NCBI GenBank assembly: GCA_021295965.1
Contig: JAGWBI010000030.1
Coordinates: 27,164-59,303 of the forward strand
Direction: 5' to 3'
DNA length: 32,140 bases
From: Dehalococcoidia bacterium
GTDB taxonomy: Bacteria; Chloroflexota; Dehalococcoidia; Lucifugimonadales; UBA3495
In this document: positions 1-32,140 of the stretch, in pieces
Position numbering within the stretch: the stretch's first letter is position 1
How the letters are laid out: every line of letters starts with the position of its first letter
Position numbers and translations under genes: made by a program
The notes under the pieces: model-generated
The model's database searches: none
What the model was told of the DNA's origin: nothing
The model's input: only the letters and a program-made list of their open reading frames with translations

Positions 1-81
1 GCGTCTTCGCGCCTTTGCGTTAAATCTCCTGTGCAATGGCCCAACGGGGTAGTTCATACCACCAAACTGGGTACGCGTGCG
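1..81. repeat. Right part of a miniature inverted-repeat element, cut by the window start
   Basis: Positions 63-79 read CAAACTGGGTACGCGTG, the terminal repeat seen at 22776-22794 and 23162-23180. The 60 bases before it resemble the inverted interior of the 23012-23180 element: both carry a CTTTGCGTTAAA block followed by a similarly spaced ATGG-CC and TCAT-CC pattern. I infer that the window opens inside another copy of that element in the opposite orientation. Its other end lies outside the window. Confidence 0.6.
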
Positions 82-93
82 CGAATCGTCCGG

Positions 94-123
94 TTGACAG
101 CGGGAACCGCGCAAACATAGAAT
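94..123 (+). promoter_or_regulatory. Sigma-70-type promoter of the rplU operon
   Basis: A perfect -35 box TTGACA (94-99) is followed after 18 bases by TAGAAT (118-123), five of six matches to the -10 consensus. Transcription would start near 130, leaving a leader of about 20 bases with GGGAG before the rplU ATG. It lies 12 bp downstream of the inverted-repeat element end, so the element borders the promoter without breaking it. Confidence 0.7.
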
Positions 124-149
124 AGTAGGCCGTTTGGGAGATTACCGAA

Positions 150-467
150 ATGGATTACGCAATCGTAAAAACCGGCGGCAAGCAGTACCGCGTTTCACCC
201 GGCGACGTGCTGGACGTGGAACTGCTGGAGGTCCCGGAGGGCAGCACCACCACGCTGGACCAGGTGCTGGCGGTGTCCCGCGACGGCCAGATGCGCTTCG
301 GCGCGCCCACCGTGGACGGCGCCTGCGTCATTGCCGAGGTGCAGTCGCACTACAAAGACCGCAAGGTCATCGTTTACAAGTACAAGGCCAAGACCCGATA
401 CCGCCGCAAGAAGGGGCATCGGCAGAACTACACCCGCATCCGCATCCAGAACATCGACACCCAATAA
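150..467 (+). CDS. rplU: Large ribosomal subunit protein bL21
   Basis: This 105-residue protein opens with the bL21 signature [18 protein letters not shown]. Its C-terminal half is strongly basic ([21 protein letters not shown], residues about 73-93) and ends in the family's RQNYTRIRI segment. bL21 binds 23S rRNA and is part of the 50S subunit. The length matches the usual 100-110 residues. A GGGAG ribosome-binding site sits about 10 bases upstream of the ATG. It is the first gene of an rplU-rpmA-rpmE cluster, the common bL21-bL27 arrangement with bL31 appended, read from the promoter at 94-123. Confidence 0.97.
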
Positions 468-492
468 GAGCCCCATACCGGAGGATAGCGAC

Positions 493-774
493 ATGGCCCA
501 CAAGAAGGCCGGCGGCAGCACCAACAACGGCCGCGACAGCAACGCAAAACGGCTGGGCGTCAAGAAGTACGGAGGCGAGCGGGTGACCGGCGGCTCCATC
601 ATTGTGCGCCAGCGGGGAACGCGCATCCGCCCCGGCACCAACGTGGGCATGGGCAAGGACTACACCCTGTTCTCCAAGATCGAGGGCCAGGTCACCTACG
701 AATGGGCTGCCAGGGGCAAGCGCCGGGTCAGCGTGTACCCGATGCCCGATGTCGCAGCAGCCACGGCAGCATAG
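493..774 (+). CDS. rpmA: Large ribosomal subunit protein bL27
   Basis: This 93-residue protein starts [16 protein letters not shown], the bL27 N-terminus that reaches toward the peptidyl-transferase centre, and continues with [15 protein letters not shown] and GKDYTLF, all family hallmarks. The start is the ATG at 493, preceded by GGAGG (480-484). An upstream in-frame extension exists but overlaps rplU and lacks family similarity. It lies 25 bp after rplU in the same operon. There is no sign of the cleavable N-terminal extension seen in Firmicutes. The C-terminus is a short Ala-rich tail. Confidence 0.97.
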
Positions 775-784
775 AGGCATCGCC

Positions 785-988
785 ATGAAAGCAGAAATAC
801 ATCCTCAGTACTTCAAATCCACCGTCACCTGCTCCTGCGGCAACGTCTTCGAGACCGGCGCGACCAAGCCCGCGCTGCGCGTTGAGATCTGCGGCAAGTG
901 CCACCCGTTCTACACCGGCGAGCAGCGCATCGTGGACACCCAGGGCCGCATCGAACGCTTCAGCCGCCGCTTCAACCTCGACGGTTGA
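785..988 (+). CDS. rpmE: Large ribosomal subunit protein bL31, zinc-binding type
   Basis: This 67-residue protein starts [10 protein letters not shown]. It has the four-cysteine zinc set C16, C18, C36 and C39 (TCSCGN and [10 protein letters not shown]), so it is the zinc-containing C+ form and not the zinc-free paralogue. The RRFN motif near the C-terminus is typical. The start ATG at 785 lies 10 bp after the rpmA stop, so translation is probably coupled. A 20-bp palindrome follows at 1015-1034. Confidence 0.96.
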
Positions 989-1014
989 TTTCCCATCGCA
1001 TACCGTATCTGCAG

Positions 1015-1034
1015 GGGCGACGCATGCGTCGCCC
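1015..1034. repeat. Perfect 20-bp palindrome after rpmE
   Basis: GGGCGACGCATGCGTCGCCC is identical to its own reverse complement. It would form a GC-rich hairpin 26 bp after the rpmE stop, but no T-run follows, so a rho-independent terminator is not clear. The GGGGCG start relates it to the inverted repeats at 1487-1516 and 14636-14667. Confidence 0.7.
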
Positions 1035-1071
1035 TTATGTGTTTGCGTCAAACCGGGCGGAGGACCGTAAA

Positions 1072-1491
1072 ATGCCGCGCTACATCCCCAAGACCGTCCG
1101 CGAGTATGGCCGCATCTACCTGGAGGAACGGCTGGCCGAACACGGTTGGCAGTGCTTCATAGCCCGCCGCAGTCCCAACGAGGACGAGGTCATCGCCGGC
1201 CGACCGGAGCAGGGCCGGGAGATCCGCCTCAAGTTTCATTCCCAGGAACACAGCCAGGCGGTGCGTTTTTACGATGTGGCCGGGTTAGACTGGGATTGGG
1301 AGTACCTGGTCATCAGCACCTACATCCTGGATGAAACACCGGTGACGTATCTCCTGTCTCAGGACGATGTGCGAGCCGAGGGCCGGCTGGAAGAAGAATT
1401 CAACGGGTCCGCCATAGCCGGATGGCTGCAACCCGACGCCTTCTCCGAGGATACGTTCAGAGAGGCTTGGTACAAACTGGCCGGCGTGTAG
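1072..1491 (+). CDS. Unknown soluble protein, 139 residues
   Basis: I do not recognise this protein. It has no membrane segment or signal peptide and is rich in charged and aromatic residues, with a central stretch of alternating hydrophobics (residues about 65-95). I chose the ATG at 1072 because GGCGGAGGAC lies 8-14 bases upstream; an ATG at 1024 would put the start inside the palindrome. The first third (an IPKTVREYGRIYLEERLAE helix, then CFIARR) looks like a compact alpha-beta fold. The stop codon TAG lies inside the inverted repeat at 1487-1516, so the repeat has become the gene's end. It may belong to the ribosomal transcription unit. Confidence 0.7.
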   Translation: MPRYIPKTVREYGRIYLEERLAEHGWQCFIARRSPNEDEVIAGRPEQGREIRLKFHSQEHSQAVRFYDVAGLDWDWEYLVISTYILDETPVTYLLSQDDVRAEGRLEEEFNGSAIAGWLQPDAFSEDTFREAWYKLAGV

Positions 1492-1516
1492 GGGCGTATA
1501 ATCATACGCCCCTACA
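1487..1516. repeat. Palindromic repeat of the TGTAGGGGCG family
   Basis: TGTAGGGGCGTAT and its exact reverse complement ATACGCCCCTACA (13-bp arms) are separated by AATC. The stop codon of the preceding gene lies in the left arm. The same design, with the same AATC loop, occurs at 14636-14667, showing a dispersed family. It could act as a bidirectional transcript end, though it lacks a T-run. Confidence 0.85.
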
Positions 1517-1555
1517 GGATTCTCCACACGTCCCGATAGTCAAAGGGAGCATTGA

Positions 1556-2503
1556 TTGAGTAGCCAACCTCTGGCGAACCCATCCCAGCCGTCCCGCCCA
1601 CTCTACGGCGGGCAGGCGGTGATCGAAGGCGTGATGATTCGCGGGGTGCGCAACTACAGCCTGGCGGTTCGCCGGCCCGACGGGGACATCTTCTGCACCA
1701 CCGAACCGGTGAGCACCCGGTTCTCCGGCAGGATGCGCCGCATACCCTTCCTGCGCGGCGTGCTGATCCTGGCCGAAACCCTGTGGCTGGGCATGAAATC
1801 GCTGCAACGCTCGGCCATCATCGCCGCCGGCGAGGAGGATACCCAGGGCGAACAGTCAAGCGGCAGCAAATGGGCCATGGGCGCAACCATGGCGATTGCC
1901 CTGGCCCTGGGCATTGGCATCTTCCTGGTGCTGCCCCTGCTGGCGGTGCGTCTTTTGGAGCCTTTCGTAGCGTCCCTGCTGGTGAGCAACCTGATTGAAG
2001 GTATCATCCGGCTGGTCATCCTAGTGGGATACGTGGCTGGAATTTCGATGATGCGGGACATCCGACGGGTGTACGCTTATCACGGCGCCGAGCACATGGC
2101 GGTACATACTTACGAAGCCGGCCAGCCGTTGACGGTGGACAACGTGCGCCGGCATCCCACACCGCACCCGCGCTGTGGCACCGCATTTCTGATAACTGTG
2201 GCCATCGTATCGGTGGCGGCTTTCGCCATTCTGGACGCGGTTCTGGGAACCGAACTGTACTGGCGCGTGCTTTCCCGCATCGTTCCCGTGCCGGTGGTGG
2301 CGGCGGTGAGCTACGAGATCATCCGCTTTGCCGGCGCCCATCGCGGCGCCTGGTTCGGCAGGGTCTTATCGGCGCCGGGTCTCTGGCTGCAGCGGATCAC
2401 TACCCGGCAGCCCGACGAGGACCAGATCGAGGTCGCCATTGCCGCCATGGAGGCCGCGCTGGCAGCGGACGGCCAACCAACGCCGAACCACGCCGACGCC
2501 TGA
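1556..2503 (+). CDS. DUF1385 (YqhQ-like) membrane protein
   Basis: This 315-residue protein has the signatures of the DUF1385 family: YGGQAVIEGVMIRG near the N-terminus, HGAEHMAVHTYEAG around H176-H180 and HPRCGTAFL at 204-212. Conserved His, Glu and Cys suggest a metal site, but the family's biochemical role is not settled. Hydrophobic helices at about 103-135, 140-165, 210-235 and 245-265 make it a membrane protein. The start is TTG at 1556 with AAAGGGAGC upstream; no ATG fits. In many Chloroflexota and Firmicutes this gene neighbours rpmE, prmC and prfA, and here rpmE is close by and prfA-prmC lies elsewhere in the window. Its stop codon lies in a degenerate inverted-repeat end at 2500-2516. 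Confidence 0.85.
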   Translation: MSSQPLANPSQPSRPLYGGQAVIEGVMIRGVRNYSLAVRRPDGDIFCTTEPVSTRFSGRMRRIPFLRGVLILAETLWLGMKSLQRSAIIAAGEEDTQGEQSSGSKWAMGATMAIALALGIGIFLVLPLLAVRLLEPFVASLLVSNLIEGIIRLVILVGYVAGISMMRDIRRVYAYHGAEHMAVHTYEAGQPLTVDNVRRHPTPHPRCGTAFLITVAIVSVAAFAILDAVLGTELYWRVLSRIVPVPVVAAVSYEIIRFAGAHRGAWFGRVLSAPGLWLQRITTRQPDEDQIEVAIAAMEAALAADGQPTPNHADA

Positions 2504-2626
2504 CTGTACCCCGCTGCCATTGCGAAGAGCGCAGCGAGGCGGCAACCTCGTTGCGGCGCCGGTCAATCGGGCATCGACTCCCTTGCCATCCCGACGAGAT
2601 TGCCGCGCTGCGCTCGCAATGACAGG
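2500..2626. repeat. Decayed inverted-repeat element, ATTGCGAG type
   Basis: The left arm GCCATTGCGAAGAGCGCAGC (from 2516) is matched by an inverted right arm around 2592-2626 (GAGATTGCCGCGCTGCGCTC, then GCAATGACAGG). CTGACTGTACCCCGCTG at 2500-2516 resembles the terminal repeat of the 22658-22794 element. No right terminal repeat is visible. It supplies the stop codon of the DUF1385 gene. Confidence 0.6.
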
Positions 2627-2697
2627 TTGACGGCGACGGTGTGGTACATTACGCCCACAACGATTGACGCTATCACGCGGTAAAGCGCAGGTGCAGC

Positions 2698-3048
2698 ATG
2701 GCCGACGTTCCCGATATGCAGATGATCCCCTACCCGACGGCCCAGGAGCCACGCAATTTCGTGGAGCAGGGGTTGCAACGATACAACGAGCTGCTGGAAC
2801 GGCTGGCCGGGCAGATGGACGAGCTGCTGGAGTTGGCGCGAGCCGGTCAGCCCATCGACCCCAACCTGGCGGAGCAGCTGATCTCCCTGCGTGAGTCCCT
2901 GCGGCCCCGGCATGGCCTCTGCATCGACCGGGCCTGCTTCTCGTGCCGGGTGCACGAGGAGGCCATCAAGGAACACGTCCTGCTGTACGTGGACTGGAAG
3001 CTGCCGGGCACGGTGCAGCAGTTGGAACGGCTGAAGAACCGGAACTGA
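2698..3048 (+). CDS. Unknown protein with a C-x4-C-x2-C motif, 116 residues
   Basis: I do not recognise this protein. Residues 20-70 are predicted helical, with a heptad-like run of Leu and Glu (LLERLAGQMDELLELARAG). A cysteine cluster CIDRACFSCRVHEE follows at about 79-92 and could bind metal with the adjacent His. There is no signal peptide. The C-terminus is basic (LERLKNRN). It starts at ATG 2698, following GCAGGTGCAGC, a weak ribosome-binding site. It stands alone 30 bp before the Uma2 gene on the same strand, so co-transcription is likely. Confidence 0.65.
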   Translation: MADVPDMQMIPYPTAQEPRNFVEQGLQRYNELLERLAGQMDELLELARAGQPIDPNLAEQLISLRESLRPRHGLCIDRACFSCRVHEEAIKEHVLLYVDWKLPGTVQQLERLKNRN

Positions 3049-3077
3049 CGCGACTACCCTCTGGGAGCGTAACGCTC

Positions 3078-3857
3078 ATGGTTGCGAAACCCTACAGAAG
3101 GGACTACGACACTCCCCGCGTCCCGGAAGAAGACCCCAACGTCTTCTACCCCGACTCGGATGATGAACCCATGGCCGAAAACGACCACCAGCGCCGTGCC
3201 CTGATCGACATCAGCGAGTCCCTGATCCATCACTACGACGACCGCCCGGACGTGTACGTGTCGGCTGATATATTCGTCTATTATGAGATGAACAACCCCA
3301 ACCGCAACGTGGCGCCGGACGTCCTGGTAACTTTCGGAGTTGAAGACCGTCCGCGCTTTTCCTACTTCGTCTGGCGAGAGGGCAAGGCGCCCGACTTCGT
3401 GCTTGAAATAGCGTCCCCCAACACCTGGCGTCGGGACGCCACCGAAAAGCGGGACATCTACGCCGCCATGGGCGTGACCGAGTACTGGCGTTTCGACCCC
3501 AACCGGGGCCAGTACTTCCGGCGGATGCTGATCGGAGAGCGGCTGAACGACTCCGGCGATTACGAGACCATAACCTTGACCGAAACGGAAGGGGCACTGA
3601 CCGGGTACAGCGCCGTGCTGGGGTTGGACCTGTCTGCCAGGGATGGTGTTTTGAGGATGTACGATCCCGTCAGCCAAACCTGGCTGAGGAACTTCCGGGA
3701 GGAAATAGCGGCGCGACAGATCGCGGAGGAGCGGGCCGAGTTTGCGGAGGGGCGCGCCCAAACCGCGGAGGGGCGGGCTCAGTCGGCTGAAGATCGGGCA
3801 GCGGTGCTGGAACGTATGCTTCGCGAACATGGCATCGAACCGCCCAACGGCGGCTGA
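3078..3857 (+). CDS. Uma2 family (DUF820) putative restriction endonuclease-like protein
   Basis: This 259-residue protein has the Uma2 fold of the PD-(D/E)XK superfamily: an N-terminal ENDHQRRALIDI helix, the NVAPDVLV strand with D81, DFVLEIASP with E110, and K124 in EKRDIYAAMGVTEYW. These fit the usual D-E-K catalytic set. After about residue 200 comes a heptad-like coiled coil with repeated RA-x-AEGRAQ units (positions about 214-248), common in Uma2 proteins of Chloroflexota and Cyanobacteria. The family is usually multi-copy and its role is unclear. The ATG at 3078 lies after GGGAGCGTAACGCTC. The gene ends convergent with the hydrolase on the other strand. Confidence 0.85.
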   Translation: MVAKPYRRDYDTPRVPEEDPNVFYPDSDDEPMAENDHQRRALIDISESLIHHYDDRPDVYVSADIFVYYEMNNPNRNVAPDVLVTFGVEDRPRFSYFVWREGKAPDFVLEIASPNTWRRDATEKRDIYAAMGVTEYWRFDPNRGQYFRRMLIGERLNDSGDYETITLTETEGALTGYSAVLGLDLSARDGVLRMYDPVSQTWLRNFREEIAARQIAEERAEFAEGRAQTAEGRAQSAEDRAAVLERMLREHGIEPPNGG

Positions 3858-3885
3858 CCCCACTATGGACAAAACCCGACGACGG

Positions 3886-5100
3886 CTAGCCGGCCGCCGG
3901 TCGCCGCGCCACCGCTACGATGTGGTACATGTGCCGGTAAAGTTGGCCGGCTCCCCGCAATAGCGATTTCGTGTCCCGGTTGGCGTCGGGACGGACGTGG
4001 CGGAAGATGTCGGTTTCGGTGTAGTACACGGTGATGTCGGGGCGCTGCCGGCGCAGAGTGTCAACCAGGCGACGGGACTCGCCGGCGGGTATCAGCGGGT
4101 CGCCCCGGTCGTGCATCACCCGCATGGCGGTATGCCTGCTCCATTGGCCAACATGCTGGGACGGCGAAATGGAATCGACGCGCTGGTGGAACTCTGCCGG
4201 CATTTGGTCGTACAGCCGCCGGGCCTCTGCGATGCTGCCAACCCCCGCCAGCAACGACAGACCCGCCACTGCCTCGGTGGGTAGCTCTGGCGTCGGTGGG
4301 TGGTAGGAACCGTTAACGTAGGCCCGGGACGCCTCTTGATGGGCCAGCTCATCAAGCGCGTCGTTGAGCATATTGTCATACACCCGGCGCGTCAGCTTAT
4401 CGACCTCCCACAGTACTTCGCCGTCCTCGTAGATGGCGCGGCCGGCGGCGATCTGTACCAGTAGGTCGGGCGTGTCGTAGTAGCCGCCGAAAGCGTTGAC
4501 GAAATCAATGTCGTCAGCGATGCGCCGGTCGGCGGCCGCCACCAGCGCAAATGACGCCCCCACCGAAAAGCCGGCCAGACCAACCCGGTTGGGATCGACA
4601 AATTCCTGCCGGCTGAGATGTTCAAAGGCGGCGACAAGATTGGCGACTTCTTCCGGGTCTATCTGCGCCTGCTCCCCCATGGTGGGCGACCAGTAATACA
4701 TCACCGCAAAACCGGTGCGAGCCAGGGCCTTGCCCAGGTTGATCACGTCCGGGTCGTCGGCGCCGGCGGCGTTGGCCCCCAGGAAGATCAGCACCCCGGC
4801 CCGTCGCTTGCCGTCGGGGATCACGTATATGTCGGCATCACCCTCAAACCCGTCATAACGCCGGAAGTTCACCTTTCGGCGTTCAGGCTCCGCAGCCAGC
4901 CAGGGTTGGATTTTTACCGGGGAAGGCAACACCTCCGCCGCAAAGGCGACAGTATGGATGGCAGTGGCAACGGGGCGATACAGGGTCAGCACGGCGACGA
5001 TGACTACGCCGCCGATTATGGCGGCAACGTAGAGGCGATAGGCAATTCGTCCCAAGGTGCGGGTCATTACGCTTGGAGATTGCCACGCCTGATGAAACAT
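3886..5100 (-). CDS. Membrane-anchored alpha/beta hydrolase
   Basis: A short N-terminal region leads into one hydrophobic helix (YVAAIIGGVVIVAVLTLY, residues about 24-41), so the enzyme is probably held at the outer face of the membrane. The alpha/beta-hydrolase triad is visible: nucleophile S179 in GFSVGAS, D334 in MHDRGDPLIP and H368 in IFRHV. The AAGADD region after a VLIFLGAN strand would form the oxyanion hole. The substrate is unknown. Start choice is uncertain: ATG at 5100 (used here), ATG at 5067, or TTG at 5124; none has a clear ribosome-binding site. An inverted-repeat element lies immediately upstream. Confidence 0.8.
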   Translation of the reverse strand: MFHQAWQSPSVMTRTLGRIAYRLYVAAIIGGVVIVAVLTLYRPVATAIHTVAFAAEVLPSPVKIQPWLAAEPERRKVNFRRYDGFEGDADIYVIPDGKRRAGVLIFLGANAAGADDPDVINLGKALARTGFAVMYYWSPTMGEQAQIDPEEVANLVAAFEHLSRQEFVDPNRVGLAGFSVGASFALVAAADRRIADDIDFVNAFGGYYDTPDLLVQIAAGRAIYEDGEVLWEVDKLTRRVYDNMLNDALDELAHQEASRAYVNGSYHPPTPELPTEAVAGLSLLAGVGSIAEARRLYDQMPAEFHQRVDSISPSQHVGQWSRHTAMRVMHDRGDPLIPAGESRRLVDTLRRQRPDITVYYTETDIFRHVRPDANRDTKSLLRGAGQLYRHMYHIVAVARRPAAG

Positions 5101-5111
5101 GGCAAGAGGCG

Positions 5112-5250
5112 GCGTTGCGTCCAACCCAGTCCGTCATTGCGACCGAAGCATGGCAATCTCGTTGCCTCAGGAGGCAACCCTCAGCGACGAGATTGCCATC
5201 CGCCGCAGGCGGACTGCGCTCCTCACGATGACAAACTGGGTACGAGTGAG
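5112..5250. repeat. Inverted-repeat element, ATTGCGAG type
   Basis: GTCATTGCGACC-GGCAATCTCGT at about 5133-5163 is mirrored by CGACGAGATTGCC through CTCACGATGAC at about 5195-5232. The right end carries CAAACTGGGTACGAGTGAG (5232-5250), the terminal repeat of the element family. The left end has only a degraded match (GCGTCCAACCCAGTC near 5116-5130). It fills the gap between the hydrolase and the transporter gene. Confidence 0.65.
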
Positions 5251-5253
5251 AAC

Positions 5254-6558
5254 CTAAACCCGCACCCGGCTGATCATCCCGGCCGATATGAGCCGCGTGG
5301 CCGCCATCACCAGGAACACGATGGGCCAGGGACTGCCGGTCATGTCCAGCAGGACGCTGAATATCAGCGCCTGGGCGCCGGCGTAGAGATAGCCGTGGGC
5401 GTCCAGCACGCCGGCCCCGGTGCCGGCCATCTTGCGACCCGAAAGGTCCACGGAGATGGTGGAGATCAGCGACACGCCCATGCTGATGCCGCCCCAAAGC
5501 ATCAAAGCCGCGCCCAGCCAGGCGTTTGACGGCGGCGCGATGGCGATTGCCACCAGCGCGGCGGCGGAGAAGAAACAGGATGCGAGCACCAGCGGGCGGC
5601 GGCGACTCCCCAGCAACTTGTCGGAGATGAAGCCGGACATGGGCGGCGCGATCAAATAGCCCAGGGGCAGCAGGAAGGTGATGAGCACCGTCTGCGTTAT
5701 TTCCAGGCCGCCAGCCTCGAAGTAGTATAAGGGCACCCAGGTGGTGAGGCCGTAGCGGGCCACATTCTCCAGCCCCTTGACGTGGCAGGCCAGCTGGAAA
5801 CGGGAGTTGGTCAGCAGCAGCTTATAGGGGCCCAAACCTCTCAACTCTTCTTCGCTGACCGACTCGGGAGCGGCGGATATCTGGTCCTCCTCAACGTACT
5901 CGGGCAACCCCACGTCGCGGGGACGGTCGCGGGTGAGGAAGTAAAAGGCGACGCCCAGTACCAGGATGATTAGCGGCGGATAGCGGAAGGCGGCGCGCCA
6001 ACCCCACTCGGCGGCCACCCAGCTGCTCAGCCACCACATCAGCAGCATCGACCCTCCGGAGATCGTGCCGACGAAACCCATGGCGATGCCCCGCTCCCGT
6101 CGCGGCCACCACTGGCTGATCATGCTGATGGCCGGCGACCAGCAGGCGGCGTTGACGAATCCGGCCAGTCCCCAGGGAATCGCAAAGCCGACCGCCGAGG
6201 TGCCGAACGATGCCGCCCAGTTGAAAACGGTGGTGAACACCGCGCCCAGCGTAACCCAGAGGCGCAGCCCGTATGCCTCCGACATCCGCCCGTGCACCAG
6301 GTCGCCAAGGGCGAACCCCCATAGCAGCATGGCGTTGATGACGCCGATCTCAATGTTGGTGAGCTGCAGGTCGTCCTTGATCAGCGGCGACGTGGGCCAG
6401 AAGTTGAACCGCCCGGTATAGACGAACAAGTAGAAGGCGCAGAACGAAATCAGTACCTGCCACTTCCAGCGGTGGTAACGCCGGGGCAGGTCGTCGTAAG
6501 CCATCGGGCCGCCGGTCTCGGCAGACAATGGCGAAGCGGGCTGGCGAGGAGTTACCAT
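5254..6558 (-). CDS. MFS transporter, organophosphate:phosphate antiporter-like
   Basis: About twelve hydrophobic helices make this a major facilitator protein of about 434 residues. The FYLFVYTGRFNFWPTSPLI segment in the first helix and GDLVHGRMSEAYGLR (the cytoplasmic loop between helices 2 and 3) resemble the GlpT/UhpT (OPA) branch, which moves organic anions. WWPRRERGIAMGF is the loop between helices 4 and 5. A charged central loop (about residues 220-255) divides the halves. The substrate cannot be told. The start may be ATG 6558 (used) or ATG 6504, closer to the conserved YHRWKWQVLISF. It is co-directional with the hydrolase and the VOC gene. Confidence 0.87.
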   Translation of the reverse strand: MVTPRQPASPLSAETGGPMAYDDLPRRYHRWKWQVLISFCAFYLFVYTGRFNFWPTSPLIKDDLQLTNIEIGVINAMLLWGFALGDLVHGRMSEAYGLRLWVTLGAVFTTVFNWAASFGTSAVGFAIPWGLAGFVNAACWSPAISMISQWWPRRERGIAMGFVGTISGGSMLLMWWLSSWVAAEWGWRAAFRYPPLIILVLGVAFYFLTRDRPRDVGLPEYVEEDQISAAPESVSEEELRGLGPYKLLLTNSRFQLACHVKGLENVARYGLTTWVPLYYFEAGGLEITQTVLITFLLPLGYLIAPPMSGFISDKLLGSRRRPLVLASCFFSAAALVAIAIAPPSNAWLGAALMLWGGISMGVSLISTISVDLSGRKMAGTGAGVLDAHGYLYAGAQALIFSVLLDMTGSPWPIVFLVMAATRLISAGMISRVRV

Positions 6559-6634
6559 TCGTAGGGGCTTGGCAAATGACAAACCGCCGCTGCCGGTGGG
6601 GCGGCGGCGGCGGCGTTGTGGTGCGGCTGGTGGA

Positions 6635-7114
6635 TTATCGCTTGCTGTGCAGCAGTTCCTTGGCCTCGTTCAGCAGCTCTTCATCGCTGCGGGAGAGGTC
6701 CAGGGGATCGCCGTGGGGCTGGGGAACCGGGAAACCGGTCTTGTAGTACAGCTCGATGCGGTTGCCCTCGGGGTCGAAGAAGTACATCCCAAAGGCATTG
6801 CCATGGCTGACGATGCGGTCGATGGTGACGTTTTCCTCATCGATGCGGGCTTTGAATTCACGCATATCCTGAATGGAGGGGACGGCGAAGGATATCTGCT
6901 GAATGACCTTGGCGTCGTCGGAGGTGACGCGACCTTCCATCAGCACGAACTCATGGTGCTCGGCCACGGGATCGGAACTCATGAACACCATGCGGCGTTG
7001 TTCCAGGTCTTCATCGGCGATCTTCAGCCCCAGCACGCGGCTGTAGAAATCGCGCATATTCATAAGGTCGGTGGCGTAGATGCCTACGTGTCCAAGTCCG
7101 GCAATCTGGGCCAT
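6635..7114 (-). CDS. VOC superfamily protein, extradiol dioxygenase/glyoxalase-like
   Basis: This 159-residue protein has two beta-alpha-beta-beta-beta modules of the vicinal oxygen chelate fold. Candidate metal ligands are H9 (GLGHVGIYATD), H53 or H54 (AEHHEFVLM) and E121 (GNRIELYY), matching the His-His-Glu set of type I extradiol dioxygenases. The length fits single-domain members. The DPEGNRIELY motif is typical of the catechol-2,3-dioxygenase-like branch. AGGAGG lies 6 bases before the ATG, fixing the start. The substrate is unknown. Neighbouring transport and oxidoreductase genes suggest catabolism of small organic compounds. Confidence 0.88.
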   Translation of the reverse strand: MAQIAGLGHVGIYATDLMNMRDFYSRVLGLKIADEDLEQRRMVFMSSDPVAEHHEFVLMEGRVTSDDAKVIQQISFAVPSIQDMREFKARIDEENVTIDRIVSHGNAFGMYFFDPEGNRIELYYKTGFPVPQPHGDPLDLSRSDEELLNEAKELLHSKR

Positions 7115-7187
7115 GTCAGTACCTCCTGAGAGTGGTCGAATATTGGGGCAACGGTAGTTTAGAGCGACGGGTATGTCAAGTGAATGC

Positions 7188-7313
7188 GATACTCATGCAG
7201 GGCCTGTGCAAAGTAATCGGCCTCATTGGTTTCCGCTCATCCTGAGCTTGTCGAAGGATGCCACCGTTGCCGGAGTGGCTAAAGAGACTTTGCACAAGCC
7301 TTGATGCTCATGC
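7188..7313. mobile_element. Miniature inverted-repeat element with flanking duplication
   Basis: GGCCTGTGCAAAGT (7201-7214) and ACTTTGCACAAGCC (7287-7300) are inverted repeats matching at 13 of 14 positions, 100 bp outer to outer. They are flanked by GATACTCATGC (7188-7198) and GATGCTCATGC (7303-7313), a direct repeat matching 10 of 11. Inside is a second inverted repeat, CATCCTGAGCTTGTCGAAGGATG-like, at about 7238-7260. No coding capacity. Confidence 0.6.
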
Positions 7314-7330
7314 GTAACACATTGCGCAGC

Positions 7331-7442
7331 CTGTCATTGCGAGCGAAACGCGGCAATCTCGTGCCGGAAGCACGGTTCATACCGGCAAGACAAACCACAC
7401 CTCAACGAGATCGCCACGTCGTTACGCTCCTCGCGATGACAA
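7331..7442. repeat. Inverted-repeat element, ATTGCGAG type
   Basis: GTCATTGCGAGCG with GGCAATCTCGT (7333-7363) is mirrored by ACGAGATCGCC through CTCCTCGCGATGACAAAG (about 7407-7443). The left flank CTCATGCGTAACACATTG (from 7307) partly matches the family's terminal repeat. Together with the element at 7188-7313 it fills the 370-bp gap before the next gene. Confidence 0.6.
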
Positions 7443-7484
7443 AGTGCGCAGGCTTGGGAATGCGACTCCCCCAACGCGCCGCAG

Positions 7485-7805
7485 TCAGCGGTCCAGCCCC
7501 AGCCGGCTCCGGCATTCGTAGTACACGGCTTCCAGGAACCCGCCCGCATAGTGCTGGTGGCTGAAGGTGACGCCGTTGGCCGATGCGTCCGACCGGGCGG
7601 CTTCGTACAGCCGCACGGCCGCGGCGTTGTCGTAGGGGAAGGGTATCGGCCCCATGTAATGCTCGAAGTCCTCAATATCGGCCCACGCCACCAGTTCGTG
7701 CATTGCGGCGTCGTTTTTCGCCCAATGCTCGCCGTCGTGCTGGCCGCGCATGAGACACCACGCCGGCAGGTCGTCGGGCGGCTGCAACCCTTCCCCCAGC
7801 GACAT
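7485..7805 (-). CDS. Small unknown protein coupled to the LLM oxidoreductase
   Basis: I do not recognise this 106-residue protein. It is soluble and rich in aromatic and His residues (MRGQHDGEHWAKND, FEHYMGPIPFPYDN, FSHQHYAGGFLEAVYYEC). Its ATG shares one base with the TAA of the upstream gene (TAATG), so translation is coupled and a shared function with the F420-dependent enzyme is likely. It could be an accessory or substrate-handling protein; nothing in the sequence settles that. Confidence 0.7.
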   Translation of the reverse strand: MSLGEGLQPPDDLPAWCLMRGQHDGEHWAKNDAAMHELVAWADIEDFEHYMGPIPFPYDNAAAVRLYEAARSDASANGVTFSHQHYAGGFLEAVYYECRSRLGLDR

Positions 7806-8650
7806 TACCCGAGCACCTGTTCCGCCAGCCGCTCCAGCTCACCCAGTCCATCGGCGCCAGCGTCCGGCGGCATCGCCACGGTCACCCGGTTGGCGCCAGC
7901 TTCCTCGTAACCGGCAATGACCTCCCGGTTGGGCTGAACATTGGTGACGATGAGCTGTATCGTGCTGGGGTCGCGGCCGGCGGCCTCGGCCAGCTCGTTC
8001 ATGGTCGCCCGCCCTTCTCGTACCTGTTCCTCCGTCACGCGCACCGGCATCCAGCCGTCGCCCCAGGCCACCACGCGCTTGAACACGTTGGCGGCATAAC
8101 CGCCCAGCAGTACCGGCGGGTGCGGCTTCTGCACCGGCTTGGGTGAGCACTTGACCGGCGGGAAGTCGAAGAAACGTCCGTGGAACTCGGCTTCCTCCTT
8201 GGTCCAGAGCTCCTTCATGGCCAGGATGGCTTCCCGGGTCTGTCCCCAGCGGCGCTCGAAATTGCCGCCCATGATCTCGGTCTCTTCCCGCAGCCAGCCC
8301 GCGCCGATGCCGAACAGGAACCTGCCGTTGGAGAACTTGTCCAGGGTGGCGATCTGCTTGGCCTGCATCAGCGGGTTGTGCTCCGGCACCAGGCTGATGC
8401 TGGTGCCCAGCTTGATGGCGCTGGTCGCCGCCGCCGCCATGGACAGGGCGATCAGCGGGTCGCCAATGTCAGCCATGGAAGGCGGTATCGACCCGTCCGG
8501 CGTCCCTCCATACCGCGACGTGGTATGCACGGGAAGGATCGGGTGTTCCGGCAGCCAGAAAGACTCAAACCCCAGTTCCTCGGCCCGCTTCGCCAACTCT
8601 GCCGGGTCAACCGAATCGCTGGAAGCCCGGGCGCTCACTCCAATATCCAT
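7805..8650 (-). CDS. LLM class F420-dependent oxidoreductase
   Basis: This luciferase-like monooxygenase (TIM-barrel) protein has 281 residues. The pattern FESFWLPEHPILPVHTTSRY followed by an AxADPLIALSMAAA-like stretch, LGTSISLVPEHNPL, FSNGRFLFGIGAGW and a GGNFERRW region resembles the Rv2161c-like F420 family. Such enzymes use reduced F420 to reduce or oxygenate organic substrates. I prefer the ATG at 8650, 7 bases after GAGG, to the ATG at 8656, which is too close to that site, or the upstream GTG. It forms an operon with the 106-residue gene downstream and is divergent from the MFS gene at 8801. Confidence 0.9.
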   Translation of the reverse strand: MDIGVSARASSDSVDPAELAKRAEELGFESFWLPEHPILPVHTTSRYGGTPDGSIPPSMADIGDPLIALSMAAAATSAIKLGTSISLVPEHNPLMQAKQIATLDKFSNGRFLFGIGAGWLREETEIMGGNFERRWGQTREAILAMKELWTKEEAEFHGRFFDFPPVKCSPKPVQKPHPPVLLGGYAANVFKRVVAWGDGWMPVRVTEEQVREGRATMNELAEAAGRDPSTIQLIVTNVQPNREVIAGYEEAGANRVTVAMPPDAGADGLGELERLAEQVLG

Positions 8651-8800
8651 ATCCATACCTCGCTGTCCGTAAGTTGGCCCGATGATACCATTCCAAGCCG
8701 CCAATCCTCCGGCCGGCACTGCAATGCATTACAATCGCCCCGTGATTCGTTTCGTACACGCGACCACGCTAATGGTGAATGTGGACATGGGGAACCGGTC

Positions 8801-10063
8801 TTGGTAGAGCCCCAAACCGCCGAGCGTCGCGCCGTGTCCTACGGGCGCCGGATCCTCGGACCCTGGCGCTCCTCCAACTTCCGGTGGTACTGGACCAGTT
8901 CTTCCACCCAGGCCCTCTCCCAGGGGATGCAGTTCCTGGTGCTGGGCTGGCTGGTGCTGGAAGTCACCGGCTCCAGCACTCAATTTGGCCTGGTGCTTTT
9001 CCTGTACGGAGTGCCCAACGTCGGGTTGCTCATGGTCGGCGGGGTGATTGCCGACCGCATCGACCGGAAACGGTTGTTGATGGTAATCCAGATAGCGGTG
9101 GGAGCGGCCATCTCGGCCCTGGCTGTACTATCGCTGACCGATGTGATCGCGGTCTGGCACATCTACCTGGCCGCCGTGTTGCTGGGTTCGTTGCAGGCGC
9201 TGAACCAGCCGGCGCGGGTGGCAATGGTGGCCGACCTGGTGGACCAGCGCACGCTGCTGGACGCGGTGGCCCATTTCAACGCGGCGGTGCACATCGGCAG
9301 GATCGTCGGCCCGCCGCTGGTGGGAGCGGTCATCGACCATGTCAGCATCAGCGCGGCACTGCTGGTCAACGCATCGTGTTACGTGGTCAGCGTGCTGTGC
9401 GTGTCCCGGATCCGGCCCGGCGCCCCATCCGTGCGGCCCGCTTCCGATCCGATATTGCGCAACTTCACGGACGGAGTCGTCCAGATCTGGCGCTCGCCGG
9501 TGCTGCTCACCGTGCTGGTGCTGGCGTGTTCGTGGGGCGGTTTCGGCATGAGCCATCTGGCGATCATTCCGGCCTTCGCCAAAGAGCACCTGGGCAGCGG
9601 GGCCTACGGCGCTGGACTGCTGCTGCTCGCAAACGCCGTCGGCTCGCTTATCGGCAACCTCAGCATCACGTTCATGCACCGGGCCTGGTTGTACCGCTGG
9701 CTGCTGGCCTGCCTGGTCTCGTTCGCCGCCTTCCTGACGCTGTTCGCATGGTCGCACTGGTTCTGGGCATCATGGGCGCTGTTCCTGGTGGTAGGAGCCC
9801 TGAGCCTGGGCACCGTCTGGCCCCTGGCCACCACCATCCTGCAGCTGACCGCGCCGGCCGAGATACGGGGCCGTGTCATGGGCGTGCTGCACTTCACGCC
9901 CGGCTTCCACTACCTGGGAGCGCTGCCCCTGGCCGCCGCCTCCGGTTGGGTCGGCTGGCCCAGCGCGATAGGCATATCCGCCGGCCTGTGCCTGCTGGTC
10001 ACGATATGGTTCGGGGTGGCGCGAGCGGCGGGCCGTAGGCTGGCGGTCACCCCGGCCGTTTAG
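8801..10063 (+). CDS. MFS transporter, EntS-like exporter family
   Basis: This 420-residue, 12-helix major facilitator protein begins with a short cytoplasmic tail (RRILGPWRSSNFRWYWTSS) typical of the MFS_3 (enterobactin exporter-like) branch. The loop IADRIDRKRLLMVIQ after helix 2 and LNQPARVAMVADLVDQRTLLDAVA after helix 4 are strong family marks. It probably exports a small molecule. The start is not certain: TTG 8801 has GGGGAA 6 bases upstream; GTG 8834 is the next possibility. The start region lies about 150 bp from the divergent LLM gene. A half-copy of the ATTGCGAG repeat follows the stop. Confidence 0.87.
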   Translation: MVEPQTAERRAVSYGRRILGPWRSSNFRWYWTSSSTQALSQGMQFLVLGWLVLEVTGSSTQFGLVLFLYGVPNVGLLMVGGVIADRIDRKRLLMVIQIAVGAAISALAVLSLTDVIAVWHIYLAAVLLGSLQALNQPARVAMVADLVDQRTLLDAVAHFNAAVHIGRIVGPPLVGAVIDHVSISAALLVNASCYVVSVLCVSRIRPGAPSVRPASDPILRNFTDGVVQIWRSPVLLTVLVLACSWGGFGMSHLAIIPAFAKEHLGSGAYGAGLLLLANAVGSLIGNLSITFMHRAWLYRWLLACLVSFAAFLTLFAWSHWFWASWALFLVVGALSLGTVWPLATTILQLTAPAEIRGRVMGVLHFTPGFHYLGALPLAAASGWVGWPSAIGISAGLCLLVTIWFGVARAAGRRLAVTPAV

Positions 10064-10065
10064 CC

Positions 10066-10101
10066 GATGTCATTGCGAGCGCAGCGCGGCAATCTCGTAG
10101 C
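10066..10101. repeat. Half copy of the ATTGCGAG repeat
   Basis: GTCATTGCGAGCGCAGCG followed by CGGCAATCTCGT matches the left arm of the elements at 7331 and 22677. No right arm follows, so this is a solo or truncated copy. It starts right after the MFS stop codon. Confidence 0.6.
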
Positions 10102-10115
10102 CACCAAAGGCGTTT

Positions 10116-10124
10116 TGGTATAGT
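10116..10124 (+). promoter_or_regulatory. Extended -10 promoter of the ATPase/TOPRIM-like pair
   Basis: TGGTATAGT fits the extended -10 pattern TGnTATAAT with one mismatch. It lies 46 bases before the ATG at 10170. No good -35 box is present, which an extended -10 can tolerate. Confidence 0.4.
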
Positions 10125-10169
10125 GAATCCAGCGCCGCAACAATGGGAAACGGCAGCGGGAGCATCACC

Positions 10170-11468
10170 ATGCTTACATCCCTTCGCCTGGTCAACTTCA
10201 AGAACTTCGCCGACGAGACGCTGAAGCTCGGCCCCTTCACCGTAATCGTCGGCGCCAACGCCAGCGGCAAGAGCAACATCCGCGACGCTTTCCGCTTCCT
10301 GCACGGCATCGGGCGGGGGTACACGCTGGCGGACATTTTGGGGGGCAAATATGGACCAGGAGGGCAGCGTGAATGGGATCAGATTAGAGGGGCTCCGAAG
10401 GAGGTCGGGCGCTTGGACCCAGAGTTCAATCTTCCTCCTTCGACCTTTTCCCTCAGTGCTGGAATTGATCGTGTTGACGGCGAAAGATCGGTCTATTCGA
10501 TATCCATATGGTTCGATCCATTCGGCCCTCAGGGGTTTCGCATAACTGAAGAATCTCTGATCTCCGATGCGAGAACGATTTTTGCTAGTGCGAGTTCTGA
10601 AGATCCCTTTTGGATGCGGCTAAGGTTTGGCGAGGACATTACTCAACAACCGCCGGGGCGCATCAGCAGTCTCCAACCTGCTTTGTCTCAATTTTTTCAG
10701 ATCTACAAATCGATGTATCGTGATTTTGTGACCGATCCAGGGATAATGCAGGCACTCCAGAATATGAGCTTTCTAGAACTTGCTCCGGAACGAATGCGAG
10801 AACCATCCATCCCCGGCGCAACAACATTGGGCGACTACGGCCAGAACTTGCCCTCCGTCCTGGAATCAATCTGCGCCGACGCCGACCGCAAGCAGACCCT
10901 TCTTTCATGGTTTGAAGAGTTGACGCCGATGGACGTGGCCGGCTTTGGGTTTCCCCGGGACCCCAGCGGTCGGGTCCATCTGCAAATCGTGGAGCGCAAC
11001 GGGCGCAAAGTGTCGGCTTACAGCGCGTCCGACGGCACTCTGCGCTTTCTGGGCATCCTGGCTGTGCTACTAAATGAGGACGCCGGCGGCACCTACTTCT
11101 TTGAGGAGATTGACAATGGTATCCACCCCAATCGGTTGTGGCTACTGCTGGAACTGATTGAACGGCAGACGGCCAAGGGGAATATCCAGGTCATCACCAC
11201 CACCCATAACCCTGCTCTGCTGGCCTGGATGAACGACGAGACTTTTGAGAACACTTCGGTGGTCTATCGCGACGAATATTGGTCCGACAGCGTGATCCGC
11301 CCTATCGCTGGACTGTACAACTTGCGGGAGTTACGAAAATCTCATGGTATGGAGGGACTCCTAACTGAAGGCTGGCTAGAAACGGCGATGAAGTTTTCAG
11401 AGGGAGATTACGATACCGATCATCTGGACGATGACGACGAAGACGACTGGGGGATGGAGGAAGAATGA
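10170..11468 (+). CDS. AAA/ABC-type ATPase of the AAA_15/AAA_21 (OLD/RecF-like) class
   Basis: This 432-residue protein has an ABC-ATPase head: LTSLRLVNFKNF start, Walker A GANASGKS at 28-35, signature-like SDGTLRFLG near 287, Walker B YFFEEIDNGIHP with E312/E313, and switch His H346 in TTTHN. The tail ends in an acidic run (DDDDEDDWGMEEE). Such ATPases act with nucleases in OLD, Gabija, PARIS and AAA-TOPRIM systems. The ATG at 10170 has GGGAG 8 bases upstream and is preferred to the ATG at 10143. The stop overlaps the next start (ATGA), so the two products are probably made together. The middle of the gene is much lower in GC than its ends. Confidence 0.88.
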   Translation: MLTSLRLVNFKNFADETLKLGPFTVIVGANASGKSNIRDAFRFLHGIGRGYTLADILGGKYGPGGQREWDQIRGAPKEVGRLDPEFNLPPSTFSLSAGIDRVDGERSVYSISIWFDPFGPQGFRITEESLISDARTIFASASSEDPFWMRLRFGEDITQQPPGRISSLQPALSQFFQIYKSMYRDFVTDPGIMQALQNMSFLELAPERMREPSIPGATTLGDYGQNLPSVLESICADADRKQTLLSWFEELTPMDVAGFGFPRDPSGRVHLQIVERNGRKVSAYSASDGTLRFLGILAVLLNEDAGGTYFFEEIDNGIHPNRLWLLLELIERQTAKGNIQVITTTHNPALLAWMNDETFENTSVVYRDEYWSDSVIRPIAGLYNLRELRKSHGMEGLLTEGWLETAMKFSEGDYDTDHLDDDDEDDWGMEEE

Positions 11469-12049
11469 ATGTCCTCATCATCCCCGAAGACTTCCGCAAA
11501 GACCAGTACATACTGAAGCCGCTATTTGACAGTCTGTTCCGACGCTTGGGCACGCCTTATGTACACGTGGCTATTTGCCGGAAACCGTTGCTCGGCGGCG
11601 TCGGTGATGCCCTGAAACTGGACCGTATCGCCGAAATCGTCCGCGATAATCGGGGGATGACCGACATATTCATACTGTGCGTTGACCGAGACGGCGTGGC
11701 CGGGCGGCGTCAAAGCCTCGACAACCTCGAGGCTGCAATTCAATCCCAATTCGGCCACAGCGCGCTTTTCCTCGCCGAAAATGCCTGGGAAGAGTTGGAA
11801 ACGTGGGTACTGGCCGGCGTGGACTTGCCCAACAACTGGCGGTGGGCGGACGTGCGCGCCGAAGTACACGTCAAGGAACAATACTTTGAACCGCTGGCTG
11901 CGCAGCGCGGCGTAGCCAACTCACAAGGCGGTGGTCGCAAGGTGTTGGCCGAGGAAGCATCACGCCGTGTCCGCGCTATCCGGCGGAAATGCCCTGAGGA
12001 TTTTGACGCCCTGGCGCAACGACTCGAAACCAGCGTGCAAACGCCATAG
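11465..12049 (+). CDS. TOPRIM-like partner of the ATPase (DUF4276/DUF4435-type)
   Basis: This 194-residue protein is unlikely to be a domain I can name with certainty, but its layout fits TOPRIM: E8-D9 after the first strand (NVLIIPED), then ILCVDRDG with D74-x-D76 after a strand, as in the E...DxD metal site of OLD and AriB-like nucleases. A third acidic patch follows at AENAWEELETWVLAG (about 109-123). The C-terminal third is basic and helical. It overlaps the ATPase gene by four bases, the tight coupling seen in two-gene defence operons. It may be a nuclease that the ATPase restrains or activates. A longer DUF4435 protein would be expected in canonical PARIS. Confidence 0.72.
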   Translation: MNVLIIPEDFRKDQYILKPLFDSLFRRLGTPYVHVAICRKPLLGGVGDALKLDRIAEIVRDNRGMTDIFILCVDRDGVAGRRQSLDNLEAAIQSQFGHSALFLAENAWEELETWVLAGVDLPNNWRWADVRAEVHVKEQYFEPLAAQRGVANSQGGGRKVLAEEASRRVRAIRRKCPEDFDALAQRLETSVQTP

Positions 12050-12075
12050 CCAATCCTACAACGGTCACCGTTTGA

Positions 12076-12084
12076 TGTTACAAT
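12076..12084 (+). promoter_or_regulatory. Extended -10 promoter before the AprB-like gene
   Basis: TGTTACAAT matches TGnTATAAT with one mismatch and lies 57 bases before the GTG start at 12141. It suggests that the AprB-like gene and the HEPN-like genes after it are read separately from the ATPase pair. Confidence 0.4.
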
Positions 12085-12140
12085 TCCCCGCAGACTTTTT
12101 TGCCGCTTTGCTTTATTGCCCATCCAGAGGAGAACCGAGA

Positions 12141-12581
12141 GTGCCTACCTATGTTGACCCCTCCGCCTGCAACGCCTGCGCCGGCGTGCATGGCGGCCCC
12201 CAGTGCGTCTATATCTGTCCCAACGACCTGATGGTCCTGGACGGCATCGTCAACAAGGGCAGCAACCAGGAGCCGGATATGTGCTCCGAGTGCTACGCCT
12301 GCGTCAAGTTATGCCCCGAAAACGCCATCCACGTGCGCGGCTATGCCGACTTCGTGCCGCTGGGCGCGGAAGTGCAGCCCCACTACGAGGGACAGGACAT
12401 CGTGTGGGACGTCACCTTCCGCGACGGACGCACCGAGCACTTCCGCTTCGCCTCCCGCTCCACACCCTGGGGCAGCATCGACCCCTACGCCAACGTCGCG
12501 CCGGCCGACGGCGACGCCCTGCGCGGCCAGAACCTCTTCGGCGAACCCCACTACCTGATGCTGCCCGACGACAACAGCTGA
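12141..12581 (+). CDS. aprB: Adenylylsulfate reductase beta-like iron-sulfur protein
   Basis: This 146-residue protein aligns by eye with AprB over its whole length: MPTYVDPSACNAC start, CVYICPNDLMVLD, EPDMC-ECYACVKLCP, AIHVRGYADFVPLG, and a C-terminal STPWGS segment. Eight cysteines (C10, C13, C22, C26, C48, C51, C54, C58) can hold two [4Fe-4S] clusters. AprB passes electrons to AprA, the flavin subunit that interconverts APS and sulfite. Two oddities: no aprA is present in the window, and the residue between C48 and E50 is Ser, whereas the AprB sequences I know have Trp there, a residue implicated in electron transfer. The GTG start has GAGGAGAAC upstream. It may have another partner. Confidence 0.75.
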   Translation: MPTYVDPSACNACAGVHGGPQCVYICPNDLMVLDGIVNKGSNQEPDMCSECYACVKLCPENAIHVRGYADFVPLGAEVQPHYEGQDIVWDVTFRDGRTEHFRFASRSTPWGSIDPYANVAPADGDALRGQNLFGEPHYLMLPDDNS

Positions 12582-12585
12582 TGAG

Positions 12586-13383
12586 ATGACCACCACCGAC
12601 ACTGTCGCCTATCACCGTAAAGAAACTCGTCGACTATTGCGCGAGGTCGACGACGCGCTGGGTCGTGGCGATTTGGAGTCAGCTCCAACCAAGCTGTGGA
12701 GTGCCGCAGCGGAGAGCATCAGGGGCGCTGCCGCTGGCAGGGGATGGGAGTACGGTTCTGACAGCCTGCTGTCTGAAACCGTTGACAGGTTGGTGGACGA
12801 GGAAAACTTGCCAAGTGACCTGATTGGTCAATTCTTGATGTTGTACGCTTTTCGGGCCGCGCCTGTCAGCCATGCTCACAGCCCCGGGAAAATCCGTTAC
12901 GGTAGGGGTCAATTGGCGCAGTTCGTCTACGCTTTGGAATATCCCAAACCGCCAACATTGTCAGAAATCGCTCCGCCACCGCCGTCCACCGCCGCCGACG
13001 CCGCCGAATACTATCGCGAAGAAAGTTGGCGGCGCCTTCGCCGCGTAAACGATGATTTGGACGCGGGCTTGGGAGAGCACGCTCGAGATCAGTTGTGGGC
13101 CGCTGCTGCACACTCCATCAAATCAGCCGCCGCCCGGCGTGGTTGGCCGCACGAATCTGTTCTTGATTTGGGTGAAACGGCAGACCGACTTGCCGCCGAG
13201 GAAGGTATGCCGTCCCGGCTGGGGCAATTGTATTTGTTGGGGAGCGCGTACAGCCGCGAAGGTTGGCAAGTACCCATGAACACGGAAAGGATTTGCTATA
13301 CCAAGGCGGATATTGCTCAATTGATGGCTGAGTTCGAAGCTTGGGATGTCGCGCAATTCAGTGCTTCCCATGGCGCCCGATGA
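12586..13383 (+). CDS. Protein with two tandem HEPN/PaREP1-like domains
   Basis: Two similar halves are visible in this 265-residue protein: residues about 8-115 and 138-255. Each starts with an AxYxRxExRRxLRxVDDxL-like helix, continues with a KLW-AAAxSI(R/K)xAAAxRGW helix, and then L-ETVDRLxxE and a small-residue and aromatic stretch. That matches the PaREP1 family of helical proteins related to HEPN domains, usually found in archaea and thermophiles. It starts four bases after the AprB-like stop, so the two are probably co-transcribed. The HEPN RNase motif (R-x4-6-H) is not evident, so a nuclease role is unproven. Confidence 0.65.
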   Translation: MTTTDTVAYHRKETRRLLREVDDALGRGDLESAPTKLWSAAAESIRGAAAGRGWEYGSDSLLSETVDRLVDEENLPSDLIGQFLMLYAFRAAPVSHAHSPGKIRYGRGQLAQFVYALEYPKPPTLSEIAPPPPSTAADAAEYYREESWRRLRRVNDDLDAGLGEHARDQLWAAAAHSIKSAAARRGWPHESVLDLGETADRLAAEEGMPSRLGQLYLLGSAYSREGWQVPMNTERICYTKADIAQLMAEFEAWDVAQFSASHGAR

Positions 13384-13747
13384 CCGCGTTGATTACTATC
13401 GCGCCCAGAGTAGGCATTTTCTAGTCCTGGTGGATGACGAACTGCATCGCAACGAGCTGGAGGAAGCCGCCAATAAACTATGGGGTGCGGCAGCCCATGC
13501 CATCAAAGCTGTTGCCGAAGCTCGAAGCTGGCAACACAACGGACACGCTCTGTTGGAAACGGCGGTTATGCGCCTGTTAGCCGAAGGCGCACCGCCGCGA
13601 CTGAGCGGCCTATACGATTTGGCGTCAAGGTTTCACCGCGGGTTTTACGGGGACCAGCCGTTTACCGCAAACCAGATCTACAACGGCAAAGAACCGGTTG
13701 CCGATTTCATCCAGACCCTGGAAAACCTGCCTGACCCGCAGACCTAA
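13370..13747 (+). CDS. HEPN/PaREP1-like single-domain protein
   Basis: This 125-residue protein repeats the pattern of the preceding gene: VDYYRAQSRHFLVLVDDELHRNEL, then ANKLWGAAAHAIKAVAEARSW and LLETAVMRLLAEG. It overlaps the upstream gene by 14 bases from ATG 13370; ATG 13346 would extend it by eight residues. Together the two genes hold three copies of the domain, indicating serial duplication. It ends convergent with prmC with a four-base overlap (13744-13747). Confidence 0.65.
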   Translation: MAPDDRVDYYRAQSRHFLVLVDDELHRNELEEAANKLWGAAAHAIKAVAEARSWQHNGHALLETAVMRLLAEGAPPRLSGLYDLASRFHRGFYGDQPFTANQIYNGKEPVADFIQTLENLPDPQT

Positions 13748-14622
13748 TCGTCGTAACGGTCGCCGCCCAGGCTTATCGACAGCACCCGGTCCCGGCCGGC
13801 CAGGTCCGGCTCGACGGTGATTTCCGCCTCCGGGAATGACGCCGACGCCAGCGATTGCGCCTCGCCCATCTGCTCCGGGTCCATCTCCAGCAGGATGACG
13901 CCGTGGGGCTTCAGGCGGTCGCCGGCCGAGGCTTGCGTTATCAGGCGGCGGATGTGGTCCAGGCCGTCGGGCCCGCCGTCCAGGGCCGCGGTCGGCTCCC
14001 ACTGCACTTCGGGCTGCAGGGTGGGGATGCGCTCCGTAGGCAGGTAGGGCAGGTTGGCGACGATCACGTCCACCGGCTCGGGCAGCGGTTCCAGCAGGTC
14101 ACCCTTGAGCAGGGTCACCCGGTCGGCCACGTTGTGCACACGCACGTTATAGGCGGCCACGTCCAGCGTCGCGTCGTAGGCATCGCTGGCGTAGATGCGG
14201 GCGGCGGGCAGATGGATGGCCAGGTTGACGGCGATGGCGCCGGTTCCGGTGCCCACGTCCGCTATGACCAGCTCGCGGCTTTCCATGCCCATCAGCGCCA
14301 TGAAGAGGGCGTGCTCCACCATGGTTTCCGTTTCGGGACGTGGAATGAGCACGTCCTGGTTGACCAGCAGGTTGACGCCGTAGAACTCACGGTAGTTCAG
14401 GATGTAGGCCAACGGCTCCCGGGTCAGTCGCCGCGCCACGATGGCCGCCAACTGTTCCTCCTGTTGGGGCGAAACTTGGGATTCTTGCTCGGCGAAAATG
14501 GCCTGCCGCAGCATCCGCATCACGTCCATGACCATCACCTCCGCCTCCAGTCGCGCGTCGGGTATGCCGGCGGCCTCCAGAGTGCGATGAGTTTCTTGAA
14601 TGACGGTGCGAAGATTGGGCAT
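13744..14622 (-). CDS. prmC: Peptide chain release factor N5-glutamine methyltransferase
   Basis: PrmC methylates the glutamine of the GGQ motif of release factors RF1 and RF2. This 292-residue protein has an N-terminal helical domain, the RReP-LAYILNYREFYGV stretch (about 67-83), IPRPETE (93-99), the SAM-binding VADVGTGTGAI-like loop (120-130) and VANLPYLP at 188-195. The canonical catalytic motif is NPPY, but here it reads NLPY (190-193), with the Asn and the final Pro-Tyr kept. It lies downstream of prfA on the same strand, separated by a palindromic repeat, matching its role. The start ATG at 14622 has no clear ribosome-binding site. Confidence 0.92.
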   Translation of the reverse strand: MPNLRTVIQETHRTLEAAGIPDARLEAEVMVMDVMRMLRQAIFAEQESQVSPQQEEQLAAIVARRLTREPLAYILNYREFYGVNLLVNQDVLIPRPETETMVEHALFMALMGMESRELVIADVGTGTGAIAVNLAIHLPAARIYASDAYDATLDVAAYNVRVHNVADRVTLLKGDLLEPLPEPVDVIVANLPYLPTERIPTLQPEVQWEPTAALDGGPDGLDHIRRLITQASAGDRLKPHGVILLEMDPEQMGEAQSLASASFPEAEITVEPDLAGRDRVLSISLGGDRYDD

Positions 14623-14635
14623 GGCGATTCCAATG

Positions 14636-14667
14636 TGTAGGGGCGAATAATCATTCGCCCCCGTACA
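14636..14667. repeat. Palindromic repeat of the TGTAGGGGCG family, between prfA and prmC
   Basis: TGTAGGGGCGAAT and the inverted ATTCGCCCCCGTACA are separated by AATC, the same loop as in the copy at 1487-1516. The right arm has a two-base insertion. It occupies the gap between prfA and prmC and could form a hairpin in their transcript. Confidence 0.8.
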
Positions 14668-14688
14668 CGCACGTAGTGATGGGAAAAA

Positions 14689-15768
14689 TCAGGCGGATAC
14701 GCTGGCCAGACCACGCTCCTGGTCGTCGGCGATGAGCCGGTCGATGATGTCGCTCAGTCCTCCGTCCATCAGGCGCTGCACGCCGTGGACGGTGAGTCCG
14801 ATGCGGTGGTCGGTGATGCGGTCCTGCGGGTAGTTGTAGGTGCGGATTTTCTCGCTGCGGTCGCCGCTGCCGATCTGAGCCTTGCGGCTGGTGGAGATGG
14901 CGGCCTGGTGGCGTTCCTGCTCGGCGGAGTAGAGCCGGCTGCGCAGGATGGTCATGGCCTTGGACTTGTTCTTGTACTGGGAACGCTCGTCCTGGCACAC
15001 CACCACCAGGCCCGTGGGTTCGTGGACAATCCGGACGGCGGTGGCGACTTTGTTCACGTTCTGTCCGCCGTGTCCGCCGGCATGGAAGATGTCGATGCGA
15101 AGGTCATCTTCCTTGATGTTGACCTCGACCTCGTCAGCCTGGGGCAGCACGGCGACGGTGGCGGTGGAGGTGTGGATGCGCCCCTGGGCTTCGGTCTCCG
15201 GCACTCGCTGCACGCGATGCACGCCGGCCTCAAACTTGAGGCGGCTGAAGGCGTTTCTGCCGTCCACCGAGAAGGCGATGCGGTTGAACCCGCCCAGGTC
15301 CGACGGGTTCGAGTCCAAAATATCCACGGCCCAGCCTTGCTCCTGGGCGAAACGCTGGTACATCCGGTAGAGGTCGCCGGCGAAGAGGGATGCTTCCTGC
15401 CCTCCGGCGGCGGAGTGTATCTCGACAATCACGTCGCGCTCGTCGTTGGGGTCCTTGGGGAGCAGGGCGATTTTCAACTGCTGGGCCAGCGTGTCAAGGC
15501 GATTTTCCACCTCTTCCAGTTCCTGCTGGGCCATCTCCACCAGTTCGGGATCGCCGCCCTCGCTGACCAGCGCGCGCAGGTCGCCCTGTTCTTCAAACAG
15601 CCTGCGATGCTCACTGTCAATGGCGACCAGTTCTTCCAGACCGGAACGCTCCCGGTTGAGCTCCCGCAGCCGAGCGAAGTCGGCGGCAACATCGGGTTGC
15701 GCCATCTCCTCCTCAATGGAGTGATACCGTTCAACTATTGGTTGCAATTTGTTGAAAATGTCTGCCAT
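14689..15768 (-). CDS. prfA: Peptide chain release factor 1
   Basis: This 359-residue protein is RF1: a helical domain 1, codon-recognition P-x-T motif PET at 190-192 inside RVQRVPETEAQGRIHT, and the peptidyl-tRNA hydrolysis motif GGQ at 234-236 (HAGGHGGQNVNKVATAV). RF1 reads UAA and UAG. The P-x-T motif rules out RF2. I use ATG at 15768; a GTG immediately upstream is an alternative. A TATAAT promoter lies 35 bp upstream. prmC, whose product modifies Q236, follows. Confidence 0.96.
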   Translation of the reverse strand: MADIFNKLQPIVERYHSIEEEMAQPDVAADFARLRELNRERSGLEELVAIDSEHRRLFEEQGDLRALVSEGGDPELVEMAQQELEEVENRLDTLAQQLKIALLPKDPNDERDVIVEIHSAAGGQEASLFAGDLYRMYQRFAQEQGWAVDILDSNPSDLGGFNRIAFSVDGRNAFSRLKFEAGVHRVQRVPETEAQGRIHTSTATVAVLPQADEVEVNIKEDDLRIDIFHAGGHGGQNVNKVATAVRIVHEPTGLVVVCQDERSQYKNKSKAMTILRSRLYSAEQERHQAAISTSRKAQIGSGDRSEKIRTYNYPQDRITDHRIGLTVHGVQRLMDGGLSDIIDRLIADDQERGLASVSA

Positions 15769-15802
15769 CACACGCCACTCACGCGAATATTATTCAGTGT
15801 AA

Positions 15803-15832
15803 ATTATAGCGCAAGCCAACAAACCGCGACAA
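15803..15832 (-). promoter_or_regulatory. Sigma-70-type promoter of prfA-prmC
   Basis: Read on the minus strand, TTGTCG (15832-15827) is followed after 18 bases by a perfect TATAAT (15808-15803). The predicted start is near 15796, giving a leader of about 28 bases before the prfA ATG. The surrounding sequence is AT-rich compared with the rest of the window. Confidence 0.65.
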
Positions 15833-15839
15833 GGTAGCG

Positions 15840-16093
15840 CACTCGTTCCTGCGTACTCATTTGGTGGTGTTAATCGGAATCAGGATTGATCAGGTTGGGA
15901 AATTAACGAGATTAGATGTGTTGCGCCACCAAACGGCTCGGTTCCTGCCATGTGCAAAATCCGGAGAACTCTGATTTTGCCACCATTTTGCGGACGCGGC
16001 TGAGATCTCGGTCACCGGCTACGGAACAATGACCAACTCCCGCCATCCTGATCCGTGAAAAGCCGAGGGAAGGGAAATGGCGGGACCCGTCAA
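15840..16093. other. Gene-free gap with inverted repeats
   Basis: I see no gene. GCAAAATC (15954-15961) and GATTTTGC (15973-15980) form a hairpin. TCCCGCCAT (16038-16046) and ATGGCGGGA (16077-16085) form another, just after the DUF948-like gene's stop, where it could end that transcript. No T-run is present. Confidence 0.5.
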
Positions 16094-16393
16094 TCAGTTC
16101 TGCTGGGGGCGGGCGTCTTCGGCCGGCGGTTCGGCATTGTCTCGGTTGCGAAAGCGGTTTATCAGATCCCACAGGAAAATGCCGAGTTCGCTGCCCATGG
16201 CCACCAGGCCTGTGATCCGTGACGACGTCTCCAGCATCAACTGGGAAGCGGTTTCAAAATTACGTGCGCCCCGCCTCAATGCGGGAAATATCTTCAGTAC
16301 AACTACCGTAAGCGTTGCCGCCGCTACGGTCACCATTACCGCCATTACGATAATGGCAATATCCCGAACAATCGCCAATATGTCTGGCGGCAT
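16094..16393 (-). CDS. Small membrane protein, DUF948 (YtxG)-like
   Basis: This 99-residue protein has one long N-terminal hydrophobic helix (IAIIVMAVMVTVAAATLTVV, about 12-31), an amphipathic helix with Ser and Thr (about 45-65), a second hydrophobic patch and a polar Pro-rich tail. The layout resembles DUF948 proteins, which in Bacillus are next to ytxH; here a YtxH-like gene lies just upstream. GAAGGAA about 8 bases before the ATG supports the start. Function is unknown, probably at the cell envelope. Confidence 0.65.
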   Translation of the reverse strand: MPPDILAIVRDIAIIVMAVMVTVAAATLTVVVLKIFPALRRGARNFETASQLMLETSSRITGLVAMGSELGIFLWDLINRFRNRDNAEPPAEDARPQQN

Positions 16394-16422
16394 ATCGTGG
16401 TTCCTTCTCGTTAATTTAAAGG

Positions 16423-16456
16423 GCCGGAGGGTCGGAAATGTTCCGATCCCTCCGGC
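16423..16456 (-). terminator. Hairpin between the YtxH-like and DUF948-like genes
   Basis: GCCGGAGGGTCGGAA (16423-16437) and TTCCGATCCCTCCGGC (16441-16456) pair with one bulged base and a three-base loop. On the minus strand the hairpin is followed by CCTTTAAATTAA, a weak U-rich tail. It may partly end or stabilise the YtxH transcript before the next gene. Confidence 0.55.
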
Positions 16457-16468
16457 GACAGGTGATCG

Positions 16469-16687
16469 CTAGTCCTGTGCCTCAACGACGTCCACGACTT
16501 CCGAGTTGCCGCCGCTGCTGCGGATGCGCTGCCAGTAGTCTCGTCCTCGATCAACGGCCTGGGTTGCAGTGCGCTGCAGTACCTCTCGGGTCTCCCGACC
16601 GCTGCGGGGAGCCAGCAGCATGCCCAAGCCGACGCCAATGCCGATGCCGGCGGCCAGCAATACCAGATCACGCTGAGTTCTGTTCAT
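16469..16687 (-). CDS. YtxH-like small membrane protein
   Basis: This 72-residue protein has an N-terminal hydrophobic helix rich in Gly (LVLLAAGIGIGVGLGMLLAP), then RSGRETREVLQRTA, the YtxH family layout of a glycine-rich membrane anchor followed by a charged helix. AGGAGG 7 bases before the ATG at 16687 clearly fixes the start, so the longer form from 16714 is unlikely. YtxH proteins are linked to general stress in Bacillus; no direct evidence of that here. It is followed by a hairpin and the DUF948-like gene. Confidence 0.78.
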   Translation of the reverse strand: MNRTQRDLVLLAAGIGIGVGLGMLLAPRSGRETREVLQRTATQAVDRGRDYWQRIRSSGGNSEVVDVVEAQD

Positions 16688-16972
16688 TTTTATCCTCCTG
16701 AAGTAAGTTTTCATATCTGATTATACAACGAATGATCGTACTGCCGGTACAAATGCGTCATTCGTCACGCGGCCTGGCGCATATCCGCGGTGATGGCCGG
16801 AGAAGCCAAGACTGCCTCGCGGCGGCGGCGGCCGGCGACTGGAGGGCTTGTTCTGCGCCCGGACTGACGGGCCGCCGGGGTCCTGCCGGCGGCAAACTGA
16901 TCAAGGTGTGTCGAGGCGGCTTTGTATGGCCCCGACGATGGGATGGCTATTGGCGGATTCCCGGCCGGCGGC

Positions 16973-17707
16973 TCACTCTTCCCGATGGGTCTCGAACCGG
17001 CCGATGAACTCGTGATCCCGAGCCTCCCGGGGCATTCTGGCCAGCGCCAGGGTTTGCGGCAAGACGATGCCTCCGGAGAAGATCAGCTTGACGGCGTCCT
17101 CCACGGCGATGTCGGTCTCCAACAGGTCGTCCTCGTTGATGAAGGCCATATTTCCCGAGGTCGGGTTGGGAACGGTGGGAATGTACACGATGGCCAGTGA
17201 ATGGTCGCTGGTGCGCGAGTAGGCCCGCCCCGTCACGAAGCCCATGGCCACCATCCCTTCCCGGGGCCACTCCAGGAAGACCACCCGACTGAAGTTGAAA
17301 TCCGACGCCATCAACGTGGTGGCCTGATTGGTGACGCCGTAAATCGTCTTGATGACGGGAATGTGGCCCAACAGCGCGCTTGCCCCGTCCATGACCCGCC
17401 GACCCGCCGCGGTGGAAATCATCAGCCCAACCAGGTAGAAAATAACGATGACGGCGATGAGGCCGATGCCTGGGAAATCCCAGGGCCGGTCGGATACGAA
17501 GGGGAGCGGCCTGACGAAACCGTCGGCGTAGCCGATTATGAACGCGATTACGAAAATCGTCACGAGCAGGGGCACCAACCCCATAAGCCCGGCCAATGTT
17601 TTGCTCTGAAAATGCCCCTCGATGCGTTTGGCCAGGCTTGGCGTCGATCGTTCCGGTTGCACGCCCGGATCGTTATTAACGGTGTTCACAGCGTCCTCCC
17701 AGTGCAT
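16973..17707 (-). CDS. DUF502 family membrane protein
   Basis: This protein of about 244 residues has two or more hydrophobic helices (LVPLLVTIFVIAFIIGYADG and GIGLIAVIVIFYLVGLMIST). The signature RTYGVT-like IKTIYGVTNQ and VYIPTVPNPTSG are typical of DUF502, a widespread envelope protein of unknown role. The final third is soluble (ETDIAVEDAVKLIFSGG). The start is uncertain: ATG 17707 is used; ATG 17779 or 17758 would add up to 24 residues with no similarity I know. It stands in a run of small envelope genes on the minus strand. Confidence 0.85.
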   Translation of the reverse strand: MHWEDAVNTVNNDPGVQPERSTPSLAKRIEGHFQSKTLAGLMGLVPLLVTIFVIAFIIGYADGFVRPLPFVSDRPWDFPGIGLIAVIVIFYLVGLMISTAAGRRVMDGASALLGHIPVIKTIYGVTNQATTLMASDFNFSRVVFLEWPREGMVAMGFVTGRAYSRTSDHSLAIVYIPTVPNPTSGNMAFINEDDLLETDIAVEDAVKLIFSGGIVLPQTLALARMPREARDHEFIGRFETHREE

Positions 17708-17779
17708 TGCCGGCGGCCCGTCTCCCGGTAACCAGTATGATTGGCCGGAAGATCCCATTTCAATGAAATGGCCGACCAT

Positions 17780-18010
17780 TTGCAGGCCGTTATATCGCCG
17801 TTACGACCCACGTAACGGCGGGGCAGCAACCGGGTTGTGTTGCGCTAACGGCGCCGGCGAGGCGGCATCAGCCGGTGGGGTTGCCGCAGTACGATCCGAC
17901 GCAATCAGCGCGTGGCGGAAGTTACGCAATTGGGCGTCGGCAAACTGGCTATTCCCGTTGATTCAAGGCACTATTCGCCCGAATCCGTTAACCAGATCCC
18001 TGTGCCTTCC
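17780..18010. other. Gene-free stretch between DUF502 and the transposase relic
   Basis: I see no gene, RNA or convincing repeat in this stretch. Short open frames have no recognisable features. It may be part of the insertion scar. Confidence 0.4.
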
Positions 18011-18580
18011 ATTATACATCCTCGGTGGGTTGCTCACGCGCAACTGCTGGCTACCGGCAGCGGTCGGTTTCGGGTGGTGTCGAGATGGTTGGGCTGGGTA
18101 ATGGCGCATGCCGCGATGGGGACCTGCCGGGTTGCTGTCCACTCCGGGATCACGCGACAGGGCGGCCATTTGCCCAGGGCGGCGCCATGGTCAGCGCTGG
18201 GGCAGGAGGCAACAAACCACGGATCTGGCCGATCTCGATGAGAGGTTTTCGAGGCGTCAACCGGAGTTTGCAGGGCCTCGATGGGGGGTTTTGGGGGCTG
18301 GATTAGCCCGAATCCACCGATGGGATGGCGCGGAATTGGTCAGACCAGCGTGGTCGATGCCGGCTCCCCCAGCCGGAGCCGACGCCACCAACGGCAGTAT
18401 CTTGTCGCCAGCGCTGGCTCGCCCAGGGGGACGGCCCAGGTCAACGTGCCGGTCAGCCAGTTCACCCGTTCCCAAGTGGCGCGCCAGGGTGACCGGCAGG
18501 ATCAATTCGGCATTGGACACCGGACAGTGGTTGTCAAAGTCGATTTGGATACGGTCGTCGGGATCATCTCGTGGTAGCAT
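18010..18580 (-). pseudogene. Relic of an IS1380-type transposase
   Basis: The minus strand at 18580-18310 reads like the N-terminal region of an IS1380-family transposase: IDFDNHCPVSNAELILPVTL, then ARHLGTGELADRHVDLGRPPG, RASAGDKILPLVASAPAGGAG and IDHAGL. The catalytic core is missing. At about 18260-18150 a segment LLPQR-stop-PWRRP looks like the family's C-terminal QRWPW block with a TGG to TGA change. Sequence then ends in noncoding DNA. I infer an internal deletion of most of the gene. The N-terminal part is a good match; the C-terminal part is weaker. Confidence 0.6.
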
Positions 18581-18747
18581 CCGGTGGGTGCTCCTAGTTT
18601 CAGGGCGGTTTCTTGTATCAAAACCATTATCCCCGAAGCCGGGGCACTTGCTCATCCCTTCATCACGCCGCCACATTCACCTCTTCGGTGAATTGGAGGT
18701 TAGCGGAAGCGCCAGCCGGTAAGTGGCACACAACCAAAGAGGTCAAG

Positions 18748-20112
18748 ATGGGACAACGCCCACATTGGTTTCGAAGCAGCCTGATAAAGACCGGCGTGCC
18801 GGCCCTGCTGATATTCACGTTGCTCCTGCTCCTGCCCGCAGTCCTGACGGCGCAGCAGCAGAGCAAGCTCGGCAACCCCACCAACCTGCAGGCGTCTCCG
18901 GCTGGGCCCAGTCAGGTGAAAGCCACCTGGCAGGCCGCCCAGAACGCGGAGGTCCACTATGTCTGGTCGGTGCGTCCCGACGGCGCTGGCGGCAAATGGA
19001 CCGCGGCCGCCGCGACGGCTGGCTCAACCACCATTGACGGCCTGTCGAGCGGGCAACTTTACTGGTTCATCGCGCTGGCGGGGGGAAACGTGGACGGTGA
19101 GTGGCAGTGGTCACAGTACAGCAACTGGGCATCGGCCACGACCGAGACGGTCCGGACCGTCAGCAAGATCTACTGGACGGACTGGTCCGTTCGAACACCC
19201 AAGATCCAGCGGGCCAACTTGGATGGCTCAGAGGTCGAAACATTGATCGCCAGCGACGTGAGAACGCAACGGCCGTGGGGCATCGCTCTGGATGCGCAGG
19301 GCGGCAAGATGTATTGGAGCCACTACCCCGGCGAAAATACCCGAGACCTGGACAAGATCATGCGGTCCAACCTTGACGGTACCGAAGCCGAGGTTCTGGT
19401 TCACGCCGAGGATGGGTTGAGACACCCGCAGTCCCTAGCCCTAGACTTGGCGGCCGAAAAAATATATTGGACAGAGGAGAGCGGGAGCAGCATCCGCCGT
19501 GCCAATCTGGACGGGACCCAGGTTGAAGCCATCGCCGACGAAATAGTTCGGGTCGATTACGGGGATCGCATCGGCCGCCTGAATCTTGATGGCATTGCAT
19601 TGGACCTAACCACGGGCAAAATGTACATCGCCGGCACCGACCTGGATCACGTCCGCGACTCCGGCCAGTTTGCGTCAAGAATACGTCGCGCCAATTTGGA
19701 TGGCTCTGGTGTCGAGGACCTGGTCACGGGGCTGCATAACGTACGCGGACTAGCTCTGGACCTCCCGGCGGGCATGATGTATTGGACGGAGGGCGGAGCA
19801 CTGAAGGTTTTCGAGGATCTCAACAACAGCGTGGGATGGGCCGACGACGGAACGGCGAAGATCCAGCGGGCGGGTCTGGACGGATCCGGCGTGCAGGACC
19901 TGCTTACCTCCGAAGACGGTCTGCATCGGCCAAATGGTGTGGCACTGGACACGTTGGCGGGCAAAATGTACTGGACCACCGAGGCATCTGGCTTCGTCAA
20001 GTTCAGACGCGCGAACACGGACGGCACCAGCCTCGAGGACCTGGTTTCCTACCGACCGGCGACAGCACCTCAAGACATAGCTATCCTATCGATGCCGACG
20101 GACCTGCCCTGA
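18748..20112 (+). CDS. Secreted Fn3 plus YWTD beta-propeller protein
   Basis: This 454-residue protein has an N-terminal signal (ALLIFTLLLLLPAVLTAQQQ region, about 18-38), one Fn3-like domain (about 42-135: NPTNLQASPAG through SQYSNWASATT) and then repeated units of a YWTD beta-propeller: KIYWTDW, KMYWSHYP, KIYWTEES, KMYIAGTD, MMYWTEGG, KMYWTTEA, each followed by an RANLDG-x-x-(V/A)E-type strand. About six blades are expected. These propellers bind proteins in animal LDL receptors; here the partner is unknown. AGAGGT five bases before ATG 18748 supports the start. It lies next to two other secreted Fn3 genes, suggesting a surface module. Confidence 0.87.
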   Translation: MGQRPHWFRSSLIKTGVPALLIFTLLLLLPAVLTAQQQSKLGNPTNLQASPAGPSQVKATWQAAQNAEVHYVWSVRPDGAGGKWTAAAATAGSTTIDGLSSGQLYWFIALAGGNVDGEWQWSQYSNWASATTETVRTVSKIYWTDWSVRTPKIQRANLDGSEVETLIASDVRTQRPWGIALDAQGGKMYWSHYPGENTRDLDKIMRSNLDGTEAEVLVHAEDGLRHPQSLALDLAAEKIYWTEESGSSIRRANLDGTQVEAIADEIVRVDYGDRIGRLNLDGIALDLTTGKMYIAGTDLDHVRDSGQFASRIRRANLDGSGVEDLVTGLHNVRGLALDLPAGMMYWTEGGALKVFEDLNNSVGWADDGTAKIQRAGLDGSGVQDLLTSEDGLHRPNGVALDTLAGKMYWTTEASGFVKFRRANTDGTSLEDLVSYRPATAPQDIAILSMPTDLP

Positions 20113-20218
20113 AGTCAAAACAGGCGAACGCCGACGGCGCCACAGCGTCAGGGACACGCCAAGTCGCCGGCGCCACGGGTTACTGCGGCGATTTACCGCT
20201 CAGGCGTTGACTTAGCCA

Positions 20219-21007
20219 CTATCGCTCGACCGCCTCGTTCACCTTGGTCACCACCCAGACATTATTGTCTTCCCGGTCTGCCCAGAATCTATAGCGCAAG
20301 TTCATGCGTCCACGAGTGATGAATTGACTTACACCACGGTCTGGCGCCGATATCCAGATCTTTCCATCATCCCAGGTCGTAATGAATTGACCGGCGTAGT
20401 CACCACCCTGGCTGACCCTTTGGTACGCGATGACGCCGCTGGGGTGCAGGGGATTTGGCTCAGGTTCCGGCCAGATGCAACCCTGTCCCGGGCTGATGCG
20501 CAAACCCACGTGACATTCAACCGTCGGGATGACAGGGATCGCGAGGATGGTGGCGCCGCTCGGGGCTTGAGGCTGATCAGTGGGCGGCGGCGACGGCGCG
20601 CCCCGCAGTGTGAGTGCGGCCCACTCCGACCATTGTGCTGTCCCGAAGCGCGACTCGGCGCTGCCCACGATGAACGCATGATAAGCGCCGGGTTCCAGAC
20701 GTGGCACGGTGTAGTAGGTCTGTCCTCGGTTGGACACATCAACGAATACGAAAGCTTCCAGCCACTCCAGGCCGGCGCCGGTCACTTCCAGGTAGTCTGC
20801 GTAGTCCACCCACCCAACGCGGTAATAGTTCGTATCGGGAACTGCATTCCAGGTCAGCTTGACCTCACCCGGGTTATCCCCGTCCACGGCAGTAACTCCC
20901 GTCGGCGGCGATAGCGAGTCCTGCGCATGCACGACGTGATCACCGGTACCGGTCGCAACCAGGATCATAAGCAGTGATAGGGCGATGATCGGGTTGATAA
21001 ATCGCAT
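20219..21007 (-). CDS. Secreted Fn3-domain protein
   Basis: This 262-residue protein has a signal peptide (IIALSLLMILVATGTGDHVVHA), then an Fn3-type domain (PPTGVTAVDGDNPGEVKLTW through AQWSEWAALTL), a Pro-rich linker and a C-terminal domain with Cys residues (VECHVGLRISPGQGC) and a WWDDGKIW-like beta-rich end. Function is unknown; it probably faces the outside. TGGAGG upstream of ATG 21007 supports this start. The gene is convergent with the YWTD gene and divergent from a frameshifted paralogue at 21174. Confidence 0.78.
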   Translation of the reverse strand: MRFINPIIALSLLMILVATGTGDHVVHAQDSLSPPTGVTAVDGDNPGEVKLTWNAVPDTNYYRVGWVDYADYLEVTGAGLEWLEAFVFVDVSNRGQTYYTVPRLEPGAYHAFIVGSAESRFGTAQWSEWAALTLRGAPSPPPTDQPQAPSGATILAIPVIPTVECHVGLRISPGQGCIWPEPEPNPLHPSGVIAYQRVSQGGDYAGQFITTWDDGKIWISAPDRGVSQFITRGRMNLRYRFWADREDNNVWVVTKVNEAVER

Positions 21008-21173
21008 AATGCTGTCCTCCACTTAGAGCCTACCTTGATTGGAATGGATCATCGTCAAAGCCCTCGTTGCAATACCCGACTGGGTCCAACGGTCGCTGCT
21101 GTTTATGAATATCGGGCGCCTCCACGGCCGCGGCTGCCATCCCTACCCCAGATTGCATACAGAGCAGGAGGGT

Positions 21174-21607
21174 ATGAAGGTGAAATTCTTCAAATTGGCG
21201 GCCCTGGCACTGGGACTGGCAGTAGCGACCATCAGTAGCGGAGGCGCCACCATTGCCTCCGCACAAGACGCGCTACCAGCACTTTCCAACGTGCGTTCCT
21301 CCAACGACGATAGCTCCGCGAAGTCGCCTTCTCCTGGGCGTCCGTAACGGACACCCAATACTACCGCATCGGCTGGGTAGCGTACGAGGGCCATCTGGAA
21401 GTCAACGGGCCGGGCCGGGATTGGCTGGAAGCCTTCACCTTCGTGTACATAGCCAATAACGGCCAAAACTCCCACCAAGTCATCAAAGAATATCTTGGCT
21501 CCAGTTCGTCGGGCCGTCGCCGCACCGGCGTCGTGGGTGTCTTCCCCAATCGGACCGCCACCCGCCGCCTGGCGGGCGCGGTGCTGCTCGGCCGGCACGA
21601 CGAATGA
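21174..21607 (+). pseudogene. Frameshifted paralogue of the Fn3 protein
   Basis: The start ATG 21174 has AGGAGGGT upstream and encodes a signal peptide (KFFKLAALALGLAVATIS). After about residue 40 the frame changes near 21310. The next frame reads EVAFSWASVTDTQYYRIGW, then VAYEGHLEVNGPGRDWLEAF and TFVYIANNGQ, matching the domain of the divergent gene (EVKLTWNAVPDTNYYRVGW and LEWLEAFVFVDVSNRGQ). The second frame stops at 21607, where the paralogue continues. So it is frameshifted and truncated, and the two genes lie back to back. Confidence 0.75.
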
Positions 21608-21769
21608 GCCGAAGGCTGCCGCTACCTCACCATCAGCAACGACGTCAACACCGAGGCTCTGCCAGCCGCCAACATCCGGAAGGCTGCTGCCGCAAGGACA
21701 TCACAAAGGATGACGTCGATTACACCCATGGACGGGGCGTAACTCCCGACAAGGCGTCTGTCGGTAGAG

Positions 21770-22525
21770 TCAAACCGGCTTGTCGCCGTAGTGCAGGGCC
21801 ACGCCGCCCAGGCCGAGCCGGCGGTAGCCCACGTTCACCAGGCCGGCCTGCCGGTACACCTCGGCCAGTCCGTCGGCGGTGAGGAAGTAGTCCACGCTGT
21901 CGGGCAGGTAGGTGTAGGCCGCCCGGTCGCCGGCAACCAGTTGGCCCATGAGAGGCACGAACCGGTGAAAGTAGAGACGACCCATCATCGCCGGGATGCC
22001 GGGACGCATGGGGGTCAGTTCCAGGGTCGTGACCTTGCCGCCGGGGGCCACCACGCGGGCCATCTCGTTGATGGCGGCGGGCACGTCGGGCATATTGCGC
22101 AGGCTGAAACCGGCGGTGGCGCCGACGAAGGTATTGTCGGCGAAGGGCAGCTGCAGGGCGTCGGCCTGGGCGAAGGTGATGGGCGTGTCGCCCGGTCGAT
22201 GGCCGACCCGCCGGCGTCGGGCGGCGATGGACAGCATCTCCGACAACAGGTCAACGCCGACCACGGCGGTGACTCCCGCGCAGTTCGCCAGGGCGAAGGC
22301 CAGGTCGCCGGTGCCGGTGGCGATGTCCAGCGTTGCCCCGATGCCGTCCGTTCCCCCGCGCTCCGTTCCAGCCGCGCCGGCGGCGGTGAGGCGGGCGGTG
22401 TCCCGCTTCCAGCGGTGATGCATCCCGCCGGTCATCAGCGAGTTCATCAGGTCATAGCGCGGCGAGATGCGGGCGAACATCTCCGCCACGTAACGCCGCT
22501 TGTCGTCGCCGGTCAGGTGGGCCAT
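21770..22525 (-). CDS. menG: Demethylmenaquinone methyltransferase (UbiE/MenG)
   Basis: This 251-residue class I methyltransferase has the UbiE/MenG opening FARISPRYDLMNSLMTGGMHHRWK, the SAM loop LDIATGTGDLA (66-76), AQADALQLPFADNTF and FSLRNMPDVPAAINEMARV, and finally the C-terminal YTYLPDSVDYF. It methylates demethylmenaquinone to menaquinone in the membrane-associated quinone pathway. A 14-residue Gly-Ala-rich insertion (50-63) is unusual. The start ATG 22525 lies inside the 61-bp direct repeat at 22509-22569. Upstream, the repeat carries the end of a RibD-like gene, so it probably was its neighbour. Confidence 0.92.
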   Translation of the reverse strand: MAHLTGDDKRRYVAEMFARISPRYDLMNSLMTGGMHHRWKRDTARLTAAGAAGTERGGTDGIGATLDIATGTGDLAFALANCAGVTAVVGVDLLSEMLSIAARRRRVGHRPGDTPITFAQADALQLPFADNTFVGATAGFSLRNMPDVPAAINEMARVVAPGGKVTTLELTPMRPGIPAMMGRLYFHRFVPLMGQLVAGDRAAYTYLPDSVDYFLTADGLAEVYRQAGLVNVGYRRLGLGGVALHYGDKPV

Positions 22526-22569
22526 GACGTCAGCCGGCGACCGGGCATTAATGGAGCATGACGACGCCG
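22509..22569. repeat. 61-bp direct repeat, copy 1
   Basis: 58 of 61 bases match 23795-23855. On the minus strand this copy holds SGVVMLH with a stop where the other copy has Tyr, then menG's MAHLTG start. It flanks the 1.2-kb insertion together with copy 2. Confidence 0.9.
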
Positions 22570-22657
22570 GAGTTGCGCGACGCGACGGTACGAACGAAAT
22601 TTGACGGCTCGGTCGGCAAGAATCTGACCCCAGGTGGACCGGAATTCGGGGGTTTGC

Positions 22658-22794
22658 CTGATGCGTACCCAGTCTGCCATCGTGAGGAGTGTAGCGACGC
22701 GGCGACCCCGTTGAGTGAGCGACGGGTGCCCTCGGTACCGAGATTGCCGCGCTTCGCTCGCAATGACAGGCCGTGCAAATTGGGTACGCATGAG
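22658..22794. mobile_element. Miniature inverted-repeat element, ATTGCGAG type, with terminal repeats
   Basis: Left end CTGATGCGTACCCAGTCTG (22658-22676) and right end CAAATTGGGTACGCATGAG (22776-22794) are inverted repeats with 16 of 19 matches. Inside are the arms GCCATCGTGAGGAGTG and CTCGCAATGACAGG. The flanks GGGGTTTGC (22649-22657) and GGGGTTGC (22795-22802) look like a 9-bp target duplication with one base lost. It has no coding capacity, so a transposase would be supplied elsewhere. Confidence 0.75.
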
Positions 22795-23011
22795 GGGGTT
22801 GCTTGTTGACGTTCAGGGGAAAGTCCGGTTAGGTTTCCAGCGAACACGTCATTGGCTGAGGTTTTGATGGTACCAGACGACGTTGTGGTGAAGCGCCGCG
22901 CTGGCGGACCTTATTCTCGTGGCCTGAAGAAAGGCAAAAACCGGGAAAGCCGCTGACACAAGGGGCGTCCAGCCAGTCCGGCACTTCTGCGAAAAGGCAC
23001 TTTCTCGAATC

Positions 23012-23180
23012 CTCACGCGTACCCGATTTGTTGGCATGAGCTACGGCGGGCCCATGGCGCGGAGCTTTAACGCAAAGACGCAAAGGGATGATTGGGCTTG
23101 CGAGGGAGTGTCCAATAATGAACCTCGGGATCCTGTTGCGTAAGCGCCATGACGGTTTGATCAAACCGGGTACGCGTGAG
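23012..23180. mobile_element. Miniature inverted-repeat element with 19-bp ends and 9-bp target duplication
   Basis: Ends CTCACGCGTACCCGATTTG (23012-23030) and CAAACCGGGTACGCGTGAG (23162-23180) are inverted repeats with 18 of 19 matches. The flanks TCTCGAATC (23003-23011) and TCTCAAATC (23181-23189) agree at 8 of 9 positions. The 131-bp interior lacks a gene and includes TTTAACGCAAAGACGCAAAG, related to the start of the window. It is the best-preserved copy of the family here. Confidence 0.85.
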
Positions 23181-23265
23181 TCTCAAATCATATTGCCAGA
23201 TATTTTTTCTTGTGCTAAAGCCCCATCATGATTTGGAAATCTACGAAATGCAGAGAGGTAATCAG

Positions 23266-23760
23266 ATGTCGACTGATCAAACGGCTGACTTGGCAGCGGT
23301 GGTGGTGGAGCTGCGGGACCGGGTTCGTCACCTGGAGGATATTGAGGCGTTGCGCAACCTCAAGGCAGAATACGCCGCCGCTTGTGACGACAACTATGAC
23401 CCGGACCGGCTGGCCGCATTGTTTGTTGAGGACGCCACCTGGGAAAGCCAGGGGATGGGGAGATACGAGGGGAGGGAGGCGATTCGCGAGTTCTTTCGCG
23501 GAATTTCCGGCCATTTCGTCTTTGCTTTGCACTACGGGTTGAACCCGCAGATCGAAGTTACCGGCGATACGGCCCGGGCCCGGTGGTACCTGTTCATGCC
23601 GTGCACCGTGGGAGACACCGGCAAGGCGATGTGGCGGGCCGGTCTCGACGAAGAGGAATACGTGCGAGTCCAAGGCAAGTGGATGTACCAGAGCAAGAAG
23701 TCGGCCCCCTTCTTCCACACGACCTTCGAAGAGGGTTGGGCAAAGCAGCAGTTCATCTGA
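23266..23760 (+). CDS. SnoaL-like (NTF2 superfamily) protein
   Basis: This 164-residue protein has a helix-rich N-terminus (DLAAVVVELRDRVRHLEDIEALRNLKAEY) and a conical alpha-beta barrel typical of SnoaL-like folds: DDNYDPDRLAALFVEDATWES, GRYEGREAIREFFRG, then beta strands with FVFALHYGLNPQIEV. Members are cyclases, isomerases, dehydratases or hydrolases of small molecules; catalytic acid residues could be D in FVEDA and E in the strand. Substrate unknown. AGAGGT 8 bases before ATG 23266 fixes the start. It is the only gene in the insertion between the 61-bp repeats, on the opposite strand from its neighbours. Confidence 0.8.
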   Translation: MSTDQTADLAAVVVELRDRVRHLEDIEALRNLKAEYAAACDDNYDPDRLAALFVEDATWESQGMGRYEGREAIREFFRGISGHFVFALHYGLNPQIEVTGDTARARWYLFMPCTVGDTGKAMWRAGLDEEEYVRVQGKWMYQSKKSAPFFHTTFEEGWAKQQFI

Positions 23761-23794
23761 TAGGCACGCTTCGTTCCACCTGGGGATGACAGAC

Positions 23795-23855
23795 CCGGTC
23801 AGGTGGGCCATGACGTTAGCCGGCGACCGGGCGGTAATGGAGCATGACGACGCCG
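23795..23855. repeat. 61-bp direct repeat, copy 2
   Basis: This copy spans the end of the RibD-like gene (DGVVMLHYRPVAG, stop at 23816-23818) and, four bases further on the minus strand, ATGGCCCACCTGACCGG, the first bases of menG. Only the start of menG is present here; the rest continues at the other copy. Confidence 0.9.
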
Positions 23856-24340
23856 TCATCGTAGGTCTGCGTCGTTACCGACTCCAGGGCCGTGAGCGGA
23901 GCGTCACCGTCGAACAGTGGTATGCCCCGCCCTAGGATGACCGGAATCACAAACACCAGATAGTCGTCGATGAGACCGGCGCGGCGGAACTGGTCCGCGA
24001 GATTGCCGCCGCCCACCAGCCATACCGTGCCGGAGTGACGAGCCGCAAGTGTCTGCACGAACTCCGTCGGGTCGGCGCGAACAAACTCGACACGATACGG
24101 GTCGTCATCGGGCGGATTGCTGGTGAAAACGTAAACCCGCTTGCCCGCATAGGGCCACTCACCGAACCCCAGCACCTGGTCATAGGTACGGCGGCCCATG
24201 GCCAGCGCATCCACGGTGCTGTAGAAATCAGCGTAGCCATAATCGTTGCTTTCGTCCTGGGGCAACCAGTCCACCCCACCGCTGACGTCGGCAATGTAGC
24301 CATCCAGGCTGGCGGCAACGTAGTAGGTGATCTTGGGCAT
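23816..24340 (-). CDS. RibD/dihydrofolate reductase-like protein
   Basis: This 174-residue protein has the small RibD C-terminal fold: TYYVAASLDGYIAD at the start, DALAMGRRTYDQVLGFGEWPY, YVFTSNP, GTVWLVGGGNLADQFRRAGLIDDY, FVIPVILGRGIPLF and the ending SVTTQTYDDGVVMLHY. It resembles many stand-alone dihydrofolate reductase-like proteins with an NADPH-type reductase fold; the substrate is not clear. It is not likely to be the folate DHFR itself. Its end lies in the 61-bp direct repeat, directly before a partial menG start, so it was probably a menG neighbour. Confidence 0.85.
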   Translation of the reverse strand: MPKITYYVAASLDGYIADVSGGVDWLPQDESNDYGYADFYSTVDALAMGRRTYDQVLGFGEWPYAGKRVYVFTSNPPDDDPYRVEFVRADPTEFVQTLAARHSGTVWLVGGGNLADQFRRAGLIDDYLVFVIPVILGRGIPLFDGDAPLTALESVTTQTYDDGVVMLHYRPVAG

Positions 24341-24378
24341 GACGGCAGGGGAGCGCCGCGAAGATGCAGCGTGGACGG

Positions 24379-25206
24379 TTACGCCGTTGTTTCGGGGTCC
24401 GTCGCGGGGTCATAGCCGGAGGTTTCCGCGATGAGTTGCATCAGCCGCTCCACGGCGGCGGGGATGTCCCGGTGGATGGCCTGGCGGTTCAACAGGGGCA
24501 GGTCGTCGGCATAAACGGCGCCGCCGGCGAACTCGCTGAGGTAACCGTACTCCTGGCCCGGTATGGGGAAGTCCGCCGCCAGGCTTAACCGCTCTCGCAC
24601 CAGCGACGCCAGTCCGTCCAGGTTGTGGCCCTGCCAACTCACTGGATACTCGTGACCGTTGGCCCCCAGCAGTGCCTTGTAGCCATGTTCCAATGCCTGC
24701 TGCGCGATGTGGCCCAACACTTTCTCTGCGATGCGGTCAACATCAACGTTGTTTTGGATGGCATCGGCGTTGTCCACGGCGTCTTTCGCCCTGGTCCGGA
24801 CGTTGTTCCAGTCGATGGCTGCTTCGCCGTAGTCGTTGGAATATCCGATTTCGTCAGGAGGCATGATGGCCACTCCGTCCCTGGCGACGTGGTTGGCCAG
24901 ATTGTTTTTCAACGGGCGGTCGCTGAGAAACTTTTCCAGCGTGGAGCAGATTACGTCGGCCCTATCGGCTTCCGGCAGCAACTGTTGGCGCGCCTGCTCG
25001 GCAACGCTTTTGGCGTAGTTCCGGTAGTCCGGCTCCGTCTCGCTGCCGGTGATGACGAAGATGTCGATGTCCGAATACCACCGATAATCGCCACGAGCGC
25101 GGGAGCCGAACAGGATGGTCTGCACCGGATTGAGCGCTTCGTGGACGGCCCGGGCGACCTGCTCCGCCCTGGGGTCATGCTTGACGGCGATGTTGGTCTC
25201 GACCAT
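24379..25206 (-). CDS. Nucleotidyltransferase-HEPN fusion protein
   Basis: Residues 31-50 hold the MNT signature ILFGSRARGDYRWYSDIDIF, with G34, S35, D46 and D48 as the minimal nucleotidyltransferase site. From about 131 a HEPN-type helical domain follows (AIDWNNVRTRAKDAVDNAD, QQALEHGYKALLGANGHEYP, WQGHNLDGLASLVRE). MNT and HEPN are usually separate antitoxin and toxin genes; here they are fused in one 275-residue chain. A HEPN toxin would cleave RNA, and the MNT might AMPylate it; the classic RNase motif (R-x4-6-H) is not clearly present. GGAAGG before ATG 25206 supports the start. It is a single gene with no obvious partner. Confidence 0.82.
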   Translation of the reverse strand: MVETNIAVKHDPRAEQVARAVHEALNPVQTILFGSRARGDYRWYSDIDIFVITGSETEPDYRNYAKSVAEQARQQLLPEADRADVICSTLEKFLSDRPLKNNLANHVARDGVAIMPPDEIGYSNDYGEAAIDWNNVRTRAKDAVDNADAIQNNVDVDRIAEKVLGHIAQQALEHGYKALLGANGHEYPVSWQGHNLDGLASLVRERLSLAADFPIPGQEYGYLSEFAGGAVYADDLPLLNRQAIHRDIPAAVERLMQLIAETSGYDPATDPETTA

Positions 25207-25284
25207 CAGCCTTCCGTTCCTCGCGTGATGACGCCGGCTCTGCCGATATCAACATTATACGCAACTATACGCAACGACCTCGCC

Positions 25285-25902
25285 CTACCGTTCCCGGTCA
25301 TGGTACTGCATATCGTCGGGCAGGCGGTCGGCGACGCCCAGGGCCACCAGCGCCCGCTGCACCACGAAGCGCACCACGCCGTCGATGTCCAGGGGTTTCA
25401 GGTAGAAGGGCGGCTCCGGCGGGAGGATGGTCGCGCCCAGCCGGGACAGGGTCAGCATGTTCTCCAGGTGGATGGCGTGGAGGGGCGTCTCCCGGGGGAT
25501 CAGGACCAGCCGGCGGTTCTCCTTCAGCGTCACGTCGGCGGCGCGGAGCAGCAGGTTGGGCGTCAGGCCGTGGGCCAACGACGCCACGGAGTTCATGCTG
25601 GCCGGCGCGATGACCATGCCGGCGGTGGGAAAGGTGCCGCTGGCGATGGGGGCGAACAGGTCGCTGATGGCGTACTGGCGAAAATGCGGATACTCCACCC
25701 AGCGGGCCACCGCGCCGTTATAGGACTCGTCCAGCTCCTCCTGCCACACCATGCGGGCCGCGTTGGACGCCACCGCCACCACCGGCGTCTCCCGCTCCAG
25801 CAGGGCATCAACCAACCGCCGGGCAATAACGGCTCCGCTGGCGCCGGTGATACCGACGACTACCGGAGGGGCAGAGGAATGATTGACGGCGTGGTTTGTC
25901 AA
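25285..25902 (-). CDS. ubiX: UbiX flavin prenyltransferase
   Basis: This 205-residue protein shows the UbiX layout: VVVGITGASGAVIARRL near the N-terminus, PVVAVASNAARMVWQEEL, the IAPASMNSVASLAHGLTPNL block, RRLVLIPRETPLHAIHLENML and LSRLGATILPPEPPFY. UbiX makes prenylated FMN, the cofactor for UbiD decarboxylases. Here no ubiD is nearby. Menaquinone-related menG lies about 3 kb downstream on the same strand. The start is TTG 25902 with no clear ribosome-binding site, and a slightly different start is possible. Confidence 0.9.
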   Translation of the reverse strand: MTNHAVNHSSAPPVVVGITGASGAVIARRLVDALLERETPVVAVASNAARMVWQEELDESYNGAVARWVEYPHFRQYAISDLFAPIASGTFPTAGMVIAPASMNSVASLAHGLTPNLLLRAADVTLKENRRLVLIPRETPLHAIHLENMLTLSRLGATILPPEPPFYLKPLDIDGVVRFVVQRALVALGVADRLPDDMQYHDRER

Positions 25903-26047
25903 CGTTTGATGCTGGTTGGTGAAGATTTGAGGGAACGATATGAGAATCTATGGCACTGCGCGTTGCTAAAACGGTAGCGGGCCTAAGCTCCATGACCATC
26001 GTGAATTCTAACACTGAACCGTTTCGCCAAATAGAGAACTCCTCACC

Positions 26048-26145
26048 CTCACCCATGCCTGCTTTGACATCGCGAGGAGCGCAGCGAAGCGGCGATCGTC
26101 GCTCCACCCAGCGACGAGATTGCTGCGCTGCGCTCGGGCACTCCG
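26048..26145. repeat. Decayed inverted-repeat element, ATTGCGAG type
   Basis: Arms CGCGAGGAGCGCAGCGAAGC (about 26071-26090) and AGATTGCTGCGCTGCGCTCG (about 26117-26136) pair. The left flank CTCACCCATGCCTGCTTTG (26048-26066) partly matches the family terminal repeat (13 of 19). The right end has been lost or diverged. The 330-bp gap here contains nothing else I can identify. Confidence 0.5.
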
Positions 26146-26238
26146 GATTGCGGGATCCTAACCTCCGAGGCAAGCGAAAGGGAGGTGACGCAGGGATCGA
26201 AGCCCCGGCCTTTTGGTGTCTCTGGTAAGTTCGCGACG

Positions 26239-26918
26239 TTACGTCGTTCTCAGAACCCCGCTACGGAATCCGGTCAGGCTCCCCACCCACTTCTCACCGG
26301 TCTGCAGCGCCGTAACGACTGCCGTGCCATCCGAAACGGGTTCAAGATCTGCCTCCTCACTGAGGTGGGCGACGACTCTGCGCCGCAGATCCTTCGCCTG
26401 GCGATCCAACTGGTAACACTGGATCAATCCAACGGATACTCCCGAGACAAGCATCCCCAAGCCGATGGGCGCGGTAAACAGACTGGCGGTCCATTCCGGG
26501 AAACCCACAAGCAACCGTATGACTAGGTGACATATTGACACCCAGAGGACCATTGCCCCCAGGACGGTGGACCCCATTTGGAACCAAGTCGCCGCATGAA
26601 AAAGAAAGGGAATTTTCGATGTGGAGGTCTGTTCCGCCGGGTCTACCCCTACTAATTCCATGGTCCCATCCACATGGGATCTGATTGCCCGAATGTAGCG
26701 GCGGAGCAGCAAATTGATCAAGTAAAACGTCTGGACGCCGATCAGCATCCCAACCACGAGCGACAGACCCGCACTGAAACCGTAGGCCAGAGCGTAGTCA
26801 TACGTTTGGTCGCTCCACAGTTTGATCAAGCCCTCAAACGCACCACATACCATACCGTAGACCAAATGGGATAATCCAAAAACCGCGAGGGACGCAAAAA
26901 GTCAGCTATTTTTTGCAT
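26239..26918 (-). CDS. Four-helix membrane protein, frameshifted near the start
   Basis: I do not recognise this protein. The frame encodes about 205 residues with hydrophobic segments (FSAGLSLVVGMLIGVQTFY, MGSTVLGAMVLWVSICHLVI, IGLGMLVSGVSVGLIQCYQ), a charged loop and a polar C-terminus. That frame is open only from about 26903 and has no well-placed start. A better start exists: ATG at 26918 with GGAGG (26927-26931) 8 bases upstream, encoding MQKIADF in another frame. Adding one T to the run of five T (minus strand, 26896-26900) would join them as MQKIADFFASLAVFGLSHLVYG. So it is frameshifted, a sequencing error or a slip site. It follows a small membrane gene by two bases. Confidence 0.65.
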
Positions 26919-26920
26919 CG

Positions 26921-27205
26921 TCAATTCCTCCGATCCCAGATCTGGTTCACGGCGTCCCTGAGTGAGTAATGGCACAGGACAATCACTCCGGCAAGTGCGT
27001 GACACGCGGCCCCCACACCGAAAATTACTTGGCAGCGGAAAGTGATTGTCGTCCCCATCAGACTCGCTGGATCAAGGAGCAGTTGCCAGAATCACTGCGA
27101 AGCCCATGCGCATAGGGCAAAGACGACGCAGATGATCAGGCTCCTAATGAAACTCCTTATCACCCTCCATTCGGCGCGGGTGAGGAATCCGTTGTCGTTG
27201 TTCAT
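26921..27205 (-). pseudogene. Small membrane protein with an internal TGA
   Basis: From ATG 27205 the frame reads MNNDNGFLTRAEWRVIRSFI with a hydrophobic helix (SLIICVVFALCAWAS), then TGA at 27092-27094, and continues in the same frame as FWQLLLDPASLMGTTI, a second hydrophobic segment (GVGAACHALAGVIVLCHYS) and a charged end, with a stop at 26921. The single in-frame stop inside coding-like sequence suggests a nonsense mutation, perhaps from TGG or CGA. The stop codon lies two bases before ATG 26918 of the membrane gene, so the two were an operon. Alternatively only the shorter part from an internal ATG is made. Confidence 0.5.
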
Positions 27206-27251
27206 TCGGTATGGAACGCAGGGGATCCATAGCAACAAAGCGCCGAGGGGT

Positions 27252-27275
27252 AAAACCCGTTTAGCGGGGTCTTTT
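27252..27275 (-). terminator. Possible terminator after the 65-residue ORF
   Basis: On the minus strand CCCG-CTAAA-CGGG is followed by TTTTA. The plus strand has the same stem followed by CTTTT, so it may work both ways. It is 6 bp after the stop of the short ORF at 27282-27479. Confidence 0.5.
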
Positions 27276-27281
27276 GGCTAG

Positions 27282-27479
27282 CTATTCACTGTCCAGCCAA
27301 GCGTCTCCGGTGCTGTAATCTACCATAGTTGGTTTGGAGACGTATCGGAAAATGTGTGGATCATGATCCGGGAGGATACCAAGCCAAAGGCGACCGAGGG
27401 GTGTTTGACCGAACCCATCGGATGTACCATGGTGGGTGGTAGTAGTGTTGCGTTCCGGACGCCTCCTCTCAGGGATCAT
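27282..27479 (-). CDS. Doubtful short ORF, 65 residues
   Basis: No family is recognised. Residues 25-65 (PLGRLWLGILPDHDPHIFRY and on) look more protein-like than the Thr-His-rich start. The only support is the terminator-like hairpin right after the stop. There is no ribosome-binding site, so this may be the C-terminal remnant of a lost gene. Confidence 0.3.
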   Translation of the reverse strand: MIPERRRPERNTTTTHHGTSDGFGQTPLGRLWLGILPDHDPHIFRYVSKPTMVDYSTGDAWLDSE

Positions 27480-27589
27480 GGTGCAGCACGATAATCAGTA
27501 CCTTTTACGCAACTGTATGTAAGGCACCTGCACCACCATGTTATAGACCAGATCACGGATATGCGACCACACCGGTCTGCTTCGGACGA

Positions 27590-27778
27590 TCAATCCACTA
27601 GGCCGCTCGTCAGTAGGTCAAGAATCGTCTGTCGCTCTGGCCGCGTCGCTTTTGGGGGCAGGGCGAGCAACCGTTTCCGCAGGGGGGGTAGGGGCGAGGC
27701 ATGAACGTCAGACCACCTGGATTCAATCGCCATCTCTCGCTGAATGCAGCCTACCGCCTTGCCATCTGAACCCGTCAC
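27590..27778 (-). CDS. Doubtful small ORF coupled to the ThDP enzyme
   Basis: A GTG start overlaps the TGA of the upstream enzyme (GTGA). The 62-residue product ends in a Leu-rich amphipathic stretch (PLRKRLLALPPKATRPERQ). The overlap is a sign of coupling, but there is no family match, so this stays weak. Confidence 0.3.
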   Translation of the reverse strand: MTGSDGKAVGCIQREMAIESRWSDVHASPLPPLRKRLLALPPKATRPERQTILDLLTSGLVD

Positions 27779-29481
27779 TGTCCGATGACGTTGAGCAGGG
27801 CCTGCCGTTTCTCGTTGCGCACGGTTTTGAGGGCACGTTCCAGCGCGGCCGGCACTTCTGCTGGATCCTCCACCCGTTCGCCGTAGCCGCCGGCGGCCTG
27901 GCAGATTAACTCGTACTGGAAGGATTGGGACAGCGTCGTGACGGCGAAGTTGTTGGTCTGCACGGCGTAGCCATCGGCGTAGGTGCCCCTAGTCGCGCTC
28001 TGCACGGCGTTCCAGATGCCGTTGTTCCACACGATGGTCAGGATGGGTAGTCGCTGGGCATCGGACACGATGTGACCGGCGGTGCCGGAACCGAAGATGT
28101 ACGACCCATCGCCAACGCAGCAGATCACCGTCCGGTTCGGGTCGGCCAGCTTCGCGCCCAGCGCCGCGCCAACGCCCCAGCCCAGGCCGCCGGACACCGG
28201 CACGCCGAAGAAACTGCCCGGCTGCTTGATGTCGATCTGCACCGCGTCGATGCCCAGTTCGTTCAGCACAATGGTATCGTCGTCCAGCACGTCGGACAGG
28301 CACCTGGTGAACCACGATTTGCTGATGGGCGTCTGTTCGCTGGCGGCCACCGCCTGACGATGCCAGCCGGCCCGCATCTCGTCGTTGCGACGTTCCCATT
28401 CACCCGTCCGCTTTTTGACGGCTGCCGCATCGACGCCAATCTCATGTACCGCGTCAACCAGCGCCTGCATGACCAGCCGGGGCGTGCCGGCCAGGTTGAG
28501 GTCAACCTGAAACCCGCGCACCGGGTAGCTGGAAAAGAGCGGGTCATCGCCGATGCCGATTACCATGCTGTCTTCGGCAAGCTGGTGTCGTTTGGGCGTC
28601 CAGGGCACGTCGGCCTCGAGCACGACCACCGCATCCGCGTCGGCCAGGGCCGATCCGACGTCCGACCCCGCGTAGAGGGCGTGGTTCCTGGGGAAGTTGG
28701 CGTACAGCGCCCCCGACTCGAACACCGCCATGCCCAGCAGCTCGGCCAACTCCACCAGCGGGGCAACCGCCCGGGGATCCTTGCCGCCGCCCCGGGTGAC
28801 CAAGATGGGATTGCGGGCCCCGGCCAGCGCGCGAGCGGCTTGCCCGATGGACTCCGGCGTGGGCATATGGTCGCCGGCCTTCTGCTGTCGGGAACTATCC
28901 CGGTACGACAGGCCGTCGATCTCCTCGGCCAGCACCTCCCGGGGCATGGTCAGGTACACCGGGCCGGCCGGCGGAGACTCGGCGATGGCGAAGGCGCGGT
29001 CCACCAGGCTTTCCAGGTCGGCCCCGTGGCGCAGTTCGTAGTCCCACTTCACCCACTCGCGCACCATTGCGGCCTGATCGAAGGACTCCTGCGCCCAGTG
29101 GATGCTGCCGTCGCGGGAACCACGGGCGTCGCCTTCGGTGATGGGCGTCCGGCCGGCGCTGAACAGCATGGGCACGTTGGAACGGGCGGCGTTGACGATG
29201 CCTCCGATGGCGTTGGCGGTGCCGGGAACGGTATGCACCATCACCACCTGCGGACGCCCGGTGATCATCGTGTAGCCATGAGCCATGCTGACGGCGGTGA
29301 CCTCGTGGGGCACCGGAATGGGATGCGGCGCGGGCAGTTCCTGCACCGTGCGCTTGGCGTAGGCCTCGATGATGGGCGCGAAATCCGTCCCGCCATTCCC
29401 GAAGAAATAATCAATCCCACGGGCGGCCAGCAACTCCAGGTAAGCTTCCGCAACACTCTCCACCGGGGCATGGTTCAGCAT
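27775..29481 (-). CDS. Thiamine diphosphate-dependent enzyme, acetolactate synthase-like
   Basis: This 568-residue protein has the three-domain layout of the acetolactate synthase/benzoylformate decarboxylase family: an N-terminal pyrimidine-binding domain with catalytic E60 in PVPHEVTAVSMAHGY, a central domain with VTRGGGKDPRAVAPLVEL, and a C-terminal diphosphate-binding domain with the GDGS motif at 457-460 followed by the Asn-containing WNNGIW around 485. It would decarboxylate or ligate a 2-oxo acid or an acyl compound. FAD-binding features are not evident. The exact substrate is not clear. GAGGAAAC before ATG 29481 supports this start over the upstream in-frame codon. Confidence 0.88.
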   Translation of the reverse strand: MLNHAPVESVAEAYLELLAARGIDYFFGNGGTDFAPIIEAYAKRTVQELPAPHPIPVPHEVTAVSMAHGYTMITGRPQVVMVHTVPGTANAIGGIVNAARSNVPMLFSAGRTPITEGDARGSRDGSIHWAQESFDQAAMVREWVKWDYELRHGADLESLVDRAFAIAESPPAGPVYLTMPREVLAEEIDGLSYRDSSRQQKAGDHMPTPESIGQAARALAGARNPILVTRGGGKDPRAVAPLVELAELLGMAVFESGALYANFPRNHALYAGSDVGSALADADAVVVLEADVPWTPKRHQLAEDSMVIGIGDDPLFSSYPVRGFQVDLNLAGTPRLVMQALVDAVHEIGVDAAAVKKRTGEWERRNDEMRAGWHRQAVAASEQTPISKSWFTRCLSDVLDDDTIVLNELGIDAVQIDIKQPGSFFGVPVSGGLGWGVGAALGAKLADPNRTVICCVGDGSYIFGSGTAGHIVSDAQRLPILTIVWNNGIWNAVQSATRGTYADGYAVQTNNFAVTTLSQSFQYELICQAAGGYGERVEDPAEVPAALERALKTVRNEKRQALLNVIGQ

Positions 29482-29657
29482 TTTGTTTCCTCGCAAGTTG
29501 GGGTGGTTGACGGGAGGATACTACTACAGCGGAGCGTCAACGAACTACCGGGAATGGCCAGAACCAACTCCCGTCTCAGAACACGCGCGGACGCACCGGG
29601 CAGCCGGTGCTAAACTCAAACGGCCCGCAAAGCGCCATGCGCTAAGGAGACAACACC

Positions 29658-29921
29658 ATGAACCACTGGGACAGTTGTGATGCCATCGAACGTCACCCCG
29701 ACAAAGTGAGCGGAGCCTGGATTTTCAAGAACACCAGGCTGCCCGTGGCGAGCCTCTTCAATGCCTTCAAGGACAGCCCAACCATCGAGGAGTTCATCGA
29801 CGACTTCGGGGCCGTCACCCGGGAACAGATCGAGGCCCTTCTCGATCACGAAATTCAGTCCCTAGAGAAACACTTCGCCGATGAAGATACTGCTGGACAA
29901 CAACGTCCCAAGACTGCTTAG
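29658..29921 (+). CDS. DUF433 family antitoxin
   Basis: This 87-residue protein carries the DUF433 pattern: RHPDKVSGAWIFKNTRLPVASLF, then SPTIEEFIDDFGAVTREQI and ALLDHE. DUF433 proteins have a helix-turn-helix-like fold and act as antitoxins of DUF5615 toxins, and often repress their own operon. AAGGAG 9 bases before the ATG is a good ribosome-binding site. It overlaps the toxin gene by 41 bases, a common TA arrangement. The C-terminal tail GQQRPKTA is from the overlap region. Confidence 0.88.
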   Translation: MNHWDSCDAIERHPDKVSGAWIFKNTRLPVASLFNAFKDSPTIEEFIDDFGAVTREQIEALLDHEIQSLEKHFADEDTAGQQRPKTA

Positions 29922-30207
29922 AAATAACCTGCCGGGCCACCAAGTGGACGTTGCCTTACAGTTCAATTGGCACACTCTCAGCAACGGCGAACTCCTGGAC
30001 CAGGCTGAAAGCGAGGGATACCAACTGCTGATCACCGTCGACCAGCGGATCCCCCACCAGCAGAACCTGTCCCGCAGAAACATCGCTATACTCATCATCA
30101 CCGGAAATCGCCGGCCACACGTTAGCCGCGCTCTGACCGCGATAAACGACACAGTGAACTCCATGAACCCGGGAGAGATCCGCATTCTGGAAATCGACGC
30201 ATCGTGA
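29881..30207 (+). CDS. DUF5615 PIN-like toxin
   Basis: This 108-residue protein starts MKILLDNNVPRLLRNNLPGH, the DUF5615 (Mut7-C/PIN-like) opening with acidic D6. ELLDQAESEGYQLLITVDQR contains the second acidic site, and the end carries GEIRILEI. PIN-like toxins are RNases. It overlaps the DUF433 gene, so the two form a toxin-antitoxin module. The segment HQQNLSRRNIAILIITGNRRP is a family feature. Confidence 0.87.
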   Translation: MKILLDNNVPRLLRNNLPGHQVDVALQFNWHTLSNGELLDQAESEGYQLLITVDQRIPHQQNLSRRNIAILIITGNRRPHVSRALTAINDTVNSMNPGEIRILEIDAS

Positions 30208-30401
30208 ACGGTTGACGCTACCCCGACCAACAGAAGGCACAGAAACGGCCCTCATGGTCAAGAAGACTTGGAATCACATTTCTCGTGCAAGGCTTGGATC
30301 TGCCTTTGCGCAAATCGTTAGTGCCATCGCGTATATCAATCCATGTAAACCGTCCGTTAGAATAAATGACCGCTATACGAAGCATATGAAGTATCAGGAT
30401 C

Positions 30402-31415
30402 ATGGATTTTCGCGGCGACCTAGCCGACATCATCGTTTCGAGTTTTGCAGAATGCGGCATCTCATTCCCGGAAAATGCTAACGTTGACGACTTGGTCCAA
30501 CGCTATCTCGAAATGCGAATCCGTAGGATTGAACCGATCCCACGTAAGGTCCATTTCTCAGAAGAGATCCACGATTCTCTTGGCGAACTTGTCCGCAACG
30601 ATGACGCGGATCAAAGAGCGCAGGCAATAGAAGCTTGGGGAACCGTTTTCTACTTGAACTACCTTTTTGAACGTGGTTTTTGCGTTATGTCGTTCCAATC
30701 CAAGATGTCTAAGCGAAAAGGAAAGGTAACCGACACGGAAACGACGGACTTGCTCTTATGGGACTACGGGATGCACCATTTGCACCTGTCACGCTCCATC
30801 GATAACGACGGCTTCGTTCGACGTTCCGATTGGTTGCTTATGGTGATCGTGTCCAACGATGACGTTTACTTCGTAGACGTTCGGCCGCACCAGGACGCGG
30901 AACCGAAACCTGGCCACAGCGGCCCTGACATGACGTTCGTCAGACAAAATCTTCTGGAAATCGTGCAAGCCAACAGGCCAGCATTGATCGAATCGAGTGC
31001 CCTATATGGGGTCTCCGGAACGGATATCACTGACCGAGAGAAATGGGAGTTGAGGCGCAAACGTGTTAATTCTGCCCCAAACCTCGGGGGTTCTGCCATC
31101 GCGCCGCTTGCTGGTGGAGTAGCAGGGGACGGACATAGTGTTCTATGTACATATTTGGCGCACAGACTTTTGCACCTCTTGGACTGGCTGCAGCGTTCTC
31201 TCGAAAGTGCCTTTGACCAACTTCAAGCGGAGTTCGGCAATCATGGATTGGCGTCAGGCGCCCACTTAGATTTCAAATTGGTCGAACGACAGGCCGTCAA
31301 CCTAGTCCCCGACGATATCCAAATGTTGTGCTCGAGTGATAGCGTCTTGGACGAACTTTGGAATGCCGGATTCGCTGTGATTGAAACAAATACCCGTTCG
31401 GTGGTTGTTTTCTAG
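30402..31415 (+). CDS. Unknown 337-residue protein with a YGMHHLHL motif
   Basis: I do not recognise this gene. It is soluble, with an N-terminal helical part (residues 1-75) and a central part with LLWDYGMHHLHLSRS (about 123-137), RRSDWLLMVIVSNDDVYFVDVRPHQD (about 145-170) and a long helical C-terminal region (CTYLAHRLLHLLDWLQRSLE). The His-x-His motif followed by an alternating strand with acidic ends could be a catalytic site, such as in a nuclease, but this is a guess. GC is visibly lower than in flanking genes, suggesting import. CAGGATC before ATG 30402 gives a weak ribosome-binding site. It follows a toxin-antitoxin pair. Confidence 0.7.
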   Translation: MDFRGDLADIIVSSFAECGISFPENANVDDLVQRYLEMRIRRIEPIPRKVHFSEEIHDSLGELVRNDDADQRAQAIEAWGTVFYLNYLFERGFCVMSFQSKMSKRKGKVTDTETTDLLLWDYGMHHLHLSRSIDNDGFVRRSDWLLMVIVSNDDVYFVDVRPHQDAEPKPGHSGPDMTFVRQNLLEIVQANRPALIESSALYGVSGTDITDREKWELRRKRVNSAPNLGGSAIAPLAGGVAGDGHSVLCTYLAHRLLHLLDWLQRSLESAFDQLQAEFGNHGLASGAHLDFKLVERQAVNLVPDDIQMLCSSDSVLDELWNAGFAVIETNTRSVVVF

Positions 31416-31540
31416 CGATGTCCATGCTTGTTGAGCAGTTTCTCGCTGGCGACGATGCCGCGAAAAAACCGCCGGTCGCTGTATTCGAGCTATGCTCCTT
31501 TAGCGTTGGTGGTTCCGTCTTGCCGCTCCCCAATCCCGTG

Positions 31541-31546
31541 TACAAT
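31541..31546 (+). promoter_or_regulatory. Possible -10 box of the GMC oxidoreductase gene
   Basis: TACAAT is preceded by GTG and, after a 15-base gap, TTGCCG. The spacing is short, so the assignment is weak. It lies 37 bases before the start ATG. Confidence 0.3.
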
Positions 31547-31583
31547 GCCCCCATCCAACGCAGGTAGATAGGGAGCCATCCCC

Positions 31584-32140
31584 ATGAAATATGACCATAT
31601 TGTTGTTGGCGGCGGCACGGCTGGGTGCATTGTGGCGACGCGGCTTTCGGAGGACCCGGAGCGGTCGGTGCTGCTGCTGGAGGCGGGGCCTGACTTTCCC
31701 GACTTCAATCAATTGCCCGATATGCTGAAGCTGGGCTGGGGGACGGTGAACCTGGAGGCGCGGGCCGCCGGTTCGCCGTACAACTGGTCCTTTACCGGCA
31801 CGGCTACGGCGGATCAGGGCCCGATGCCCGTGCCCCGGGGCAGGGTGCTGGGCGGCTCCAGCGCCATCAACGGCCAGACCTTCATCCGGGGCGCTCCCGA
31901 GGACTATGACACCTGGGAGTCCTGGGGCAACGACGGCTGGGGCTACCTGGAATGCCTGCCCTACTTCCGCAAGCTGGAGAACGACGCCGACTTTCACGAC
32001 GACTTCCACGGCACCGACGGCCCGGTGCCGGTGCGGCATCACCAGCGCGAGACCTGGCCGCCGTCCCAGGAGGCATTCTTCCAGGCCGCCACCGCCGCCG
32101 GATACCCCTTCCATCCTGACGTGAACCACCCGGAGGCCAC
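31584..32140 (+). CDS. GMC family oxidoreductase, N-terminal part
   Basis: The gene runs past the window end; 185 complete codons are visible. It starts MKYDHIVVGGGTAGCIVATRL, the FAD-binding Rossmann fold of the glucose-methanol-choline family, then EDPERSVLLLEAG, the signature PRGRVLGGSSAINGQTFIRG (the first GMC signature) and WGNDGWGYLECLPYFRKLEND. It oxidises an alcohol or similar compound with FAD; choline dehydrogenase-like is the closest branch by pattern. GGGAG upstream of ATG 31584 marks the ribosome-binding site. GC is much higher than in the neighbour gene at 30402. Confidence 0.93.
   Translation, partial: MKYDHIVVGGGTAGCIVATRLSEDPERSVLLLEAGPDFPDFNQLPDMLKLGWGTVNLEARAAGSPYNWSFTGTATADQGPMPVPRGRVLGGSSAINGQTFIRGAPEDYDTWESWGNDGWGYLECLPYFRKLENDADFHDDFHGTDGPVPVRHHQRETWPPSQEAFFQAATAAGYPFHPDVNHPEA

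Follow-up and report, generated by a model that had tools for sequence, protein, structure and literature searches.

The question raised by this locus is what an ABC ATPase gene (A) and the small gene overlapping its end (B) do together at positions 10170 to 12049 of the window, the whole 32,140-nucleotide stretch of DNA that was analyzed. A sequence-only reading had seen in them a candidate defense pair. We arrive, with a probability of about two in three, at an OLD-ABC/TOPRIM type of anti-phage module whose two components would be a sensor-ATPase and a TOPRIM nuclease. The pair is most likely PARIS-like in design and HEC-01/PDC-M07-like by descent. The features concerned are as follows.

10119..10124, + strand: TATAGT, possible -10 element before A (candidate, by eye)
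10170..11468, + strand: gene A, 432-aa AAA_21/OLD-type ABC ATPase, proposed sensor/regulator (Pfam, PADLOC, AlphaFold, Foldseek)
11465..11468, + strand: ATGA stop/start overlap of A and B (sequence; B starts at 11465, stop codon of A at 11466-11468)
11465..12049, + strand: gene B, proposed nuclease effector of 194 aa, TOPRIM-like and distantly DUF4276-like (alignment, hhalign, AlphaFold)
12070..12089, + strand: block with TACAAT before the aprB-like gene (by eye)
12141..12581, + strand: aprB-like 4Fe-4S/APS-reductase_C gene, a genomic anchor outside the module (Pfam APS-reductase_C, 2.5e-24)

A conserved two-gene unit

The shared ATGA had been read from the sequence, and both the open reading frame listing and the letters themselves confirm it at these coordinates; translation of A and B may be coupled through it. 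An overlap of -4 was kept in 65 of the 75 homologous loci measured, indicating that neither the pair nor the overlap is due to chance. The open reading frame tool places the start of A at ATG 10143. ATG 10170 agrees with the family start, M1 being kept in 90% or more of 78 homologues, a figure that favors this ATG because homologue starts were taken as the nearest M at extraction. By eye, TATAAT, TATAGT, or TATATT lies at a roughly similar distance before A in the five sister copies compared.

The sequence-only reading would have been refuted had the two genes rarely occurred together, but they were found to be closely linked. An A homologue lies within 500 bp of B in 95 of 98 sequences (the window and 97 loci, some of them duplicates of one place). 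Among 80 loci on genome contigs, an open reading frame search found A near B in 78, and A adjoins B in 79 when L087 is counted, where only 194 bp lie upstream, yet the end of A was detected by tblastn (31% over 58 residues, 1.9e-5). The sole exception is L092, a decayed B without A. The pairwise distances of A and B are correlated (r of 0.79 over 72 loci and 2,556 pairs, uncorrected for relatedness). A-B is a conserved two-gene unit. Broken copies also occur among the 80 loci: L034 has a frameshift in A, L090 a broken A, and L069 and L092 an interrupted B. In L038, L040, and L087, a contig end truncates A. In L069 of Chloroflexus islandicus (6001-6561), one in-frame stop follows about 132 codons of B, and A is full length.

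The ATPase and its small partner

The ABC ATPase motifs reported for the first gene held up in an alignment of 78 homologues (95 sequences, reduced to 87 without the window's second copy, L001, and incomplete ones, and to 78 without loci fetched twice). Walker A (G28xNxxGKSN), the signature (S287-DGT), the Walker B-like E312-E313, and the switch H346 are 95 to 100% conserved. G28, N30, G33-K34-S35-N36, S287, G289, T290, H319, and H346 are invariant, and D288, E312, and E313 are each at least 95% conserved. Walker B reads YFFEEID, with E-E instead of D-E. Pfam AAA_21 matches A at 2.7e-31. The best PADLOC model is PDC-M07A (7.5e-67, covering 410 of 432 positions), and HEC-01A (2.3e-35) and AriA (3.8e-32) also match. 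The AriA match is not specific, since this model of 304 positions is generic and AAA_21-like and matches A over the range that Pfam AAA_21 covers. The AlphaFold model of A (pLDDT 88.8, pTM 0.88) is closest in Foldseek to Rad50, SMC heads, and PtuA, with E values down to 1.3e-13, and Thermus OLD (6p74) is also among the matches. By its motifs and predicted fold, A is an OLD/Rad50-like ABC ATPase.

The E8...D74-x-D76 pattern pointed out in the 194-residue second protein is a family trait, with E8 in 99% and D74 and D76 each in 100% of 77 aligned homologues. This set was reduced from 98 sequences to 94 of at least 170 aa and to 77 at 95% identity, gaps uncounted; the four shorter copies removed were L015 and L016 (contig-end cuts) and L069 and L092 (interrupted). 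The relatives sampled were the best 80 of 103 and are at least 48% identical to B, so distant relatives lie outside the sample. Conserved blocks of the 77-member family are PEDFRKDQY, DRDG..RR, ENAW[EQ]E[IL]E.W.LAG, and CPED.

Searches of B itself against Pfam, PADLOC, and NCBIfam at E up to 10, and against PHROGs at E up to 0.01, gave no match. Among its 77 family members, DUF4276 is matched by 18 (Pfam, best 5.1e-4) and the HEC-01B model PDLC04210 weakly by 24 (best 1.2e-4), and the window's B matches neither. In hhalign, B scored 82% against DUF4276 subgroup 2 and 43% against subgroup 1, compared with 88% for the two subgroups against each other; their profiles were built from 11 and 9 of 25 extracted sequences, with one per group trimmed short (69 and 140 aa). 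B against lumazine synthase, OLD-TOPRIM, and DUF4435 gave 0.2 to 0.3%, and the 0.2% against OLD-TOPRIM or DUF4435 is a weak test, as those two profiles (from 9 and 3 sequences) reach only 3% mutually. By eye, DUF4276 proteins of related genomes show a similar block order (e.g., VEGETEE, VD, HEFEALLFAD or METWFLAD, and a C-terminal CP-like block). These profile and block comparisons relate the B family to DUF4276 at the family level, distantly. Two DUF4276 genes stand at other places in the window's genome (G000:C30:1970-2347 and G000:C45:140382-140891), and sister genomes have up to eight matches.

Of the profiles that the sequence-only reading had named, AAA_21 was thus found in A and DUF4276, weakly, in the family of B, but DUF4435 matched neither B nor any of the 77 members. 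AriB is a DUF4435 protein, and the second protein had been taken for a small or minimal form of it. This identification was rejected on the lack of a DUF4435 match together with the narrow length range of complete copies (184 to 202 aa), which instead make B a small family of its own, distantly DUF4276-like. HNH was likewise without a match in B or any of the 77 members.

The structure prediction that had been suggested for B gave a confident AlphaFold model (pLDDT 93.6, pTM 0.89) with strand-helix alternation, in which E8 directly follows strand 1 (2-7) and D74-x-D76 stands at the end of strand 3 (68-74). In the TOPRIM arrangement, E follows strand 1 and DxD ends strand 3. Despite this motif order, Foldseek of the model against the PDB gave no match at E of 0.001 or below (best E 0.02). 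The first rows were arginine decarboxylase and lumazine synthase, and the best 50 matches held no evident TOPRIM protein and had a TM to query below 0.4. A PDB sequence search with B alone reached a best E of 0.18, and a profile search gave 0 matches. In the viral structure library, the top match was an RloB-like protein (probability 0.99, E 0.011, TM 0.50, rmsd 6.9), RloB being a TOPRIM protein; a search for the RloB family in relatives found 0 of 99 genomes above the cut-off. Motif order and model together make a TOPRIM fold of B likely, and B, probably a TOPRIM protein, is a putative metal-dependent nuclease.

Hma-embedded and free copies

Hma genes were scored by tblastn at 1e-15 in flanks reaching about 6 kb at most, or 8 kb for the plasmid. 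A match was present in 14 of the 61 loci with at least 3 kb before and at least 1.5 kb after B, and in 17 of all 81 loci. In 12 of these 14, a DUF1156 methylase precedes the pair and a DUF499 ATPase follows it, in hosts labeled as several phyla. The order in L091 is HmaA-A-B-HmaB, with HmaA and HmaB both at E of 0 in PADLOC, and the neighbors of the pair in L054 are HmaB (1.4e-112) and HmaC (4.1e-66). Seven loci besides L091 (L023, L035, L041, L042, L044, L051, and L052) have an HmaA-like helicase 1 to 7 kb ahead of HmaB, with both genes on one contig and one strand; this search covered 12 genomes and gave no clear order in L039, L047, L054, and L068. Extra genes separate the pair from the Hma genes in L039, L041, and L047. 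In L041 (6645-7212), two small genes lie between B and the DUF499 ATPase, the first without a PADLOC match; by eye they resemble a toxin-antitoxin pair of the DUF433/DUF5615 type. L023 (1-1312) has a further AAA_21 ATPase, truncated at the locus edge, that overlaps a small HEC-01B-like partner (1.3e-7) by a few bases directly upstream of HmaB, so that two different pairs occupy one Hma locus. In L027 (6588-8801), the last of the 14 loci, an HmaC fragment of about 240 bases is the only Hma match and stands just after B, with an AAA_21/DUF2813 ATPase gene further downstream, and this locus is possibly a remnant of an Hma locus.

On a quick-method tree of the 72 loci with both proteins (69 inner branches, 23 starred and 18 open), the 14 embedded and 43 free rows require 11 changes of state; the other 15 rows have too little flank and were left out of the scoring. 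Shuffled states needed 8 to 14 changes in the 20 of 50 shuffles listed, indicating that the Hma state has little to do with descent. Entry into Hma or exit from it has probably happened many times, though many branches of the tree are weak. Within the window's genus, the G011 copy is in Hma (L035) and the others are free.

The defense context around homologous loci, suggested as a check, was borne out in part; 47 of the 61 well-flanked loci had no Hma match. Around free copies (34 of 63 free loci), 2 of 123 neighboring proteins matched PADLOC at E of 1e-20 or below, both under one DUF1848-type label, and on this sample known defense genes beside free copies were rejected. Among the 25 of 71 Pfam families listed, these neighbors are mostly transporters and metabolic enzymes. 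The scan took up to two open reading frames of at least 100 aa per side, chosen by length and thus possibly including false ones, and left out L092 and L027, with defense-type ATPase genes nearby, and 16 other loci with Hma hits. Guilt by association accordingly holds for the Hma-embedded copies only. Of the candidate defense pair as originally proposed, the ATPase with a TOPRIM-like partner stands, and members of the family do sit inside Hma, but the free copies are not beside known defense genes.

The window's copy is one of the free ones. The window has no tblastn match to HmaA, HmaB, or HmaC. Its genome, G000, which is 86.6% complete, was without an HmaC-like match at 1e-20, and at 1e-3 neither DUF1156 nor DUF499 was matched in it. 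An HmaC-like match is present in 5 of the 14 genomes of the genus, and only that of G011 is a close one. The gene preceding A is an MFS gene, and B is followed by the aprB-like gene, which is present in all 14 genomes. TACAAT precedes the aprB-like gene in 12 of the 13 sites compared (6 with and 7 without the pair), with TATAAT in the other (L228); because this block is kept with and without the pair, the pair sits just upstream of it. Two PaREP1-family genes, presumably HEPN-like, follow the aprB-like gene at 12586-13747 of the window, the first a weak match (below the Pfam cut-off) with two similar halves. Of 12 sister sites compared, 5 have similar genes after the aprB-like gene.

This setting bears on a different reading, in which A-B is a free-standing housekeeping or regulatory pair that is occasionally captured by Hma loci. 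It could serve DNA repair or maintenance, as a RecF/Rad50-type ATPase with a TOPRIM partner, or regulate the adjacent aprB-like gene. Consistent with this, B lies directly upstream of the aprB-like gene in 7 of its 10 carriers in the genus (G000, G002, G004, G005, G008, G010, and G012, with G005 read across a contig break), most well-flanked copies have no Hma match, and the 34 free copies have ordinary genes as neighbors; in an archaeon, an OLD-family ATPase has also been reported to act in the cell cycle (partial text of PMC12796447). However, presence is patchy for a housekeeping pair: B was found in 15 of 197 genomes, counting that of the window, and is missing from 4 of the 14 of the genus (G001, G003, G009, and G013), and G006, G007, and G011 carry the pair elsewhere. 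In five sister genomes compared that have the pair at the same site, the aprB-like proteins are 92 to 93% identical to that of the window but A and B only 59 to 76%, as in fast-evolving conflict genes. That the pair recurs between one and the same two Hma genes across hosts labeled as several phyla also argues against a housekeeping function, which we regard as unlikely.

One plasmid copy was found, on Brasilonema pBOCT1 (52% identity, about 2 kb from an integrase gene), among 72,556 plasmid records searched. A phage-borne module was rejected on the basis of 0 matches in 50,697 phage records, one IMG/VR contig, and the lack of a PHROGs family for B; that contig, L235, is the only one in IMG/VR with a relative of B (51% identity). 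Host labels include Chloroflexota, Cyanobacteriota, Pseudomonadota, Acidobacteriota, Latescibacterota, and other phyla. A toxin-antitoxin-like or plasmid- or mobile-element-stabilizing pair, with B as nuclease toxin and A as ATPase antitoxin, would fit the overlapping genes, the integrase near the plasmid copy, and the Pfam description of AAA_21 as a putative AbiEii toxin-type AAA domain. The single plasmid match speaks against it, as does A itself, a large ABC ATPase, whereas antitoxins are usually small, and the embedding in Hma would be left unexplained. We judge such a role quite improbable, and mechanistically it overlaps with abortive defense.

Proposed mechanism and related systems

For the anti-phage module that we favor, the anatomy and associations of the pair are observed, and from them we infer its trigger, target, and outcome. 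By analogy with PARIS, A would bind and restrain B. Upon infection, A may sense a phage product, which for a pair inside Hma could be an anti-restriction protein, and an ATP-driven change would free or activate B. B would then cut nucleic acid with metal ions, either tRNA, as AriB of PARIS does, or DNA, as in OLD, and the cleavage would stop phage growth or the cell. The window's copy would act alone, as its genome gave no match to a DUF1156 or DUF499 protein.

A-B is real and conserved, a module of known kind whose effector subfamily is unannotated. In the databases searched, the ATPase is named as a candidate only and the partner is unrecognized, leaving such modules half annotated across several phyla. 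The mixture of embedded and free copies makes it testable whether an embedded module depends on the restriction system or is self-sufficient. More tentatively, B might found an unannotated TOPRIM nuclease subfamily and A-B might be an autonomous guard module that moves repeatedly between free chromosomal sites and Hma, sensing phage counter-defense in both; we hold this to be possible but doubtful. If true, one sensor would protect cells with and without a host restriction system.

Hma has been named as a candidate system (partial text of PMC8565338). For BREX and DUF499 systems (the latter named BR there and Hma by others), OLD-ABC/nuclease dyads are reported in at least 1242 taxa, with TOPRIM-linked dyads the most prominent and proposed as backup effectors (PMC12839542, in the text covered). 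The dyads described there are of the same kind as A-B and are likewise recruited into DUF499/Hma loci, but a DUF4276-like subfamily or free-standing copies are not mentioned in the covered text of that paper. HEC stands for Hma-embedded candidates, among which HEC-04, an ATPase fused to TOPRIM, has anti-phage activity (partial text of PMC12111858). Judging from the model matches, HEC-01 would be an AAA_21-type ATPase with a DUF4276-like partner. It resembles A-B in the HEC-01A match of A, the weak HEC-01B matches within the B family, and the Hma-embedded family members, but the window's B lacks a HEC-01B match, its copy is outside Hma, and A is closer to PDC-M07A. The latter, a PADLOC phage-defense candidate ATPase, is the best model for A, but no B-family protein matches any PDC-M07 model. 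Our literature search found nothing on DUF4276 and nothing relevant on HEC-01 or PDC-M07 among the matches listed.

PARIS (AriA and AriB), for which class 4 of the OLD classes has been proposed (partial text of PMC10568477), likewise has separate genes for an OLD-type ABC ATPase and a TOPRIM nuclease, and the sensor/effector logic is likely shared; AriB, once released from AriA, dimerizes and cuts tRNA (partial text of PMC12409363). That A-B is itself a true but divergent PARIS is nonetheless very improbable, since the similar gene order and architecture and the match of A to AriA are set against the unspecific nature of that model, the higher scores of PDC-M07A and HEC-01A on A, and a partner that is DUF4276-like and of 184 to 202 aa rather than a DUF4435 protein.

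OLD nucleases, HEC-04/IbfA, and Gabija GajA have the same two domains as A-B but fused in one protein. Gabija combines its fused ATPase-TOPRIM with a UvrD-like helicase, whereas A and B are separate genes and the helicase is absent. Septu (PtuAB) differs in its HNH nuclease partner. One decayed copy of B (L092, 556-3248), a pseudogene with two internal stops, lies upstream of an AAA_21-like ATPase gene and an HNH-like gene that look Septu-like by eye.
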